In this document: positions 1-64,000 of the stretch, in pieces
Numbering within the stretch: the first letter of the stretch is position 1
Layout of the letters: each line of letters starts with the position of its first letter
Origin: a virus
DNA: 64,000 nt
Direction: 5' to 3' (one strand)
IMG/VR virus record: IMGVR_UViG_3300047312_000028
Coordinates: 62,001-126,000 of that record
Notes under the pieces: model-generated
Seen by the model: only the letters and a program-made list of their open reading frames with translations
The model's database searches: none
What the model was told of the DNA's origin: nothing
Translations under genes and position numbers: made by a program

Positions 1-908
1 AAAGTCGCCAAGACCCGAAGAAGGTTGGCCGCTGCCGAGTGCGTATTGTTGGTTCACATACAGAATTGAAATCGCAGATCCCAACGAACGATCTTCCTTG
101 GGCGCAACCTCTGCTACCTGTGAACGACAGTTCAAGCTTACAGATCAAAGAGGGCGACTATGTAGTGGGATTCTATCTTGATGGTGAGAATGGTCAAACA
201 CCCATTATCATGGGAATCTTGCCTGGTATCCCAGTCGCGCTTCCAGCAGCAAGCGAAGGGTTTGCCGATCCACGAACAGGTGCAGAGTTATCGAGTGCAC
301 CAAAGAAGCCAGGAGCTTCAGCCGTACGATATCCTGCGAACTTGAACGAATCGACGTTAGCACGAGTTGCACGAAATGAAAAGATCAGTGAGACGGCGAT
401 TCAAACAAAGAAAGATACAGCCGTCAAAGGTGTTGCAGTAGCAGGCGGCGGCACATGGGACGAAACTCTGACTCCCTACGCGACAGTCTATCCCTACAAT
501 CGAGCGATGGAAACAGAGTCGGGCCACATTCTTGAGTTTGATGATACACCAGGCGCCGAACGCATTCATATCTATCATCGATCAGGTACGTTTACTGAAA
601 CACATCCAGATGGTACGCAGGTCATACACATAAAGACGAATGCGATTGAAGTGGTGCTATCTGATAAGAAAATCTATGTCAAGGGAGAACTGGATATTAC
701 TGCCGCGTCAAATATCAATATCAAAGCTGGTAAGAACGTGACAGTTGAAGCGGGCGGAGATATCGTATTGAATGCCACCGGAAAGCTTACGACGCAAGCA
801 GGTGGATCACAATCACACACAGGAAGTAGTATATCAATGACTGGAATTCCATTGAACTGGAATGGACCTCCAGGCGAAATTCTTCAACCTCCAACACCGG
901 TGACATAA
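1..908 (+). CDS. gp5: Baseplate hub / central spike protein, gp5-like, 5'-truncated by the window
   Basis: The reading frame is open from base 3, so the GTG at 39 is an internal codon and the true start lies before the window. The first residues (DPKKVGRCRVRIVG, then PTNDLPWAQPLLP) match the N-terminal OB-fold of T4 gp5, the central spike under the tail tube. The end of the protein is a run of short beta-strand repeats (KGELDITAASNINIKAGKNVTVEAGGDIV in pieces) like the gp5 C-terminal triple beta-helix needle. No lysozyme domain is visible between the two, unlike T4 gp5; the linker is about 70-100 residues of Ala/Pro/Lys-rich sequence. The stop overlaps the PAAR gene start (TAATG). Identity is confident; the missing lysozyme is a direct observation for the part in view. 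Confidence 0.88.
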   Translation, partial: SRQDPKKVGRCRVRIVGSHTELKSQIPTNDLPWAQPLLPVNDSSSLQIKEGDYVVGFYLDGENGQTPIIMGILPGIPVALPAASEGFADPRTGAELSSAPKKPGASAVRYPANLNESTLARVARNEKISETAIQTKKDTAVKGVAVAGGGTWDETLTPYATVYPYNRAMETESGHILEFDDTPGAERIHIYHRSGTFTETHPDGTQVIHIKTNAIEVVLSDKKIYVKGELDITAASNINIKAGKNVTVEAGGDIVLNATGKLTTQAGGSQSHTGSSISMTGIPLNWNGPPGEILQPPTPVT

Positions 909-1216
909 TGAGTGTAGCACTTCCCGTAGTTCGCATGGGTATCGATTTGTGTAGTGGGCACCCAGCCGGGCCAACCTACTTTCCACCACGACCAGCATTA
1001 ACGGGGTCCCCTGATGTATTTGTTGATGGTATCCCTGTTGTACGCGCCACAGATTTATGGGCACCTCATACCAATATTCTTAGTGTACATCCTGGCACTG
1101 GAGTCGGTGGATCCCAAACCGTGTTCGTCAATGGTCTCCCAGTCATGCGTATGACCGATCCAATCGATTGTGGATCAGTCGCGTTGATGGGATCAAGCAC
1201 AGTCTTTTGTGGATAA
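908..1216 (+). CDS. PAAR-motif spike tip protein (gp5.4-like)
   Basis: This 102-residue protein is small and Gly/Pro/Val-rich, with repeated segments of the type GSPDVFVDGIPVVRATD, GSQTVFVNGLPVMRMTD and GSSTVFCG. These are hallmarks of PAAR proteins, which form a cone on the end of the gp5 needle and bind a metal ion at the apex through His/Cys residues. Candidate ligands are the Cys and His of CSGH, the His of APH, the HPG His and the Cys of DPIDCG. It starts inside the stop codon of the gp5-like gene (TAATG), so it is translationally coupled to the protein it caps. T4 has a PAAR protein, gp5.4, at the corresponding place. Confidence 0.88.
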   Translation: MSVALPVVRMGIDLCSGHPAGPTYFPPRPALTGSPDVFVDGIPVVRATDLWAPHTNILSVHPGTGVGGSQTVFVNGLPVMRMTDPIDCGSVALMGSSTVFCG

Positions 1217-1224
1217 GGAGTATT

Positions 1225-2007
1225 ATGGCATTCAATCTTGACTTCTCACATATCCCTTCATCATTAGCGATCCCTATTATTCCTTCATCACCTCAGGGAA
1301 TATCTGATGTTTCACGAACGCTGGTCGATAAGATTACGACGGATCCGGGTGGGTTGTTCTCGAACCCTATGATTAACTCTGTGAACGTTTTAGGTGATAG
1401 CACCACGCAGATCGAAACACGACTGAAGAGTATTTCAGATGGATCGTTGACGGATGCAAGTATCAGCCAGCTAGACGCGACTAATTTCCTTTCAACTGAC
1501 CCATTCCAAGACATACGAACGTCGATGGGTAACTTTATGATGCACACCGATCGACTCTCAGGGTTGCTCAAGAGTCAGGGTATCCAAGCGCCTGGTTTGC
1601 AGCAAATTCTCTCTATCGGTACGCAGATGCAAAACATGATGACGTTGCTTCAAGCGAGTAGCGGGTGTCTGGCAGTCTTGGGTGGATGCACAGGCCTGTT
1701 TTCACAAGACACGTTCTCGGGATTCACAGGTCAGATGAATGGTGTACTAACGAGAATGGAACGAGGAGCGGCCACGATTGCTGATATTGCACAAACATTA
1801 AGCGTAGTCGCCAATCTTGTGCGCGGTATCGCCGATAAAGACAGTCAATTTCTTCAGAATTGTGTGAATCAGCTTCAAGCCGCTTCAGTCGCATTAGTCA
1901 TGGAAGCCTTGAATTCTAACCCTTGCACTCAATTTGTCTTTCAGCAGATATCGAATAAGAACCCAGGCGGCCTGTTAAATGTGCTTTCAAAAGCACCCCA
2001 GGTCTAG
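1225..2007 (+). CDS. Uncharacterised baseplate-region protein
   Basis: This 260-residue protein was not recognised. The ATG at 1225 is preceded by a good Shine-Dalgarno (AAGGAG, 1215-1220); an in-frame upstream extension would overlap the PAAR gene and has no such site. The sequence is low in charge and rich in Ser, Leu, Gln and Met, with several predicted helical stretches and five Cys clustered in the C-terminal half. There is no clear signal peptide or catalytic motif. Its position between the spike tip and gp25 suggests a tail or baseplate hub component, for example a hub or tape-measure-associated factor, but that is inference from neighbours only. Confidence 0.7.
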   Translation: MAFNLDFSHIPSSLAIPIIPSSPQGISDVSRTLVDKITTDPGGLFSNPMINSVNVLGDSTTQIETRLKSISDGSLTDASISQLDATNFLSTDPFQDIRTSMGNFMMHTDRLSGLLKSQGIQAPGLQQILSIGTQMQNMMTLLQASSGCLAVLGGCTGLFSQDTFSGFTGQMNGVLTRMERGAATIADIAQTLSVVANLVRGIADKDSQFLQNCVNQLQAASVALVMEALNSNPCTQFVFQQISNKNPGGLLNVLSKAPQV

Positions 2008-2009
2008 CA

Positions 2010-2017
2010 TATAAATA
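2010..2017 (+). promoter_or_regulatory. T4-type late promoter box (TATAAATA) for gp25-gp6-gp7
   Basis: A perfect TATAAATA lies between the preceding stop (2007) and the gp25 start (2023). T4 late promoters place this box at about -13 to -6, which would put transcription start at about 2023, the A of the gp25 ATG. No Shine-Dalgarno lies between box and ATG. gp55, the sigma factor that reads such boxes, is encoded at 51763. Confidence 0.85.
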
Positions 2018-2022
2018 GAACC

Positions 2023-2412
2023 ATGGCTACACCAACGATCTATCAAGACTTTCTCTTAGACTTTACGATACACCCTATCCGCAAGGATTTGGTGCTCACG
2101 ACTAATGAGGATTCGGTCATTCGATCAATCATGAACTTACTCCGAACGAATCACTATGAAGTGCCGTTCCATCCTGAAGTCGGATGTAACATTCGTAAAC
2201 TCTTGTTTGAAAATATCTCTGACTTCACGGCGCGTGATATTTCACGTTTCATTCAAGAAACGATTGAGAACTTTGAACCTCGTGCTACGATCCAATCATT
2301 GGTCGTGGTACCTAACGAAGATTTGAACGCTTACAATATCAAGTTACGAGTCTTCATTAACACATTTGCCAATCCATTATCTGTAGATTTCTTATTAGAG
2401 AGGGTCCGCTAA
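2023..2412 (+). CDS. gp25: Baseplate wedge subunit, gp25-like
   Basis: This 129-residue protein has the size and pattern of T4 gp25, the lysozyme-fold wedge subunit that joins gp6 and the sheath-proximal baseplate. Visible features are the N-terminal YQDFLLDFTIHP segment, the central EVPFHPEVGCNIRKLLFE segment and the conserved Glu-Pro-Arg (ENFEPRATI), followed by a strand-rich end. It overlaps gp6 by the TAATG junction at 2412, matching the gp25-gp6 arrangement of cyanophage-type T4 relatives. There is no Shine-Dalgarno before the ATG; the late promoter box ends 6 bases upstream. Confidence 0.93.
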   Translation: MATPTIYQDFLLDFTIHPIRKDLVLTTNEDSVIRSIMNLLRTNHYEVPFHPEVGCNIRKLLFENISDFTARDISRFIQETIENFEPRATIQSLVVVPNEDLNAYNIKLRVFINTFANPLSVDFLLERVR

Positions 2413-4451
2413 TGTCTGAGAAATTAGTTATCAGCGATTTAGAGTTTGAAACGATCAAGACCAATCTCAAGGCCTTCCTTCAGTCTCAAACCACCTTTCT
2501 TGATTACAACTTTGAAGGGTCTGCCCTTGCCACGCTTATCAATTTGTTGGCGTATAACACATACTATAATGCGTATTACATGAACATGGTCGCCAACGAA
2601 CTGTTCATTGATAGTGCGCAGGTCCGCAACTCGCTCCTATCTCATGCGAAATCGTTGAACTATACACCTGTTAGCCGTCGCGCTCCTACCGCTATCGTTA
2701 ATATTCTCGTGACTCCTCCAGGTGGTAACAGTCAAGCGGTACTCACGTTAGATCGTTTCACTGAGTTCCAGTCACAAGCGATTGACGGAATCAACTACAC
2801 CTTTGTCACCACAGGTGCACAGTCACGATTCAAAGAGAACGGTGCGTTCCCATTTGAAGACATTGAAATCAAAGCAGGTACCCCGCAAGTCGCTACGTTC
2901 ACGTATGATGCGAACGCGCACCCGGTACCAAGATTTGAGTTGCCTAACGACGATATTGATACGAGTACGTTGTTGGTGACCGTGCAAGCGTCAAGCGTCA
3001 ACACGGCATCTGAAGTCTTTGCACAATCTGTAGATATCACAGATTCAGATTCTAACACCGCGGTCTACTACTTAAGCACAAGCACCAGTAATAAGTATCA
3101 ACTCACATTCGGTGATGGTGATATCTCGAAAGCATTAGCGAACGGTAATATTGTCATTGCGAGTTACTTATCTACAACAGGAGTAGACGCGAACAAAGCC
3201 AATTCGTTTGCTACGGGATCAGTCGGTGGGTTCTCGAACGTGATTATCACCCCAATCTCCTCAGCATCGGGCGGAGCAGAACGCGAAACAGATGATTCGA
3301 TCCGAGTTCGTGCACCATTAGCGTACACGTCACAGAACCGTGCTGTGACACAAAAGGATTACGAATCACTCTTGAAGTCACTCTATCCGAACATTCAGAG
3401 CATCTTTGTGTGGGGCGGTGAAGATAACATTCCCCCTGTCTACGGTAAAGTGTTCGTATCGATTGCACCAAAAGAAGGTGTCATTATCAATGATGCAGAG
3501 AAGGTCAGAATCGTATCAGAGATTATCTCTCCAATCTCAATTTTGACAATCACTCCAGAACTTGTTGATCCAGATTATGTGTATCTCAAGTTCCAGACTG
3601 CGGTTGAAGTTGACGGTAAGTTGACACTCTTGACTACACCTCAGATTGCTGAAGTGGTCAGAGCGGCCATTATCAATTACACAGATGCCACATTCAATCA
3701 GTTCGGCGCCATCTTCGTCATTTCAAAGTTTGGTCGCACTATCGATGATTCATTGTCAGCGATCTTGGGATCCGATACGACCTTGCGATTAGAGAAACGA
3801 TTCGATCCAGTCTTCAATGTCAGCACCACTTACACGGTCAGCTTTGCAACTGAATTGCGACATGCACCTATTCAGAGTGCGTTGAAGTCAACAGCATTCA
3901 CGGTGATTGATGGCACAGGCGTTTCACGCACCGCGTATATTGAAGAGGTGTTCAATTCATCGACTGGTGTTGATTCAATCAATATCACGAATCCTGGATT
4001 TAATTATACTGAAGCGCCAACCGTCACGATCACAGGCGACGGTACAGGTGCCACCGCAATCGCTACAATAGTCAATGGTCGTATCGAATCAATCGATATG
4101 GTGAAGCGCGGTACAGGATACACGTCTGCATTAGTCACGATCACTGGTGGTAATGGTCAAGCTGGTGAAGCATCTGCCGTGGTGCAATCGAAGTTCGGTA
4201 CATTGAGACTATTCTATTACAACAGCAACTCAGAAAAGGTAGACATTAACGCAGCAATTGGTACCATTGATTACTTCAAAGGTGAATTGATTATTTCAGA
4301 TTTGACGGTGGTCTCTTCATTGACGGATACTGAAGATGTAAGAATCAGCGTCGAGCCAGAAGCATCGATCATCGAAACCCAACAAAATCAATTGTTGATT
4401 CTTGATTCAAATGATGCCAGCGCAATCAACATTTCTGTAGTCGTTCGATAA
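2412..4451 (+). CDS. gp6: Baseplate wedge subunit, gp6-like (Baseplate_J family)
   Basis: This 679-residue protein matches T4 gp6, the wedge protein whose dimers form the continuous ring of the baseplate. The N-terminus (DLEFETIKTNLKAFLQSQ, then AYNTYYNAYYMNMVANELF) and the central SGGAERETDDSIRVRAP segment are characteristic of the Baseplate_J/gp6 family. The C-terminal third (about residues 524-590) carries two copies of a GxxYTxAPTVTITGxGTGA-type beta repeat that recurs in gp7, gp8 and the 2069-residue protein downstream. The gene is coupled to gp25 and followed after 8 bases by the gp7-like gene. Confidence 0.93.
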   Translation: MSEKLVISDLEFETIKTNLKAFLQSQTTFLDYNFEGSALATLINLLAYNTYYNAYYMNMVANELFIDSAQVRNSLLSHAKSLNYTPVSRRAPTAIVNILVTPPGGNSQAVLTLDRFTEFQSQAIDGINYTFVTTGAQSRFKENGAFPFEDIEIKAGTPQVATFTYDANAHPVPRFELPNDDIDTSTLLVTVQASSVNTASEVFAQSVDITDSDSNTAVYYLSTSTSNKYQLTFGDGDISKALANGNIVIASYLSTTGVDANKANSFATGSVGGFSNVIITPISSASGGAERETDDSIRVRAPLAYTSQNRAVTQKDYESLLKSLYPNIQSIFVWGGEDNIPPVYGKVFVSIAPKEGVIINDAEKVRIVSEIISPISILTITPELVDPDYVYLKFQTAVEVDGKLTLLTTPQIAEVVRAAIINYTDATFNQFGAIFVISKFGRTIDDSLSAILGSDTTLRLEKRFDPVFNVSTTYTVSFATELRHAPIQSALKSTAFTVIDGTGVSRTAYIEEVFNSSTGVDSINITNPGFNYTEAPTVTITGDGTGATAIATIVNGRIESIDMVKRGTGYTSALVTITGGNGQAGEASAVVQSKFGTLRLFYYNSNSEKVDINAAIGTIDYFKGELIISDLTVVSSLTDTEDVRISVEPEASIIETQQNQLLILDSNDASAINISVVVR

Positions 4452-4459
4452 GGTGAACA

Positions 4460-6808
4460 ATGGCCAATACATTATCGCTGTTAGTACGACAACAACTGCC
4501 GGAATATATCCGCAGTGACTACGATACATTTGTAGAGTTTGTCGAAAGCTATTATGAATGGATGGATCAGACCGGCAACGCTATTGACTTAGGCAAGAAC
4601 ATCCCAACGTACATGGACCTGGATACCACGTTGGATGATTTCACTGAGTTCTTCACGAAGCAGTTTCTTCCGTTGTTCCCACCGGACCGCCTCAGTAACC
4701 CAACGTTCTTTATCCAGCACGCCAAAGAACTATACAGAGCAAAAGGCACCGCGAAAGCGACGAAGTTATTCTTTCGATTACTCTATGGTCAAGACATTGA
4801 TCTGTTCTTCCCAAAAGAAAGTATCCTTAGGGCATCGACCAGCGGCTGGACGAATACACCTTCACTCAGACTTGATCCCACGATGTGGACAATTCAACTT
4901 GGAGATGGAGTCACCACACGCTTCCGAGCACTTGATACCTCTCAAGGCGTGACACCTACCGTTTACTTGAACGGGGTCTTACAGGTCAGTGGATATTCAC
5001 ATTCTCCTAACCAACCGTTTATCACATTTACCTCCGCTCCTGCGTTAGGAGTTGAGATTAAGGTCACGTATAACGGACAAGACTTGATCGATCTATTCGA
5101 CACACGCACGATTATTACTCGCTTTGTGGGGCAATCGTCTGGTGCCAGTGCTATCAGCGAATCGTTACAGCAGATCATAAGCGAGAACATCACACAATTA
5201 GACTTAGGTGTATCGTCTTCCCGTGGTACATACACCCAGTTTGAAGTGGTCAAAGGTCGTTGGGTCTATGATATCGACACGCATGAATACTTGGATATTT
5301 ACGGTCGATTAGTGTCATATCTTGCAGGGATTAAACTGGTAGACGGTGGATTGAGCTATAACGTTGGAGACACCGTTGTTATTACGGGTGGAAACCCCAC
5401 AAACGCCGCTACAGCGGTCGTTGAATCAGTCTTCAATGCGTTGATCTCTAATATCACGGTAATCGATGGTGGAGTAGGGTATCAGCCCGGACAAGCTTGT
5501 TACATCACCTCGACTCCAAACACCGGTCTGAACGTCTTTGTGCTCTCTGTAGACACGTCTGAAGCGATACATCCTAACTCATATCCGATCAACCAGGATG
5601 TTATCTCACTCTGGGCAAACACTGCCATGTCAGATAGTGACTTCTACTTTACACCTGGAGTGTCTGAGAACGTCAACACAGTCATGGAAATAGCATTCAC
5701 TGATTTCATTCTCGGTAAGCATCCAATTGAGCGAATCGGTCCTATCTCAACAGTCACGATCACAGCAAGCACCCAGGTATTCAATCCACCACCAACACTA
5801 GCGATTGATCCTTTGATTGTTGTAGTCACAGGAAACACGGCGAATGGAAATGTTGCGACGGCAAACGTGCCATTGAATTACTTCGGCATCATGGGCCGCA
5901 TGAATGTGCTCTCTGGCGGCACCGGATATCAGGTGGATGATGAAGTTGGGTTTGAAAACATTCCAGGGGTTGGATTCGGTATCGGAGGAGCAGCAGAAGT
6001 CACCAGCGTTCATGCAGCGAATTCAGGAATCAAGACGGTTAATTTCAGACCTTACCGTGTTTCAGGAAACGTGACAGTCAATACTTCGGTCTCCAATGTA
6101 GAAGTGATTGGTGTAGGTACAGAATTCACCACAGACTTGAGCGTGAACAATCATATCGAAATTAACAGCGAATCAACCTATGTACAAACTATCACGAACA
6201 ACTTTCACTTGATTGTGAATACCGCGTTTACTCGTTCTTCAACATCACGAAAGCTCGGTCGTTATGGGAAGTATTTTGTCGGTGGTATGAACTATCGCGC
6301 GGATGCAATGCCAACCGTGACTGTTTCATCTGGCAACCCATTTGCAGCAGATGCACATATCATTGTTGAATTGATTCTTCCTAGTGGGGCTGAGTTTGAA
6401 CTTGACTCACAGACAGCAGAACCAGTAGGCAAGATCCGAACGATCAGAATTACAAATCATGGATACGGGTATCAGACTCCACCAATCATCGACTTGAGCG
6501 GTAGTGGTAACGGTAAAGCGAATGCACTAGCGATCATGTTGAGCAACATCTTTCAGGCACCTGGACGATTCCAGACCACTGAGGGATTCTTAAGTTCAGA
6601 TCGTAAGTTACAGAATGATGGGTACTACACAACATTCTCCTATGTGGTACGCTCTCAGACCGCACTTGATAAGTATAAGACGATCTTAAAAGACCTCGTG
6701 CACCCAGCAGGTGTGAAGTTGTGGGGAGAATACGTGGTGGACTCAGAAATCGCAGCAGGAAGTAGTCTATCCGCGAATATCGCCAACACATATAGCACCA
6801 CCTCCTAA
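4460..6808 (+). CDS. gp7: Large baseplate wedge protein, gp7-position
   Basis: This 782-residue protein sits exactly where T4 has gene 7, between gp6 and gp8. The N-terminus (QQLPEYIRSDYDTFVEFVES, then a YEW segment) is the conserved start of a large wedge or structural protein found at this place in cyanophage-type genomes. Beyond residue 280 it is a mosaic of beta modules: GGxxYxxGDxVxIxGG repeats at about 287-360 and 480-520, a VIGxGTxFxxD module at about 532-597 that reappears as an insertion in gp13, and another GYGYxTPP repeat near 660-690. T4 gp7 is longer (1032 residues), so orthology rests mainly on order and the N-terminus. Confidence 0.72.
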   Translation: MANTLSLLVRQQLPEYIRSDYDTFVEFVESYYEWMDQTGNAIDLGKNIPTYMDLDTTLDDFTEFFTKQFLPLFPPDRLSNPTFFIQHAKELYRAKGTAKATKLFFRLLYGQDIDLFFPKESILRASTSGWTNTPSLRLDPTMWTIQLGDGVTTRFRALDTSQGVTPTVYLNGVLQVSGYSHSPNQPFITFTSAPALGVEIKVTYNGQDLIDLFDTRTIITRFVGQSSGASAISESLQQIISENITQLDLGVSSSRGTYTQFEVVKGRWVYDIDTHEYLDIYGRLVSYLAGIKLVDGGLSYNVGDTVVITGGNPTNAATAVVESVFNALISNITVIDGGVGYQPGQACYITSTPNTGLNVFVLSVDTSEAIHPNSYPINQDVISLWANTAMSDSDFYFTPGVSENVNTVMEIAFTDFILGKHPIERIGPISTVTITASTQVFNPPPTLAIDPLIVVVTGNTANGNVATANVPLNYFGIMGRMNVLSGGTGYQVDDEVGFENIPGVGFGIGGAAEVTSVHAANSGIKTVNFRPYRVSGNVTVNTSVSNVEVIGVGTEFTTDLSVNNHIEINSESTYVQTITNNFHLIVNTAFTRSSTSRKLGRYGKYFVGGMNYRADAMPTVTVSSGNPFAADAHIIVELILPSGAEFELDSQTAEPVGKIRTIRITNHGYGYQTPPIIDLSGSGNGKANALAIMLSNIFQAPGRFQTTEGFLSSDRKLQNDGYYTTFSYVVRSQTALDKYKTILKDLVHPAGVKLWGEYVVDSEIAAGSSLSANIANTYSTTS

Positions 6809-6813
6809 TCACG

Positions 6814-6821
6814 CATAAATA
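6814..6821 (+). promoter_or_regulatory. T4-type late promoter box (CATAAATA) for gp8
   Basis: CATAAATA lies 5 bases after the gp7-like stop and 30 bases before the gp8 ATG. It is one of seven CATAAATA boxes in the window. A Shine-Dalgarno (AAGGGA) follows near 6841, so this transcript should have a normal leader of about 25 bases. Confidence 0.82.
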
Positions 6822-6851
6822 GACTGTCTGTGCTTTCACTAAGGGAATTCT

Positions 6852-8189
6852 ATGGCGAACTTTGCAAATGTCTCCCGTCGCTTAGGGTACGAGAGGGCGT
6901 TTACCTTCCTCAATAGCTTCATCACTTCATCGAACGATGCTGTGGTAGGCTATGTTATGTTGGGTCGTAATATCGCCTGGGATGCAAACGATGCTCCTCC
7001 CGCGATCTATGACACTGAAAACACCATATTCGATACCTATGACAATTTCATTGGCGGCAAGAAGATCACTGGAAACGACGTGTACCTTGTGGTGCCCCGT
7101 GTCAACTGGGAAGCTAACGTAGTCTGGACCCAATATGATGACGCAAGCAATGCGCAGTTCTCTTCTGCTAATTCCATGTATGTCTATGCGTCTGGTGGCA
7201 ACGTCTATAAATGTCTAGACAACGCGAATAACTCGTTAAGTACGATTGAGCCAGCAAACAACTATACCAGTGCGAACGGATTTACCGCTCCAGGTGACGG
7301 ATATCTCTGGAAATACATGTACAAGGTGCCTAGCGGCAGCAAGTTCTTGACTTCAGCGTGGATGCCCGTGCCATCGACTCAGAGTGAAGCTTACTTTGGA
7401 TTCGCCAATAATATTGTCGTAGGTGCGATCTCACGATTGATCTTAACAGACGGCGGGGCTGGGTACTCAAATACAAATACTGTTATTCAGATTACAGGTT
7501 CTGGTCAATCCGGTAATGCAACAGCGAACGTGAACGCCAACGGTAATGTCATTGCGGTGACTCTGAACAACAAAGGCGTCGATTACCTACGTGATAATGT
7601 CAGGGTTATCGTGGTAGGATCAGGGGCAAACGCGACTATCCGTACAGTTTTATCACCATATGGTGGTCATGGATTCAATCCAGCACGAGAATTGGGATCC
7701 AACACAGTCATGATCTCAGTCAAAGTTGGAGAGGTTGATTCTACTGAAGGGGATAAGATTACATCGAATAATGAGTTCCGACAGATCGGATTGCTCCTAC
7801 GCCCGCATAAATACGGAGAGGACACTGCGGTTGCTTCAGCAAATGCAAATATCGCCGTCACTATGATGACGCAGATTATTCTTACATCGGGTCCTTCGTA
7901 TCTCAATGATGAATTAGTTTATCAGGGTAATAGTTTCGCTAACTCAACATTCTCCGCTAACGTTGCAGATGTTTTCACGAACGCAGTGCGCACGACAAAC
8001 AGACGCGGCACTCCGATCCCAGGAGACTTGTTGATTGGCCAAACGTCTGGAATTTCTCGTACAGTAGTCGCATACGACAATCCGGACCTCGATGAAGAGT
8101 CTGGTGATTTAGTATACAGTGAGAATCGGGTAGCCGTTCAGCGATCAGACGGACAAGCTGAATGGGTCAAGATCGTGTTAAATTTCTAA
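6852..8189 (+). CDS. gp8: Baseplate wedge subunit, gp8-like
   Basis: This 445-residue protein matches T4 gp8 at both ends. The PGDGYLWKYMYKVPSG segment corresponds to the T4 PGDGYVWEYLFEIP segment, and the C-terminus (SGDLVYSENRVAV ending in VKIVLNF) corresponds to the T4 end (SGEMIYMENRPPI ending in INILFTF). It is about 110 residues longer than T4 gp8 because of insertions: two GGAGYSNTNTVIQITG-type repeats at about 196-250 and an LTSGxxxxxDELVYQGNS module at about 343-400. The start has a clear Shine-Dalgarno (AAGGGA). Confidence 0.9.
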   Translation: MANFANVSRRLGYERAFTFLNSFITSSNDAVVGYVMLGRNIAWDANDAPPAIYDTENTIFDTYDNFIGGKKITGNDVYLVVPRVNWEANVVWTQYDDASNAQFSSANSMYVYASGGNVYKCLDNANNSLSTIEPANNYTSANGFTAPGDGYLWKYMYKVPSGSKFLTSAWMPVPSTQSEAYFGFANNIVVGAISRLILTDGGAGYSNTNTVIQITGSGQSGNATANVNANGNVIAVTLNNKGVDYLRDNVRVIVVGSGANATIRTVLSPYGGHGFNPARELGSNTVMISVKVGEVDSTEGDKITSNNEFRQIGLLLRPHKYGEDTAVASANANIAVTMMTQIILTSGPSYLNDELVYQGNSFANSTFSANVADVFTNAVRTTNRRGTPIPGDLLIGQTSGISRTVVAYDNPDLDEESGDLVYSENRVAVQRSDGQAEWVKIVLNF

Positions 8190-8197
8190 GATAAATA
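8190..8197 (+). promoter_or_regulatory. T4-type late promoter box (GATAAATA) before the DUF4815 giant
   Basis: GATAAATA begins immediately after the gp8 stop codon. The first base deviates from the usual C or T, but the ATAAATA core is intact and the position in a 26-base intergenic gap is typical of the other eleven boxes. A Shine-Dalgarno (AAGGTGGG, 8203-8210) lies between box and ATG. Confidence 0.72.
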
Positions 8198-8215
8198 ATA
8201 CAAAGGTGGGAATTC

Positions 8216-11200
8216 ATGGCAATCGATTTGAACCAAAATCCATATTTTGATGACTTTGATCCAGCGAAGAATTATCACAAGATTCTTTTTCGCCCAAGCT
8301 TCGCCGTGCAGGCACGTGAACTTACGCAGGCACAGTCGATCATGCAGGATCAGATCACAAAGTTTGGAAAGAACATCTTTCAAAACGGTTCAATAGTCAC
8401 AGGAGGACAGACGGTCCTTGAAGTCACCGCCACCAAGTATGTGTGTATTGAAGCCACGGCTCCAGACGGCAGCGTAATTGATGTGGATAACTTCATTGGG
8501 AAGTTTGTGATTGACGGAGATGGGGCAGGGGTTCGTGCTTATGTCATTGCAGGTGCCGCAGCTACCATCACATCACCAACAGTTCTCATTGTCAAGTATA
8601 CTTCTGGTGCACCATTTAATCCGGCAACCTTGCTACCTATCTCCACAGAGGATGGTACATTCTCAGCGACTCTTTTGACAAGCCTCACCGGATTTACAGA
8701 TGTAACCAGTGGGTTGATCCTCGGTGATGCTTCTATTTGTAGCGTCAATGAAGGTGTATTCTTCATCGATGGTTACTTCGTATCTGTGGCAGCACAGACA
8801 GTCATTCTTGACGCATTCGGTAATACCCCAACCTTCAGAGTCGGTCTCGAATCTGAAGATTCTATTGTTGACGCGACTGAGGACGCAAGTCTTTTGGATC
8901 CTGCACAAGATGCCACAAACTTCCAGGCACCTGGCGCAGACCGATTCAAAAAGTCTCTAACATTTGTTAAGCGATTACTTACATCTACCGATGATAGCAA
9001 ATTCATCGAATTGCTCCGTGTGGTCAATGGTGGATTAACCAAACAGGTCACCTATCCAACTTATTCAGTGTTGGAAGATACATTAGCGCGTAGAACCAAC
9101 GATCAATCTGGATCGTTCACAGTTCGACCATTCAAGCTTGCGCTTACTGCCCATGACACATTTGCCAATGCGTACAATGTCATTGTTGAGCCTGGTAAAG
9201 CTTATGTATTGGGATATGAATTTGAAACCATTGCTCCATTCATTGTAAAATCTGAACGTGCGCGTGATGTAGCGAATGTACAGAACTACAATACCACCAT
9301 CGATTATCAAAACTGGCTCGAAGTCACAAACCTCGAAGGCCCAATCCCATTCAAGACGTTACAACCTGGAGTCTTACATTGCGTCGATAGTGCGAACATT
9401 GCTATAGCTAACGCGGCCGTTGCTGCTAACACGATGACGGGTACCATCCGTATTCGTGCTCTCGATTACAGCAGTGGTGCAAATAGCACGTCAATTAAAA
9501 CTGCCGTATGGCGAGCTTACATGTTCGATGCAAACGTTGGTGCGAGTCGCGTCTGTAACTGCGGAAGCACAGGGTCTTCCAACACCATGTTTGTCGCTCC
9601 TAACTTTTCTGCCGTAGCGAATGCCTACGCAGGTGTAAAGTTCACGATCACCACACACGCTGGCGTTATCGTCAATGAATCACATACGATTGGACAATAT
9701 GATGGTCCAAATAACAAAGTTACCCTTCAGGGTACTGAAACATTTGCTTTTGGTACACCAAGTATTGCAACACAATATCGCTTTGACTACGAATTCAAAG
9801 ATACAGATGCGATTGTCTACGCGAACACCTCAGTCAATCAACACCTCTTCTCAACGAAGATGGATGTGGCAGACTCTAGCCGTGAAGCATTTTTGGTCGA
9901 TCAATACCAGGGCGCCTTCTTGACTGACACGGGGTTCAATAAGTTAATTCTAAAGTTCCCATACTCAACAATTGCTAATCAATCGGTGGTGGGTGGTACG
10001 CCTATCAGAAACAGCACCTACCAAGGTCGTAAGGTATACACAGGTCAGGGATTCACTCAGAATGTGACCACAATCACCAGTGCAGCGGGTATCACGTCGA
10101 TCTTGAATGGTGCCCTCTCTGGTTCAGATGCTATCGAAAATGTTTTGGTCGTTGTCAGAAACAACACAGGATCTCCTCTTTCAAATAACCAAGTCATTAA
10201 CTTTGAGTCTGGCAACCCAAATGGTAATACCGTTTCAATCACAACGGTTAGTAACACGTCAACATGGACAATCACCGTCCCTGATATGAACAGTGCAGCC
10301 TCAGCAGACGTATATGTGAAAGTGGAATTACCATTCTCGGATGCTTTGGGTAATATTATCAAGAGTAAGACGGCGCGTATTGCGAACGTTGCAAGTGGAT
10401 TGAACTCGGGTGGTATTCAAATTCCAGATCCAACAGGATTGGTTCAGTGGTATTCTCAGGGTGGTGGAACACTTGGAGCGCAAATTACAATCTATGCTAA
10501 CTCTGCCGCATGGTTGAACCTCAAAGATCCAACTAAAGTCACATCACTTTACACATCGGATGTTATTGCTCTTCGTAAGGTTATCGACGTGGGCACGAAT
10601 GTTATTGAAGATGGTAACGTAGCTATTGCCACAGATATCACAAGTCGTTATACACTTGATAGTGGTCAACGAGACAACTCTTACGATCACGGTAGCATAG
10701 TCTTGAAGCCAACATCACAAGGCCCAACAGGCAACGTAGTTATTTACGTAGACTACCTTGCGCACTCTGGATTGGGATATTTGACAGTCGATTCTTATAC
10801 ATCTGCCAATATCGCCTATGCCAACACACCAACTTATACATCCGTTACAACAGGTATCACATACGTCCTTCGTGATTGTATCGATTTCCGTCCTCGCCGA
10901 CAGGATGCAGACTTCGTAGGCGCGTTTGATGAAGAATTATTTGGTATCTCCGGACAAGCGTTTGATACAGACTTCTCCTACTACTTGTCTCGTGTTGATA
11001 AGGTTGTATTGACAAAGGATCGTACCTTTGAAGTGTTACAGGGTATATCAAATCTATTCCCTGTGCCACCAAAAGACAAAGACAATGCGATGACGCTATA
11101 CTCCCTCTACTTGCCTGCGTACACTGCCAACACATCGGAAATTCGTCAAACCTATGTGGATAACCGTCGCTACACGATGCGCGACATTGGCACACTTGAA

Positions 11201-14200
11201 AAGCGTATCACGAACCTTGAATACTACACATCTTTGAACTTGTTAGAACAAGCGGCGAAGAATCAAGAAATCACAGATGACACAGGTGCCAACAGATTCA
11301 AGAATGGTATCTTGGTTGATCCATTCACTGGTCATTCTATTGGTGATGTGCTCAATCCAGATTATCATTGTTCAATGGATCCACAGAACACAGAATTACG
11401 TCCTCCGTTCCTCATTGAAAACTTGGCGTTGGAACTTAACACCACCAATTCATCGAACTTTGGACGCACCGGTGCGATGCTTTCGTTACCTTACACTATC
11501 GCAACATTTGTGGATCAACCATACGCTGCATTGGCGATCAACGTCAATCCATTCAATACCGTGCAATTCATTGGTACGATCTCACTTGATCCATCCTCAG
11601 ATACATGGGTAGACACGAATCGCGTACCAGATGTAACCGTCAACCTCCAGGGTGACAATGATGCCTGGGAAGCTCTCGGAAAAGCCGTCAACCAAAACTT
11701 GGCAGGTACCGGAGCCTTTGGAACACAATGGAATTCATGGCAGACCTCATGGACAGGTATATCCAAAACACAGTACAACTACATTGTACCTGGTGCTCCT
11801 GGATTTGAGGAAGGTGCACTCCCATTGGTTCAGCGTACTACAACCAAGACCACACAGCAACAGGTTCGCACGGGTATCCAAAGTGCCTTTGCACCTGAAA
11901 CCATCACAGCATCTATTGGTGATAAGATCATCGATCAATCTGTTATTGCCAAGATGCGCTCCAAGGGAGTTGTATTTGTTGGTAAGATGTTTGCGCCAAA
12001 CACAAATCTCTATGCTTTCTTCGATGGTACTGCGGTCACAAGCTACTGTAACCGAACTAACATCGTCAAGGTGGCTTCTAGTGTTGTGCAATATAAAGAC
12101 ACCTATCAGGAAGGTGAAACAGTACGAGTCTGGGATCCAGCTAGAAACCAGAACACAGGTGGCGGTGTAGTTATATTGAGTCGCAATGAATCAGACCATA
12201 GCAATGTCAGCATCCTCAACATCACGGGTGGAGATGACAGCAATGTTGCGAATGCGTATTTCATGCACACCACCAACACAACATTCTTGATTGGAAACAC
12301 GACAGGCGCTAACTCTCAGATAGTTGGATACTACCATAACTCAGGATTTGTTACGAATCCAAATGTGTCAAGCATCCTCTTGTCGCATGACATTGCAAAC
12401 TCAAACGTGGGTGTATCGAACACAACCATTGTGGGACTTCCAATCTACTTCACAAGCGCAAATGGATTGGGACAGAGTGCAACCATTACGTCCTACAACT
12501 TCGTGACACGCAACGTGGCATTCACCCCTTCATTGTCTGTGACACCAAATACACAAACATCATACTCGATTGGTCAATTACAATCTGACTATCGTGGAGA
12601 AATCAGCGGTCTCTTTGTTATTCCTTCAACCACAGACTTGAGTTTCAGAACAGGAGAACGTCAATTCTCATTGCTCGATTCATCGTCTGGATCACTTGAA
12701 TTCTCGGCCACAAACGGATCGGTTAAGTATTTTGCCTCGGGTCTCTTACAGACTGTTGAAAATACCTTAATATCAACACGTCAACCAGGCATCCAGCGCA
12801 CCACGTTGACACAGAACCAAACTGTTGTGAGCACGAAGGTATCTGATACTCTCGTTGGGTTCGTGTGGTATGATCCTCTTGCTCAGACATTCCTAGTGGA
12901 CCAAAAGTTCCATCCATCTGGTGTCATGTTGACTGGTATTCGTTTGTTGTTCAAGACAAAGGACGATAATATCCCTCTACAAATTCAGCTTCGCCCAGTG
13001 GTCAATGGATTCCCACATTCTAGCCAGGTCATTCCTGGAACAGATACCGTGGTGAACCCAAGTGATATTATCACAGTCTCAGAAGAAGTCTTGGGTGCAA
13101 AGTATTCAGATACAAGCTCCGGAGGAAACAATCCATTTGACGATGCTTCGATGTACACCGAAATCAACTTCGGAGGACCAGTCTATTTGGCACAGGGTGC
13201 AGAATACGCTGTGATTATCATTGCCAACTCTGTGAAGTATCAGATGTACATTTCCAACATGGGTAGCAAGATCATCGGGACAAACCGATTGATTTCCAGC
13301 CAGCCATATCTTGGAGTATTCTTTAAGTCACAGAACTCCAGCACCTGGAATCCAATTCAGGAGCAAGACATGGCATTCCGATTGCTCTATGCTCAATTTG
13401 ATACTTCGGTACAAGCGAATGTTGAATTGCGTTTATCTAGCTCCAATGCGATCACTGCGAATGTGCCACTTGATACAATGTTCATAACATCTGGTAACCT
13501 CTTATTGCCAAACACAACGATTGTAGGACTCTTTGCAACTACGACCGCCGCAGGTGTAAAGGAAACCAGTAAGACATTCCAGTTGGATGAAAACGTATAC
13601 TTCGATGACATACTTGGTCGCCGTGTCGCCACATCGGATAACAACTCATTCAAATTGAGATTCTTACTTTCAACTCTCAACGTCGATGTATCTCCAGTTA
13701 TCGACATGGACCGTCTGTCACTCTTAGCGATTGAGAATAAGATCAATACATTAGGATTCGATAATACCTCTGCGGTCGTGATACAATCGAGTAACAATTG
13801 GGTGAGTGCAGCGAACTTGACACTTACTGTTTCTGGTGGCGGCGGTTCTAGTGCCAATGCGTATGTCTCAAACAACCAGATTGATAGCGTCAATAAGGTG
13901 CTTTCAAATGTGGTGATTGACATAGCAGGTAGCGATTACACCACATCACCAACAGTCGTATTGTCGGGTAACACTGCATTAACTGCAAATGTCTTAATTG
14001 TTGGAGAAGATCAACCATTCGGTGGACCAGCCGCGGCGCGTTACATCACACGTAAGGTCACCTTGGCAGACGGATTAGACGCCGGAGATTTCAGAGTTTA
14101 TTTGTCAGCCTATAAGCCATCGAACGCAAAAATCTATGTATATTATAAGATTCTCAGTGCCGATGATCCAGATTCGTTTGATAACAAGAGTTATCAGCTT

Positions 14201-14425
14201 ATGACGATCATCCAGGGGCAGAATAATATTTCTCGTAACCAGGGCGACTTCAAAGACTTTGTGTACGCACCAGGTTCAGATAACGTGGCAGATGATCGTG
14301 TGCAGTATGGTACATTTGTGAGCTTCAAGTATTTTGCGATCAAGGTGGTCTTAACGTCAACCGACACAACACGAGTACCACGAGTACGCGATTTCAGAGT
14401 GGTCGCAATTCCAGCACTCTCATAA
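8216..14425 (+). CDS. Giant baseplate/fibre-attachment protein, DUF4815 type
   Basis: At 2069 residues this is the largest gene in the window. The N-terminus (DLNQNPYFDDFDPAKNYHKI, then LFRPSFAVQARELTQAQ) is the signature of the DUF4815 proteins of cyanophage-type T4 relatives, which are virion proteins at the baseplate periphery. The long middle is beta-rich with many Asn/Thr/Ala-Asn-Ala stretches. A helical YVDNRRYTMRDIGTLEKRI segment, followed by TNLEYYTSLNLLEQAAKN, lies near residue 1000. One GxDYTTSPTVVLSG repeat near residue 1900 links it to gp6, gp7 and gp8. It occupies the T4 gp9/gp10 position and probably connects the wedge to fibres. That role is inferred; the family call is fairly confident. 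Confidence 0.78.
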   Translation: MAIDLNQNPYFDDFDPAKNYHKILFRPSFAVQARELTQAQSIMQDQITKFGKNIFQNGSIVTGGQTVLEVTATKYVCIEATAPDGSVIDVDNFIGKFVIDGDGAGVRAYVIAGAAATITSPTVLIVKYTSGAPFNPATLLPISTEDGTFSATLLTSLTGFTDVTSGLILGDASICSVNEGVFFIDGYFVSVAAQTVILDAFGNTPTFRVGLESEDSIVDATEDASLLDPAQDATNFQAPGADRFKKSLTFVKRLLTSTDDSKFIELLRVVNGGLTKQVTYPTYSVLEDTLARRTNDQSGSFTVRPFKLALTAHDTFANAYNVIVEPGKAYVLGYEFETIAPFIVKSERARDVANVQNYNTTIDYQNWLEVTNLEGPIPFKTLQPGVLHCVDSANIAIANAAVAANTMTGTIRIRALDYSSGANSTSIKTAVWRAYMFDANVGASRVCNCGSTGSSNTMFVAPNFSAVANAYAGVKFTITTHAGVIVNESHTIGQYDGPNNKVTLQGTETFAFGTPSIATQYRFDYEFKDTDAIVYANTSVNQHLFSTKMDVADSSREAFLVDQYQGAFLTDTGFNKLILKFPYSTIANQSVVGGTPIRNSTYQGRKVYTGQGFTQNVTTITSAAGITSILNGALSGSDAIENVLVVVRNNTGSPLSNNQVINFESGNPNGNTVSITTVSNTSTWTITVPDMNSAASADVYVKVELPFSDALGNIIKSKTARIANVASGLNSGGIQIPDPTGLVQWYSQGGGTLGAQITIYANSAAWLNLKDPTKVTSLYTSDVIALRKVIDVGTNVIEDGNVAIATDITSRYTLDSGQRDNSYDHGSIVLKPTSQGPTGNVVIYVDYLAHSGLGYLTVDSYTSANIAYANTPTYTSVTTGITYVLRDCIDFRPRRQDADFVGAFDEELFGISGQAFDTDFSYYLSRVDKVVLTKDRTFEVLQGISNLFPVPPKDKDNAMTLYSLYLPAYTANTSEIRQTYVDNRRYTMRDIGTLEKRITNLEYYTSLNLLEQAAKNQEITDDTGANRFKNGILVDPFTGHSIGDVLNPDYHCSMDPQNTELRPPFLIENLALELNTTNSSNFGRTGAMLSLPYTIATFVDQPYAALAINVNPFNTVQFIGTISLDPSSDTWVDTNRVPDVTVNLQGDNDAWEALGKAVNQNLAGTGAFGTQWNSWQTSWTGISKTQYNYIVPGAPGFEEGALPLVQRTTTKTTQQQVRTGIQSAFAPETITASIGDKIIDQSVIAKMRSKGVVFVGKMFAPNTNLYAFFDGTAVTSYCNRTNIVKVASSVVQYKDTYQEGETVRVWDPARNQNTGGGVVILSRNESDHSNVSILNITGGDDSNVANAYFMHTTNTTFLIGNTTGANSQIVGYYHNSGFVTNPNVSSILLSHDIANSNVGVSNTTIVGLPIYFTSANGLGQSATITSYNFVTRNVAFTPSLSVTPNTQTSYSIGQLQSDYRGEISGLFVIPSTTDLSFRTGERQFSLLDSSSGSLEFSATNGSVKYFASGLLQTVENTLISTRQPGIQRTTLTQNQTVVSTKVSDTLVGFVWYDPLAQTFLVDQKFHPSGVMLTGIRLLFKTKDDNIPLQIQLRPVVNGFPHSSQVIPGTDTVVNPSDIITVSEEVLGAKYSDTSSGGNNPFDDASMYTEINFGGPVYLAQGAEYAVIIIANSVKYQMYISNMGSKIIGTNRLISSQPYLGVFFKSQNSSTWNPIQEQDMAFRLLYAQFDTSVQANVELRLSSSNAITANVPLDTMFITSGNLLLPNTTIVGLFATTTAAGVKETSKTFQLDENVYFDDILGRRVATSDNNSFKLRFLLSTLNVDVSPVIDMDRLSLLAIENKINTLGFDNTSAVVIQSSNNWVSAANLTLTVSGGGGSSANAYVSNNQIDSVNKVLSNVVIDIAGSDYTTSPTVVLSGNTALTANVLIVGEDQPFGGPAAARYITRKVTLADGLDAGDFRVYLSAYKPSNAKIYVYYKILSADDPDSFDNKSYQLMTIIQGQNNISRNQGDFKDFVYAPGSDNVADDRVQYGTFVSFKYFAIKVVLTSTDTTRVPRVRDFRVVAIPALS

Positions 14426-14432
14426 GGATATC

Positions 14433-14675
14433 ATGTCTGGTCTAAATAATATCGTACCTATCGAGAATACCGATCTTGTAAGAGATATGGATAGCAAAGC
14501 GGTAGTGAGTACAGACCTTGACGGTCTTCGTCGCTATAAAGAATCACGACGAAGAACGCTTGCAGCCAATAAAGAGTTGCAAGAGACTAAAAATCGCCTG
14601 GAAGTTATTGAAGGCGACATGCGAACATTGAAAAGAATTGTGGGTGAACTTACCACATTGAGGAGCCGCGGATAA
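14433..14675 (+). CDS. Small coiled-coil protein between baseplate and fibres
   Basis: This 80-residue protein has a charged C-terminal half. From about residue 36 to 78 a heptad-like pattern (YKESRRRTLAANKELQETKN continuing into RLEVIEGDMRTLKRIVGEL) predicts a coiled coil. It is not recognised by family. It starts 8 bases after the DUF4815 gene with AAGGAT as ribosome binding site, and its stop overlaps the first fibre gene (TAATG), so it is co-translated with both. A role as an adaptor or fibre-assembly coiled coil is a guess from position. Confidence 0.72.
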   Translation: MSGLNNIVPIENTDLVRDMDSKAVVSTDLDGLRRYKESRRRTLAANKELQETKNRLEVIEGDMRTLKRIVGELTTLRSRG

Positions 14676-17017
14676 TGTCGATTGAACAGATATCTACACT
14701 AAACACATTCGGTCAACTTATCACCACAGTCTCCGCTTTGGTGGCCGTGGCGAATAACTTCACTGACGGTCCTCAATCACAGACGGGATCGACTTGGACA
14801 TTTACAAACGCCAACGTGGGCGTCAATGTCTTAGGTACGTTGCTTGCAACCACAGGAAACATCGGCATCCTTAATGCTTCCCAGGCGAATCTTACTAACG
14901 AGACAGTAGGTACTTCAAATATTTCCAGTGCTAATGTGACCGTTGCCAACATTGGTGGAGCGACAATCACAAATATCTATAGCACAGATCACTCAACAGC
15001 TAACGCGAACGTATCTGGCCTGTTACAAGTCAGTGACCGCGCGAACATCTATTCCGCAAACATTCAAACAGCAAACATCGGCTCTCTTGTTATTACATCA
15101 TTGATTGCCACATCATTGACGGTACCTGTATTGAATGCCAGCTTTGCCAACGTTACTACATTATCTGTCACAGGCACCTCGCAGCACAATGCGCTCGTGG
15201 CAACATTACTCACAGCGACCAATGCAAATGTAGGAATTCTAAATTCATCCACAGCGAATATCACAGGAGAAACTGTAGGCACGTCGAATATCTCTGTGGC
15301 GAATATCACATTCTTGACTGTCGGTACTCAGAATATTTCATTTGTTAATATCACAAGCGCAACCCTTGTAACATTAAACACAAGTTTCGCCAACGTTACA
15401 GTCTCAAATGTATTATCTGAAACTGTGGGTGTGTTGAATGCTGGCTTTGCGAATATCCTATCAGCAAATGTCGTATCTGTGAATACCTCTGTAGCAAATA
15501 TCACGACGATTCTTTCCAATACCGTCATGTCATTTAACCCAACAGCGAACTTGGGTATTGCGACAAAGAACTATGTAGATACAGGCGCCGGAGCAAACCT
15601 AGTCAATAAGTTATCTTTTAATTCCAAGGGTGATATTATTGTTGGTACCGGGGCGAACACCTACGCTGCACAGAATGTAGGAACGAATGGACAGGTTGTT
15701 ATCGTCGATACAAACCAACCAAATAGCTTAAGATATGCGCCTCGTCCTTCACAGATGTTCCGTGGTTTAATTATGGGTTCTTCTCAAGCAGACAAATCAG
15801 CAAACGGAACACAATTGACTATTACTAGATTGGATGAAGTTACAATGGACGATGGAGAAGTTGTAACAGGCTGGGCGCCAGCTACAATCGATATCAGTTC
15901 AAACGGTGCGGTCAACCTTCTTGACACGGGAGTTGTGCTTGCAAATACCTGGTATGAAGTGTACGCCATTCGTAAGCGTGTAGATGGAACGAAGGGATTC
16001 TTAATCCATCGTGCATTAGATCGTAAACCAGATCAGAACACCATGAACGCGATCACCTATCCAACTGTGGCAGGTGCTACGCTGGGAGTTGGTGCCAACA
16101 CTCCAAACACAACCTTATATACACGTCTTGGACAGAGTTTTACACCAAACGTTGCAGGCCCTCTCACTAGCATCGAAGTCAGAGCATTCAAGGTTGGCGC
16201 AACCGCAAATGGAAATGTCTGGTTGACTCTACATGCTAACACAGCAGGATCTCCTAACGGAACTGCATTGGCTACAAGTAGAAAGATGGATATTACACGT
16301 CTTCAGGTCACCACCGCCTCGAACTTGAGATTTATATTTGATACTACATCAAACGTAGCATTGGCTAACTCTTACTTCTGGGTGTTCAATGTGGATTACC
16401 CAAGTATCTCAGGATTGTCTGTGAACCTCGTATCCTCTCTAGCCAATACAGAATTGAATGCGAATGGTGTAAATAGAGGATTACCATACGGAAACACTGG
16501 CGCCTCATGGGTCAGCCTGGCACCAGGCGTCGGCACCTTCATGTACAAAACCTACGTTGAGGCGAATAGTACAGCAGTGACTCTACCAGCCGGGTACGAT
16601 CAGACATGTTTGATAAGCTATGTCGGAGTTGATAGCAACACAAGAATTAAAGAATACACCCAAAAAGATCGAACGATTTATACCTATTACACTGCCCAGT
16701 GGGCAAGTCCTCCGATCTTCCAGATTCAGAATCCTGAAGTTGTGGACTTATTATTCAATCTTCCTCCAGTGCCAGTGACAGCGCAATTCTTACACACTGG
16801 TGGTGGTTCCCCATTGATCTACACCTTGGGTAGATTCTGGGCGCTTGACTTGGGAACGACATTCGTGGAAGGTGCCTTCGGTGGAGGATATCAGATGGGA
16901 CAAGGAGGAGGTGGCACATCCGCTATGTACCTTTCATTCTGGGTTGAACAACAGGCAGTTCTGACCAAGACACAAACAGCTTCATCCAAACTCTATCCAG
17001 TGTCCTGGACTTTCTAA
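14675..17017 (+). CDS. Tail fibre protein, member 1 of a tandem quartet
   Basis: This 780-residue protein has a fibrous N-terminal half: dozens of short ANxxxxN-V/I-xNxSxANIT repeats between about residues 40 and 290, typical of an elongated beta-rich trimer. At about 300 a TKNYVDTGAGAN motif marks entry to a module shared with the next three genes: GDIIVGTGANT, GTNGQVV, a DDGEVVTGW segment, an NTWYEVYAIR segment, a LGQSFTPN segment, a PNGTALATSR segment and LPAGYDQTCLISYV. Its first 40 residues differ from members 2-4 and probably attach it to the baseplate. The start overlaps the coiled-coil gene stop. A fibre or receptor-binding role is inferred from the architecture. Confidence 0.85.
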   Translation: MSIEQISTLNTFGQLITTVSALVAVANNFTDGPQSQTGSTWTFTNANVGVNVLGTLLATTGNIGILNASQANLTNETVGTSNISSANVTVANIGGATITNIYSTDHSTANANVSGLLQVSDRANIYSANIQTANIGSLVITSLIATSLTVPVLNASFANVTTLSVTGTSQHNALVATLLTATNANVGILNSSTANITGETVGTSNISVANITFLTVGTQNISFVNITSATLVTLNTSFANVTVSNVLSETVGVLNAGFANILSANVVSVNTSVANITTILSNTVMSFNPTANLGIATKNYVDTGAGANLVNKLSFNSKGDIIVGTGANTYAAQNVGTNGQVVIVDTNQPNSLRYAPRPSQMFRGLIMGSSQADKSANGTQLTITRLDEVTMDDGEVVTGWAPATIDISSNGAVNLLDTGVVLANTWYEVYAIRKRVDGTKGFLIHRALDRKPDQNTMNAITYPTVAGATLGVGANTPNTTLYTRLGQSFTPNVAGPLTSIEVRAFKVGATANGNVWLTLHANTAGSPNGTALATSRKMDITRLQVTTASNLRFIFDTTSNVALANSYFWVFNVDYPSISGLSVNLVSSLANTELNANGVNRGLPYGNTGASWVSLAPGVGTFMYKTYVEANSTAVTLPAGYDQTCLISYVGVDSNTRIKEYTQKDRTIYTYYTAQWASPPIFQIQNPEVVDLLFNLPPVPVTAQFLHTGGGSPLIYTLGRFWALDLGTTFVEGAFGGGYQMGQGGGGTSAMYLSFWVEQQAVLTKTQTASSKLYPVSWTF

Positions 17018-17023
17018 GTGACT

Positions 17024-17031
17024 CATAAATA
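17024..17031 (+). promoter_or_regulatory. T4-type late promoter box (CATAAATA) for fibre genes 2-4
   Basis: CATAAATA lies in the 23-base gap between fibre genes 1 and 2. The expected transcription start is about 17037, only 4 bases before the ATG at 17041, and the intervening sequence has no Shine-Dalgarno. It should serve the three linked paralogues downstream. Confidence 0.82.
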
Positions 17032-17040
17032 CCTTTCACT

Positions 17041-18921
17041 ATGCCATTTGTATGGAATAACAATCCAAATCTCCCAATCGTTATACCTCCCGAGGTCTTA
17101 GGACCAACGGAGGTTTCTACCGAGGTGCACGTTGTCGCAAACACCGTCAATGTGAGCCCACTTCTTGGCGTCCTCTCTTACAACACTACTAACATTGGGT
17201 ACGACGTAATCTACGGATACGATTCTCTCAATGTCACAAACTTTCATACTGACCATCTGATTGGTGATAACTTACGAGTGGGTGTGGCTAACCTCAATGT
17301 GGCAGTCATTAACACAGCCGTCATTGGAAATGCTACCATCGCTAATTTAACGGCTCAACAAATATTCATGAATACCACACCATCTGCGAATGAGCATATG
17401 GTGACCAAGGGGTATGTGGATACTCTCGTAGCCAACTCTACACCACAGGGCGGCAACTTACAACTTCTGATTCAGCAAGCAGGAGATTTGTTAGTGGGCA
17501 TCGCCGATAATACAGCCAGCCGACTCGCAGTGGGTAATAGTGGGCAAGTGTTGACAGCAGGCGGTGCAGCTACCACGAATGTTCAATGGGTATTGTTTTC
17601 TGGCGGAGGCGATCAATCATCATTTAGAAATTTGGTTATCAGAACACACACCGATTATCCACAATCCAATACCAAAGTACAATTACTCCATGCCGATGAA
17701 ATTGTTATGGACGATGGGACTGTCACAAGAAACTGGTCACAGACAATCGCCGACATTACAGTGAATGGAGTAAATGGATTAGACACCGGGACTATGACTT
17801 CCAATTCATGGTATGAGATTTATGCGATACGAAATCCTACCAGTAACACTCAGGCCCTTCTATTTCATAAAGCGTTAGATAGAAAGCCCTGGATCACGGC
17901 TAATGATTTCTTTACTTTTTCTGTGGCGCAACCGGTAGGGAGGGCGACTAACGGATTTGATACGGTGTTAAAGGCATCCCAACAGTTTATTCCCCCCATT
18001 ACAGGAAATGTGACAAGCATTGAAATGTCAGTCAATCGTACCGCGAATGGCCCGTCGGGAAATTGCTGGGTCACGATTGAAGCACAGGATGCACAGGGTA
18101 ATGCTAGTGGGGTGGCTCTTGCAACAAGCAGTTATAGGTTTGCTCAGGATTTACCGATAGAGACAAACGCTGGACGATTACGATTTGTTTTTGATCCACC
18201 CACTCAAGTTGTGGCGGGTAATGGTTACTGTATGGTATACAACACAGATTATTCGTTGTCGGCCGATCGGTACACACAATTATACGGCATCGCCACGAAT
18301 ACGTACCCAGACGGAAATGCTAAGATATTCAGCGCGAACACAAATACGTGGCGTCCAATCACTGGCACTATCATAAGTGATTTTAATTTCCGTGTGTTTA
18401 TAGAAGCCAATAATACCCCACTGGTGATGCCAAGTGGATATACACAAAAATGCTTACTGAGTTATGTCTCGACTGGTCATGGAATGTGGTTTCGTGAGTA
18501 TAGCCAGAGAAATCGAAAAATGTCCATGTTGCACCATTGGAATTGGAGGTTTATTGATTTCAATAGCGGCGCGGCGTATGAGCCATACCTGCAACCACAT
18601 CTAATCCCTTCGGGTACTACATTCACGATAGATGCTTCATTTGGAGTGCCCCCGACTCCTTGTATGGTGCAACTTGCACATATCACCAGTGCAGATAGTT
18701 TCCTTCATCGCTTTGCTGATATTCATGCTCCTGCAATAACAGGAAACGTGGTTACCGCAGGGGGGAGTATCGTTGAAGCGGATGGGGCGATCTATGCGAA
18801 TAGCCCACAGGGGTCCGGCATCTATCATAACAATCCCCTACTTGTTGAAGAACAAGCATTTTTGTATTACGTCACGTCTTTTTCATTTGCGTTACTGATG
18901 CCTGCAACCATAGAGTTTTAA
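17041..18921 (+). CDS. Tail fibre protein, member 2 of the quartet
   Basis: This 626-residue protein starts with MPFVWNNNPNLP and then a GPTEVSTEVHVVANT segment, an N-terminal module of about 60 residues shared with members 3 and 4. A short NxxxANLxVAxINTA region follows. At 121-127 comes VTKGYVD, then GDLLVGIADNTASRL (148-162) and GNSGQVL (165-171), then the shared C-terminal body (DDGTVTRNW, NSWYEIYAIRNP, NCWVTIE, SGVALATSS, MPSGYTQKCLLSYVS). It has no ribosome binding site, and the late promoter lies just 9 bases before the ATG. It most likely forms the trimeric shaft and head of an adhesin; the receptor cannot be guessed. Confidence 0.85.
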   Translation: MPFVWNNNPNLPIVIPPEVLGPTEVSTEVHVVANTVNVSPLLGVLSYNTTNIGYDVIYGYDSLNVTNFHTDHLIGDNLRVGVANLNVAVINTAVIGNATIANLTAQQIFMNTTPSANEHMVTKGYVDTLVANSTPQGGNLQLLIQQAGDLLVGIADNTASRLAVGNSGQVLTAGGAATTNVQWVLFSGGGDQSSFRNLVIRTHTDYPQSNTKVQLLHADEIVMDDGTVTRNWSQTIADITVNGVNGLDTGTMTSNSWYEIYAIRNPTSNTQALLFHKALDRKPWITANDFFTFSVAQPVGRATNGFDTVLKASQQFIPPITGNVTSIEMSVNRTANGPSGNCWVTIEAQDAQGNASGVALATSSYRFAQDLPIETNAGRLRFVFDPPTQVVAGNGYCMVYNTDYSLSADRYTQLYGIATNTYPDGNAKIFSANTNTWRPITGTIISDFNFRVFIEANNTPLVMPSGYTQKCLLSYVSTGHGMWFREYSQRNRKMSMLHHWNWRFIDFNSGAAYEPYLQPHLIPSGTTFTIDASFGVPPTPCMVQLAHITSADSFLHRFADIHAPAITGNVVTAGGSIVEADGAIYANSPQGSGIYHNNPLLVEEQAFLYYVTSFSFALLMPATIEF

Positions 18922-18922
18922 T

Positions 18923-20734
18923 ATGCCATTTATTTGGACCAATCAACCACAACTTCCGTCACCACCACAAATCGAAACCCCCGGCCCTCTAGAGGTTTCG
19001 ACCCTTGTGGATAAGGTTGCCAACACTGCGAATGCTGGCGACACACTACTCTATTACACTCCAAATACACAATACAACGTGGTGCATGTTATTCCCCAAA
19101 TGAATGTTCGTACAACCAGATTAACAAATGCCAACGTTGGTCACCTCACGGTCAATGCGTCTATCAATATCGAACACACCTATATCAACACCGCAGTATT
19201 TGGTAGTGTGACTGCAAACGTACTCTACCTTGAAGTGGGCACGATGGGGCGCGCTCCAAATTCAAATAATGAAATAGCCACAAAAGAATATCTCGATTCT
19301 CTTGTATCCAACATTACTCCTGGTGGGAGCGATCTTCAAAACCTTATCGATGCTGCGGGAGATTTACTTGTGGGGGTTTCCCCCAATACCGCGGTACGGT
19401 TACCTGTAGGGAACAGTGGACAAGTCTTGTCTGTTGATTTTTCTGAAACGTCTGGGTTGCGTTGGAAAACTATTGGTTCAACTGGTAGTGAAGTGTTTTC
19501 GGGGCTGTGGTTACAAACTCACCAGAAGCGTTACCTTCAAAATACACAAATATGGCTACGACATTGTGCGGATGTGGTTTACACTGATGGGAGTCATGGA
19601 CGCGGGTTAAGTAACTTGGTCTGTGATATCACTGTCTCCGGGGTAGGTGGACTTGATACTGGCGTCGAACGTAACTCCCAGTGGTATGAGATTTATATGA
19701 TCCGAGACACAGCGAACAGCGCCAATGCGTTATTGTTACACCAATCCACCAATATTGTCAATGAGGCCTCATTAACTACCGTAACAGACTTTTCACGAAT
19801 ATTGAGAGGGGCCACCGATCCAAATGATCTTTTAGGACAATCATTTGTGTCAGCCAACGGAGGACTGATACATTCTGTTGAACTTGAATTTTCTTCTGTT
19901 GGATCGCCTAATGGTTTACTGTGGGTAGAAATAAGGGATGATAGTGGGCAGGGTGGAGGATTTCCTGGTAACACTATTGTAACCAGTCGTGTATTCGATA
20001 CAACAAGAATTCTTTCTGAGAATTCTAGAATTCGATTTATCTTTGATACCGATGCGGCATTGCTAGCGAATATCTCATATCATATAGTCTTGACCGCGGA
20101 CTACACACGAAGCGATTCAAACTATATACAACTAAGGGGGCTCGCTGCTGGTGGCTATCCTTCTGGAAAAGCAATAGAGCATCATTTTAATGATGGAGTG
20201 TGGTTCAACTGCTCGGATGTATCCGGGCCTGGTGATTTTTATTTCAAGGTATTCATTCAAAATATTCCTGCAACAAATATTGTTCTTCCTAGTTCATATG
20301 ACGTATATTGTCTGTTGGGATATGTCTACAACAATAGCGCGGGGAATTTTAAGCATTTTATTCAACGTGACCGTCACCTCTTAGCATTTATATCGCAGGA
20401 TTGGAGAGGATATACAACCGCAACTGGTGCAATTGAGGCAGCAGATTTGTCGACCGTGCTACCCCCAAGAGATGGAATGGCACTTGTTGAGGTGATGTAT
20501 CGATCCCCCGCGGCACTACATATTCCTATCGGTGGAATCGATTGCACAGATATGCCCGTCACTCTTATCACAAAGAATGGTTATACCACAGCGAACACCC
20601 ACGGACTTTTTGGTCCTGCAAGTGGTGGGGCAGGATTATACAAATACGCTCCCATTATCATAGAGAATCAAACAATGCTCGTTCGTTCCAATGTGCCCAA
20701 CTGTAATGTGTATGTAACAGATTTTGCTTTTTAG
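18923..20734 (+). CDS. Tail fibre protein, member 3 of the quartet
   Basis: This 603-residue protein shares the whole layout of member 2: MPFIWTNQPQLP start, PLEVSTLVDKVANT, ATKEYLDSLV, GDLLVGVSPNTAVRLPVGNSG, SQWYEIYMIRDT, LGQSFVSANGG, LPSSYDVYCLLGYVY and the FIQRDRHLL segment. The start codon follows the previous stop by one base, so it is translated by coupling. Local base use looks somewhat different from its neighbours, with more cccc and gggg runs than member 1, as expected if the paralogues have different histories. Recombination among members is possible. Confidence 0.85.
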   Translation: MPFIWTNQPQLPSPPQIETPGPLEVSTLVDKVANTANAGDTLLYYTPNTQYNVVHVIPQMNVRTTRLTNANVGHLTVNASINIEHTYINTAVFGSVTANVLYLEVGTMGRAPNSNNEIATKEYLDSLVSNITPGGSDLQNLIDAAGDLLVGVSPNTAVRLPVGNSGQVLSVDFSETSGLRWKTIGSTGSEVFSGLWLQTHQKRYLQNTQIWLRHCADVVYTDGSHGRGLSNLVCDITVSGVGGLDTGVERNSQWYEIYMIRDTANSANALLLHQSTNIVNEASLTTVTDFSRILRGATDPNDLLGQSFVSANGGLIHSVELEFSSVGSPNGLLWVEIRDDSGQGGGFPGNTIVTSRVFDTTRILSENSRIRFIFDTDAALLANISYHIVLTADYTRSDSNYIQLRGLAAGGYPSGKAIEHHFNDGVWFNCSDVSGPGDFYFKVFIQNIPATNIVLPSSYDVYCLLGYVYNNSAGNFKHFIQRDRHLLAFISQDWRGYTTATGAIEAADLSTVLPPRDGMALVEVMYRSPAALHIPIGGIDCTDMPVTLITKNGYTTANTHGLFGPASGGAGLYKYAPIIIENQTMLVRSNVPNCNVYVTDFAF

Positions 20735-20741
20735 GTGACTT

Positions 20742-22673
20742 ATGGCTTTTATTTGGAATAATACTCCAAAAACACCTGCTCCGAATATCCCTATTCCCGT
20801 TCCCCCTTCTGAAATCAGTTACAAGGTGGGTGCAGTGGCGAATAGTGTGGACTACGGTGGAGAAGTGCGTTACAACACCGCCAACAAATCCTATGATGTG
20901 GTGTATGAATTTCCAACACTGAATGTTGGGGATGTGAATATCGATAACCTGATATTTGATACTGCCGACGTTCAGACCCTTCGAGCGAACATTGCGGCGG
21001 CTAACACCGTCACACTCAATACCGCGAATATCTCCAATGCGAATGTTCTTGTTGGTGTTATCATCGGCAATGCCATCTCAAATTCTAGTGTAGTCACAAA
21101 AGAATATGTGGATAATGCTATTGCAGCGATTTCTGGTGGATCTGGATTTGATACCACCGCGAATATCTTTTTGCAAAAAGGAGATTTGTTAGTCGGAATC
21201 AGTCAAAACACCGCTCTACGTTTACCCGCAGGTAGCAATGGACAAGTCTTGACAGTGAATACCGCTGCCTCATTAAAAGTCTCTTGGATGGATTCTCCGA
21301 TCTCACAGGAAACCCTTGGGTTGTCCATTGGGAGCCACTGGCACCCATATAAAAAGACCACCACGATTCTATTGAAGAACGCCAATGCGATTGTTATGGA
21401 AAATGGCGATCATGTGAGTGGGTGGAGTAACTTAACAGCAAATATCACAACCAGTGGTGCCGGTGGGCTCGATAGCGTAAGTGGTTTAGCCGCCAACACA
21501 TGGTATTCGGTATATGCGATTTACAATCCAGATACCGGAAACAAAGCGTTACTCCTTCACCAACTTGAAACCCGGGTCATAGATCAGAACTGGCCAATTG
21601 CCATCGATACAGAAGTCGCTTTTCTTGGGTTTAATGCCACAAACGCCACCAATCCATTTACAAGATACGTTACAAAACTTTCTCAAAGTTTTGTTCCTAC
21701 AGTCACAGCCCCCGTGTATGGTGTAGAAGTGAGAATGGGTTGCCAATTGATAGACGCTGGGAACTGTTGGATCACTCTAGAACATGATGATGGGTTTGGA
21801 AATGCTAGCGGATCAGTGGTTGCCACAAGCAGAGTCATATCAACCTTGGAGAGAGGGCCCGTGGGTACAAGCCCAGGTACATGGAATACCCTCTTTCTAT
21901 TTGATACCCTCACTACACTTGGATCAGGTGGTCGTTATCATTTTGTGGTCAATACCGATCGTCTACCCGCGGTGACACTCGATGCAAATGCTATTACAAT
22001 TGAAGGGAACACGGCGCCGACCACTAACATACTCCAGAGAAATTTTATGGCATCCGTTGGTTATAATGCGTTTCCAGGAAATGATATTTATTCAGGCTAT
22101 GGAGATTGCCGATCTTGGAATGCTGTCAGCCAAAGTTGGTGGACCACCTCTAATACTGGAACGGGGTTTGCAGAACCAACGGATTTGTATTTTAAGATTT
22201 GGCATATCTTTAACAGAAACAACGTGGTGTTGCCCGCTGGCTATACACAAAAGGCACTCATTGGATATGCGTGTACTAATGTGAACAGTCGCCTAAAGGA
22301 ATACAAACAAGTTGATCGTACTATGTGTACAGGGTATAGCGACGATTGGTGGGGTTGGACAAGTTCCGCCTCCCCTCAAGGTAATGAGCTTGTTCTCTTG
22401 TCACATGTAATTCCTCCGGTCACTTGTTCGGTGCAATTACTCACACAACAAGCGCCTACTGGATTCCAGGGTCCAGGATGTTTTACGCCTGCGATCACCT
22501 CAACCACGGCTTTTAATATCCCTATGTTTTCTGCAAGAGGAGTTGTTAATTATCAATCTAGAGGTAGTGAAATTTTTGTTTCTCAACCAGTGGAGGTGTT
22601 GGATTATCAACGAATTCTAGCATACCAGATCGATACCTCCACAAAAATGTATATTGCAAGCATCACCTTCTAG
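20742..22673 (+). CDS. Tail fibre protein, member 4 of the quartet
   Basis: This 643-residue protein begins MAFIWNNTPKTP and then an SEISYKVGAVANSV segment, aligning with the N-termini of members 2 and 3. It continues with VTKEYVDNAI, GDLLVGISQNTALRLPAG, GSNGQVLTVN, NTWYSVYAIYNP, LSQSFVPTV, NCWITLEHDDGFG, SGSVVATSRV and LPAGYTQKALIGYA. The central region differs most from the other members by short insertions. A weak ribosome binding site (AGGTGA) precedes the ATG. The stop is followed within 5 bases by the next late promoter box, closing the quartet. Confidence 0.85.
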   Translation: MAFIWNNTPKTPAPNIPIPVPPSEISYKVGAVANSVDYGGEVRYNTANKSYDVVYEFPTLNVGDVNIDNLIFDTADVQTLRANIAAANTVTLNTANISNANVLVGVIIGNAISNSSVVTKEYVDNAIAAISGGSGFDTTANIFLQKGDLLVGISQNTALRLPAGSNGQVLTVNTAASLKVSWMDSPISQETLGLSIGSHWHPYKKTTTILLKNANAIVMENGDHVSGWSNLTANITTSGAGGLDSVSGLAANTWYSVYAIYNPDTGNKALLLHQLETRVIDQNWPIAIDTEVAFLGFNATNATNPFTRYVTKLSQSFVPTVTAPVYGVEVRMGCQLIDAGNCWITLEHDDGFGNASGSVVATSRVISTLERGPVGTSPGTWNTLFLFDTLTTLGSGGRYHFVVNTDRLPAVTLDANAITIEGNTAPTTNILQRNFMASVGYNAFPGNDIYSGYGDCRSWNAVSQSWWTTSNTGTGFAEPTDLYFKIWHIFNRNNVVLPAGYTQKALIGYACTNVNSRLKEYKQVDRTMCTGYSDDWWGWTSSASPQGNELVLLSHVIPPVTCSVQLLTQQAPTGFQGPGCFTPAITSTTAFNIPMFSARGVVNYQSRGSEIFVSQPVEVLDYQRILAYQIDTSTKMYIASITF

Positions 22674-22677
22674 AACA

Positions 22678-22685
22678 CATAAATA
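22678..22685 (+). promoter_or_regulatory. T4-type late promoter box (CATAAATA) for the repeat fibre operon
   Basis: CATAAATA starts 5 bases after the stop of fibre gene 4 and 36 bases before the GTG start at 22721. The predicted leader of about 30 bases contains a GAGGTG ribosome binding site. Confidence 0.83.
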
Positions 22686-22720
22686 CACCTGAAATCCCAA
22701 AACTTCAAACGAGGTGTATT

Positions 22721-23053
22721 GTGGCTGGATACGTTCCCCTTGAAATCGAGCAATATTCTAACTTTTCCCGTATCATTACCATTAAAGACAGCGCCGGGGT
22801 CGCTCAGAATCTATCTGGGTACTCAGCGAACACTTTAATGAAGAAGTCGTTTTATTCTTCCCAGTCAAACACAATCACCACCACAATCAGCGATGCGTCA
22901 AATGGAGAAATTACACTCTCCATGACCTCAGCGAACAGTTCTGGTCTCACGCCTGGACGCTACTGGTATGATTTGACCACCACGACCCCGGGTGGTATTG
23001 TACAACGTGTTATCGAGGGTATTGTGGTCGTGAGCCCAGGGGTTACGCACTAA
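22721..23053 (+). CDS. Small beta-sandwich (Ig-like) tail protein
   Basis: This 110-residue protein starts at GTG behind GAGGTG. The sequence (VPLEIEQYSNFSRIITIKDS, GVAQNLSGYSANTLMKKS, GEITLSMTS, LTPGRYWYDLTTTTPGG, QRVIEGIVVVSPGVT) reads as a compact beta sandwich. This type is common beside phage fibre genes, where such domains decorate or attach fibres. The pattern NLSGYS...ITLSMTS...LTPGRYWYDL is one I associate with baseplate-upper or fibre-adaptor proteins, but no exact family is claimed. Its stop overlaps the next small gene (TAATG). Confidence 0.78.
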   Translation: MAGYVPLEIEQYSNFSRIITIKDSAGVAQNLSGYSANTLMKKSFYSSQSNTITTTISDASNGEITLSMTSANSSGLTPGRYWYDLTTTTPGGIVQRVIEGIVVVSPGVTH

Positions 23054-23235
23054 TGCCGATTAGAGACGTGCCTGATATTGTTGTAACAGTAAAGGGGGAC
23101 AGGGGAGTTATAATCTCTTCTATCAGTCCCGATGCCGCACGTACTATTCAGTTATCAGGGTCTTCCTCGACTGTTACAGCAAATGCAGACCTTATTGTTG
23201 TACGAAATCAACCTCAGCGTCAAAAGACAAGCTAG
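23053..23235 (+). CDS. Small protein coupled to the repeat fibre gene
   Basis: This 60-residue ORF starts in the stop codon of the preceding gene (TAATG) and ends 13 bases before the giant fibre gene. It is not recognised. The composition is beta-prone and it opens with IRDVPDIVVTVKGDRGVII; the first residues of the giant fibre (ASPNITVQVKGGITKVVTA) have a comparable VxVKG pattern, so the two may share a short beta domain. Placement and coupling, not sequence family, support that it is real. Confidence 0.62.
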   Translation: MPIRDVPDIVVTVKGDRGVIISSISPDAARTIQLSGSSSTVTANADLIVVRNQPQRQKTS

Positions 23236-23248
23236 GAGATAGTTACAC

Positions 23249-26200
23249 GTGGCAAGTCCTAACATCACAGTACAAGTTAAAGGTGGCATCACCAAAGTTG
23301 TTACCGCAGATAAGCTCCAGGTATCTGGCGCCCCGGCGTCCAATTCGTTTGGTGTGGTCGCGGTAGTTGGGCAAAATAATGTCGTCGCCCATATCGCTTC
23401 AGATACGCTTGAAGTGAAGTCTGGTTCCGGAATCCTTGTCACTACAGATAGTCCTAATAACGCCGTAACTATTTCTGCAACTGGTGGTGCGGCATTCGAT
23501 CAGTTTGCCCGCGATCATGCGAATGCAGCATTTGACCAGGCGAATGGCGCGTTCGATCAAGCGAATAATGCTACACTCACTGCCCAGGAGGCGTTCGATC
23601 AAGCCAACACAGTCTACGATACCGTCAATACAACCATTCTAGTTACACAATCTTCCTACGATCACGCGAATGGGGCATTTGATAAAGCCAACGGAGCAAT
23701 CTTTACGGCCGCGCAGATTCGTGCCAATCTTTCCAACACGGCGCCAATCAACTACGATTCAGCCACAGGTACAATCAGTCACGCGGATTCCAGTGTCACA
23801 CCTACGACCTATGGCAATACGACCTTTGTTCCAACCATCACAGTCGATGCAAAGGGGCATGTCACGTCTATTACCAACACCGCGATTGCACTTCCACCAA
23901 GCTTCGATCAGTTTGCACGAGACACCGCGAATGGTGCATTTTTAGAAGCTAACGCGGCATACAATCAAGCGAACACTGCAAATGTTACGGCCCAAGCTGC
24001 ATTCAACAAAGCAAATGCTGCCAACGTATTAGCGAACACTGCAAACACAACTGCGCAAGCCTCGTTTGACAAAGCCAACAGTGCAGGAATTACAGCACAG
24101 GCAGGTTTCGATAAAGCTAATTCAGTAAATGTTACGGCGCAGGGAGCATTCGATAAAGCAAACGCGGCCAATGTCTTAGCGAATACCGCAAACACCACAG
24201 CACAGGCAGCGTTTGATACAGCGAATGGCGCCTACAGCGAAGCAAACACAGTACTCATTATAGCTCAGGCCGCATACGATCAAGCAAACGATGCGGGGGG
24301 AATCGCTGTTACCGCGCTTATCGTAGGACATGCGGCGTTTGACAAAGCGAACACCGCCAATGTCACTGGGCAATCTGCCTTTGATAAAGCGAATGGTGCA
24401 GCACAACTTTCCTTTGTCACGGTTAATGTAGCAGGACAGAGTGATGTAGTTGCCGACTCGAATTCTGATACATTGGTTATCGTAGCTGGGACGGGTATTG
24501 TTATCACCACCGATTCACCAAACGACACGATCACCTTTGCGGCGACCGGTGGTTCGGCAATCGATCAATTCTCTAGGGATCATGCTAACGGCGCCTTCGA
24601 TAAGGCGAATGGAGCAGCACAGAATTCATTTGTCACCTTTAACGTCGCCGGTCAGAATGATATCGTAGCAGATTCTAATACGGACACTCTTCAACTTATC
24701 GCTGGCACGGGAATGGTCATTACGACTGATTCAACGAATGCTACAATCACCTTTGCGGCGACTGGTGGGTCAGCCGTCGATCAGTTTGCGCGAGACCAAG
24801 CCAATGCGGCATTCAATCAGGCAAATACCGCGAACACAACAGGGCAATCTGCCTTTAACAAAGCGAACGCAGCAAACGTTCTTGCGAATACGGCCAATAC
24901 AACTGCCCAGGCTTCGTTTGATAAAGCCAATAACGCAGGAGTAGTGGCCTCTTCCGCATACAATCAAGCGAATCTAGCCACCAGCAACGCGGACGCAGCA
25001 TTTGCCAGAGCGAACGTGGCTAACGTACTTGCGAATACTGCCAACACGACTGCACAAGCGGCGTTTGATAAAGCCAATACAGATGCGGTTATTGTAACTT
25101 CGGCTTACAATCAAGCCAACATAGCAACTAGCAATGCAGATGCGGCATTTGCTGAGGCGAACGCTGCCTATGCGAACGCAAATACCGCAATCTACACGGC
25201 GGCACAAATCCGTGCGAACGTTTCCAATACCACACCGATCAACTATGATCCGGCAACTGGTGTTATCAGTCACGCGGATTCTGGTGTAGTAGCCACGACC
25301 TATGGCAACACGACTTTTGTTCCTGTTATCACAGTGGACGCGCAGGGCCACGTCACGGCGATTACGAATACGGCAATCGCGCTCCCACCAAGCACGGATG
25401 AATTTGCACGGGCGACTGCCAATGCTGCCTACAACCAAGCTAATGTTGCAACCACGAATGCAGATGCAGCCTTTACCAAGGCGAATGGTTCTGCGCAACT
25501 CTCGTTTGTCACGGTCAATGTGGCTGGGCAAAGCGATATTGTAGCAGATTCAAATTCAGATACTCTAATCCTTGTTGCCGGATCAGGTATCTCTATTAGC
25601 ACAGATTCCCCAAATGATATAATCACGATTACCGCAACGGGGGGATCGGCATTTGACCAGTTCGCCCGCGATCAGGCCAATGGTGCGTTTGATAAAGCTA
25701 ACGTTGCAACGACCAATGCAGATGCAGCCTTTCTAGAAGCCAACGCAGCATTTAGTAAAGCCACTATAGCAACGACCAATGCAGATGCAGCGTTCGCGCA
25801 AGCCAATTCTGCATTCAACAAGGCCAGTATAGCAACGACTAATGCAGATGCGGCCTTTTTAGAAGCTAATGCTGCCTACGCCAATGCGAACACCGCGATT
25901 TATACCGCTGGTCAGATTCGTGCGAATCTCAGCAATACGGCTCCAATCAATTACGATCCTACAACTGGAGTTATCAGTCACGCCCTATCAGGAGTCGCAG
26001 CATCCGGATACGGAGATGCCGCGACAGTTCCAAAGGTTGTCGTAGACGATAAGGGGCATGTCACCAGTGTCACCAACACTACCATTGCCATTGACACCTC
26101 ACAAATCACCTCTGGTACTTTAGCTGTTGGTCATGGAGGCACTGGACAAACCGCAGCCTCTATTGTTAATGGAGCAGTTCTCATTGGGAACACAGTCTCA

Positions 26201-28177
26201 GGCGGCTATGATCTGAATACATTAGTTCAGGGCACTGGCATTGTTATCACGAACGACAAGGGATCGATCACTATTGCTGCTACTGGCGGCGCTGCCGCCG
26301 ATCAGTTTGCACGAGACCAGGCAAATGCAGCATTCAACCAAGCCAACGTAGCAACGACTAATGCAGATGCGGCCTTTTTAGAAGCTAATGCAGCATTTAC
26401 TCAAGCGAGTATTGCCACGACAAATGCAGATGCCGCCTTCGCACAAGCCAACAGTGCATTTAGCAAAGCCAGCATAGCAACCACGAATGCCGACGCAGCG
26501 TTTACAGAAGCCAACGCGGCATTTAACAAAGCTAGCATTGCAACGACCAATGCTGATGCGGCTTTCGCGCAAGCCAATGCTGCATATGCGAATGCCAATA
26601 CAGCGATTTATACTGCCGCGCAAATCCGAGCCAATCTCAGTAATACGGCTCCGATCAACTACGATCCAGCAACAGGTATCATAAGTCATGCGGTATCTGG
26701 CGTTACGCCTGGATCATATGGAGACGCTGCCACCGTAGCGAAGGTTGTAGTGGATTCTGATGGGCATGTTACCTCTGTGGTGAATACTGCGATTGCTATT
26801 GATACTTCACAGATAGCAAGTGGTACACTCTCAACGGGCCGCGGAGGCACTGGCCAAACCGCAGCCTCTATTGTCAACGGTGCATTGCTTATCGGGAATA
26901 CAGTCTCAGGTGGATATGACCTGAACACTATCACTCAGGGTACAGGTATTCTTGTAACAAACGATAAAGGAACGATCACTATTGCCGCGGCGGCTTCTGG
27001 TAGTGGTAATGCCTTTGGGGTAGTGAATGTTTCAACACCTGGGCAAAGCAACATCGTCGCCTCGGGTGCCACGACTTTGATTTTGGTACCGGGCACGGGT
27101 ATCATGATGACCACGGATGCTACCTCGAATGCCATCACGATCACGTCGGCCGGATCTGTACCATTTCCAAAGAGTGTGGATATTCTCTTCCCAACAACAG
27201 GGGATGAAATTACTTTCTTCTATACCAATACTGCTATCACCTTCTCTCGTGTAGTGTCTGTGGTCAAGGGATCGGCACCCAATGTCGTATTCTCCTTGAG
27301 CTATGCGAACACACGAGCCCCTGGAACAGTTGGTACAGCAATCACAGGGCAGGTCGTATGTTCTAACACCACAAACGGAGTCTACACTACCGCATTCACT
27401 AATGCCACCGTCCCAGCAAACAACTATGTCTTTTTGGATATCGTATCGTCCGTAGGTAATGAAACAGAATTCCATGTGACAATGGAAATTGCGACAGTGA
27501 GTACCTCATTCGTCGATCAATATGCACGAGACAAAGCCAATGGTTCAGTGCAAACTGGATTTGTCACAGTCAATGTGGCCGGTCAATTAGATGTGGTGGC
27601 TGATTCTAACACTGATATCCTAACATTGGTGGCTGGTAGTGGAATCAACATTACAACTGATGCCCCAAACGATACAATTACTTTGGCAACCACAACCACT
27701 CTGGCAACTCCGGTTAATACAACATCTGGCACATCCATTGATTTCACAGGAATTCCAGCAGGAACCAAGAAAATCTTCGTGATGTTCTCCAATGTTTCAA
27801 CAAATAGCACTTCATCACTTATCCTTCAAATTGGAGATAGCGGAGGGATTAGGAACACAGGGTATGCCAGTATCGGTACAACCATAATCAATGGTGCGGT
27901 TCCTGGGGTCTTAGCATACACCACGGGCTTCGGCCTGATGGGAACCACATCGACTACCGATGCTGCTCATTGGAATGGTACTGTTATGCTAACATTACTG
28001 GATGCCTCTGCCTTTACGTGGACCGCTAGCGGCACTATTTGTCGCACCGATGTAGCCACAACTGGTATATGCACAGGCGCAAAATCACTCCCTGCAACGT
28101 TAGACCGATTGCGTATCACAACGGTCTTGGGCACCCAGGCATTTGATGCTGGATCAATCAATATCATATATGAATAA
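23249..28177 (+). CDS. Giant repeat tail fibre protein
   Basis: This 1642-residue protein uses a GTG start behind AGGAGA. Most of its length is an Ala/Asn-rich repeat of the form A-F/Y-xx-A-N-x-A, repeated dozens of times, which should form a long trimeric helical shaft. Interspersed are beta modules: five or so ADSNSDTLxLVAGTGIxITTD units, four AQIRANxSNTxPINYD...ISHA...YG...VPxITVDAxGHVT units and two GGTGQTAASIVNGAxLIGN units, all familiar from phage long tail fibres. The last 150 residues (GTSIDFTGIPAGTKKIFVMF, GDSGGIRNTGY) form a globular tip domain widespread on fibre ends. It is the likely long tail fibre of this phage. Confidence 0.9.
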   Translation: MASPNITVQVKGGITKVVTADKLQVSGAPASNSFGVVAVVGQNNVVAHIASDTLEVKSGSGILVTTDSPNNAVTISATGGAAFDQFARDHANAAFDQANGAFDQANNATLTAQEAFDQANTVYDTVNTTILVTQSSYDHANGAFDKANGAIFTAAQIRANLSNTAPINYDSATGTISHADSSVTPTTYGNTTFVPTITVDAKGHVTSITNTAIALPPSFDQFARDTANGAFLEANAAYNQANTANVTAQAAFNKANAANVLANTANTTAQASFDKANSAGITAQAGFDKANSVNVTAQGAFDKANAANVLANTANTTAQAAFDTANGAYSEANTVLIIAQAAYDQANDAGGIAVTALIVGHAAFDKANTANVTGQSAFDKANGAAQLSFVTVNVAGQSDVVADSNSDTLVIVAGTGIVITTDSPNDTITFAATGGSAIDQFSRDHANGAFDKANGAAQNSFVTFNVAGQNDIVADSNTDTLQLIAGTGMVITTDSTNATITFAATGGSAVDQFARDQANAAFNQANTANTTGQSAFNKANAANVLANTANTTAQASFDKANNAGVVASSAYNQANLATSNADAAFARANVANVLANTANTTAQAAFDKANTDAVIVTSAYNQANIATSNADAAFAEANAAYANANTAIYTAAQIRANVSNTTPINYDPATGVISHADSGVVATTYGNTTFVPVITVDAQGHVTAITNTAIALPPSTDEFARATANAAYNQANVATTNADAAFTKANGSAQLSFVTVNVAGQSDIVADSNSDTLILVAGSGISISTDSPNDIITITATGGSAFDQFARDQANGAFDKANVATTNADAAFLEANAAFSKATIATTNADAAFAQANSAFNKASIATTNADAAFLEANAAYANANTAIYTAGQIRANLSNTAPINYDPTTGVISHALSGVAASGYGDAATVPKVVVDDKGHVTSVTNTTIAIDTSQITSGTLAVGHGGTGQTAASIVNGAVLIGNTVSGGYDLNTLVQGTGIVITNDKGSITIAATGGAAADQFARDQANAAFNQANVATTNADAAFLEANAAFTQASIATTNADAAFAQANSAFSKASIATTNADAAFTEANAAFNKASIATTNADAAFAQANAAYANANTAIYTAAQIRANLSNTAPINYDPATGIISHAVSGVTPGSYGDAATVAKVVVDSDGHVTSVVNTAIAIDTSQIASGTLSTGRGGTGQTAASIVNGALLIGNTVSGGYDLNTITQGTGILVTNDKGTITIAAAASGSGNAFGVVNVSTPGQSNIVASGATTLILVPGTGIMMTTDATSNAITITSAGSVPFPKSVDILFPTTGDEITFFYTNTAITFSRVVSVVKGSAPNVVFSLSYANTRAPGTVGTAITGQVVCSNTTNGVYTTAFTNATVPANNYVFLDIVSSVGNETEFHVTMEIATVSTSFVDQYARDKANGSVQTGFVTVNVAGQLDVVADSNTDILTLVAGSGINITTDAPNDTITLATTTTLATPVNTTSGTSIDFTGIPAGTKKIFVMFSNVSTNSTSSLILQIGDSGGIRNTGYASIGTTIINGAVPGVLAYTTGFGLMGTTSTTDAAHWNGTVMLTLLDASAFTWTASGTICRTDVATTGICTGAKSLPATLDRLRITTVLGTQAFDAGSINIIYE
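23489..26640 (+). repeat. Protein-coding tandem repeats of the fibre shaft
   Basis: Within the giant fibre gene, DNA units encoding A-F/Y-D/N-x-A-N-x-A recur with high nucleotide similarity, for example gcaacgaccaatgcagatgc-like stretches several times between about 25690 and 26560. The larger module running from AQIRAN to the VTVDAxGHVT segment begins near 23696, 25195, 25900 and 26605. The near-identical blocks are potential sites of recombinational shortening or expansion of the shaft. Confidence 0.85.
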
Positions 28178-28192
28178 TTGTGTGCATCCCGT

Positions 28193-28200
28193 AATAAATA
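28193..28200 (+). promoter_or_regulatory. T4-type late promoter box (AATAAATA) for the tip-protein triplet
   Basis: AATAAATA ends 7 bases before the ATG at 28208. The predicted start site is about 28206, nearly on the start codon. A purine-rich GAGG lies between, but it would be outside or at the extreme edge of a transcript from this box. Confidence 0.7.
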
Positions 28201-28207
28201 GAGGACT

Positions 28208-29032
28208 ATGTTAATTCAATCACTCACAACCGATACCATTACTCTCATTACAGACGTGACCTGTAACGTGGATGTAATGACGTGTTACATTGATCGAAAC
28301 CAATCCAACGGAACAGTTGGTATGGCGGATCGAACACTCACGTCTATTGCCACCGCAGCGACCACCACCATTGTTGGGGCCCCAGGTGCCAGCACTACAC
28401 GAAATATCAAAATGATGAGTATACGCAACACGAATGCGTTCAACTCTGTCTTTGCTACGATCCAATACAATGCGAACGGAACCGTGTATCAGATGCACAC
28501 CGCACGGTTATTGGCGGGCGAGTCAATAGAGTATACAGAGGAAATAGGATTTTTCAAGTTAATTGATTCCAGCCGCTTAGATCGTGTGTTTGTTGCGAAC
28601 GTCGATTCCACGTTTGCCACAGCGGCCACGTTCGCCGATATCACGGGATTGCAATGCCCAATGTTATCGGGGGTCACATATGGATTTTTGGCATGTGTCT
28701 ATCATATAGGAAACGCCACGACCACCGGGGCACAGTTTGGTGTGAAAATGAACGGTGGCACTCCTACGAATCTCAGGGCATCTATCGTGGACCCCGTGCT
28801 TGGAAGTACCTCAGCAGCGGTCTGGTCAGCAGGTTCAACGTCGGCAAATGACGTAGCGATGACCTTACAAACCACAGGCGCTGCCACCCTCGTTATGGGT
28901 ATCATCTCAGGGTATGTTACCCCTTCGGCTGATGGCACCTTCTCTCTTCGAGCGACTTCGGAAGTCACAGTCGCCGCTGGATTGGTTGTGAAGGCTGGTT
29001 CATGGTTACGTGTGTTCAGGCAAACAGGATAG
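28208..29032 (+). CDS. Fibre-tip / adhesin-associated protein, triplet member 1
   Basis: This 274-residue protein opens with LIQSLTTDTITLITDVTCNV, then an IDRNQSNGTVG segment, TAATTTIVGAP and ASTTRNIKMMSIRN. These define an N-terminal module of about 120 residues shared with the next two genes. The C-terminal half (GFLACVYHIGNATTTGAQFG and a final AGLVVKAGSWLRVFRQTG) is shared with member 2. The composition is beta-rich with no transmembrane segment. Three tandem copies directly after the long fibre suggest tip proteins or chaperone-like adhesins of differing specificity, analogous in position to T4 distal fibre and short fibre genes. Function is inferred. Confidence 0.75.
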   Translation: MLIQSLTTDTITLITDVTCNVDVMTCYIDRNQSNGTVGMADRTLTSIATAATTTIVGAPGASTTRNIKMMSIRNTNAFNSVFATIQYNANGTVYQMHTARLLAGESIEYTEEIGFFKLIDSSRLDRVFVANVDSTFATAATFADITGLQCPMLSGVTYGFLACVYHIGNATTTGAQFGVKMNGGTPTNLRASIVDPVLGSTSAAVWSAGSTSANDVAMTLQTTGAATLVMGIISGYVTPSADGTFSLRATSEVTVAAGLVVKAGSWLRVFRQTG

Positions 29033-29039
29033 GAACATT

Positions 29040-29864
29040 ATGATCTTTCAAACACTCACTACTGATACCATTTCTCTTATCACCGATGTTGCGTGTAGCG
29101 TCGATGTTGTGGCATCCTTTATCGACCGCAGTCAAAGTACCGGATTAGCTGGCCTGGCGGATAAGCAATTAACCAACGTAACGACGGCGGCGACCACGAC
29201 CATCGTGAGTGGCCCAGCTTCTTCCACCACCCGTAACCTGAAAGCCCTAAGTGTACTCAATACGAATACCTTTTCTAACGTGGCGGTGACAGTCCAATTA
29301 AGTGCGAACGGAACACTTTTTGAATTACACAAACAAACCCTCAATCCACAAGAATGTCTTAGATACACAGAGGGATATGGGTTCACCTCGGTTCGAGACT
29401 CCATCCGTTTGGAACGAACCTTCATTATGACCGCCAATTCTGTCCATACAAATACATCACCCTTTACCAATGTGGGTAATTTGTCATGCGCTCTCAAGGG
29501 AAATGTGATTTATGGATACATGGCATGTTTGCATCATATCAGTAACGCCACGACCACGGGGGCACGTTTCGCTATTGGGTATACGGGATCTGGAAATTTT
29601 ATAGTGGGATTGATCGATACGGTGACAGGGAACCCCACCGCGTCCATCCATTCAACGAACACTCAGAACAATCCGAACACAGCCATTTCATTACAAACTA
29701 CCGGATGCGCTAATATCCAAATGGGCATACTCTGTGGAACTTTCGCTCCATTGTCTGATGGGACCCTTTCAATCAGAGCGACACCATCCGTCAATAACGC
29801 CGCTGGGTTGACTGTGGTGGCTGGTTCATGGCTCAAGGTGTTTCGACGCACAGCGGAGGGGTAA
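29040..29864 (+). CDS. Fibre-tip / adhesin-associated protein, triplet member 2
   Basis: This 274-residue protein is taken to start at ATG 29040, because MIFQTLTTDTISLITDV then aligns exactly with member 1. An upstream in-frame ATG at 29010 would overlap member 1 and has no ribosome binding site. It is co-linear with member 1 over its whole length, from IDRSQSTGLAG and TAATTTIVSGP through ACLHHISNATTTGARF to AGLTVVAGSWLKVFRRT. Divergence is greatest in the surface-like middle region. Spacing is 7 bases from member 1 and 2 bases to member 3. Confidence 0.75.
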   Translation: MIFQTLTTDTISLITDVACSVDVVASFIDRSQSTGLAGLADKQLTNVTTAATTTIVSGPASSTTRNLKALSVLNTNTFSNVAVTVQLSANGTLFELHKQTLNPQECLRYTEGYGFTSVRDSIRLERTFIMTANSVHTNTSPFTNVGNLSCALKGNVIYGYMACLHHISNATTTGARFAIGYTGSGNFIVGLIDTVTGNPTASIHSTNTQNNPNTAISLQTTGCANIQMGILCGTFAPLSDGTLSIRATPSVNNAAGLTVVAGSWLKVFRRTAEG

Positions 29865-29866
29865 TT

Positions 29867-30736
29867 GTGTTAATTCTTACCAACACAACTGACAGTATTT
29901 CTATTATCACGTCACAGGCTTGTCAGTTGCATATCCAGGCGTTTTTCAATGATCGAAACCAAAGCACAGGATTGGTAGGCCTCACAAGCAAAGAGCAACA
30001 TAATATCAGCACGGCGGCGACCACCACGATAGTAGCAAGTCCTGCGGCGACCACCACTCGTAATATCAAGTCGATTGACATACGAAATGCCAACACGACG
30101 ATAGACGTGGATGTTACCATTCAGTATAACGCAAATGGAACACTCTATCAGATACATGCCGAACGATTATATGGAAACCAAATGCTCCAGTTTGTCGAAG
30201 GAAAGGGGTTTTCAAAAATTGGGGATCTACCTTTCTACGCGGTTGGGTTCGCAGATAACATTATCACAACCACACAAACAAATGCAGGTGGGGCAGCATC
30301 ACAAGCCATTGGAGGTTTGGTTCATGTCATAAAGTCAACTCCGGTGCATAGAACGTTTGCATCATTCGCTGTGCCTTTTTATAGGAGCGTCATTAACACG
30401 ACGGGCTCACAATTCGCGCTCAGACAAGAGAAGTTCTCGCAAGACTTTATCATATCGGGGGGCCTCGCTACTGCCGAAAATAGCCCGACGGGTTCCACAA
30501 AAACAGCAGGGGTTTCCTCTGGTGGATCTCTTCCCATAATTGCTCAGACGGTTAATCCCGCAACCAGTGGCATCACCATTGGTCTATTCTCGGCGCCTCT
30601 AGTCGTATCGTGGTCAGGAAGTTTTCAAATCAACGAGAAGCAAGTCACTTGGTACTTCGGGCAGTGGTCTAGTGTGGCAGCTTCGGGATGCGATATCATC
30701 GACGGTTGGCACATGGTCTTTGAACACACGGGGTAA
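29867..30736 (+). CDS. Fibre-tip / adhesin-associated protein, triplet member 3
   Basis: This 289-residue protein is taken to start at GTG 29867 behind GGAGGGG, since VLILTNTTDSISIITSQACQ then aligns with the other two members; the ATG at 29828 would overlap member 2. The N-terminal module is kept (NDRNQSTGLVG, TAATTTIVASP, ATTTRNIKSIDIRN, YNANGTLYQIH). After about residue 120 it is unrelated to members 1 and 2, with a longer domain containing GGLVHVIKSTPVHRTFASF and ending in DIIDGWHMVFEHTG. This is a conserved attachment domain with an exchanged effector domain, the usual signature of receptor-binding diversification. Confidence 0.75.
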   Translation: MLILTNTTDSISIITSQACQLHIQAFFNDRNQSTGLVGLTSKEQHNISTAATTTIVASPAATTTRNIKSIDIRNANTTIDVDVTIQYNANGTLYQIHAERLYGNQMLQFVEGKGFSKIGDLPFYAVGFADNIITTTQTNAGGAASQAIGGLVHVIKSTPVHRTFASFAVPFYRSVINTTGSQFALRQEKFSQDFIISGGLATAENSPTGSTKTAGVSSGGSLPIIAQTVNPATSGITIGLFSAPLVVSWSGSFQINEKQVTWYFGQWSSVAASGCDIIDGWHMVFEHTG

Positions 30737-30739
30737 TGT

Positions 30740-30895
30740 ATGTCTTTAGGAGAAGGATGGTTTGATACAGAAGTTATAGCGAATTCTTCTTTTGACGTGG
30801 AGGCCACGCAAGGGGGATGGTGGGATCAAGAGTTTGTCTCTGCAACAGAGAATGTGCCAAACACAGCAAAACGTAGAGTTATTATTATCGCATAA
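30740..30895 (+). CDS. 51-residue mini-protein with two Trp-Asp-Glu motifs
   Basis: ATG at 30740 opens a 51-codon frame ending at TAA 30893-30895. The peptide contains GWFDTEV and, 20 residues later, GGWWDQEF, a near-duplicated motif, and ends RRVIIIA. It begins 3 bases after the tip-protein stop, and its stop codon lies inside the next late promoter box (CATAAATA). I recall similar short Gly-Trp-Trp-Asp peptides near phage fibre genes but cannot name a family. The duplicated motif and gap-filling position argue that it is expressed. Confidence 0.6.
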   Translation: MSLGEGWFDTEVIANSSFDVEATQGGWWDQEFVSATENVPNTAKRRVIIIA

Positions 30896-30898
30896 ATA
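30891..30898 (+). promoter_or_regulatory. T4-type late promoter box (CATAAATA) for neck and packaging genes
   Basis: CATAAATA overlaps the stop codon of the 51-residue gene and lies 15 bases before the gp13 ATG. The expected start site near 30904 leaves a leader of about 10 bases containing an AGAGGG ribosome binding site. No further promoter box is seen until 36526, so it may serve gp13 through gp17. Confidence 0.83.
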
Positions 30899-30913
30899 CA
30901 CATAGAGGGTACA

Positions 30914-31873
30914 ATGGCAACACCGACAACCAGAAAAGAATTTATTGATTACTGTAAGCGCCGACTTGGGCATCCAGTGATTGAAATTAACGTGGACGAC
31001 GATCAGGTGGATGATCGTATTGACGATGCTTTAGAGTTTTGGTCTGACTATCACTTTGATGGTACAGAAAAGCTCTACCTCAAGCATATAATTACACAAG
31101 CCGATCATGACAGACGTTATCTGATTATTCCAGAGCGTATCATTGGCGTGACAGGAATCATGGATCTTGACGGTTCCGCCTCTAGTGTGAACATGTTCGA
31201 TTTGCGTTATCAATTGCGCTTGCACGATCTCTATGACTTCACCAGTGTCAGTTACGTGCCATATACCATCACGATGCAGCACTTGCGCACGATGCAGCTT
31301 CTTTTCTCAGGCACACCACAGACTCGATTCCAGCGTCATAAGAATCGACTCATGCTCGATATTAACTGGGAACAAGATGGTCTAGTTGGTACGTATGTCA
31401 TTATTGAGTGTTACGGAACAATCAATCCAGAACGTATCACAATCCCAGGTACGTTCAGTGTTGGTGTAGGATCTAGCGAAGTGATTGGTACCGCAGTCGA
31501 TGGGCAAGTCAACAAAGACGATGAAATTATCATCACGACCAGCACAGGCGACGTATCTACCATTGTCACCAAAGTCAACTCAAACGTATCATTTAATGTC
31601 GCGTATTCATTTGCGAATACAGAAACAGGTCTCTCCGCATTCACACCGGGCAATTCAGATGTTTGGAATGACCGTGTGCTCAAGAATCTTGGTACGGCAT
31701 ATATCAAGAGACAATGGGGAGAGAATTTGAAGAAGTTCGGAAATATTATGATGCCAGGCGGAGTCGTACTTAACGGACAGATCATATTCGACGAAGCCAC
31801 AGCAGAGATTAAAGAAATGAAAGATGAATTTGTATCATGGAATACACTACAGAGTGATTTCTTAGTTGGCTAA
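30914..31873 (+). CDS. gp13: Neck protein, gp13-like
   Basis: This 319-residue protein begins with TRKEFIDYCKRRLGHPVIEI then NVDDDQVDDRIDDAL and YHFDGTEK, the highly conserved start of T4-type gp13, which forms the neck ring that closes the head after packaging. The ending (WNDRVLKNLGTAYIKRQWGE, FGNIMMPGGVVLNG, FDEATAEIKEMKDE) is also diagnostic. Between about residues 179 and 249 it carries an inserted beta module (SSEVIGTAVDG, DDEIIITTSTGDVSTIV) that resembles one in the gp7-position protein. It heads the neck/packaging operon. Confidence 0.93.
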   Translation: MATPTTRKEFIDYCKRRLGHPVIEINVDDDQVDDRIDDALEFWSDYHFDGTEKLYLKHIITQADHDRRYLIIPERIIGVTGIMDLDGSASSVNMFDLRYQLRLHDLYDFTSVSYVPYTITMQHLRTMQLLFSGTPQTRFQRHKNRLMLDINWEQDGLVGTYVIIECYGTINPERITIPGTFSVGVGSSEVIGTAVDGQVNKDDEIIITTSTGDVSTIVTKVNSNVSFNVAYSFANTETGLSAFTPGNSDVWNDRVLKNLGTAYIKRQWGENLKKFGNIMMPGGVVLNGQIIFDEATAEIKEMKDEFVSWNTLQSDFLVG

Positions 31874-31882
31874 GGAGGTATT

Positions 31883-32200
31883 ATGGTCACTGTGACAGAA
31901 GCAGCCGCGAAGAAAATTAAAGAGTTTTTGAAAGATGATCCAGACGCAATCGGATTACGTGTCTATGTGAAGGGTGGTGGTTGTTCAGGATATAGCTACG
32001 GCATGAAGCTTGAACCCACTCAAACCGAAGATGATACAGTCATTGTGAAAGATGATATCAAGGTGTTCATCGATCCACAAAGTATACCCCTCATAGCTGG
32101 TGCTGAAGTTGATTATGTTGAATCTCTTCAGGGATCTGGATTTGCGATTAAGAACCCTCAAGCAAAGACCACATGTGGGTGTGGCAGTTCCTTCTCATAA
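31883..32200 (+). CDS. hesB: A-type iron-sulfur cluster carrier (HesB/IscA/ErpA family)
   Basis: This 105-residue protein is full length for the family, which receives and delivers Fe-S clusters to apo-proteins in the cytoplasm. The three cluster-binding Cys are present: Cys34 in GGGCSGYSYG, and Cys98 and Cys100 in the TTCGCGSSFS C-terminus. The flanking LRVYVKGGG, FIDPQSIPLIAGAEVDYVES and GFAIKNP segments are also canonical. It has one of the strongest ribosome binding sites in the window (AAGGAGGT). It lies inside the neck operon between gp13 and gp14, so it should be made late with virion proteins. HesB-type genes are known auxiliary genes in aquatic phages; the host target here is unknown. 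Confidence 0.93.
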   Translation: MVTVTEAAAKKIKEFLKDDPDAIGLRVYVKGGGCSGYSYGMKLEPTQTEDDTVIVKDDIKVFIDPQSIPLIAGAEVDYVESLQGSGFAIKNPQAKTTCGCGSSFS

Positions 32201-32481
32201 TGGAACTGATAAGCTGGTTATTATGGGCAATCGTCGAAACGGCGAACCCGAATGTGAATGCAATCCTTCTGGTAGAAGAATTCTTACAGCGTGATAGCTG
32301 CATAAAGATTGCGAAGAGTCTATCAGAAATGAGTAGTGAAGATATGAATATTCAGCCAGGATCCCCGATCACGGGAATTACCCTGGCCTGTATTCCAGTC
32401 ACAACAAGGACAAACGATGCCAACGAACCTGTACTTCAACCACTTCCCAGAAAAAATAACCAGCGAACAACTACTGGTTGA
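32200..32481 (+). CDS. Small, probably membrane-directed or secreted protein with a Cys pair
   Basis: This 93-residue ORF starts in the HesB stop codon (TAATG). It has a hydrophobic N-terminus (MELISWLLWAIVETA), then VEEFLQRDSCIKIAKSLSE and ITGITLACIPVT. The arrangement of a hydrophobic start, a mid-chain Cys followed by an A/K-rich helix and a second Cys in an LxCxP-like strand resembles small disulfide-bonded periplasmic phage proteins, and a similar pattern occurs in the 46917 gene. It overlaps the gp14 start by 65 bases, which is long for a real pair, so the C-terminal 20 residues may be dispensable. No family assigned. Confidence 0.55.
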   Translation: MELISWLLWAIVETANPNVNAILLVEEFLQRDSCIKIAKSLSEMSSEDMNIQPGSPITGITLACIPVTTRTNDANEPVLQPLPRKNNQRTTTG

Positions 32482-33310
32482 AGACCTGGTTATCGAAGCG
32501 TTGAAGATTTACTCCATGGACGTATTCTACTTGCCTCGTGAATCACGGGACAAGATCGATAGACTCATGGGTGAAGAGCAATTAAAGAGCTACGGCTCAG
32601 CATACACCATTGAAGTTTATGTAGAGAACGTCTCCGGTATGGAAGGCGAAGGAGACATTATCAGTAAGTTCGGTCTTGAAATACGTGATGAAATGACGGT
32701 CTTAGTCAGTCGCCGCCGATTTATCTTCACTGTGCCGCTTCCACGACCACGTGAGGGGGATATCATCTACATGCCATTGGTGCAGAACTTCTTTGAAATC
32801 ACCTTTGTAGAGCATGAAAACAGTCAAGCAATGTTCTATACATTAGGCAGGGGGCGTGGCGGGAACGTTTATGTCTACGCACTACGCTTGAAGCAATATG
32901 TGTTCTCCAACGAACAAATCCAGACAGGTATCGACGAAGTGGACAGTCAAATTCTCGAATCATACCAGCTTACCAATCTTGTGTTGACTTCTGGTACTGG
33001 AGCGTTCGACGTAGCAAATAATGAACTTGTTTATCAGGGAAGCAGCTTAGCCACCGCGAATGCGTTTGGGACTGCACATACATGGGATAGCGGTAACACA
33101 ACACTCAGCATTGCATTAGTCAATGGCATCTTCTCTAACACAGCAAATGTTGTGGGTGCGAACAGCGGAGCGCAATGGATCATGGCAAGTTTGGATAGCG
33201 ATACACCATTGGATACACAGTTTGAAGACCTTTCAGATAACAAGACGATTGAGACTGAATCTAACGATGTACTCGATTTCAGTGAATCAAACCCATTTGG
33301 TGAGCCATAA
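32417..33310 (+). CDS. gp14: Neck protein, gp14-like
   Basis: This 297-residue protein begins MPTNLYFNHF and contains TSEQLLVEDLVIEALKIYSM, DVFYLPRE, a GMEGEGDIISKFGLEIRDEM segment, SRRRF and PREGDIIYMPL, all conserved in T4-type gp14, the second neck ring protein. The C-terminal third (about residues 190-260) is an added module, LTSGTGAFDVANNELVYQGS ending at NSGAQWIMAS, also found in gp15 and gp8. The stop overlaps the gp15 start (TAATG). The start overlaps the small ORF upstream. Confidence 0.92.
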   Translation: MPTNLYFNHFPEKITSEQLLVEDLVIEALKIYSMDVFYLPRESRDKIDRLMGEEQLKSYGSAYTIEVYVENVSGMEGEGDIISKFGLEIRDEMTVLVSRRRFIFTVPLPRPREGDIIYMPLVQNFFEITFVEHENSQAMFYTLGRGRGGNVYVYALRLKQYVFSNEQIQTGIDEVDSQILESYQLTNLVLTSGTGAFDVANNELVYQGSSLATANAFGTAHTWDSGNTTLSIALVNGIFSNTANVVGANSGAQWIMASLDSDTPLDTQFEDLSDNKTIETESNDVLDFSESNPFGEP

Positions 33311-34332
33311 TGCTTGGGCATCGACCATACTACCACAGAACAATTAGAAAGTACGTCACGATCTTTGGTGCCCTGTTCAATGATGTGTTCTATGTCAGAG
33401 AAACACAAGCAGGCGCAAAGAAAGAGAGACAGAAGGTTCCTATTGCCTACGGCCCAAAAGAGAAATGGGTGACCAGGATCTATTCTGACCCGAATCTTAC
33501 GAAGTCTGTGGCGACTACGGTACCTCGTATGTCATTTGAAATGACTAGTTTGACCTATGATGAATCACGTAAACAACAGTCTACGATTCGTCACCGATCA
33601 AACAATCCATTAAGCGCCAGCACGCCACAATCACAATATGTTGGGGTGCCATACAACTTTGATTTTTCACTCAGCATTTATGTGAGAAACATCGAAGATG
33701 GATTACAGATCGTCGAACAGATTCTTCCATTCTTCTTGCCAGATTACACCCTTACAGCACAAGTCAGTCAAGAAGTGGATATCACAAAAGACATTCCTAT
33801 TATCCTCAAGAGTGTGGAAGAGAAGATCGATTTTGAAGGAGCTTTCTCTGACGGTACCCGTATGGTGACCTGGGATCTTCAATTCACATTGAAGGGATAT
33901 TTGTTTGGACCAGTTAGTAACTCAGCAATCATCATGGGTATTCAGACAGGTAACACAATCACAGGCGGAGTGTTCACAAATATCTATGAAGATGTGAATA
34001 GCAAAACATTACAGAAAGTGATTATGACTTCCGGCAGCGGGATCTTCAAAGAGGATGAAGTTGTTCGAGAACCCAACCGCGATCTTGTGGGTAAAGTATT
34101 CTCATGGACCCCTAGCACGAACACTGCATACTTTAACAGCATGACAGGTGTTCTCAGAGCGAACGACGAAGTGTGGGGACTGGAAAGTGGTGCACATTGG
34201 GTAGTACAGAGTGTTGAGGTCACCAATCAGAAAGATGCGCAGATACACATTTATCAGAATCCAATCACAGCAAACCAATATTCAGACTATGGATATTCAA
34301 CAGTCATAACTGAATTCCCAGACACTTTATAG
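33310..34332 (+). CDS. gp15: Tail terminator / sheath stabiliser, gp15-like
   Basis: This 340-residue protein opens MLGHRPYYHRTIRKYVTIFG then ALFNDVFYVRE, and contains KVPIAYGPKEKW and VPRMSFEMTSLTYDESRK. These are characteristic of T4-type gp15, the hexamer that caps the tail tube and sheath and docks to the neck. T4 gp15 is 272 residues; the extra length lies in a C-terminal module from about 238 to 300 (MTSGSGIFKEDEVVREPNRD ending LESGAHWVVQS) that matches the added module in gp14. The start is coupled to gp14. Confidence 0.93.
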   Translation: MLGHRPYYHRTIRKYVTIFGALFNDVFYVRETQAGAKKERQKVPIAYGPKEKWVTRIYSDPNLTKSVATTVPRMSFEMTSLTYDESRKQQSTIRHRSNNPLSASTPQSQYVGVPYNFDFSLSIYVRNIEDGLQIVEQILPFFLPDYTLTAQVSQEVDITKDIPIILKSVEEKIDFEGAFSDGTRMVTWDLQFTLKGYLFGPVSNSAIIMGIQTGNTITGGVFTNIYEDVNSKTLQKVIMTSGSGIFKEDEVVREPNRDLVGKVFSWTPSTNTAYFNSMTGVLRANDEVWGLESGAHWVVQSVEVTNQKDAQIHIYQNPITANQYSDYGYSTVITEFPDTL

Positions 34333-34339
34333 GTGAAAC

Positions 34340-34861
34340 GTGAAATTGAATCAAATTCTTGACCTAGATGTAACAGTGCCTTCAGCGTCGAATACCGGTA
34401 ATGCCACGACCACTGTGGCGATTATGGTGCCTGTGAACCTCGTCCCAGATGTGAGCGGAAGCGCGAACAACACGATTGAACAGGACGCTGCCGAGACACG
34501 AAAGAATGTCCGCACACTCATTGCTCAAGGTACACAAGCTGTTACAGAGTTGTTGGCACTTGCCCGCGATCTCAAAACACCACGCGCCTATGAAGTCGCA
34601 AGTAACATGCTGAAAACCATGTCGGATCTCAGTCAGGATCTTCTAGTCGTTCGACAACAAGAGAAGACACTTGAAGAGACAGCAGACACAGGTGATATCA
34701 CGATTCAACAAGCTGTGTTTGTGGGGTCGACGGCCGACCTAGCTGAGTTAGTGAAACTGAAGAGGGCTGAGAGAAAAAATGCAAACACCATCACGGTCAA
34801 AGCCGAAAGCGTCACAGACGTTCAAGGTACGACCAGTCTCCAAGAAATTCTACCTCACTAA
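34340..34861 (+). CDS. gp16: Small terminase subunit, gp16-like
   Basis: This 173-residue protein starts at GTG behind AGGTGAAA. The core helical region (DAAETRKNVRTLIAQGTQAV, ALARDLKTPRAYEVASNMLK, TMSDLSQDL) matches T4-type gp16, which forms the DNA-recognising ring of the packaging motor. The N-terminal 45 residues are disordered-looking and Thr/Val-rich, and the C-terminus is basic with a likely coiled segment. The last 83 bases overlap the large terminase gene, as T4 genes 16 and 17 also overlap. Confidence 0.88.
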   Translation: MKLNQILDLDVTVPSASNTGNATTTVAIMVPVNLVPDVSGSANNTIEQDAAETRKNVRTLIAQGTQAVTELLALARDLKTPRAYEVASNMLKTMSDLSQDLLVVRQQEKTLEETADTGDITIQQAVFVGSTADLAELVKLKRAERKNANTITVKAESVTDVQGTTSLQEILPH

Positions 34862-36512
34862 TCCTAGGCTGAAGGCCGCAGGGGTTCAGGTACAATTCTC
34901 ACAAGATCAAGTAAACGAATGGGTGAGGTGTTCACAGGACCCCGTCTACTTCGTCACAACCTATTGTAAAATCGTCCACGTAGATCGTGGTATCATTGCA
35001 TTCGATCTCTTTGACTTCCAGAAAGAGATTATCGAAACCTATTTCTGTGAACGTAAAGTTATTGTTAAACTTCCTCGACAGATGGGTAAGACCACCACGA
35101 CTGCCGCGTTCTTCTTATGGTACATTCTCTTTAACGACAACAAGGTCTGTGCGATCCTCGCTAACAAGGCACCTATCTCTCAAGAAATCTTGGGTCGTAT
35201 TAAAATGATGTACGAACACTTGCCCCTCTGGCTTCAGCAGGGGGTAGTTGAGTGGAACAAACGTTCGATCACTGTTGAAAACGGATCACGTATTCTCGCT
35301 GCCGCAACCAGTTCAAGTGCGATTCGAGGATTCTCCTTGTCTCTGGTGTTCATGGACGAATTTGCGCACGTACCAAACAACATTGCAGAAGAATTCTTCA
35401 CCTCCATCTATCCAACGATTACCTCTGGTAAGGAAACAAAGATCCTTATTGCAAGTACACCAAACGGCTTGAACCACTACTACAAGTTCTGGACTGAAGC
35501 GGAAAGCAAGAGTAACGACTTCGTTCCCCTCTATTACAAGTGGGATAAGATGCCAGGACGCGATCAGGCCTGGGCAGATGAACAGTTACGCGCTTTGAAG
35601 GAAATGAAGTATCGCCAGGAAGTGTTGTGTGAATTCTTGGGATCAAGTGACACACTTATCTCAGGAAGCAAACTCTCAACGATGGCGATTAAGCAACCAA
35701 TCGTGTCAGAAGAGGGATGGCAAGTCTACGAACACCCACAAGAGGGCCACACCTATATCATTTGCGTCGATCCCGCCCGTGGTATCAATCGGGATGCTTC
35801 AGCATATTGGGTCATTGACGTGACACAGATTCCATATCGTGGAGTCGCCAAGTACCACAGTCATACAATTGCCCCGATGATCTTCCCAAATCTTATCTTT
35901 AACGCAGCCGTGAAATACAACCATGCGTTCGTGCTGGTTGAAATCAACGATAACGGACAACAGATCGTTGATATGCTGCACTATGATCTAGAATATGAAA
36001 ACATCTTCAAGCTTGAATCATCCCAAAAGGGAGGATCGAAGATTGCCGCAGGTTACAAGAAATCTATGCGCTTGGGTCTTCGTATGACCGAATCTGTCAA
36101 ACGTATCGGTTGTTTGAACCTCAAGACGTTGATTGAACAGGATAAGCTCTTAATTGAAGACTTTGACACCATTTCAGAGTTTTCGACGTTCACCCAGCAA
36201 CTCCAGACATTCAAAGCCGAAGAAGATCACTATGACGATTTGGTCATGTGTCTTGTCAGCTTTTCGTGGTTAGTGACTCAGAAGTACTTCCGAGAAGCCC
36301 AGGGGCGTAAGGTAGATATCCGAAAATCGCTCGAAACAGACCAGACGGCGCTGGTCGAGGACGATATCGTTCCGTTTGGGGTTATCGATACCGGTCTGGA
36401 AGATCCTATAAGTTTCGAGGACGGGGAGCTTTGGATACAAACTCGCAGCATGGATCCCGAGGAATTACAGCAGGCCATGAAGCGTTACGTTGAACGAGCA
36501 CATGGTATTTAG
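34779..36512 (+). CDS. gp17: Large terminase subunit, gp17-like (packaging ATPase-nuclease)
   Basis: This 577-residue protein is the DNA packaging motor and headful nuclease. The Walker A motif is PRQMGKT (residues 99-105), Walker B is LVFMDE (189-194) and the coupling segment ILIASTPNG follows. The RNase H-fold nuclease begins near residue 330 with its first acidic residue in CVDPARG, then VEIND, and ends with HYDDLVM. The order and spacing are those of T4 gp17. It starts within gp16 at ATG 34779, preceded by a purine-rich stretch; the overlap leaves no room for a better start. The C-terminal 60 residues are acidic and probably contact the portal. Confidence 0.96.
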   Translation: MQTPSRSKPKASQTFKVRPVSKKFYLTNPRLKAAGVQVQFSQDQVNEWVRCSQDPVYFVTTYCKIVHVDRGIIAFDLFDFQKEIIETYFCERKVIVKLPRQMGKTTTTAAFFLWYILFNDNKVCAILANKAPISQEILGRIKMMYEHLPLWLQQGVVEWNKRSITVENGSRILAAATSSSAIRGFSLSLVFMDEFAHVPNNIAEEFFTSIYPTITSGKETKILIASTPNGLNHYYKFWTEAESKSNDFVPLYYKWDKMPGRDQAWADEQLRALKEMKYRQEVLCEFLGSSDTLISGSKLSTMAIKQPIVSEEGWQVYEHPQEGHTYIICVDPARGINRDASAYWVIDVTQIPYRGVAKYHSHTIAPMIFPNLIFNAAVKYNHAFVLVEINDNGQQIVDMLHYDLEYENIFKLESSQKGGSKIAAGYKKSMRLGLRMTESVKRIGCLNLKTLIEQDKLLIEDFDTISEFSTFTQQLQTFKAEEDHYDDLVMCLVSFSWLVTQKYFREAQGRKVDIRKSLETDQTALVEDDIVPFGVIDTGLEDPISFEDGELWIQTRSMDPEELQQAMKRYVERAHGI

Positions 36513-36525
36513 GAATCACTAGAAG

Positions 36526-36533
36526 TATAAATA
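36526..36533 (+). promoter_or_regulatory. T4-type late promoter box (TATAAATA) for gp18
   Basis: A perfect TATAAATA lies 13 bases after the gp17 stop. The gp18 ATG is at 36607, giving the longest predicted late leader in the window (about 68 bases) with a strong AAGGAG ribosome binding site at its end. Confidence 0.9.
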
Positions 36534-36606
36534 GACTTACGAAACCAGATTTTCGACAAATTATGACTTCCACTGTAGCACACTAATCCTATGTAAGGAG
36601 ATAACC

Positions 36607-38508
36607 ATGGCATTCCAGCTTAGCCCGGGCGTAAATGTTTCTGAAATTGATGCCACAACCATCGTTCCTACCGTTTCGACAACGACAGGCGCGGCAGTTG
36701 GGCAATTCAATTGGGGTCCTGTTGAGACTCGCCAACTTATCGACACAGAAGTAAAGCTGGTCACCTGGTTCGGTAAGCCAGACTCCAACACATTCGTTGC
36801 ATTCTTCTCAGCGGCAAACTTCCTTGCCTATGGCAATCAGCTACGTGTCACCCGTGCAGCAAACTCTGCCACGAAGAACGCGGTGGCAAACAATGCTACA
36901 GGCGCAGCATTACAGATCAAGAACGAAACCCTCTATGAAGCCAACTACTACGCAGGAGAAGGCGACTTCGGTTCCTTCGCGGCTCGCTACCCAGGCGCTC
37001 TTGGTAACAACTTGAAAGTGTCTGTTTGCGGTAGCTCGAATGTATTTGCTAGCAACGCTTCATTACAAACTGGCGCAACAGCGAACACAGGTAATGCAGG
37101 AGACTTAGTAATCAACACAACCGGTAACTCTGCTCCAGTCGTTCGCACAGGTGATTATGTGAAGGTTGGTACCAACCCTTACGTCCAAGTCGCTTCTGCA
37201 AACGCGACCGCGATTGTCATTGCCAGTGCATTGACTGTAGCGATCACAGGTCCTACATCGATCCTTCGCAAGTGGGAGTATGCCGATCAGTTCGACAGTG
37301 CTCCAGGCACCTCTGACTACGCAGCCGGCCACAACGGGGTGAACGATGAATTACATGTTATCGTCCTCGACGAAGACGGCGGAATCAGCGGAACAGTCGG
37401 TCAGGTTCTTGAGAAGTACCCATTTGTGTCAAAAGCATCCGATGCGAAGAGCAATGATGGATCAAGCATCTACTACCCAACCGTACTCTTCAACAAGTCG
37501 CGCTATATCTACTGGGGCGATCATGATGCCAACGGTACAAACTGGGGCAACACAGTCACCGGAACGACCTTTACTGATGTAACACAAGCACAGCGATTGA
37601 GTTTGGCGGGTGGTACAGATCAGACAGTCACAGACGGAGACTTGCAGAATGCCTGGGCTCTATACATTAACGCAGAAGTTGTGGACGTATCACTCTTAGT
37701 CTTGGGTGAAGCCGATGCAACAGTGCAGACTTATGTTCTCAATAACGTGGCCGAAGTGCGTAAGGATTGCGTAGCGTTCTTGTCACCAGCAAGAGCCAAC
37801 GTGGTTAACAACATTGGATTTGAAGCGGATGCTGTTGTGACCTATCGCAACTCACTCCCATCATCCAGCTACGCTGAAATCGATTGTAACTGGAAGTACC
37901 AGTATGATAAGTACAATGACACCTATCGTTACTTGCCATTGAACGGAGATATCGCAGGACTCTGTGTTCGCACAGATACGACCCGTGATGCTTGGTTCTC
38001 GCCAGCAGGTTACGACAGAGGGCAGATCAAGAACGTTGTCAAGCTTGCTTGGAACCCAACACTTGCAGAGCGCGACACTCTCTACAAGAACGGTATCAAC
38101 CCTGTGGTCACATTCCCAGGCGATGGTACGGTCCTTTACGGAGACAAGACAATGCAGAGCAAGCCAAGCGCATTCGACAGAATCAACGTGCGCAGACTCT
38201 TTATCGTCTTGGAAAAGGCAATCGCCCGTGCTTCAAAGTTCAGCTTGTTTGAATTCAACGATGAATTCACCAGAGCACAGTTTGTGGCAATGGTTGAGCC
38301 ATTCCTTCGTGATGTGCAGGGCCGCAGAGGTATCTTTGACTACCGCGTGGTAGCAGACACAACCAACAACACACCTGATGTGATTGATGCCAACAGCTTC
38401 GTAGGAGACATTTACGTTAAGCCAGCACGTTCGATCAACTTCATTCAATTGAACTTTGTGGCAGTGAGAACGGGTGTGAGCTTCGATGAAATCGTAGGGA
38501 AGTTCTAA
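36607..38508 (+). CDS. gp18: Tail sheath protein, gp18-like
   Basis: This 633-residue protein starts MAFQLSPGVNVSEID, the standard opening of T4-type sheath proteins, followed by GQFNWGPVETRQLIDTE and VTWFGKPD. The C-terminal contractile core is conserved (GYDRGQIKNVVKLAWNPTLA, RDTLYKNGINPVVTFPGDG, INVRRLFIVLEKAIARASKF, FEFNDEFTRAQF, DTTNNTPDVIDANSFVGD, ARSINFIQLNFVAVRTGVSF). The middle contains an extra Thr/Asn-rich domain (about residues 145-210). The length is close to T4 gp18 (659). It has its own late promoter and ribosome binding site, as expected for an abundant virion protein. Confidence 0.97.
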   Translation: MAFQLSPGVNVSEIDATTIVPTVSTTTGAAVGQFNWGPVETRQLIDTEVKLVTWFGKPDSNTFVAFFSAANFLAYGNQLRVTRAANSATKNAVANNATGAALQIKNETLYEANYYAGEGDFGSFAARYPGALGNNLKVSVCGSSNVFASNASLQTGATANTGNAGDLVINTTGNSAPVVRTGDYVKVGTNPYVQVASANATAIVIASALTVAITGPTSILRKWEYADQFDSAPGTSDYAAGHNGVNDELHVIVLDEDGGISGTVGQVLEKYPFVSKASDAKSNDGSSIYYPTVLFNKSRYIYWGDHDANGTNWGNTVTGTTFTDVTQAQRLSLAGGTDQTVTDGDLQNAWALYINAEVVDVSLLVLGEADATVQTYVLNNVAEVRKDCVAFLSPARANVVNNIGFEADAVVTYRNSLPSSSYAEIDCNWKYQYDKYNDTYRYLPLNGDIAGLCVRTDTTRDAWFSPAGYDRGQIKNVVKLAWNPTLAERDTLYKNGINPVVTFPGDGTVLYGDKTMQSKPSAFDRINVRRLFIVLEKAIARASKFSLFEFNDEFTRAQFVAMVEPFLRDVQGRRGIFDYRVVADTTNNTPDVIDANSFVGDIYVKPARSINFIQLNFVAVRTGVSFDEIVGKF

Positions 38509-38516
38509 ACCGTCGT

Positions 38517-38524
38517 CATAAATA
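38517..38524 (+). promoter_or_regulatory. T4-type late promoter box (CATAAATA) for gp19
   Basis: CATAAATA lies 8 bases after the gp18 stop and 27 bases before the gp19 ATG, with GAGGAG between. With the terminator at 39114 it defines a one-gene unit for the tail tube protein. Confidence 0.85.
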
Positions 38525-38551
38525 ACGATATCAAGAACAGAGGAGACGCAC

Positions 38552-39106
38552 ATGCCATTCAATTCGTATGAATTTAGAGCACAGATGCAAGGAGACGGCG
38601 CTAGACCAAATCTCTTTGAAGTTCAATTAGTGTTCCCTACGTTTATCAATCCAGGTAACGCAAATCGCAAATTGACCTTCATGGCGAAGACCGCTTCATT
38701 GCCAGGTTCGACTATCGGTCACGTACCGGTATTCTACTTTGGTCGTGAAACGAAGCTTGCAGGCAACCGTACATTCCCAGAATGGACGTTGTCCATCTTG
38801 AACGATGAAGACTTTGCAATAAAGAACGCATTCGAGAAGTGGATGAACGGTATGAATCGTCATGTCAGCAACGTGCGCGATCTTTGGGCTGGTAACTCAC
38901 TTGGATACTCAACACAAGCAACAGTCAAGCAATTCTCCAAGACCGGTGGTGTGTTGAAGACGTATACCTTCGAGGGTATGTTCCCAGTTGACCTCAGTCA
39001 AATCGACCTTGATTGGGGATCGAACGACACGATTGAAGAATTCAGCGTGACACTCGCCTATCAGTACTACACCGCTGTAGCCAAAGATAACACCGTTATC
39101 GCATAA
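38552..39106 (+). CDS. gp19: Tail tube protein, gp19-like
   Basis: This 184-residue protein matches T4-type gp19, which stacks in hexamers as the inner tube. Diagnostic segments are NLFEVQLVFP, FMAKTASLPGSTIGHVPVFY, FGRETKLAGNRTFPEWTLSI, NDEDFAIKNAFEKWMNGMN and the C-terminal TYTFEGMFPVDLSQIDLDWG then FSVTLAYQYY. Length and order are as in T4. It is flanked by its own late promoter and a strong hairpin terminator. Confidence 0.96.
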   Translation: MPFNSYEFRAQMQGDGARPNLFEVQLVFPTFINPGNANRKLTFMAKTASLPGSTIGHVPVFYFGRETKLAGNRTFPEWTLSILNDEDFAIKNAFEKWMNGMNRHVSNVRDLWAGNSLGYSTQATVKQFSKTGGVLKTYTFEGMFPVDLSQIDLDWGSNDTIEEFSVTLAYQYYTAVAKDNTVIA

Positions 39107-39113
39107 ATGGAAT

Positions 39114-39139
39114 GGGGGTACCTTCGGGGCCCCCGTTTT
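39114..39139 (+). terminator. Rho-independent terminator after gp19
   Basis: GGGGG (39114-39118) pairs with CCCCC (39130-39134). The stem continues with a T-G pair, a bulged A and two C-G pairs closing a cUUCGg tetraloop (39123-39126), followed by GTTTT. This extra-stable tetraloop hairpin ends the gp18-gp19 transcripts. Confidence 0.88.
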
Positions 39140-39183
39140 CGTGAATTCATAATGCTCAACCCAAAAAAGAAGGTGGGAATATA

Positions 39184-40893
39184 ATGGCCTGGAATCTTTT
39201 TGGCTATCATCTCGGTAAGACTCCTGATGTTACAAAAGTTGAAAAACCTTCAGTACAGAACCTCGTCATTCCGCAAGCGCAGATTGATGACGGTGCAATC
39301 ACTATTACACAAGGCGCCTACTACGGCACCTATGTGGACCTCGAAGGTTCGGTTCGTAACGAACTCGAACTAATCACCCGCTACCGTGAAATGGCCCTTC
39401 ACCCAGAGTGTTCAGAAGCGATTGAAGAAATCGTAACTGAATCTGTCACGCAAGACGATGATGGTGAAGTGGTTGAAATCAACCTCGACAAACTACAAGT
39501 ACAAGCCACGATCAAGAAAAGCATCCAAGCTGGGTTCGATAAGATCAAGAACATGCTCAGTTTTCAAGACTTAGGTGAAGACTTGTTTAAGCGTTGGTAT
39601 GTCGATGGTCGTTTGTATTTTCAAGTAGTCGTGGATAAAGAAGATCCAAAGAAGGGTGTTCAAGAACTTCGCTACATCGATCCGCGCAAGATCCGCAAAG
39701 TACGAGAAATCATGAAAGAGCGCGACCCTAAGAGCGGGATTGAAGTTATCAAAGCAGTTAGTGAATACTACGTATATAATGACAGAGGATTAACAGCGCA
39801 ATCATACACAGCAAGCGTGAACCAGGGCACCAGAATCTCACCAGACAGTATCGTTTTCGTGCCGTCTGGCCTGCTTGACGCCAAATCTACGATGGTTATT
39901 GGTTGGTTGCATAAAGCGATCAAGCCTTTGAACCAGCTTCGCATGATCGAAGACGCTATCGTTATCTACCGACTCTCCCGTGCGCCAGAACGTCGCATAT
40001 TCTACATCGACGTGGGCACCCTCCCAAAGATGAAAGCTGAACAGTACTTGAAAGACGTAATGTCCAAGTACCGTAATAAGCTGGTCTATGATGCAAACAC
40101 TGGTGAACTCAGAGACGAACGCAAGCACTTATCAATGCTTGAAGACTTCTGGCTCCCACGGCGCGAAGGTAGCAAGGGAACAGAAATCACAACATTACCT
40201 GGTGGTGAAAACCTAGGCAAGATGGAAGACGTGGAGTACTTCCAGAAGAAGCTCTATAAGTCATTGAACGTGCCAATCGGTCGTCTTGATACACAGTCTG
40301 CCGGTGGTGGTCTTGTCGGTCTTGGCCGAGTCGCTGAAATCACCCGCGATGAAGTCAAGTTCAATAAGTTCATTCACAGACTCCGTAATAAATTTGCTCG
40401 CCTATTCGACGAAGCTCTCAAGCAACATATGGTTCTTACAGGCGTATGTTCACTTGAAGAGTGGGAAACGTTCCGTGAGAATATCGCTTACGACTTCAAG
40501 AGTGATAACAACTTTGCCGAACTGAGGGATGCTGAACTCGAACGTGAACGCTTAACGTTACTTCCAATGATTCTTCCTTATGTTGGGATCTATTACTCGA
40601 ACACCTGGGTCAAGCGTCATATCTTGCACCAGTCTGATGATCTCATTAAAGAGATGGCAGATGAAATCGACGAAGAAACAGAGCGTGGAGAACTTCCATT
40701 ACCTCCTCCACCAGGATCTGAAGTGCCAGGACAACCGGGTCAGCCAGGTGCACCAGGCGGCGGCGGAGCAGGCATGCCTCCAGCCGCTCCAGTCAACAAT
40801 GTAGCTGATGCGCAAGAGCAACCAAATGAGTCATTGACGCCTGGATTAGACAAATCGGTTGAGAAGAATCTGTTCCCAAAGAGCGGTCGCTAA
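39184..40893 (+). CDS. gp20: Portal protein, gp20-like
   Basis: This 569-residue protein matches T4-type gp20, the dodecameric portal vertex. Conserved segments include ELITRYREMALHPECSEAIE, SIQAGFDKIKNMLSFQDLGE, FKRWYVDGRLYFQV, YIDPRKIRKVREI, IKPLNQLRMIEDAIVIYRLS, APERRIFYIDVGTLPKMKAE, DFWLPRREGSKGTEITTLPG and GRLDTQSAGG. The C-terminal 70 residues are Pro/Gly-rich, with many PPP and PGQPG stretches, and probably disordered. The ribosome binding site is AAGGTGGG. Notably, no NATAAATA box is visible between the upstream terminator and this start. Confidence 0.97.
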   Translation: MAWNLFGYHLGKTPDVTKVEKPSVQNLVIPQAQIDDGAITITQGAYYGTYVDLEGSVRNELELITRYREMALHPECSEAIEEIVTESVTQDDDGEVVEINLDKLQVQATIKKSIQAGFDKIKNMLSFQDLGEDLFKRWYVDGRLYFQVVVDKEDPKKGVQELRYIDPRKIRKVREIMKERDPKSGIEVIKAVSEYYVYNDRGLTAQSYTASVNQGTRISPDSIVFVPSGLLDAKSTMVIGWLHKAIKPLNQLRMIEDAIVIYRLSRAPERRIFYIDVGTLPKMKAEQYLKDVMSKYRNKLVYDANTGELRDERKHLSMLEDFWLPRREGSKGTEITTLPGGENLGKMEDVEYFQKKLYKSLNVPIGRLDTQSAGGGLVGLGRVAEITRDEVKFNKFIHRLRNKFARLFDEALKQHMVLTGVCSLEEWETFRENIAYDFKSDNNFAELRDAELERERLTLLPMILPYVGIYYSNTWVKRHILHQSDDLIKEMADEIDEETERGELPLPPPPGSEVPGQPGQPGAPGGGGAGMPPAAPVNNVADAQEQPNESLTPGLDKSVEKNLFPKSGR

Positions 40894-40896
40894 ACG

Positions 40897-40904
40897 CATA
40901 AATA
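40897..40904 (+). promoter_or_regulatory. T4-type late promoter box (CATAAATA) for the prohead core operon
   Basis: CATAAATA lies 4 bases after the gp20 stop and 35 bases before the ATG at 40939, with GGAGAAAAG as ribosome binding site. It is the only box upstream of the core genes and gp21. Confidence 0.84.
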
Positions 40905-40938
40905 GTACCGAACAGTTGTCTTTATACGGAGAAAAGCT

Positions 40939-41646
40939 ATGCAAATTACCGAAGTGCATATCAGCACAAGACATTTTGAATTTGCGCATGGTAAAAAGCC
41001 CAGAGGCACAGGATCATGGGCCTTCGGTACACACCCTAATCAACCTGTAGATAAGTTATTCTGGCACAATGGTCCTTATGGTGAGGCCGCAAAGGCTGCC
41101 AAAGAACACGCCAAGAAGAACGGTCATGGAGAAATGCACGTCATGTCTGAATCAAAAGAAGACGATATCAGAGATAGATCCTTAAAAGTCAAACGAGAGT
41201 TGGATGCCGCAGCGCGTTCAAAAGTTGCAAAGAAAACCTTAGACGCGGCCGCAGCCGCAAAGAAGGCAAAAATGATGAAGGAAGATTTTGCTCCAATCGG
41301 TGATGTGATTACATTGGTGGCCAACGATCAGCGTTCTGAAGCGACCTCAATTGTCAATGACCTTTTGAGTGCCCGAGTACTCGACGCACTCCAGGGGCAT
41401 AAGCAAGACATTGCCAAGTCGTTGTTTGCACCAGGCACAGAAGCCTTGCAAGAAGAGACTGAACAACTTGACGAAAAGAATTGGATTGCAGGCGCCGTAA
41501 AGAACAAGGGTGGATTGCATCGTGCGTTAGGTGTCAAGGAAGGCGATAAGATTCCTGAAAGCAAGATCGACGCCGCAGCACACAAAAAGGGTAAGGTTGG
41601 TAAAGAAGCTCGCTTGGCAAAGACGCTCAAGGGATTCCACAAGTAA
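40939..41646 (+). CDS. Probable prohead core / internal head protein 1
   Basis: This 235-residue protein lies in the T4 gene 67 position. An N-terminal part (TRHFEFAHGKKPRGTGSWAF, then AAKAAKEHAKKNG) is followed by an Ala/Lys-rich helix. Near residue 175 comes QEETEQLDE, which fits the L/I-x-E recognition of T4-type prohead protease, and then a basic tail (KNWIAGAVKNKGGLHRALGV, KEGDKIPESKIDAAAHKKGK). That tail motif is widespread in phage head-associated proteins. I infer a core protein cleaved by gp21 to release a DNA-associated basic peptide. The cleavage is a prediction. Confidence 0.65.
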   Translation: MQITEVHISTRHFEFAHGKKPRGTGSWAFGTHPNQPVDKLFWHNGPYGEAAKAAKEHAKKNGHGEMHVMSESKEDDIRDRSLKVKRELDAAARSKVAKKTLDAAAAAKKAKMMKEDFAPIGDVITLVANDQRSEATSIVNDLLSARVLDALQGHKQDIAKSLFAPGTEALQEETEQLDEKNWIAGAVKNKGGLHRALGVKEGDKIPESKIDAAAHKKGKVGKEARLAKTLKGFHK

Positions 41647-41650
41647 TTCA

Positions 41651-42505
41651 ATGAAAGAATTTACAGACCTACGCAAGCAATTGTATGAAGGGGTGGAGGA
41701 CTTGGCGGAGCATATTGCAATCGCCACTAGTTCTATGCCTCCCAACATTCTGATTCTTCGTAGGAAGACTGTACGACAGTTCCCAAATCATACGATGGTT
41801 GCCTTGTATTACAATGATAAGCTCGACCAATATTTCAGCATTCCTTATGGCGGTGATGCTAGCGCAGTGGTCACTCCAGTCTCATTGAGAGAAGAAGAAC
41901 AGCTTCAAGAAGTTTCTGATAAGGTGGCTACCTCAGCATTCTATGCCCGTCTTGGTCGTTCTAAGTATGCGTCCAAGAAAGGTGACCGCGTTACGGCCGA
42001 TAAGCACATGACAAAAGCTATGCAGACGCATGAGCGCATTAAGAAAAAGCATTTGGAAGAAGACATAGAAGAACTCGACGAAGCCGGCTATCGTACAAAT
42101 CCAAAACGTGCCGCATGGATGTCCGAATTTGAAACTCATGTAGTCAAGCAGGCGCCTGAACACACTGGGAAGATCGATTGGGATTCCGCGCACCATATGC
42201 ACTTTTCTGGCAAGGGCGCAAAAGAATCAGCAGACCAGTATGTAAAGAGCCGACACCAGTTACCTGAATCAGTCGAACACAACGCGATTGATACACTACG
42301 ATCAATCAGAGACTTTCACGCGATTAAGCATATCAAACATGACGATGGAACAAAGACGCATGTAGACCCAACGACTGCCCATGCACTCTTAACGGTTCAT
42401 GATGCGTTGAAGCCAGAGCACCAAACAAAGTTTGCAGAGCATTTGAAAGCCTCAAAGCCAAAGTTTAACAAGATGCTTGATTTTACATGGAAGTCGGTGC
42501 ACTAA
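41651..42505 (+). CDS. Probable prohead core / internal head protein 2
   Basis: This 284-residue protein is taken to start at ATG 41651, just after the preceding stop; the longer in-frame extension would lie inside the upstream gene. The N-terminal 90 residues (TDLRKQLYEGVEDLAEHIAI, PNILILRRKTVRQFPNHTMV, ALYYNDKLDQYFSIPYGG) are a compact domain. A charged helix ends in EEDIEELDEAGYRTNPKRAA, again with an L-D-E site. The rest is His- and Lys-rich. No named family; core or internal protein status is inferred from its position between gp20 and the gp68-like gene. The stop overlaps the next start. Confidence 0.62.
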   Translation: MKEFTDLRKQLYEGVEDLAEHIAIATSSMPPNILILRRKTVRQFPNHTMVALYYNDKLDQYFSIPYGGDASAVVTPVSLREEEQLQEVSDKVATSAFYARLGRSKYASKKGDRVTADKHMTKAMQTHERIKKKHLEEDIEELDEAGYRTNPKRAAWMSEFETHVVKQAPEHTGKIDWDSAHHMHFSGKGAKESADQYVKSRHQLPESVEHNAIDTLRSIRDFHAIKHIKHDDGTKTHVDPTTAHALLTVHDALKPEHQTKFAEHLKASKPKFNKMLDFTWKSVH

Positions 42506-42909
42506 TGCACCCGATTACAGCAATCGTGACCGGGGAAGGCGCGATAGCTAAAAAGATTATTTCTGAAGCGTTAAATAGTATTGTGTTAGAGAAGATTGCC
42601 ATACTACGAAAGATCATGTCGAATCGAGTACATGGAACGCTTGCAGAAGCAAACAGAATGCGCCAGGGTCGTACAGTTTTAATTCGTCGCCGCATTCGTA
42701 AAGGGAAGTTACAGCGTAACATTCGACGATCCGCCGTCAAGGGATTCACATTGCGCCACGGTAAGATTACTCGTATCCCAGTGGCCAGACGTGTGCATAT
42801 GAGAATCGTGCAGAGGAGAGCCGCACGTAAACGTAAGGCACATATGCAGCAGACACTCCGTAAGAGAAAATTGAGTCTTAGAAAACGCAAAGCATATGGA
42901 ATCAAGTAA
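42505..42909 (+). CDS. Very basic prohead core protein, gp68-like
   Basis: This 134-residue protein starts in the preceding stop (TAATG); an upstream in-frame ATG at 42487 is rejected for lack of a ribosome binding site. After an N-terminal helix it is extremely Arg/Lys-rich (IRRRIRKGKLQRNIRRSAVK, GFTLRHGKITRIPVARRVHM, then RRAARKRKAHMQ and a terminal KRKLSLRKRKAYG). This composition and the GFTLRHGKxxRIP segment resemble the gp68-type core proteins of T4 relatives, placed between gp20 and gp21. It probably binds DNA or scaffold in the prohead interior. Assignment is moderate because basic proteins look alike. Confidence 0.62.
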   Translation: MHPITAIVTGEGAIAKKIISEALNSIVLEKIAILRKIMSNRVHGTLAEANRMRQGRTVLIRRRIRKGKLQRNIRRSAVKGFTLRHGKITRIPVARRVHMRIVQRRAARKRKAHMQQTLRKRKLSLRKRKAYGIK

Positions 42910-42917
42910 GGAGCACC

Positions 42918-43298
42918 ATGTCATACGAACTTCTCAATAAACTTCGTGGGCCATCGACAATCAAGTTAGTTGATAGCACAACCGTATCAATTAACTTGTC
43001 ACAATTGTCCGTCACTGTCTCAGGCAACACTCAGGTCGAAAACGTGTACTCTGCGGCAATCACCTCTATGAAATGGTCGTTGCACCCAACAACAGGATCG
43101 TTGCAAATTTCACGACAGAATGCAGGCAGCGCAGCAAACGTGGTGGCGAACGTATTTCAGACAGGATCTTGGAAACACGATGAAGTCAACATTGCAAACT
43201 CTGCAACCGGTAATATTATTTTCACGATGGTAGGTCCTGGTAGTGCGTTCATCACTCTTTCAAAGGTCGCCGATTACAACGTAAGTACACAATTCTAA
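42918..43298 (+). CDS. Small beta-rich virion-region protein
   Basis: This 126-residue protein starts MSYELLNKLRGPSTIKLVDS and is beta-rich and low in charge (TVSINLSQLSVTVSGNTQVE, AITSMKWSLHPTTGSLQISR, GNIIFTMVGPGSAFITLSKV). It has a good ribosome binding site (AAGGAG) and sits 7 bases before gp21. I do not recognise the family. The position inside the head operon and the beta-sandwich-like pattern suggest a head decoration or structural protein. Confidence 0.68.
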   Translation: MSYELLNKLRGPSTIKLVDSTTVSINLSQLSVTVSGNTQVENVYSAAITSMKWSLHPTTGSLQISRQNAGSAANVVANVFQTGSWKHDEVNIANSATGNIIFTMVGPGSAFITLSKVADYNVSTQF

Positions 43299-43305
43299 GG
43301 ACACC

Positions 43306-43959
43306 ATGAAACTAATAAGAGAAAGCGTCGAACAAGTCAAGGTGCTCACAGAATCCGATAAGATTTCGGGTAAGAAGCATTACTACATTGAAGGTATCTT
43401 CATGCAGTCTGACCGCCCGAATAAGAATCGCCGTCAATACCAGTTTGAATCACTCAATAAAGAAGCAGACCGGTATCGTTCTGTGTATATCGATAAGAGC
43501 CGCGCATTTGGCGAACTTGGTCATCCTGACTCTCCAACGATTAACTTGGAACGAGTTAGTCATATGATTAAGGAACTTCGTCCAGATGGCAAAGATTTCT
43601 ACGGCAAAGCGAAGATTCTAGAAACTCCATACGGCAAAATCGTGCAAAGTCTTCTTGATGAAGGTGCGATGATTGCAGTCAGCACCCGCGGATTGGGTTC
43701 ATTGGTCAAGGGTTCAGACGGTATTGATATCGTACAAGACGATTATCAGTTGGCTACAGCGGCCGACATTGTAGCAGACCCTTCTGCCCCTGATGCTTTT
43801 GTGCATGGCATCATGGAAGGCAAGGAGTGGATGTGCGTTGAGGGTAGATATGTGGAATGCGACATTGAACGCGCAAAAAAGGTCATCGAAGCGGCCCCAG
43901 GTCGTCGATTACAAGAAGTTGCCGTTCGCCTATTCTCAGAGTTTATGAGAAAACTGTAA
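43306..43959 (+). CDS. gp21: Prohead maturation protease, gp21-like
   Basis: This 217-residue serine protease cleaves scaffold, core and capsid proteins during head maturation. The sequence opens with YYIEGIFMQSDRPNKNRRQY. It has the catalytic His73 in RAFGELGHPDSPTIN and the catalytic Ser126 in AVSTRGLGSL; Asp154 or Asp158 in AADIVADPSAPDAF is a candidate third residue. Family length and motif order match T4 gp21. Its likely recognition rule (L/I-x-E) fits sites in gp23 and in the two core proteins of this operon. A hairpin terminator follows. Confidence 0.95.
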   Translation: MKLIRESVEQVKVLTESDKISGKKHYYIEGIFMQSDRPNKNRRQYQFESLNKEADRYRSVYIDKSRAFGELGHPDSPTINLERVSHMIKELRPDGKDFYGKAKILETPYGKIVQSLLDEGAMIAVSTRGLGSLVKGSDGIDIVQDDYQLATAADIVADPSAPDAFVHGIMEGKEWMCVEGRYVECDIERAKKVIEAAPGRRLQEVAVRLFSEFMRKL

Positions 43960-43984
43960 TACGGTACTCAAAATACCGTGTTTT
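43960..43984 (+). terminator. Short hairpin terminator after gp21, abutting the gp22 promoter
   Basis: ACGGTA (43961-43966) and TACCGT (43974-43979) form a 6-bp stem with a 7-base loop, followed by GTTTT. The T-run leads directly into the TATAAATA box at 43984. The stem is short and AT-containing, so it may be leaky. Confidence 0.6.
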
Positions 43985-43991
43985 ATAAATA
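43984..43991 (+). promoter_or_regulatory. T4-type late promoter box (TATAAATA) for gp22-gp23
   Basis: A perfect TATAAATA lies 32 bases before the gp22 ATG, with AAGGAGA between. No other box occurs before gp23, so this single consensus promoter should drive both scaffold and major capsid protein up to the terminator at 46533. Confidence 0.92.
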
Positions 43992-44022
43992 ACAATTACT
44001 TGTGTAGCCTAAGGAGAACCTC

Positions 44023-45120
44023 ATGAAAAATGCGTTGTTAGAAGCTGCCGCTGAAATCTTAAAAGCTAGCCATTCGAGTGCACCAAAAGAAGAAATGCAC
44101 AAGATGGCCGGTGAAGTTGAAGACCTCGGTGGAGATACTCCACAAGAGCACAGCGATAAGAAACTTGACGTACATGCCAAGGAAGCAACTCCTCCAGGCA
44201 AGCAACCAGATTCGAGCACAAAAGCCGCAATGCCAACCGTCGCAGGAAAGCCAGGCGAGGCCATCGATCCAACAGAGGCTGGTGAAAAGACAGCAGAAGA
44301 GTTGGAAAGAGAACGTCGCATTAACGCCGGGTTGGAAGCAGGCGATTTGAAAGAGGGTAAGGTAGTCAGTGATGAAACATGGAAGAAGAATCTCAAAGAA
44401 GACGTTGCCGCAATCTTGGCGTCTGAATCAGGACTCTCACAAGAGTTTTCAGCCAAAGTCGGTACCATCTACGAAGCCCGCGTTACCGATAAAGTTCAGA
44501 GCATTCAGGAACAGTTAGAGAAATCTTACGAGACGAAGTTTGCCGCTGCCGTTATCGAAGTCCGCGACAGCTTGACCGAGCAAGTCAATGACTATCTCGA
44601 TTATGTTGTTGAAGAGTGGATGAAGCAGAACGAATTGGCAATCGAAAAGGGTCTCCGCTCGGAGTTGACCGAAGAGTTTATTACATCACTTCGCAACGTA
44701 TTCTTGGAACACTATATCGACATTCCTGCCGAGAAGGTCAGCATCGTTGACGAACTCGCAACGAAGGTCGAAGAGTTGACCACTTCATTGAATGAAGAAG
44801 TTGCCAAGGGTGTTGAACTCAAGAAGCAACTCGGCGAATCGAAGAAGTCAGAAATTCTCAACAGCGTATGTGATGGATTGACACAGACGCAAGTTGAAAA
44901 AGTTCGTACACTCGCAGAGAGTGTCGAATTCACCGCAGAAGGTGATTACAAGGGTAAGGTTTCAACAATCCGAGAGAACTACTTCCCAGTGTCTACAGGT
45001 AAAAAGATCGACGCGAAAGTGTTGACCGAAGCATCTGAACCATTGGCGGAAGAGAAGCCAGCAATTGTTGATGCAGGCGTGGCAAGTGTCGCTGCCTCAC
45101 TCAGCAAAATTATGAAGTAA
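44023..45120 (+). CDS. gp22: Prohead scaffold protein, gp22-like
   Basis: This 365-residue protein is acidic and mostly helical, as expected of the major prohead core scaffold. The segment SLTEQVNDYLDYVVEEWMKQ, then ELTEEFITSLRNVFLEHYID and IPAEKVSIVDELATKVEEL, is the conserved heart of T4-type gp22. The N-terminal 110 residues are low-complexity, Lys/Glu/Pro-rich. Long coiled-coil stretches run from about 235 to 290. L/I-x-E-type sites occur repeatedly, consistent with destruction by gp21 during maturation. It is immediately upstream of gp23. Confidence 0.93.
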   Translation: MKNALLEAAAEILKASHSSAPKEEMHKMAGEVEDLGGDTPQEHSDKKLDVHAKEATPPGKQPDSSTKAAMPTVAGKPGEAIDPTEAGEKTAEELERERRINAGLEAGDLKEGKVVSDETWKKNLKEDVAAILASESGLSQEFSAKVGTIYEARVTDKVQSIQEQLEKSYETKFAAAVIEVRDSLTEQVNDYLDYVVEEWMKQNELAIEKGLRSELTEEFITSLRNVFLEHYIDIPAEKVSIVDELATKVEELTTSLNEEVAKGVELKKQLGESKKSEILNSVCDGLTQTQVEKVRTLAESVEFTAEGDYKGKVSTIRENYFPVSTGKKIDAKVLTEASEPLAEEKPAIVDAGVASVAASLSKIMK

Positions 45121-45152
45121 TCACCAATACCAAAGAACGAAGGAGCATACAC

Positions 45153-46502
45153 ATGTTTTTATCAGAGAATCTAGAGAAAAAGTGGGCAGCAGTGCTTGAC
45201 CACGAATCCCTCCCAAAGATCACCGACAAGTATCGTCGCGCGGTCACTGCGATTGTTCTTGAGAACCAAGAAACCGCATTGAAGAGCGAAGCGAGAATGT
45301 TGAACGAATCTGCCCCAACCAACTCCACAGGTGGTGGGTTGACAGGTGGATCCGCCGCAGCAGGTCCAATGGCTGGTTATGATCCAATTCTTATCAGCTT
45401 GGTCCGTCGTTCCCTTCCAAACTTGATTGCATACGACGTATGCGGAGTGCAGCCAATGACCGGTCCAACAGGATTGATCTTCGCAATGCGTTCCAATTAT
45501 GCCAATGCGACAGCGGGCCGCTTGGATGAATCCTTCTACAACGAAGCCAACACTGGTTGGTCTGGTAACTTGGTTGCACAAACTGCAATCAGCTTGGCAG
45601 CAGATACTTCCCTCGGTTCCCAGAACGTGTTTGCTAGCACCATGACAACAGGTGGTGGTATCAACACAGTCACAGCAGAAGGTTTGGGTTCAGGTGGTGG
45701 TATTCCTCCATTCCAGGAAATGGGCTTCAGCATTGAAAAAGTCACGGTTACTGCAAAGACCCGTGCTTTGAAGGCTGAATACTCACTCGAACTCGCTCAG
45801 GATTTGAAGGCAATCCACGGTTTGGATGCTGAGACAGAATTGTCCAACATTCTTTCCGCAGAAGTGCTTTCTGAAATCAACCGCGAAGTCATCCGCACAA
45901 TCTACACGGTTGCGAAGGTTGGCTGCCAGGTTGGTACAACGACACCAGGTACTTTCGACCTTGACACCGACTCAAACGGTCGTTGGATGGTTGAAAAGAT
46001 CAAGGGTCTTGTATTCCAGATCGAGCGTGAAGCCAACGTCATTGCAAAGCAAACCCGTCGCGGTAAGGGTAACGTGGTCATCTGCTCTTCAGATGTGGCC
46101 TCGGCATTCGCACTCGCCGGCGTGCTTGACTATGCAGGAGCGTTGAAGGACAATGTGAACTTGAGTGTGGACGACACAGGTAACACCTACGCAGGTACCT
46201 TGCTCGGACGCTACAAGGTCTACATTGACCCTTACTTCCCAGCAGCCCAGTCAGCAGAATTCGCAGTTGTGGGTTACAAGGGTACGAACGCATTTGATGC
46301 GGGACTCTTCTACTGCCCATACGTTCCTCTCCAGATGGTTCGTGCTATTGACACGAACACCTTCCAGCCAAAGATCGGCTTCAAGACCCGATACGGTTTG
46401 GTTGCGAACCCATTCGCAGAAGGTCTCGTACAGGGTCTTGGTGCATTGAACGCAAAGGCGAACATGTACTACAGAGCATTGAAGATTTCCAACATTGCAT
46501 AA
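45153..46502 (+). CDS. gp23: Major capsid protein, gp23-like
   Basis: This 449-residue protein has the HK97-type capsid fold of T4 gp23. Conserved parts include SLVRRSLPNLIAYDVCGVQP then MTGPTGLIFAMRSNY, GFSIEKVTVTAKTRALKAEY, SLELAQDLKAIHGLDAETEL, GNVVICSSDVASAFALAGVL, YFPAAQSAEFAVVGYKG and KIGFKTRYGLVANPF. A prohead protease site of the L-x-E type, LNE before SAPT, predicts cleavage after Glu52, close to the equivalent position in T4 (after residue 65). The ribosome binding site is AAGGAG. A strong terminator follows. Confidence 0.97.
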   Translation: MFLSENLEKKWAAVLDHESLPKITDKYRRAVTAIVLENQETALKSEARMLNESAPTNSTGGGLTGGSAAAGPMAGYDPILISLVRRSLPNLIAYDVCGVQPMTGPTGLIFAMRSNYANATAGRLDESFYNEANTGWSGNLVAQTAISLAADTSLGSQNVFASTMTTGGGINTVTAEGLGSGGGIPPFQEMGFSIEKVTVTAKTRALKAEYSLELAQDLKAIHGLDAETELSNILSAEVLSEINREVIRTIYTVAKVGCQVGTTTPGTFDLDTDSNGRWMVEKIKGLVFQIEREANVIAKQTRRGKGNVVICSSDVASAFALAGVLDYAGALKDNVNLSVDDTGNTYAGTLLGRYKVYIDPYFPAAQSAEFAVVGYKGTNAFDAGLFYCPYVPLQMVRAIDTNTFQPKIGFKTRYGLVANPFAEGLVQGLGALNAKANMYYRALKISNIA

Positions 46503-46532
46503 GCAATTTGGGACTTGAATCTCTCAAACACA

Positions 46533-46562
46533 GGGGTGCTTCCGTAAGGGGCACCCCTTTTG
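46533..46562 (+). terminator. Rho-independent terminator after gp23
   Basis: GGGGTGC (46533-46539) pairs with GCACCCC (46551-46557). The stem extends through a T-G pair, a bulged T and two C-G pairs to a GTAA (GNRA) tetraloop at 46544-46547, followed by TTTTGTTTT. It is a classic strong terminator at the end of the head operon. Confidence 0.92.
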
Positions 46563-46578
46563 TTTTATCCGAGGACCT

Positions 46579-46887
46579 ATGCAAATCAGTCTATATCTTC
46601 GCACGACAGAGACAGGACACCTGCACTGGTGCCCGGCCTGTGATTGGGCCCATGGCATCCCATATACTTGGAAGTTCGACGGAAATGTAGATAGCCCAAC
46701 ATTTGATCCCAGTGTCAAAATTCAATGGTGGGATCGTAAACTTCAAGGTATCAGAAACTACGAATGTTGTCACTACAATCTAATCGCTGGTAAGTTAATC
46801 TTTCACGAAGATTGCACACATGCAATGCGTAACAGTACTGTCCCCCTTCCATTACTCCCAAAACATCTGCTTGACAACCCCTCATAA
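46579..46887 (+). CDS. DUF6527-type small metal-binding protein
   Basis: This 102-residue protein has the pattern of the phage DUF6527 family: HLHWCPACDWAHGIPYTWKF (Cys18, Cys21), FDGNVDSPTFDPSVKI, then CCHYNLIAGKLIFHEDCTHA and STVPLPLLP. The Cys and His residues suggest a zinc site. The function of the family is unknown; it is common in small accessory regions of phages. No late box is seen between the gp23 terminator and this start, so it may rely on read-through. The stop codon lies inside the next late promoter box. Confidence 0.82.
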   Translation: MQISLYLRTTETGHLHWCPACDWAHGIPYTWKFDGNVDSPTFDPSVKIQWWDRKLQGIRNYECCHYNLIAGKLIFHEDCTHAMRNSTVPLPLLPKHLLDNPS

Positions 46888-46899
46888 ATAGAGTACAAT
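46871..46899 (+). promoter_or_regulatory. Sigma70-type promoter (TTGACA-17-TACAAT) overlapping a late box
   Basis: TTGACA (46871-46876) and TACAAT (46894-46899) are separated by exactly 17 bases. The CATAAATA late box (46883-46890) lies inside the spacer. The expected start is near 46906, just before the GGAGA ribosome binding site of the gene at 46917. The gene could therefore be read by both host-type and gp55 polymerase. Confidence 0.72.
46883..46890 (+). promoter_or_regulatory. T4-type late promoter box (CATAAATA) before the 46917 gene
   Basis: CATAAATA overlaps the stop codon of the DUF6527 gene (TAA 46885-46887). It is 26 bases before the ATG at 46917 and is nested in a sigma70-type promoter. 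Confidence 0.75.
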
Positions 46900-46916
46900 G
46901 ACCCACTGGAGAACCT

Positions 46917-47402
46917 ATGTCAGTAATTGTCTGGGCGCTCTTCTTCGTACTCACAAGCCCGGTAACGGGTCTTGACCGCACCACCCTTCTCAATAAATAC
47001 GAATCTGAAGAACAATGTGAGAAGAGCAAAGTGAAGGTCACGGAAGGCATGGAAGCCACGTATCCCAATGATACGTCTTTCAAACTTGTCTGCCGGGATA
47101 TTACACCAAGTCGGTATACAAGCTATCATGAACTGTTACTCACATGGGCAGATGAACAGCGCCCAGGTGAACGTTATACGATCTCGGTACGCAGAGTTGC
47201 AGAATTCTATACACCAGAAAACGATGGCGCGATTGCCATAGGTGTCACGATCAGATATAAAGATGGCAAACAAGACTATATGGTCATGTTCAGTGGCGGT
47301 GATGTAGTCAAAGTTCTCGGTGCAGTCGAAATGCAATTTGCTGATGAAGAAGATGAAGATAATGAAGGAGAAGGAGTATTCTCCGGTAAGGATCAAGCGT
47401 GA
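46917..47402 (+). CDS. Small, probably exported protein with a Cys pair and acidic tail
   Basis: This 161-residue protein begins with a hydrophobic stretch (MSVIVWALFFVLTSPVTGLD) that could act as a signal or anchor. Then come a YESEEQCEKSKVKVTEGM segment and FKLVCRDITPS, with two Cys placed as in the 32200 protein. The C-terminal half is soluble (YTISVRRVAEFYTPENDGAI, GKQDYMVMFSGGDVVKV) and ends in a Glu/Asp-rich tail. No family assigned. It uses a double promoter, and its stop overlaps the GTG start of the next gene. A periplasmic or envelope role is inferred only from the N-terminus. Confidence 0.7.
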   Translation: MSVIVWALFFVLTSPVTGLDRTTLLNKYESEEQCEKSKVKVTEGMEATYPNDTSFKLVCRDITPSRYTSYHELLLTWADEQRPGERYTISVRRVAEFYTPENDGAIAIGVTIRYKDGKQDYMVMFSGGDVVKVLGAVEMQFADEEDEDNEGEGVFSGKDQA

Positions 47403-47917
47403 AAGTGATTAACTTGTTTGCGGGCCCGGGTTGCGGAAAGTCAACGACAGCAGCAGGCCTGTTTTTCTTAATGAAGCATGAAGGGTATCGTGTTGAATTA
47501 GTTACGGAATATGCCAAAGATATTACCTGGGCAGATCGTTGTAAAGAACTCAATGACCAACTCTACATTACTGCCAAACAGAACCATCGACAGTTCTTGC
47601 TTCGTGATAAAGTAGACTATTGCATCACTGATAGCCCACTGTTGATTTGTTTGGTCTATGCACGAATGATGCCAAGTAGCTTTGCTCCACTCGTGAAAGA
47701 TTTGTTTCAAGAATACGACAATCTGGCAGTCACACTGAAGCGCGTCAAGCCATATGTTGTGTTTGGTCGCACACAAACAGAAGAGCAAGCACGAGAACTC
47801 GACCGTCAAATAGGACACCTTGTAGATTCATGTGTCTCCCCCGATAAGATCATGGAGACTGATGGAGATTTCAGGGCCGCAGAGAATATATTTACCTGGA
47901 TCAAGGAGCGAGAATGA
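47399..47917 (+). CDS. P-loop NTPase / nucleotide kinase-like protein
   Basis: This 172-residue protein starts at GTG 47399, overlapping the previous stop. The N-terminus KVINLFAGPGCGKSTTAAGL contains a full Walker A (G9-P-G-C-G-K14-S-T). TDSPLL near residue 80 resembles the Walker B or acceptor region of small kinases. The layout fits the AAA_28 / NadR-like ATPase group found in many phages. The substrate is unknown; a nucleotide or NAD-precursor kinase is a possibility. The stop overlaps the next start (ATGA). Confidence 0.8.
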   Translation: MKVINLFAGPGCGKSTTAAGLFFLMKHEGYRVELVTEYAKDITWADRCKELNDQLYITAKQNHRQFLLRDKVDYCITDSPLLICLVYARMMPSSFAPLVKDLFQEYDNLAVTLKRVKPYVVFGRTQTEEQARELDRQIGHLVDSCVSPDKIMETDGDFRAAENIFTWIKERE

Positions 47918-48453
47918 GTATTCCATCGGTGCCGCATACCCCGCAAAATCCCAATGTCTTGCATCCAAATAAGTTCGTGGTCAGCTTTGCTGCTCTACCT
48001 GATGTAGAATACTGGTGTCAATCAGTAAACGTCCCAGGCCTTACTTTGGGAGAAGCTATACGAGCCACGCCATTCATTGACCTCTATTCACCAGGTGACA
48101 AGCTCATTATTAACCCATTCGCTATCACATTCACAGTAGATGAAGACTTACTTGGGTGGCTTGAAGTTTACAAATGGATGCGAGGTATTACATTCCCAAA
48201 AGAATTCAGCGAATACGCAAATCTCGACAAGCGATTCGCCGCATGGAAGACACCTATGCCACAATTCTCAGATGCCACATTGGTCATTCTTGACTCAAAA
48301 CAGAACGCAAGAATTCGCGTCAAGTTCCACAATTGTTTCCCTACCAGTCTGACGGATCTTCTCTTGTCAGCAACAAGCTCTCCAGAAAGTCCAGTTACCG
48401 CCGATGCAGTCTTCCGATTCGATTTGTATGAAATCGAGCGGCTAAGACCTTGA
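47914..48453 (+). CDS. Second tail-tube-fold protein (gp19/gp54-like)
   Basis: This 179-residue protein is almost the size of gp19 and has a comparable plan: PNKFVVSFAALPDVEYWCQS, VNVPGLTLGEAIRATPF, the PGDKLIINPFAITFTVDEDL segment, a helix with EVYKWMRGITFP, SDATLVILDSKQNARIRVKF and final FRFDLYEIERL. This is the pattern of baseplate tube-initiator or tube-like proteins in cyanophage-type relatives. It probably forms the first tube ring on the hub, as gp54/gp48 do in T4. The gene overlaps the kinase gene by 4 bases and is followed by the uvsY promoter. Confidence 0.72.
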   Translation: MSIPSVPHTPQNPNVLHPNKFVVSFAALPDVEYWCQSVNVPGLTLGEAIRATPFIDLYSPGDKLIINPFAITFTVDEDLLGWLEVYKWMRGITFPKEFSEYANLDKRFAAWKTPMPQFSDATLVILDSKQNARIRVKFHNCFPTSLTDLLLSATSSPESPVTADAVFRFDLYEIERLRP

Positions 48454-48478
48454 CTTTTAAGATAAAATCTGATATACT
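48450..48478 (+). promoter_or_regulatory. Sigma70-type promoter (TTGACT-17-TATACT) of uvsY, probably leaderless
   Basis: TTGACT (48450-48455) and TATACT (48473-48478) are 17 bases apart. The uvsY ATG is at 48485, 6 bases after the -10 element, so the expected start site falls on or beside the ATG. There is no Shine-Dalgarno. Confidence 0.8.
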
Positions 48479-48484
48479 GCTTCT

Positions 48485-48949
48485 ATGATACTTGACACCA
48501 AAAATCCATCCAGTGAGCAAGTGGATGCACTACTCGCTGAATGGGCGACAGATGCGAAAATGGACCGTATAGAAATCTCTTCTGAACTCAAGAAGATCGG
48601 TTCACTACACTCTAAATACCTCACGATTCTATCTGCCCATCGTCGCGCTCTCAAGGAGAAGGAGCGAATCTATCACAAACTCTACAGAGTCAAGTATGAG
48701 TATTATACAGGCCGCCTGGACCAAGACACACTCAAGAAAAATAACTGGCAGCCATTCCCCTATACATTGAAGTCTGATATCTCGACATATATGAACAGTG
48801 ACCCAGACATTCTTAATGCGAAACGGGTTCTAGGCATTCACGAAGAAGTGCTTGAAATCTGTCAGATGATCTTGAAAGAACTCGGATCGCGCACGTTCCA
48901 ACTCAAAGATATCAGTCAGTGGGAACGATTTATAGCTGGCGTACATTGA
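48485..48949 (+). CDS. uvsY: Recombination mediator UvsY
   Basis: This 154-residue protein corresponds to T4 UvsY, which loads the UvsX recombinase onto gp32-coated single-stranded DNA. Conserved segments are WATDAKMDRIEISSELKKIG, SLHSKYLTILSAHRRALKEK, IYHKLYRVKYEYYTGRLDQ, then SDPDILNAKRVLGIHEEVLE, ILKELGSRTFQLKD and WERFIAG. All match cyanophage and T4 UvsY in order and spacing. It is transcribed from a near-consensus sigma70-type promoter. Its stop overlaps the start of an inserted zinc-finger gene (TGATG), which separates it from uvsW. Confidence 0.92.
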   Translation: MILDTKNPSSEQVDALLAEWATDAKMDRIEISSELKKIGSLHSKYLTILSAHRRALKEKERIYHKLYRVKYEYYTGRLDQDTLKKNNWQPFPYTLKSDISTYMNSDPDILNAKRVLGIHEEVLEICQMILKELGSRTFQLKDISQWERFIAGVH

Positions 48950-49335
48950 TGTTTGGCAAATCTCTCGATGAAATCTTAGGATCCCAAGTAAGATTAACAG
49001 ATAAAGATAAGAATAAGTTTTTATCTGATTGTGGCACTCCGATTTCTAGTGTAGAAGCAAAAAGAAGAAATTTAGTCATAGTCGAATGCCCCAAGTGCCA
49101 TGTGTCTGGTAATGAACCGAACATGCGCCGATGGCACTTCGATAGATGCGCCCAGCCTTTACTCAATTGCAAACAATGTACAACAGTCATAAAGAGACAA
49201 GGAATTAAACCTTGGCTCTATAAGCAGAAAAAATACTGTAGCAAGAAGTGCTTCCAGGAAAGCAGCAGAGGGGTTAAAAGATCCCCATTATCAGAAGAAA
49301 CTAAAAAGAGAATAAGTATAGCCAAAAGAAGGTAA
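48949..49335 (+). CDS. Homing-endonuclease-type protein (zinc fingers plus NUMOD3), nuclease domain absent
   Basis: This 128-residue protein starts at ATG 48949 inside the uvsY stop. It has a zinc motif CPKCHVSGNEPNMRRWHFDRC in two parts (Cys47, Cys50, His63, Cys67) of the kind seen in phage homing endonucleases, and a second set (Cys74, Cys77, Cys97, Cys101). It ends with the NUMOD3-like motif SPLSEETKKRISIAKRR. No GIY-YIG or HNH catalytic core is visible, so it looks like a DNA-binding remnant or a minimal derivative. It lies between uvsY and uvsW, a typical insertion point beside a conserved gene. Confidence 0.78.
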   Translation: MFGKSLDEILGSQVRLTDKDKNKFLSDCGTPISSVEAKRRNLVIVECPKCHVSGNEPNMRRWHFDRCAQPLLNCKQCTTVIKRQGIKPWLYKQKKYCSKKCFQESSRGVKRSPLSEETKKRISIAKRR

Positions 49336-49341
49336 TTGCAG

Positions 49342-50805
49342 GTGTTCATTAGCACTATTTTTGTCTCAAAAAAAGATGAATCATTCATACAAATCAGCGC
49401 AGAAGACTCCGTTGGATATGAACTATCGGAGTACTTCTCTTTCTACGCGCCTGGCTATCAGTACACCCCTCTCTTCAAAAACGGCATGTGGGATGGTAAG
49501 GTACGTTTGTACAACCGTCGCTACAACACTCTTCCAGCAGGCCTCATAGGATATCTACAGAAGTTCGCTGCCGATCGCCAGTATAACATTACCATCGACG
49601 ATGCTGTTCTTATTACCACTAACTTCTCAATCGCTGAAGCGGATGCTTTTGCAAAAAGTTTAAGTCTTCCACACATTCCACACGATCACCAGATTGAAGC
49701 ATTTGCGAAGAGCATTCGTAATCGTCGAATTTTGGTGGTCAGCCCTACAGGATCTGGCAAGTCACTCTTGATGTATATGATTGTTCGGTATCTGCAATTG
49801 AGTTATAAACGCGGCTTGGTGATCGTTCCTACCACGTCATTAGTCGAACAACTATTTACAGACTTTATCTCCTATGGATGGAACTCAAACAAATATGTTC
49901 ACAGAATGTACGCTGGCAAGTCAAAGAAGATTGAGCATTTCTTAACGATCTCGACATGGCAGACATTGCATCTACAAGACCCAGAATACTTGAAGCAGTT
50001 CGACTTTGTACTTGGTGATGAAGCACATAACTTCAAAGCAAAGTCATTGACGGATATCATGGGTGGTCTCACCAATGCAGCGGTTAGAGTGGGTACGACC
50101 GGCACACTTGACGGTACCAAGGTGCATAAACTTGTACTTGAAGGTCACTTCGGACCTGTGTTCCAAGCCGCAACAACACGACAACTTATGGATGAAGGGA
50201 AGCTGGCGGATCTGAAGATCAAGTGCTTGATTCTGAAATATCCGGAAGAGACCTGTAAGAGTTTGAAGAAATCAACCTATGCCGAAGAGTATGAAGCTGT
50301 GATTCTCTCTGAATCACGCAAGAAGTTCATCCGCAATCTTGTCTTGTCACTCAAGGGGAATACGCTGATTCTGTTTCAGCTAGTGCGGAAGCACGGCGGA
50401 CCGATGTACGACGATATTGTGGCACACACCAAAGACCGTAACATCTTTTTCGTGCATGGTGGCGTTGATACGATGGACCGTGAAGACGTTCGACGAATCA
50501 CTGAAGAAAGCACTGATGCTGTGATTGTGGCATCATATGGAACATTCAGCACAGGCACGAATATCAAGAACATCGACAATGTAATTCTTGGTGCTCCATC
50601 GAAAGCGAGAATCAGAAACCTGCAATCAATCGGGCGAGGATTGAGAAAAACAGATACCAAAAATTCAGTCATGTTGTTTGATATCGTCGATGATCTACGA
50701 GTTGGTAAACATGTCAACTTCTTATTGAAGCATTTTGTCGAACGTGCCAACATCTATAACGAAGAAAAGTTTCCATTCAAGCAATACATGATAGACCTCA
50801 AATGA
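49342..50805 (+). CDS. uvsW: Recombination helicase UvsW (SF2)
   Basis: The protein is about 487 residues. The N-terminal domain (SAEDSVGYELSEYFSFYAPG, then GMWDGKVRLYNRRYNTLPAG) is specific to UvsW, and the helicase core follows: Walker A VSPTGSGKS near residue 137, VPTTSLVEQLFTDF, the DEAH box in VLGDEAHNF, GTTGTLDG, then VASYGTFSTGTNIKN and the arginine-finger region SIGRGLRK. It reverses stalled forks and R-loops to switch from origin to recombination-dependent replication. GTG 49342 is chosen because AAGAAGG lies 9 bases upstream; TTG 49336 is possible but too close to it. The stop overlaps the next ORF (ATGA). Confidence 0.95.
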   Translation: MFISTIFVSKKDESFIQISAEDSVGYELSEYFSFYAPGYQYTPLFKNGMWDGKVRLYNRRYNTLPAGLIGYLQKFAADRQYNITIDDAVLITTNFSIAEADAFAKSLSLPHIPHDHQIEAFAKSIRNRRILVVSPTGSGKSLLMYMIVRYLQLSYKRGLVIVPTTSLVEQLFTDFISYGWNSNKYVHRMYAGKSKKIEHFLTISTWQTLHLQDPEYLKQFDFVLGDEAHNFKAKSLTDIMGGLTNAAVRVGTTGTLDGTKVHKLVLEGHFGPVFQAATTRQLMDEGKLADLKIKCLILKYPEETCKSLKKSTYAEEYEAVILSESRKKFIRNLVLSLKGNTLILFQLVRKHGGPMYDDIVAHTKDRNIFFVHGGVDTMDREDVRRITEESTDAVIVASYGTFSTGTNIKNIDNVILGAPSKARIRNLQSIGRGLRKTDTKNSVMLFDIVDDLRVGKHVNFLLKHFVERANIYNEEKFPFKQYMIDLK

Positions 50806-51182
50806 AAATGACCAAAGAAGAGGTGGCGTCTTACCATGCCAACTATTACCGCAACAACAAAGATAAATGGAAGCCCAACACAAGAACCAGTGCAGTAAGA
50901 AGAGCGGACGGTCAAAAACTAAAAAATCTAGTGTTCAGTCATTATGGAACAGTTTGTCAATGTTGTGGAGAATCTAGATTGGTGTTCTTAGCTTTGGACC
51001 ACATTCATAACAATGGAAAAGAAGACAGAAAAATTACTGGGCTGGGACAAAATCTCTATCGATGGCTGAAACTTAATAATTACCCAGACGGGTATCAAGT
51101 GTTATGTCATAATTGTAATTGGGCAAAAAGAGATGGAATATGTCCCCACAAGATAGAGAATGTCATTGATCTAAAAGGATAG
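50802..51182 (+). CDS. HNH endonuclease-like zinc protein (probable homing element)
   Basis: This 126-residue protein overlaps the uvsW stop. The features are those of small phage HNH proteins: VCQCCGE (Cys52, Cys55), LALDHIHNNGK (Asp66-His67), a LYRWLKLNNYPDGYQVLCHN segment, CHNCNWAKR (Cys102, Cys105, Asn106) and GICPH (Cys114, His116). These supply both the structural zinc and the His-Asn-His catalytic frame. With the NUMOD3 protein on the other side, uvsW is bracketed by two homing-type genes. Whether it is active cannot be told from sequence. Confidence 0.85.
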   Translation: MKMTKEEVASYHANYYRNNKDKWKPNTRTSAVRRADGQKLKNLVFSHYGTVCQCCGESRLVFLALDHIHNNGKEDRKITGLGQNLYRWLKLNNYPDGYQVLCHNCNWAKRDGICPHKIENVIDLKG

Positions 51183-51194
51183 TTGTGCTATAAT
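51166..51194 (+). promoter_or_regulatory. Sigma70-type promoter (TTGATC-17-TATAAT)
   Basis: TTGATC (51166-51171) and a perfect TATAAT (51189-51194) are 17 bases apart. The expected start near 51201 is 2 bases before the GTG at 51203. The -35 element lies inside the 3' end of the HNH gene. Confidence 0.76.
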
Positions 51195-51202
51195 TACTTT
51201 CA

Positions 51203-51754
51203 GTGAAACCTCTCACAAGAAAGATGGACATGGTTGAATCCAAAGCTGATAACGACATAGCAATGGTGATGCTTGAGAACAGAGATGTAATTCTAACTGA
51301 GGTACAATCAGAAGATACGACAGGACCGATAGGACAAACACGCATTCATATATTCATCACACCAGCTTTAGTCATTGCGCAGCGCGGCCTGCATGGAAGT
51401 TTGGGACTACAACTTACCCCGTGGCTCCCATATGAAATCATGTCTGGCTCACACATTGAATACAGAAAAGATAAGATTATCGGCATATTACAACCCAATC
51501 CCCATCTTGTGACATATTACAAATCGTGGGCGAAGATCGAACGAGACAAACAGGTAGAGTTTGGTAAAGACTTTGCCAGTCAGATCGGAGAACTTCAAGA
51601 GTACCACGATCAGAAATATGCACGAACAAAACAAATGCACCAAGAGGAGAATGCTGCATCGCCTGTACCAAATCAGCACTCCGCACTGACACCGATTATC
51701 TATCAAATGTTCGACGAGGACAAGGATTGGGGAGACTCAGGCACGACCCATTAA
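51203..51754 (+). CDS. Uncharacterised protein upstream of gp55
   Basis: This 183-residue protein from GTG 51203 was not recognised. The first 110 residues mix beta and alpha structure (VMLENRDVILTEVQSE, TRIHIFITPALVIAQRGLHG, EYRKDKIIGILQPNPHLVTY). A charged helix follows and the C-terminus is acidic (FDEDKDWGDSG). The start is uncertain: GTG 51203 lies 8 bases after the -10 element and would be leaderless, while ATG 51224 and ATG 51230 have only weak upstream purines. Placement directly before the late sigma factor could mean a regulatory role, but nothing in the sequence shows it. Confidence 0.68.
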   Translation: MKPLTRKMDMVESKADNDIAMVMLENRDVILTEVQSEDTTGPIGQTRIHIFITPALVIAQRGLHGSLGLQLTPWLPYEIMSGSHIEYRKDKIIGILQPNPHLVTYYKSWAKIERDKQVEFGKDFASQIGELQEYHDQKYARTKQMHQEENAASPVPNQHSALTPIIYQMFDEDKDWGDSGTTH

Positions 51755-51762
51755 GGAGATTC

Positions 51763-52317
51763 ATGGCCCAGGCTCATTATGTCAATAATCAAGATTTATT
51801 GAAAGCACTCATTGAACACAGACAAGCACTGAAAGAAGCAAAAAAGACCAAGCAAACTCCACCTGAATTGAGTGAGTATCTTGGTACCTGTTTTCTCAAG
51901 ATCGCCGAGCATCTTTCGCGCAAACCGAACTTCATGTCCTACACGTTTCGTGAGGATATGATTTCCGACGCGGTAGAGAACTGTATTCAGTATGTCAACA
52001 ACTTCAATCCAGCGAAGTCCAAGAACCCCTTCGCCTACTTCACCCAAATCATCTACTTCGCTTTTCTGAGACGAATCAGCAAAGAGAAGAAACAACTTTA
52101 CGTTAAATACAAAGCGACTGAACAGCTTGGTATCTTACAGAACACTGAAATGCACGACCTCGATGGGATAGGTCAAGGAGGCGGTAAAGCGTTCCAAGTA
52201 TATGAAAACATTACAGAATTCATTCAAACGTTCGAGCAGGGGCGTAAAAACAAGAAACGTACCAAGAAGTCAACGAAGACAGCAACGCGCGGAACACTTA
52301 AATTTATAGGTGACTAA
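51763..52317 (+). CDS. gp55: Late-transcription sigma factor, gp55-like
   Basis: This 184-residue protein corresponds to T4 gp55, which directs host RNA polymerase to TATAAATA promoters. Matches to T4 include the N-terminal YVNNQDLLKALIEHRQALKE, LSRKPNFMSYTFREDMISDA, the NFNPAKSKNPFAYFTQIIYF segment and FLRRISKEKKQLYVK. The C-terminus is basic (RKNKKRTKKSTKT) where T4 gp55 has its clamp-contacting hydrophobic tail; here it ends TLKFIGD, which could serve the same purpose. ATG 51763 follows AAGGAG; the longer frame from 51727 is rejected. The next gene starts in its stop codon. Confidence 0.93.
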   Translation: MAQAHYVNNQDLLKALIEHRQALKEAKKTKQTPPELSEYLGTCFLKIAEHLSRKPNFMSYTFREDMISDAVENCIQYVNNFNPAKSKNPFAYFTQIIYFAFLRRISKEKKQLYVKYKATEQLGILQNTEMHDLDGIGQGGGKAFQVYENITEFIQTFEQGRKNKKRTKKSTKTATRGTLKFIGD

Positions 52318-52559
52318 TGTCCAAAGGTAAATTTCAACCGCAACCACAACGTTCTCAGATCGATCAACTCGAACAGAGAATGGAAAAGCTTGAGAAACGA
52401 ATCGAAGCATTAGAACGACAGCAACAAAGCGACCACGGCAGACTCGGTCCAGCAGTCATGGGATCGGGCAAAGATAGTCCGTTCTTGGAAATGCAAGACC
52501 GCATTAAAGAACTCGAAGATCAGAATATCTTTGGTCTCAACCAACGAATAGGTTTTTAA
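52317..52559 (+). CDS. Small coiled-coil protein between gp55 and gp47
   Basis: This 80-residue protein is coupled at both ends by TAATG-type overlaps. A heptad pattern (IDQLEQRMEKLEKRIEALER, then QQQSD) predicts a coiled coil at about 15-40, followed by a Gly-rich loop and a second short helix (EMQDRIKELEDQNIF). No family recognised. Its location beside the late sigma factor and the SbcCD-like complex suggests an accessory subunit, but no similarity to T4 gp33 was seen. Confidence 0.7.
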   Translation: MSKGKFQPQPQRSQIDQLEQRMEKLEKRIEALERQQQSDHGRLGPAVMGSGKDSPFLEMQDRIKELEDQNIFGLNQRIGF

Positions 52560-53641
52560 TGAAGCTGGCACTAATCAACGACACGCACGCCGGAGCGCGT
52601 AGTGATAACCCACAGGTGAATGAATATTTCTTTCGTTTCTGGAACGATATCTTCTTTCCTTCGCTCACCAAATATAATATCGACAAAATCATCCACTTGG
52701 GTGATGTAGTCGACCGTCGCAAGTTCATTAACTTCGCAATTTGGTATAAGTGGAAGAAGGATTTCTTTGATCGTATTCAGAACGAATTCAATCTTCCTAT
52801 AGACATGCTCTGTGGTAACCACGACGTATACTATAGAAATACCAATGATGTGAATGCGTTAGATGAATTGCTGGGTAACTATCCCAACATTCGTATCTTC
52901 AAAGAAGCGCAAGACATGCAATATGGTAGCTTGAACGTCGCCTTAATCCCGTGGATTAACTCAGGCAACCTTGAGCGCAGCATGACCTATATTAACGAGA
53001 CCAAGGCGCCTGTGATCTTCGGTCACTTAGAAATCTCAGGCTTTGAGATGGACAACGGCAACGTGTGCCTTACCGGTTTGACCAAAGATGTATTTGATCG
53101 ATTCGACATGGTTCTGTCAGGTCACTTTCATCACCGATCAAGCGACGGATCAATCTTCTATCTCGGTAACCAATATGAAATGACATGGGCCGACTACAAG
53201 GACCCGCGCGGCTTCCATATCTTCGATACCGAAACAAGAGACTTGACTTATATCGAAAATCCATATAGACTGTTCCATAAGATTACTTACGATGATAGTC
53301 TCCAGAGCTTTGAATTCTGGAAGAATCATGCGTTCAAAAAGTACACAAGTTCGTATGTGAAAGTCGTAGTCGTTCGCAAGCAGAATCCTTATCTATTCGA
53401 CACGTTCATGGACATGCTGTACAAGGCATCCCCTCTCGACGTGACTACAGTAGAAGATTACACAGAGACCGCACTAGATGCCGCACAAGGTGTAGTCAAT
53501 CAGGCAGAAGATACCGTGACCATCATTCGCAAGTGCGTCGATGGCATGAAGATGCCTGGTGGTGTGGATCCAGAAAAGCTCAAAGGTATTCTGCAAGAGA
53601 TTTATGTTGAAGCGGTAAATACGGAAACGGACGCGCAATAA
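52559..53641 (+). CDS. gp47: Recombination nuclease subunit gp47 (SbcD/Mre11-like)
   Basis: This 360-residue metallophosphoesterase pairs with gp46 to resect DNA ends. All phosphoesterase motifs are present: DTHAG (Asp8, His10), LGDVVDRRKF, LCGNHDVYY, GHLEISGFE and SGHFHHRSS. The sequence continues through YLGNQYEMTWADYKDPRGFH, typical of T4-type gp47. The C-terminal 100 residues form the partner-binding region. The start overlaps the coiled-coil gene and the stop overlaps gp46 (TAATG), ensuring balanced synthesis. Confidence 0.96.
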   Translation: MKLALINDTHAGARSDNPQVNEYFFRFWNDIFFPSLTKYNIDKIIHLGDVVDRRKFINFAIWYKWKKDFFDRIQNEFNLPIDMLCGNHDVYYRNTNDVNALDELLGNYPNIRIFKEAQDMQYGSLNVALIPWINSGNLERSMTYINETKAPVIFGHLEISGFEMDNGNVCLTGLTKDVFDRFDMVLSGHFHHRSSDGSIFYLGNQYEMTWADYKDPRGFHIFDTETRDLTYIENPYRLFHKITYDDSLQSFEFWKNHAFKKYTSSYVKVVVVRKQNPYLFDTFMDMLYKASPLDVTTVEDYTETALDAAQGVVNQAEDTVTIIRKCVDGMKMPGGVDPEKLKGILQEIYVEAVNTETDAQ

Positions 53642-55350
53642 TGCTGCATTTCAAAAAGTTGAAGTGGAAGAACTTTCTTAGCACTGGGAACTACTGGTCA
53701 GAAATCGTATTCGACCGCAGCCAGAACACACTGGTTGTAGGAGAGAACGGTTCTGGTAAGAGCACAATGCTGGATGCTCTCTGCTTTGCTCTCTATAATA
53801 CACCGTTTCGTAACGTCAACAAGGGAACTCTAGTCAACTCTATCAACCAACGCGATTGTTCGGTTGAAGCTGAATTCACTACCGATAACCATGAGTATCG
53901 AGTCGTTCGTGGAATCAAGCCTGATGTGTTTGAAATCTACAAGGACGGAGTCCTCGAGGACCAGACTCCTTCTGTGGACTATCAAGATCATCTAGAGAAG
54001 TTCATTCTTAAGCTGAACTATAAAAGCTTCACCCAGATCGTGATTCTTGGATCGGCTTCGTTCACTCCGTTCATGCAATTGAAAGCCAGTGATCGACGCG
54101 CCATCATTGAAGACTTGCTAGACATACAGATTTTCTCGTTGATGAACAAGATAGTCAAGACTAAGCTTTCAGAACTCTTGAACGGTAAGCTTTCAAATAA
54201 GCTCCTGATTGATGCCTGTGCAGATAAGATTACCATACAAGAACGATATATTGCTGAAGCGCAGCAGGATGTCCAGGCACGTATCTCAGAGCACAATGAA
54301 GAGCTACGAAAGAACATTGAAGAGATTACAAAACTCAATATGAATATCGCAGTCTCTAAACGTTCGCTCTCTGACATGAGCTCCAAGATTGCCGACAAAG
54401 CGAAAATTGAAGCGTCCTTAAGAAAAGTGACTCAATTGGAAGCTCAGATCGAAAACAACACAAGTAAACATAAAAAGAATATCAAGTTCTTTGAGACAGA
54501 AGATCAATGCCCAACCTGTACACAGGTGATCGATTCGACATTCAAGACAGCGCAAATCACAGGATTGACTGCTAAAGTATCTGAGTGTCAGACGGGTCTA
54601 ACCCAACTTGAACAGAAAGCAATCACCTATCAAAAGCAGTTGAGTGATATCGCCGTTATTGAACAGGAGATGAATCTACATGAAGTGGGTATCTCTGGCT
54701 ATGAAAATTCGATTGCGCAGATCGAACGATTCAACCAGGTCTTGACAAATAAACTGAACGAATTACAGAACAACCACCACTCGACAGTGCGTGAACAAGA
54801 TCGACTCAAAGAACACCAAGACGAACTCGCCAAGCTCATTGCTGAGAAACAGGTGCTGATTAGCACCGAAGCGTATTATGAAGCGTCTAGCACTCTTCTA
54901 AAGGACACCGGGATCAAGACAAAGATCATTCGACAGTATTTGCCAATTATCAATACATTCTCGAATAAATACCTTGCCAGTATGGACTTCTTCGTGAACT
55001 TCAACCTGGACGAGACATTCAAGGAAACAATCAAGTCTCGATTCCGTGATGAATTCACATATCATTCGTTCTCAGAAGGACAGAAGCAACGCATTGACAT
55101 GGCCCTGATGTTGACCTGGAGAGGAGTCGCTAAACTCAAGAACTCAGCAGACACCAATCTGTTAATCCTTGATGAAATATTCGATTCCAGTCTTGACAAT
55201 GCGGGCGCCGAAGAACTGATGAAGATTCTGTATTCCCTTGAAGGCACAAATGTCTTCGTCATTAGCCACAGAGGAGACATTTTACAAGACAAATTCAGAA
55301 CCGTCATTAAGTTCGAGACTCACCAAAACTTTTCACGTATTGCATCATAA
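53641..55350 (+). CDS. gp46: Recombination nuclease subunit gp46 (SbcC/Rad50-like)
   Basis: This 569-residue SMC-type ATPase has Walker A GENGSGKS (34-41), a conserved NYKSFTQIVILGSASFTPFM (Q-loop and lid region), two long coiled coils and a zinc hook CPTC near residue 290. The ABC signature is FSEGQKQRIDMA near 480 and Walker B LLILDEIFDSSLD near 505, followed by the switch His in VISHRG. It is co-translated with gp47. The length is close to T4 gp46 (560). Confidence 0.96.
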   Translation: MLHFKKLKWKNFLSTGNYWSEIVFDRSQNTLVVGENGSGKSTMLDALCFALYNTPFRNVNKGTLVNSINQRDCSVEAEFTTDNHEYRVVRGIKPDVFEIYKDGVLEDQTPSVDYQDHLEKFILKLNYKSFTQIVILGSASFTPFMQLKASDRRAIIEDLLDIQIFSLMNKIVKTKLSELLNGKLSNKLLIDACADKITIQERYIAEAQQDVQARISEHNEELRKNIEEITKLNMNIAVSKRSLSDMSSKIADKAKIEASLRKVTQLEAQIENNTSKHKKNIKFFETEDQCPTCTQVIDSTFKTAQITGLTAKVSECQTGLTQLEQKAITYQKQLSDIAVIEQEMNLHEVGISGYENSIAQIERFNQVLTNKLNELQNNHHSTVREQDRLKEHQDELAKLIAEKQVLISTEAYYEASSTLLKDTGIKTKIIRQYLPIINTFSNKYLASMDFFVNFNLDETFKETIKSRFRDEFTYHSFSEGQKQRIDMALMLTWRGVAKLKNSADTNLLILDEIFDSSLDNAGAEELMKILYSLEGTNVFVISHRGDILQDKFRTVIKFETHQNFSRIAS

Positions 55351-55361
55351 AGGAGATTGCT

Positions 55362-56057
55362 ATGAATGATCTGACCGTCAATCAGCCAACCGCACCGAAG
55401 AGCTTTTCATATAATACAGAAGCCCCTCCTACGATTGCACCTAAGCAGCCACCTAAGTTGCTTCCGTTGTATAATGAAAATAATCCCATGTTGGCACTCA
55501 AGCAGCCAGAGTTTGATGTAAAGAACCCACCAGTCAATATTATAGACTTTGCTAATCAGCTTCTCTACACCATGAGTCATTACGGTGGAGTAGGTCTTGC
55601 GGCACCACAATGCGGATTCCCTTTCCGTATGTTTGTCATGACGGGCGGGATCGTCTGTATCAACCCAGTGATCGTAGAACGATCAAAAGAAACAATATAC
55701 ACAAAGGAAGGGTGTCTCAGCTTCCCAGGTCTCTATTTGCCTGTGACCCGTCCCGAAACAGTCTTGATTCGCTACACCAACGAGTATGGAAAAGAAGTTG
55801 AAGTGCGATGGACAGGCGCCACGGCTCGATGTGCGCAACATGAGTACGATCATTTGGAAGGGAAAGTCTACACTTCACTAGTTGGTAACCTGACTCTTCA
55901 GATGGCGAAGAAGAAGCGACAGAAGCTTTTCAAGAAGATCCAACGCGCTGTAGAAATCAAGCAACGCAACCTTCGTATCGCTGGAAAAGATAAAGCATAT
56001 GTCGCCAAGACAGTTGAAAATAGACCGGTAGAGATTGAAACACATAGGCAGGGATAA
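55362..56057 (+). CDS. def: Peptide deformylase with N- and C-terminal extensions
   Basis: This 231-residue protein removes the formyl group from nascent proteins. The three deformylase motifs are intact: GVGLAAPQ (76-83), EGCLS (116-120) and HEYDH (160-164), supplying Cys118 and both His as metal ligands and the catalytic Glu161. About 50 Pro-rich residues precede the catalytic domain, and about 55 basic residues follow it. Phage deformylases are usually shorter; the basic tail resembles the C-terminal ribosome-targeting helix of bacterial enzymes. AAGGAG is the ribosome binding site. The stop overlaps the next gene (TAATG). Confidence 0.94.
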   Translation: MNDLTVNQPTAPKSFSYNTEAPPTIAPKQPPKLLPLYNENNPMLALKQPEFDVKNPPVNIIDFANQLLYTMSHYGGVGLAAPQCGFPFRMFVMTGGIVCINPVIVERSKETIYTKEGCLSFPGLYLPVTRPETVLIRYTNEYGKEVEVRWTGATARCAQHEYDHLEGKVYTSLVGNLTLQMAKKKRQKLFKKIQRAVEIKQRNLRIAGKDKAYVAKTVENRPVEIETHRQG

Positions 56058-57196
56058 TGAAAGACTGGCAACACGGTATTGAAATCGACTATCTCAAGGC
56101 GCAAGAACGATTCTATGAACCGTTCAACAAACATGCTTTGTCGGTCTTTGGTAAGTTCAAGAAAAACGACATTGCTGCCAAATTGTATGCTGGTGTGTGG
56201 AAGAGAATGCGCGACTGTGCTTATGTCGTAGAAGAAGCGAAGGTAGCTACCAAGATCAGTATGCACGGCAGCACGATCATCGGTCAGAAAGAAAAAGGAG
56301 ATTTGACATTTTCTAAGCTTGTAGGTGATCTGATAGAGTTGACTTTTGCATTTCACGCATTACACTATAAAGAACGAAACTGTTTCATCGTCGCGTATGC
56401 TGGTCAAGAAGATATCTGTGCATTTGCCGAATACCAGGGATTCAGAAAGCTTGGTTATAAAGTTACTTCGTTTGCAGAGATTCTAGCAGTCTACTATCGT
56501 GATTCAGATTTAAGTCTCGCTCCACGCGATCATCCTAGAGCGTCTACTGCCGATCTTGTCGGCATGGCACAAGTCGGAATAGCGAATCATAAACTCCTAT
56601 TAGCCATTCTAGGAAAACTTCAATCACTTGACCCTAAGTTCACGAACCACTATAGCAACTACAATGCGAAGAATGCGTGGTCCGCTCTTTCACTTCGTGG
56701 CTACTCAGCAGATCCGGGCTTCATTATCAAGCCCGCTGAGATGAATGATAAGTGGTTAGCTGAACACAAAACTGAGAACTACTTTCTACAAGATACACCT
56801 TTATATACCCAATTCCCCGAGGTCCGACAATTATTGTCGTTCTTAGATGGGGAAGTGCACCGGGTACGATTTATGCAATTAGCTCCTGGCGGGGGAGAGT
56901 TACAAAGACATACAGACCAGGTCGATCCTGATGCTGGCAACTCGTTAGGCGCCGTGGCTCGCTTGCACTTCCCTTTAGTCACAAATGAACGAGTGATCTT
57001 CAGTACATGGAATGAGTTTGACAAAGAAGAAAACTATCATTATGGATTCGGTGAAGTGTGGGTGATCGATACACGCAAACCACACAAAGCAGTCAACGGT
57101 GGCAAAGACAATCGTATACATCTTGTGGTTGATGTAGTTGTCACACCTAAGATTGAAAGGATAATTTGTGAAGGTACCTCAAGACGTATTGAATAA
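56057..57196 (+). CDS. Two-domain protein: N-terminal GNAT-like region plus Fe(II)/2-oxoglutarate hydroxylase
   Basis: The C-terminal 180 residues of this 379-residue protein match aspartyl/asparaginyl beta-hydroxylase-type oxygenases: RHTDQVD supplies His285 and Asp287, KPHKAVNGG supplies His343 and NRIHLVVD supplies Arg353 for 2-oxoglutarate. The segment LSLRGYSADPGFIIKPAEM (214-229 region) is shared with similar proteins in aquatic phages. The first 180 residues (RFYEPFNKHALSVFGKFKKN, DLTFSKLVGD, FIVAYAGQEDICAFAEYQGF, RKLGYKVTSFAEI) look like a small acetyltransferase-type fold, though no acetyl-CoA loop is obvious. The gene is coupled to deformylase on one side and overlaps the next gene by 29 bases. 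The substrate is unknown. Confidence 0.8.
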   Translation: MKDWQHGIEIDYLKAQERFYEPFNKHALSVFGKFKKNDIAAKLYAGVWKRMRDCAYVVEEAKVATKISMHGSTIIGQKEKGDLTFSKLVGDLIELTFAFHALHYKERNCFIVAYAGQEDICAFAEYQGFRKLGYKVTSFAEILAVYYRDSDLSLAPRDHPRASTADLVGMAQVGIANHKLLLAILGKLQSLDPKFTNHYSNYNAKNAWSALSLRGYSADPGFIIKPAEMNDKWLAEHKTENYFLQDTPLYTQFPEVRQLLSFLDGEVHRVRFMQLAPGGGELQRHTDQVDPDAGNSLGAVARLHFPLVTNERVIFSTWNEFDKEENYHYGFGEVWVIDTRKPHKAVNGGKDNRIHLVVDVVVTPKIERIICEGTSRRIE

Positions 57197-57611
57197 GATG
57201 TTTGAGACGGCAGACCTCTCAAAGGATGAACTCTATGATGCTTTGAGAAAGATGGGTGCCAAAGCGATCAAGCCCAAGTTCCGATTTGGTTGGTCTGAAG
57301 AAGTGCCTACGTGGTGCACTTGCTACTTTGTCTCTGAGTTTGCCTACTTCTATCTTGCACCGAAGGGAACGAAACCCTATTCAGTAAAAGTGCCTGGTGA
57401 TCCTGGGACGCATAGATTCTTGATGTGGCCAGATTCCATCATTGTTGATTTAACAGCAGAACAATTCCCAGATTATGGACTGGTGAGAACAGCCTACTCA
57501 AAAGCTAGAGTTACAATGTTCATGCAAACAGGATGTGTCGGTCCATCACAGAGAGCGAAGGAGCTAGCCGGGATCCTTGGCTTTAATGAATCAGCCTGGT
57601 CAAAACCTTAA
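57168..57611 (+). CDS. Uncharacterised protein with Cys/His/Asp pattern
   Basis: This 147-residue protein from GTG 57168 overlaps the oxygenase gene by 29 bases. A helical N-terminus is followed by PTWCTCYFVSEFAYFYLAPK (Cys50, Cys52), a PGDPGTHRFLMWPDS segment (His82), IIVDLTAEQFPDYG (Asp94) and a C-terminal GPSQRAKELAGILGF. The order of Cys before a helix, then His on a strand, then Asp in a DLTAEQF strand recalls papain-like or NlpC-type folds. It also resembles a phage family with a GTHWFL...IDLTAxQF...PSxRA signature that I know only as uncharacterised. Catalysis is a hypothesis. Confidence 0.68.
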   Translation: MKVPQDVLNKMFETADLSKDELYDALRKMGAKAIKPKFRFGWSEEVPTWCTCYFVSEFAYFYLAPKGTKPYSVKVPGDPGTHRFLMWPDSIIVDLTAEQFPDYGLVRTAYSKARVTMFMQTGCVGPSQRAKELAGILGFNESAWSKP

Positions 57612-57621
57612 AGGAGAAGCT

Positions 57622-58239
57622 ATGAAGCAGAATTACACACATATGATTTTGGTGCTCGACGAATCAGGTTCCATGGCATACACCGCGGCCGCGACACGAG
57701 AAGGCGTCAATGGATTGCTCGATACGCAGCAAGCGGTGCCTGGCGATCTCACGACAGCGTTGTATAAGTTCTCAAACTCAGTATCGGAAGTAGCGACCCT
57801 CTTGGCGCTCACGACAGACAACTATCGTCCAAGTGGTGGTACAGCATTGAATGATGCCGTATGCCAAGCGATTGACAAAGAAGGTGCGCGCCTTTCTGCA
57901 TTGCCAGAAGAACAACGACCGGATAAGGTTGTGGTAGCGATTGTGACTGACGGATTTGAAAATGCGTCAATCAAATTCAAGAAAGCAGATGTGAAGGATC
58001 GTATCACCCGCCAAGAAGCACAGTACCAGTGGCAATTTGTATTCTTGGGTGCCAACATGGATGCGTTCGCTGAAGCAGAATCCTACGGCATCTTGAAAAC
58101 GTCAGGTTATGCGTTCAATATGACAGCAGACAGCATTAAGACCTCTTATGATGTTACCTCGAAAGCGTTTGCTGATTACAGAGTGGGAACGAAAAAGACA
58201 GTCAACATGGCAGACGCCGCAAAGGACCTGGGTAAATAA
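57622..58239 (+). CDS. Stand-alone von Willebrand factor A (VWA) domain protein
   Basis: This 205-residue protein is a single VWA domain with a complete metal-ion-dependent adhesion site: DESGS (Asp13, Ser15, Ser17), Thr74 in GGTALNDAV and Asp110 in VTDGFEN. The hydrophobic strands HMILVLDE, VVVAIVTD and WQFVFLGAN are the core of the Rossmann-like fold. ATG 57622 follows AAGGAG; the longer in-frame start overlaps the upstream gene. Such proteins usually work in complexes with AAA+ ATPases; the CobT/CobS-like pair downstream is a candidate partner. The next gene starts 1 base after the stop. Confidence 0.9.
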   Translation: MKQNYTHMILVLDESGSMAYTAAATREGVNGLLDTQQAVPGDLTTALYKFSNSVSEVATLLALTTDNYRPSGGTALNDAVCQAIDKEGARLSALPEEQRPDKVVVAIVTDGFENASIKFKKADVKDRITRQEAQYQWQFVFLGANMDAFAEAESYGILKTSGYAFNMTADSIKTSYDVTSKAFADYRVGTKKTVNMADAAKDLGK

Positions 58240-58240
58240 T

Positions 58241-59068
58241 ATGTTTTACAAACCCCTCTCAGTTATGCCTGGTATGTTTGATTTTCTGCATGAATCGATT
58301 GCAGAGATAGAACATTCTGGATGGCAAGACCCAAACCCACCAATTCAAGTCATGGATCATGAGGGCTTCCTCGTGGTCCGTGATGACCTCCTCGGATACG
58401 GATCGAAAGCTCGATTCATCGATTATATGATTAAGACAGCACCACAACAGCAATTCGTATTCGGTGCCTGTCCTGCGACTGGTTACGCACAGATCAGTTT
58501 ACCCGCCGTCGCTACTCGGTATAATAAGCAGGTGCATTTGTTCATGGCACAACGAAACATGAACAAACTTCACGACTATCAGAAGCTAGGAGCGGACTTA
58601 GGATCGATCTATCACTGGGTGCCTTCTGGTATGCTGAACGTAACCAAAGCCAGAGCAATGGAGTATGCCGCAGAAGATCCAATCAATCGCGTCTTATTAC
58701 CTATCGGTCTTGAGAATCCCACAGTCATTGCCAGCATCGTCAAAGTGGCAAGAGACCAAATAGGATTCACACCAGATCATGTATGGACGGTTGGTTCTAG
58801 CGGTACGCTGAACAGAGGTCTGCAACTTGCCTGGCCGACTGCCGAAGTACATGTAGTCTCTGTGGGTCATAAAATGAGTGAACGAGAAATAGGCAGAGCA
58901 ATCATACATACCGTTCCGTATAAGTTCGACAAGAAGCTGAAGCCAATCGATGCACCACCGTTCCCAAGTGCGCCGACATACGATGCAAAGGGATGGCGTC
59001 CGATGGTTGATTGGTATAAGACACATGAACGACCTGAGAAGGTTCTCTTCTGGAACGTCGCCGCATAA
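58241..59068 (+). CDS. PLP-dependent fold-type-II-like protein
   Basis: This 275-residue protein starts at ATG 58241. GYGSKARFIDYM places Lys56 where ACC-deaminase and tryptophan-synthase-beta-type enzymes carry the PLP lysine (GNKTRKLEYL-type motif). Further signs are FVFGACPATGYAQISLPAVA, then a YNKQVHLFMAQRNMNKLHDY strand-helix unit, VLLPIGLENPTVIASIVKVA, and VWTVGSSGTLNRGL (Ser/Gly loop 185-189) resembling the phosphate-binding loop. The protein is shorter than most family members (about 330 residues). The substrate is unknown, and catalysis is inferred. Confidence 0.72.
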   Translation: MFYKPLSVMPGMFDFLHESIAEIEHSGWQDPNPPIQVMDHEGFLVVRDDLLGYGSKARFIDYMIKTAPQQQFVFGACPATGYAQISLPAVATRYNKQVHLFMAQRNMNKLHDYQKLGADLGSIYHWVPSGMLNVTKARAMEYAAEDPINRVLLPIGLENPTVIASIVKVARDQIGFTPDHVWTVGSSGTLNRGLQLAWPTAEVHVVSVGHKMSEREIGRAIIHTVPYKFDKKLKPIDAPPFPSAPTYDAKGWRPMVDWYKTHERPEKVLFWNVAA

Positions 59069-59072
59069 TTCC

Positions 59073-59101
59073 TTGACATTTCAATTCACTTGTGGTATAA
59101 T
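59073..59101 (+). promoter_or_regulatory. Perfect consensus sigma70 promoter (TTGACA-17-TATAAT), probably leaderless
   Basis: TTGACA (59073-59078) and TATAAT (59096-59101) match consensus at all twelve positions with a 17-base spacer. The ATG of the SLOG gene is at 59110, 8 bases after the -10 element, so the message should begin within about 3 bases of it. There is no ribosome binding site. Confidence 0.92.
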
Positions 59102-59109
59102 TCTCACTT

Positions 59110-59499
59110 ATGCGTCTACTTGTCTGCGGCGACCGTGAATGGTCAGACTACATTATGATCGAACGTGAAATCAAAAATCTCAAGCCCGCCATCGTGATTG
59201 AAGGTGAAGCTAGAGGCGCAGACAGTCTTGCCCGCAAAGCTGCCGAAACTCTCGGCATTCCAGTTCTCCCCTTCCCCGCTGATTGGGACCAGTATGGTCG
59301 ATCAGCGGGGCCCATTCGCAATCGCTTGATGTTAAGTAAAGGTATGCCTACACTTGTACTTGCGTTCCATGATAATCTAGCGAAGTCAAAAGGCACTCTT
59401 GATATGGTGAATGCTGCACGAAAGTACGGCGTAGAAGTGAGAGTGATTGGACATGGCTCAACCGTAACCTACCCCGCAACAGGAAGACTTGATCTATGA
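59110..59499 (+). CDS. SLOG-family protein (DUF2493 / YspA type)
   Basis: This 129-residue protein has the pattern of the DUF2493 group of SLOG nucleotide-ligand-binding Rossmann domains: LLVCGDREWSD at the start, VIEGEARGADSLARKAAETL, LPFPADWDQYGRSAGPIRNR and LVLAFHDNLAKSKGTLDMVN. The CGDREW motif begins at residue 6, so no downstream start is possible. SLOG proteins bind nucleotide-derived ligands and are frequent in phage and defence contexts. It is transcribed from the strongest sigma70-type promoter in the window and overlaps the methyltransferase gene by 4 bases (ATGA). Confidence 0.88.
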   Translation: MRLLVCGDREWSDYIMIEREIKNLKPAIVIEGEARGADSLARKAAETLGIPVLPFPADWDQYGRSAGPIRNRLMLSKGMPTLVLAFHDNLAKSKGTLDMVNAARKYGVEVRVIGHGSTVTYPATGRLDL

Positions 59500-61172
59500 A
59501 TTGGTTTTATGAAAAGAACAACGAACTCTTAGAGTCACCCGTCAACAAGACGTTTGAAGAACTCTTGTGGATGACGAAAGATGAATTCAGACAATGGGTG
59601 ATTGATCTCCGCAAGACGGTGGTATACCTATGGGATGAGAAAGGCCAGCCACCTCGTGTTGGATATAACGAGAATGAAATTATCGAACAGTTCAACGATC
59701 TTGAGCCATTCATGGTCGATAGCTTCTTGAAACTTGATGAATACACAGGCGACAAGAATATCATTCGCAACACATCCAATCTTGGTAACGCGGTCAATCA
59801 GTTCTTCCCTACTATGATGAAGACTCGTATCAACTACACAAAAGACCCAAGTGCAGGTAAGTCCATCTATGACTTCTTCGCAAAGCCAGAGCTACTTGAT
59901 ACATTCATCACGTATGCTTCGCGGCACTTTAAGCGCGACAGCTTCTATCATTACTCTGTACCAATCAAGACGTTTGATCGAACGCGCATGGGATTGCTGC
60001 CAGTGACACAGACTGGTATTGAGTGGATCAAAGAGTTTGAAGCTGGTGTATTCAGAAAGAAGAACTGGGACTACTGGCTGGCGCCACGAGAAATTGAATC
60101 AGAATACACAGGTTACAACGAAGACCTGAAAGGCCAGTCCTACCTTCGTGTAACCAAACAAGAACTCGACACACTCACTGTACCCGACAAATGCAAGACT
60201 AATGTTCGAGAACTCAAAGACAATGAATCATTCTTGATCCGTGTGTTTGAGAAGGGACAGAAAGTATTCCCTATCGGTCTCAAAGCGTTTCGTGTCTCGT
60301 TCTGTCAATACGCTGTGAACTTCCCACCGTTGACTGCAAAGTTCATTTATGAGAAGTATACCCAAGAGTGGAAAGATGAATCGATGATCTATGTCTGGGA
60401 CCCATCGTCTGGTTGGGGTGGTCGTTTGCTCGGTGCATTGTCTGTTGCCGATACTTTGCGACTCACCTACCTAGGCAACGATCCTAATACCGATCATAAC
60501 ATCGGTCACGGGAAGACGAAGTATCACGCTATTGCCGACTTCTATCATGAACATGTGCAGAAGGGCGGCGGGACCATGATGAAGTATGCAGAAAGTCCAC
60601 GACCGCATAACAAGTTCGTCTTCTGGCAGAAGGGTTCTGAGGAGATGCAGTATGAACTTGAGTTTCTGAAGTATAAAGGAAAGTTGAGTCTGGTATTCAC
60701 AAGTCCTCCGTACTTTGCCAAAGAAGCGTATTCAGAAGACAAAGAGCAATCTTATAAGAAGTTTTCACAGTATGATCTGTGGCGCGATGGTTTTTTACAA
60801 GAAACACTCAAGACCGCAGTTGAATGGTTGCGCCCAGGCGGATATCTCGCGTGGAACATTGCCGATGCAGACTTTGGTGGGCAGACACTTCCACTAGAAG
60901 GAGATTCGCGTAAGTTCCTTGAAGATGCCGGTATGATCTACGTTGAGACTATGAAAATGTCACTCGCACAGATGCCTGGCGGTAATCGACTTGACACTGT
61001 TACCGGTTTGCCGAAAGCTAAGAACTTCTGCAAAGTCGATGGATTGTGGCTGAAGTACGAACCCATCTTTATCTATCGCAAACCCGGCACATCCGGCGCA
61101 CAACGGCGCAAAGAGACAACACCCGACAGACAGATCATAGTCAGACCTCCGGCAGGGAAGCTAGACTTTTGA
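59496..61172 (+). CDS. DNA methyltransferase-like protein (TSPPY motif)
   Basis: This 558-residue protein has a SAM-binding motif VWDPSSGWGGRLLGAL near residue 300 and a catalytic motif FTSPPYF near residue 402, the mark of amino-methyltransferases acting on N6-adenine or N4-cytosine. VEWLRPGGYLAWNIADADF follows as a conserved strand-helix. About 290 N-terminal residues of unassigned sequence may recognise DNA or another substrate. No restriction endonuclease partner is adjacent. It is co-translated with the SLOG gene. DNA protection or modification of the phage genome is the simplest reading, but the N-terminal domain leaves other substrates possible. Confidence 0.85.
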   Translation: MNWFYEKNNELLESPVNKTFEELLWMTKDEFRQWVIDLRKTVVYLWDEKGQPPRVGYNENEIIEQFNDLEPFMVDSFLKLDEYTGDKNIIRNTSNLGNAVNQFFPTMMKTRINYTKDPSAGKSIYDFFAKPELLDTFITYASRHFKRDSFYHYSVPIKTFDRTRMGLLPVTQTGIEWIKEFEAGVFRKKNWDYWLAPREIESEYTGYNEDLKGQSYLRVTKQELDTLTVPDKCKTNVRELKDNESFLIRVFEKGQKVFPIGLKAFRVSFCQYAVNFPPLTAKFIYEKYTQEWKDESMIYVWDPSSGWGGRLLGALSVADTLRLTYLGNDPNTDHNIGHGKTKYHAIADFYHEHVQKGGGTMMKYAESPRPHNKFVFWQKGSEEMQYELEFLKYKGKLSLVFTSPPYFAKEAYSEDKEQSYKKFSQYDLWRDGFLQETLKTAVEWLRPGGYLAWNIADADFGGQTLPLEGDSRKFLEDAGMIYVETMKMSLAQMPGGNRLDTVTGLPKAKNFCKVDGLWLKYEPIFIYRKPGTSGAQRRKETTPDRQIIVRPPAGKLDF

Positions 61173-61228
61173 GCAATATCAATGACTTACCCTCCAACAT
61201 TATAATCCTCTAATCTTCACACAATTTC

Positions 61229-61257
61229 TTGACTAACCCCCTATGCTCTGATATTCT
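61229..61257 (+). promoter_or_regulatory. Sigma70-type promoter (TTGACT-17-TATTCT) of the CobT-like gene
   Basis: TTGACT (61229-61234) and TATTCT (61252-61257) are 17 bases apart. The expected start is near 61264, giving a leader of about 33 bases with an AGGGGAGA ribosome binding site (61280-61287) before ATG 61297. This 124-base gap is one of the longest in the window and holds nothing else clear. Confidence 0.7.
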
Positions 61258-61296
61258 CTAACCATAATGAGCAACAAAATAGGGGAGACAAAAAGC

Positions 61297-63774
61297 ATGT
61301 TCACAGTCGAAACAAAAAGCATGTTGGCAAAGTTGATGGCGACTGAGAATATCAAGGTCGAACATCGAAACTGCAAGACAGCGGGATTCAATCTGAAGAC
61401 CCGCACCTTGATTTGCCCAATCTGGAAAGACATGTCAGGTGATCTGTATGACATGTTGATGGGTCATGAAATCTCACATGCTCTTCGTACCCCTGTTGAT
61501 GGTTGGCACGATTCAGTTGTCTACGCTGGCGGCGACAAGAAAGCGAGCCCGGAAGCTCAACGCGCATTCAAGCATTTCCTGAACGTTGCTGAAGATGCAC
61601 GAATTGAAAAGCTTGTGAAGCGCCAGTATCCCGGCATTCGTCGACCCATGGTCAATGCGTACAAAGAACTGCTAGCAAAAGACTTCTTCGGTCTTTCTGC
61701 CATCACAAATTTCAATGAACTCTATTTGATCGATAAGCTGAATCTTGCCGCGAAGTGTGGAACTCTTGTAAACATTCGCTTCTACGGCAAAGAAAAAGCA
61801 CTCTATGATGAAATGATGGGCACAGAGACATGGGATGAAGTGGTCGCGTTCACGCGCAAAGTGTACGAATATAGCAAAGAAGAACAGCAACAAGGCGAAC
61901 AGAAGCGCAAAGAGCTTGCCGATCATTTGAAAGAAATGTATGAGCAGGAGCAAGCTGAAGAGGACGAACAATGCGACGATGACGAAGATTCTTATTCTTT
62001 TGAGGGTGAAGGCGACGATGAAGACGGCGAAGAAGGTGAGGATGGCGACAGCGACGGAGAGAGTGATGAAGATGAAGACGGCGAAGATGGCGACGGAAAA
62101 GGTGAAGATGGGGAAGACGGAGAAGAAGGCGATGGTAAGAAAAGTAAGTCAAAGGGTGAAAATGCCAAAGATGACAAAGAAAAGAAAGCTGATGACAAAG
62201 CAGTAGACAAAAAGAAAGATGACGGCAAGGGAAATCGAAGCAAGAAGTCTGATTCGACAAAACCGGCTCAGGTTGGCGAAGATAAGGGTCAAGAGAACTC
62301 GAACGAGAAAGGCGACTTTGTTCCTAAAGCAAAGACAGATGAAGCGTTCCGTGCTCGTGAGGAACGATTGATCGAAAAGACCAAGACTGAATCATATTAT
62401 GTAAATATTCCTCTAGTCACGTTGAAGGATGTTGTAGCTCCTGCGGAGATCGTGAATCGTGGGCTCACGTACTACTACGCGGCGCGAAAAGAAGAAGGAT
62501 ACAAGCTCTTCAACGAATTCAAGAAGAAGAATGAGGACTATATCTCATTGCTGGCAAAAGAATTTGAAATGAAGAAAGCTGCACGATCATATGCGAAAGC
62601 GAAGATTTCAGATTCGGGCGATATCAATATCAACAAGCTGGCAAACTATCGCATGGAAGATAACATCTTCAAGAAGATGATTCAGGTTCATAAAGGTAAG
62701 TCTCACGGTCTAGTCTTGATTCTCGACAAATCTGGTTCGATGCACCAGCACATTGAAGGGGCAATGGAACAGATTCTTGTCATGGCGCTCTTCTGTCGTA
62801 AGGTCAATATCCCGTTCGTTGCGTATAGCTTCACAAGCAGTGGGTGTGGTTCGATGGAACATGACTTTCCAGGACGTGGACATGGATCAAAGAATCCTTT
62901 AAGACCATTCAGCAAGCGCCCCCTCGACATGATAATGGGCAATCTTGAACTTCGTGAAATGTTCAACTCAAAGATGCCCGCTAGCGAGTTTACACAATCA
63001 ATTATGAACCACTTGATGGTAGCGAAAGCGTTATCAAGTCGCCAAGGGTATTCAGCACCCAATCATGAACGCATGGGCGGCACCCCGCTGAACGAAGCGT
63101 TGGTAGCCTTGCGTGATCTGATTCGCCAGTTCAAAGGTCAACATCGATTAGATATCGTGAATGCTGTAGTCGTGCATGACGGCGATTCTGATGGTAACAG
63201 CAGAGCCTTTGCTGAGAATAGCAATACCAAGGGCAACGAGGGCGACCATTCGTATTCATACAACACAATCCATTTTCATCCAGAAATCAATCGTCTGACT
63301 CTTGTGGACACGAAAGAGAAGATCCAGATTGATGTGCCGAAAGAAAGCCGGGGCCTCACGATTGCATTGATGAAGTGGATTCAGATGACCGCCGATTGTG
63401 GAGTCTTCGGATTCTACATCACAGGCGCTACAGCATCGACGGCACGTGGTGGGATCATGAATCTCTTTCAGAATGAGCAGGGAATTAAATTAGAGCATGT
63501 GCGCAAGCATAATACAAATGAAGCGGGGATGTTGATTGACAAGCTCTGCCGCGAAGTGATCGAAAAGAAGTTCCTTGAATCATGGACTTCAGGCTACACG
63601 CGGTTCTATTTCATTCCCGGTTCAGTTGAGTTGAAGACCGAGAATCTTCAGATGGTTGAGAACGGCAAGGGTTGGACCCCTTCGCGTCTTCTGACGGCGT
63701 TTAAGCGGGTCAATCGACGTAAACAAGTGTCTCGCGTTCTCGTGAACAAGTTTATTGAGCTAATCGCCGTCTAA
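61297..63774 (+). CDS. cobT: CobT-like protein: HExxH peptidase-like domain, acidic linker, VWA domain
   Basis: This 825-residue protein is taken from ATG 61297, which has AGGGGAGA 9 bases upstream; ATG 61267 is in frame but lacks a site. The N-terminal domain has GHEISHAL (zinc-type HExxH, 57-61) and NVAEDARIEKLV, resembling the CobT/NorD metallopeptidase-like group. Residues about 225-340 are a very acidic Asp/Glu/Gly then Lys-rich linker, typical of CobT. A VWA domain starts near residue 470 with LVLILDKSGSM (DxSxS), MGGTPLNEAL and a later Asp-rich segment. CobT partners the AAA+ ATPase CobS, whose probable gene follows. In cobalamin synthesis this pair inserts cobalt; the phage role is not established. 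Confidence 0.85.
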   Translation: MFTVETKSMLAKLMATENIKVEHRNCKTAGFNLKTRTLICPIWKDMSGDLYDMLMGHEISHALRTPVDGWHDSVVYAGGDKKASPEAQRAFKHFLNVAEDARIEKLVKRQYPGIRRPMVNAYKELLAKDFFGLSAITNFNELYLIDKLNLAAKCGTLVNIRFYGKEKALYDEMMGTETWDEVVAFTRKVYEYSKEEQQQGEQKRKELADHLKEMYEQEQAEEDEQCDDDEDSYSFEGEGDDEDGEEGEDGDSDGESDEDEDGEDGDGKGEDGEDGEEGDGKKSKSKGENAKDDKEKKADDKAVDKKKDDGKGNRSKKSDSTKPAQVGEDKGQENSNEKGDFVPKAKTDEAFRAREERLIEKTKTESYYVNIPLVTLKDVVAPAEIVNRGLTYYYAARKEEGYKLFNEFKKKNEDYISLLAKEFEMKKAARSYAKAKISDSGDININKLANYRMEDNIFKKMIQVHKGKSHGLVLILDKSGSMHQHIEGAMEQILVMALFCRKVNIPFVAYSFTSSGCGSMEHDFPGRGHGSKNPLRPFSKRPLDMIMGNLELREMFNSKMPASEFTQSIMNHLMVAKALSSRQGYSAPNHERMGGTPLNEALVALRDLIRQFKGQHRLDIVNAVVVHDGDSDGNSRAFAENSNTKGNEGDHSYSYNTIHFHPEINRLTLVDTKEKIQIDVPKESRGLTIALMKWIQMTADCGVFGFYITGATASTARGGIMNLFQNEQGIKLEHVRKHNTNEAGMLIDKLCREVIEKKFLESWTSGYTRFYFIPGSVELKTENLQMVENGKGWTPSRLLTAFKRVNRRKQVSRVLVNKFIELIAV

Positions 63775-63775
63775 G

Positions 63776-63791
63776 TGTACAAAAATGTACA
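63776..63791. promoter_or_regulatory. Paired TGTACA palindromes, possible operator or hairpin
   Basis: TGTACA occurs at 63776-63781 and 63786-63791, one helical turn apart (10 bp), forming a perfect inverted repeat with an AAAA centre. It lies immediately after the CobT-like stop and 22 bases before the next -35 element. It could be a protein-binding site or a weak hairpin; there is no T-run after it. Confidence 0.45.
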
Positions 63792-63812
63792 GAAAATACG
63801 TGGTATTTGAGC

Positions 63813-63841
63813 TTGACTTTGTGGTGTGTCTTTGTTAGACT
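63813..63841 (+). promoter_or_regulatory. Sigma70-type promoter (TTGACT-17-TAGACT) before the last gene
   Basis: TTGACT (63813-63818) and TAGACT (63836-63841) are separated by 17 bases. The expected start near 63848 leaves a leader of about 33 bases ending in an AAGGAG ribosome binding site and ATG 63881. Confidence 0.65.
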
Positions 63842-63880
63842 TCTACCAGATTGACACACATATCAACAAAAGGAGCGAAT

Positions 63881-64000
63881 ATGACAGAGCGAATTGAATC
63901 CCGTGACAAGTTTCTGGCTCTCTTAGTCTCGACTGGCAAGAGTGTCATTACGAAACAAGAGATACGGGACTTGTGTGAAGCGAATGATATGAAGGTCCCT
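63881..64000 (+). CDS. cobS: N-terminus of a probable CobS-like AAA+ ATPase, cut by the window end
   Basis: Only 40 codons are in view, from ATG 63881 behind AAAAGGAGCG. The peptide (MTERIESRDKFLALLVSTGK, then SVITKQEIRDLCEANDMKVP) resembles the short helical N-terminal domain, with an ITKQEI-type helix followed by a K/P ending, that precedes the ATPase domain in phage CobS-like MoxR-family proteins. The strongest support is context: in aquatic T4 relatives a CobS-type ATPase is the usual partner of the CobT-like VWA protein. No ATPase motif lies inside the window, so the call is tentative. Confidence 0.5.
   Translation, partial: MTERIESRDKFLALLVSTGKSVITKQEIRDLCEANDMKVP

Follow-up and report, generated by a model that had tools for sequence, protein, structure and literature searches.

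Four tandem paralogous fibre genes beside the baseplate genes of an uncultured T4-like myophage

Gene content of the fibre slot

The window analysed here is a stretch of 64,000 nucleotides (bases 62001-126000) from the record of an uncultured virus, 176,325 bp in length. Among its genes are those for T4-type sheath, portal, terminase and baseplate wedge proteins, and the product of 45153-46502 shares 63% identity with the Synechococcus phage S-H38 major capsid protein. The structural genes are assignable to the T4-like cyanophage/pelagiphage type, and the phage to the uncultured T4-like myophages. The slot examined has the gene order VrlC, coil80, four fibres and chap110 (Table 1). A tandem quartet of fibre genes had been proposed at 14675-22673 from the letters of the sequence, and four intact plus-strand open reading frames, m1 to m4, were found at exactly these positions. 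No fifth copy was found in the 176,325-bp record.

Table 1. Features of the fibre slot, in window coordinates.
Feature	Position	Strand	Basis or remark
VrlC/DUF4815 baseplate protein, 2069 aa	8216..14425	+	phrog_358, PF16075; tblastn to T4-like phage VrlC; left frame of slot
coil80, 80-aa coiled-coil-like virion protein	14433..14675	+	phrog_473 virion structural protein; beside anchor in all relatives
m1 (member 1), putative anchor fibre, 780 aa	14675..17017	+	ORF, alignment, own clade 100/100
m1 N-terminal putative anchor (m1N), ~75 codons	14675..14899	+	kept across module swaps
m1 variable C-terminal tip	16649..17014	+	sequence comparison
Late-promoter-like CATAAATA upstream of m2	17024..17031	+	seen in ten quartet-type genomes, two of them with CTAAATA
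m2 (member 2), tagged fibre, 626 aa	17041..18921	+	ORF, alignment, tree
m2 N-terminal putative docking tag, residues 1-40	17041..17160	+	sequence comparison
m2 variable tip	18493..18918	+	sequence comparison
m3 (member 3), tagged fibre, 603 aa	18923..20734	+	ORF, alignment, tree, structure model
m3 N-terminal putative docking tag	18923..19042	+	sequence comparison
m3 variable tip	20351..20731	+	sequence comparison; beta-rich model
m4 (member 4), tagged fibre, 643 aa	20742..22673	+	ORF, alignment, tree
m4 N-terminal putative docking tag	20742..20861	+	sequence comparison
m4 variable tip	22296..22670	+	sequence comparison
Late-promoter-like CATAAATA upstream of chap110	22678..22685	+	right edge of exchanged block
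chap110, 110-aa LtfC-like fibre assembly protein	22721..23053	+	phrog_3304/phrog_1084; right neighbour kept in relatives

Alignment of the four proteins revealed a shared body in which ~70 columns were invariant across all members, with 26-31% identity to m1. Profiles built from single positions scored the window's other positions at 242-450 bits, far above chance. The motifs that the sequence-only reading had listed as common to all four members kept their order, but they were not intact throughout: GDLLVG was altered to GDIIVG in m1, NCWVTIE to LLWVEIR in m3 and WYEIYAIR to WYSVYAIY in m4. The alignment confirmed that m2-m4 have their N-terminus in common and that the N-terminus of m1 is different and longer. 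The least conserved region was the C-terminal ~120 residues, termed the tip.

Neither Pfam nor NCBIfam contained a family for any of the four fibres, and PHROGs gave local matches only, to families with unknown function. One of the PHROGs families, phrog_877, matched the body of m2 at residues 313-439 (window 17977-18357; E 6.9e-5) and that of m3 at residues 260-393 (window 19700-20101; E 8.5e-8). This family was also matched by the VrlC protein, and a direct profile comparison of the body with a VrlC segment was not significant. In searches of PDB sequences the fibres matched only at the shafts, to designed beta-solenoids and to a pentapeptide-repeat protein, which we read as shared repeat composition. 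When m3 was modelled as a single chain with AlphaFold2, confidence was ~90 for most of residues 190-530 and the C-terminal end was also confident; the tag and shaft were modelled poorly, which is to be expected when an intertwined trimer is predicted from a single chain. Foldseek analysis of this model gave the phi812 baseplate as the best PDB match, with a low TM-score, and in the viral library phage fibre proteins led, again with low TM-scores. Structure prediction of the C-terminal heads, which had been put forward as a check, yielded a beta-rich model of the m3 tip alone and no confident structural match, and for this reason no fold name is claimed.

Position-specific lineages and exchange of the fibre set

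None of the isolate phages carried these fibres, their matches being short generic stretches only, and an m1 scan of bacterial genome contigs detected no relative. The quartet was found in the same order in eight uncultured genomes, namely the window, L007, L103, L006, L013/L091, L009, L011 and L010. Every readable member was open across the eight, and the decay of the other members in relatives that the sequence-only reading had considered was not seen. Three partial genomes (L008, L089 and L101) were consistent with the quartet, the contig end of L089 showing the start of a third gene's tag. The 168,789-bp record L006 (IMGVR_UViG_3300014202_000529) has a break inside m4, with the m4 end at the record's opposite end; this genome reads as circularly closed or permuted.

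Other relatives carried smaller sets. L090 has m1 and one tagged fibre. In L095, L096, L097/L098 and L100 we found a short anchor protein (345-442 aa) without the receptor body and one long tagged fibre (1063-1159 aa), directly after which the L095 contig stops. In more distant relatives all that was kept was a short protein bearing the m1 anchor; the fibre genes behind it, many of them in the same slot, were unrelated. The number of tagged fibres per genome was one or three, never two or four, in about twelve complete cases, a sample in which sets of two or four could still exist.

In a maximum-likelihood tree of the bodies every position formed its own clade (m1 100/100, m3 99/99, m4 100/100, and m2 100/97 after the single fibre of L090 had been set aside). 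Tips likewise found their best matches among same-position tips of other genomes, the m4 tip of L006 being cut in this comparison. These clades and tip matches indicate that the duplication predates the sampled radiation.

We found that the set behaves as a unit. In distance correlations among the eight quartets, the bodies of m2-m4 co-varied with one another and with the tips of m2 and m3 (rho 0.57-0.88), compared with rho of -0.25 to 0.29 against VrlC and 0.08-0.30 against m1N. By this measure m2-m4 co-vary as a block, independent of the baseplate gene. The m1 body gave an intermediate correlation, as expected if exchange junctions lie inside m1. L135, which is the same contig as L008 and carries m1 with its body and the m2 start, was 99.5% identical in DNA over 5,178 bp to the single-fibre type L098 up to about codon 75 of m1, after which the two were unrelated. 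L009 and L100 were 73% identical to about codon 63 of m1, and homology resumed just before chap110. From inside m1 onward, the replacing module in close relatives consisted of the short anchor protein and one long tagged fibre, and parsimony on the VrlC tree placed four changes between the quartet and single states. Comparison of relatives for gain, loss or swapping of members thus revealed whole-set replacement by a single fibre and no exchange of tips between positions.

GIY-YIG homing endonuclease genes (PF01541, above the cut-off) were present between coil80 and m1 in three contigs (L008:9396-10019, L098:4350-4973 and L090:9381-10001), at the left edge of the exchanged module, and it is plausible that such an endonuclease drives module exchange. 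An open reading frame at the same site in L103 (5050-5769) was GIY-YIG-like by eye, with no Pfam match. An insert between the gp8 and VrlC genes of L095 (3023-3508) resembled, by eye, a homing endonuclease of the HNH/NUMOD type.

The putative docking tag, a probable late unit and the proposed display of the fibres

The first ~75 residues of m1 were found in all relatives, even where everything behind them had been replaced, which suggests that the m1 N-terminus is an anchor beside the baseplate genes. This retention, and the separate tag shared by m2-m4, gave good support to the earlier proposal of one anchor-bearing fibre with three variants. Over tag residues 1-40, paralogues drawn from the same genome were more alike (identity 0.56) than those drawn from different ones (0.45), with a permutation p of 0.0005, the lowest value attainable, and they even exceeded orthologues (0.50). 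Beyond the tag, likeness was much greater between orthologues than between paralogues, and the within-genome effect, which was carried most by L010 and L103, faded. The 4-fold degenerate sites of the tag were saturated and no more alike within (0.33) than between genomes (0.31), ruling out recent gene conversion; with the likeness at the protein level, this points to selection. Selection for the same docking partner would be the simplest cause of the tag homogenisation. When five protein segments were compared with tag distances, coil80 alone correlated with them (rho 0.47); its Mantel p of 0.018 lost significance on correction, leaving coil80 as a weak lead and a candidate tag partner.

NATAAATA is a cyanophage late promoter motif (PMC2984593), and late promoters of this type were present in the window's structural region. 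ATAAATA occurred 15 times on the coding (+) strand of the window and once on the - strand, and 10 of the 11 sites in the structural region fell within its 2% intergenic portion. These sites give a map of late transcription units in the window. The late-promoter motif was located 14-17 nt upstream of m2 in all ten quartet-type genomes checked (as CTAAATA in L006 and L007) and also upstream of chap110, and it was absent upstream of m1, m3 and m4. With intergenic gaps of 1 nt between m2 and m3 and 7 nt between m3 and m4, these motif positions make m2-m4 look like one late unit apart from m1, which would lie within the VrlC unit. In addition, a Shine-Dalgarno-like sequence for m3 was observed inside the last m2 codons (window 18901-18922, and at the same place in relatives); the m2 end reads GTGGAG TTT TAA in L006 and L010 and is weaker in the window. 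This sequence may explain the Glu-Phe ending of m2 proteins.

We consider it reasonably probable that the locus encodes one anchor fibre and three non-redundant receptor-binding fibres that are displayed together. In such an arrangement m1 would be the baseplate-proximal fibre, its first ~75 residues anchored beside VrlC/coil80, and m2-m4 would be three different fibres whose common 40-residue tag docks onto one shared partner. Produced together from their own late promoter, m2-m4 would most likely all be on the same particle, and we infer that all four members are present in virions. Each beta-rich tip would be suited to a different surface structure, a role suggested by the position, variability and predicted beta-rich fold of the tips, and the fibre set probably decides which bacterial surfaces the phage grips. 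The set is passed on and exchanged among phages as a single block, and recombination inside m1 and before chap110 can replace it with a single long tagged fibre.

Other uses of the same genes were weighed against this model. It is unlikely, in our judgement, that m2, m3 and m4 join in a 1:1:1 ratio to make an asymmetric heterotrimer, a single stalk bearing three different tips. On this view the ancestral fibre, a homotrimer, would have become an obligate heterotrimer after triplication, and the population would switch between hetero- and homotrimeric versions by module swap. The restriction of tagged fibres to exactly one or three would suit such a fibre, as would the exchange of three for one as a block, the single late-promoter motif with short gaps and the likeness of tags within a genome. 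The length from tag to TKxYVD also fits, being 120-124 residues in m2-m4 of seven genomes (136 in one m2 with a tag insertion) and 116 in all three members of L010 despite their differing shaft sequences. However, this length argument depends on essentially one informative genome, and loop lengths vary among the heads. The literature searched offered no precedent for a phage fibre built as a heterotrimer, and three homotrimers docked side by side would also account for every observation.

One tag kept alike per genome suggests one socket, for which the three tagged fibres might instead compete, giving random mixtures per particle and a population mixed in receptor use; the strict retention of all three members and their order in eight genomes suggests that each is needed, and we regard competition as improbable. 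The sequence-only reading had also offered a recombination reservoir, in which the extra genes are variants of one displayed fibre. Tandem paralogues with a common tag could switch via homologous recombination, but the grouping of bodies and tips by position indicates no reservoir-type shuffling between members, and neither body nor tip had moved from one position to another. Since, moreover, the member count was constant, every copy was complete and had its start, and the late-promoter motif of m2 was conserved, a reservoir is very hard to credit.

Relation to known receptor-binding systems

Joint display of four receptor-binding proteins has a precedent. In phage CBA120 (Kuttervirus) ORFs 210-213, which lie side by side, encode the tailspikes TSP1-4; the baseplate anchor is on one of these and the rest attach via N-terminal domains, which gives several receptor specificities per virion (PMC8825819). 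With four tailspikes in CBA120, and with distant relatives that carry many fibre genes in the slot, the suggestion that four versions on one virion would be unusual was too strong. The window resembles CBA120 in that several putative receptor-binding proteins come from adjacent genes. The m1N kept beside the baseplate genes in all relatives suggests that m1 may carry an anchor of the kind found on one CBA120 tailspike. Unlike those of CBA120, the window fibres have one tag common to three members and one body common to all four, whereas in CBA120 gp10-like XD domains on TSP4 and TSP2 serve as sockets and docking involves different head domains (PMC8825819). At the sequence level, neither gp10 nor TSP4 chains were hit when PDB sequences were searched with profiles of m1, m1N and m2-m4, and Pfam gave no match to a gp10-like XD1-XD3 domain. 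Likewise, no enzymatic family that would indicate a glycan-degrading catalytic domain was found for the fibres in Pfam, NCBIfam or PHROGs. Because gp10-like docking and catalytic domains were not detected, the quartet is not placed in the CBA120 family. By analogy it would work like a multi-receptor-binding-protein module, with CBA120 as the nearest functional precedent.

The slot, which follows immediately after VrlC among T4-like structural genes, is that of the published host recognition cluster, which in pelagimyophages and cyanomyophages lies between VrlC and gp14 and is hypervariable with fibre-like genes (PMC7029224). In agreement with this, its content differs between close relatives, and Pelagibacter phages Mosig and HTVC008M and Ochrobactrum phage OC showed a matching baseplate order through VrlC and a small protein, followed by other fibre-like genes. 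As far as the available text of that report goes, the clusters are variable gene sets, with no account of a position-conserved 1+3 arrangement in which paralogous fibres have a tag in common (PMC7029224). The quartet also resembles T4-type tail fibre systems in having fibres by the baseplate genes, a T4-type late promoter motif and a downstream assembly protein, here LtfC-like; it differs in that the four fibres have no sequence homology to T4 fibres detectable in PDB sequence searches. The location and the presence of several receptor-binding proteins per virion were already known, from the host recognition cluster and CBA120 respectively, and the 1+3 architecture is new.

If the proposed model holds, three divergent receptor-binding fibres that use the same docking tag can persist in a phage lineage over long evolutionary time, and one long fibre can take the place of the three-fibre set. 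The code for attachment, in anchor and tag, would be separable from the code for recognition, in the tips, an aid to reading the host range of uncultured phages. The question of stoichiometry, three homotrimers or one heterotrimer, is made testable with recombinant proteins.

Two further features were noted beyond the slot. A 1642-aa long fibre at window 23249-28177 contains many repeats of the AFDQANxAFNKANTANVxANTANTTAQ type, and its length varies strongly among relatives. After it, at 28208-30736, lie three tandem paralogous small proteins (274, 284 and 302 aa). In L096 and L100, two homologues lie within the receptor slot, preceded by the short anchor protein and followed by the long tagged fibre.
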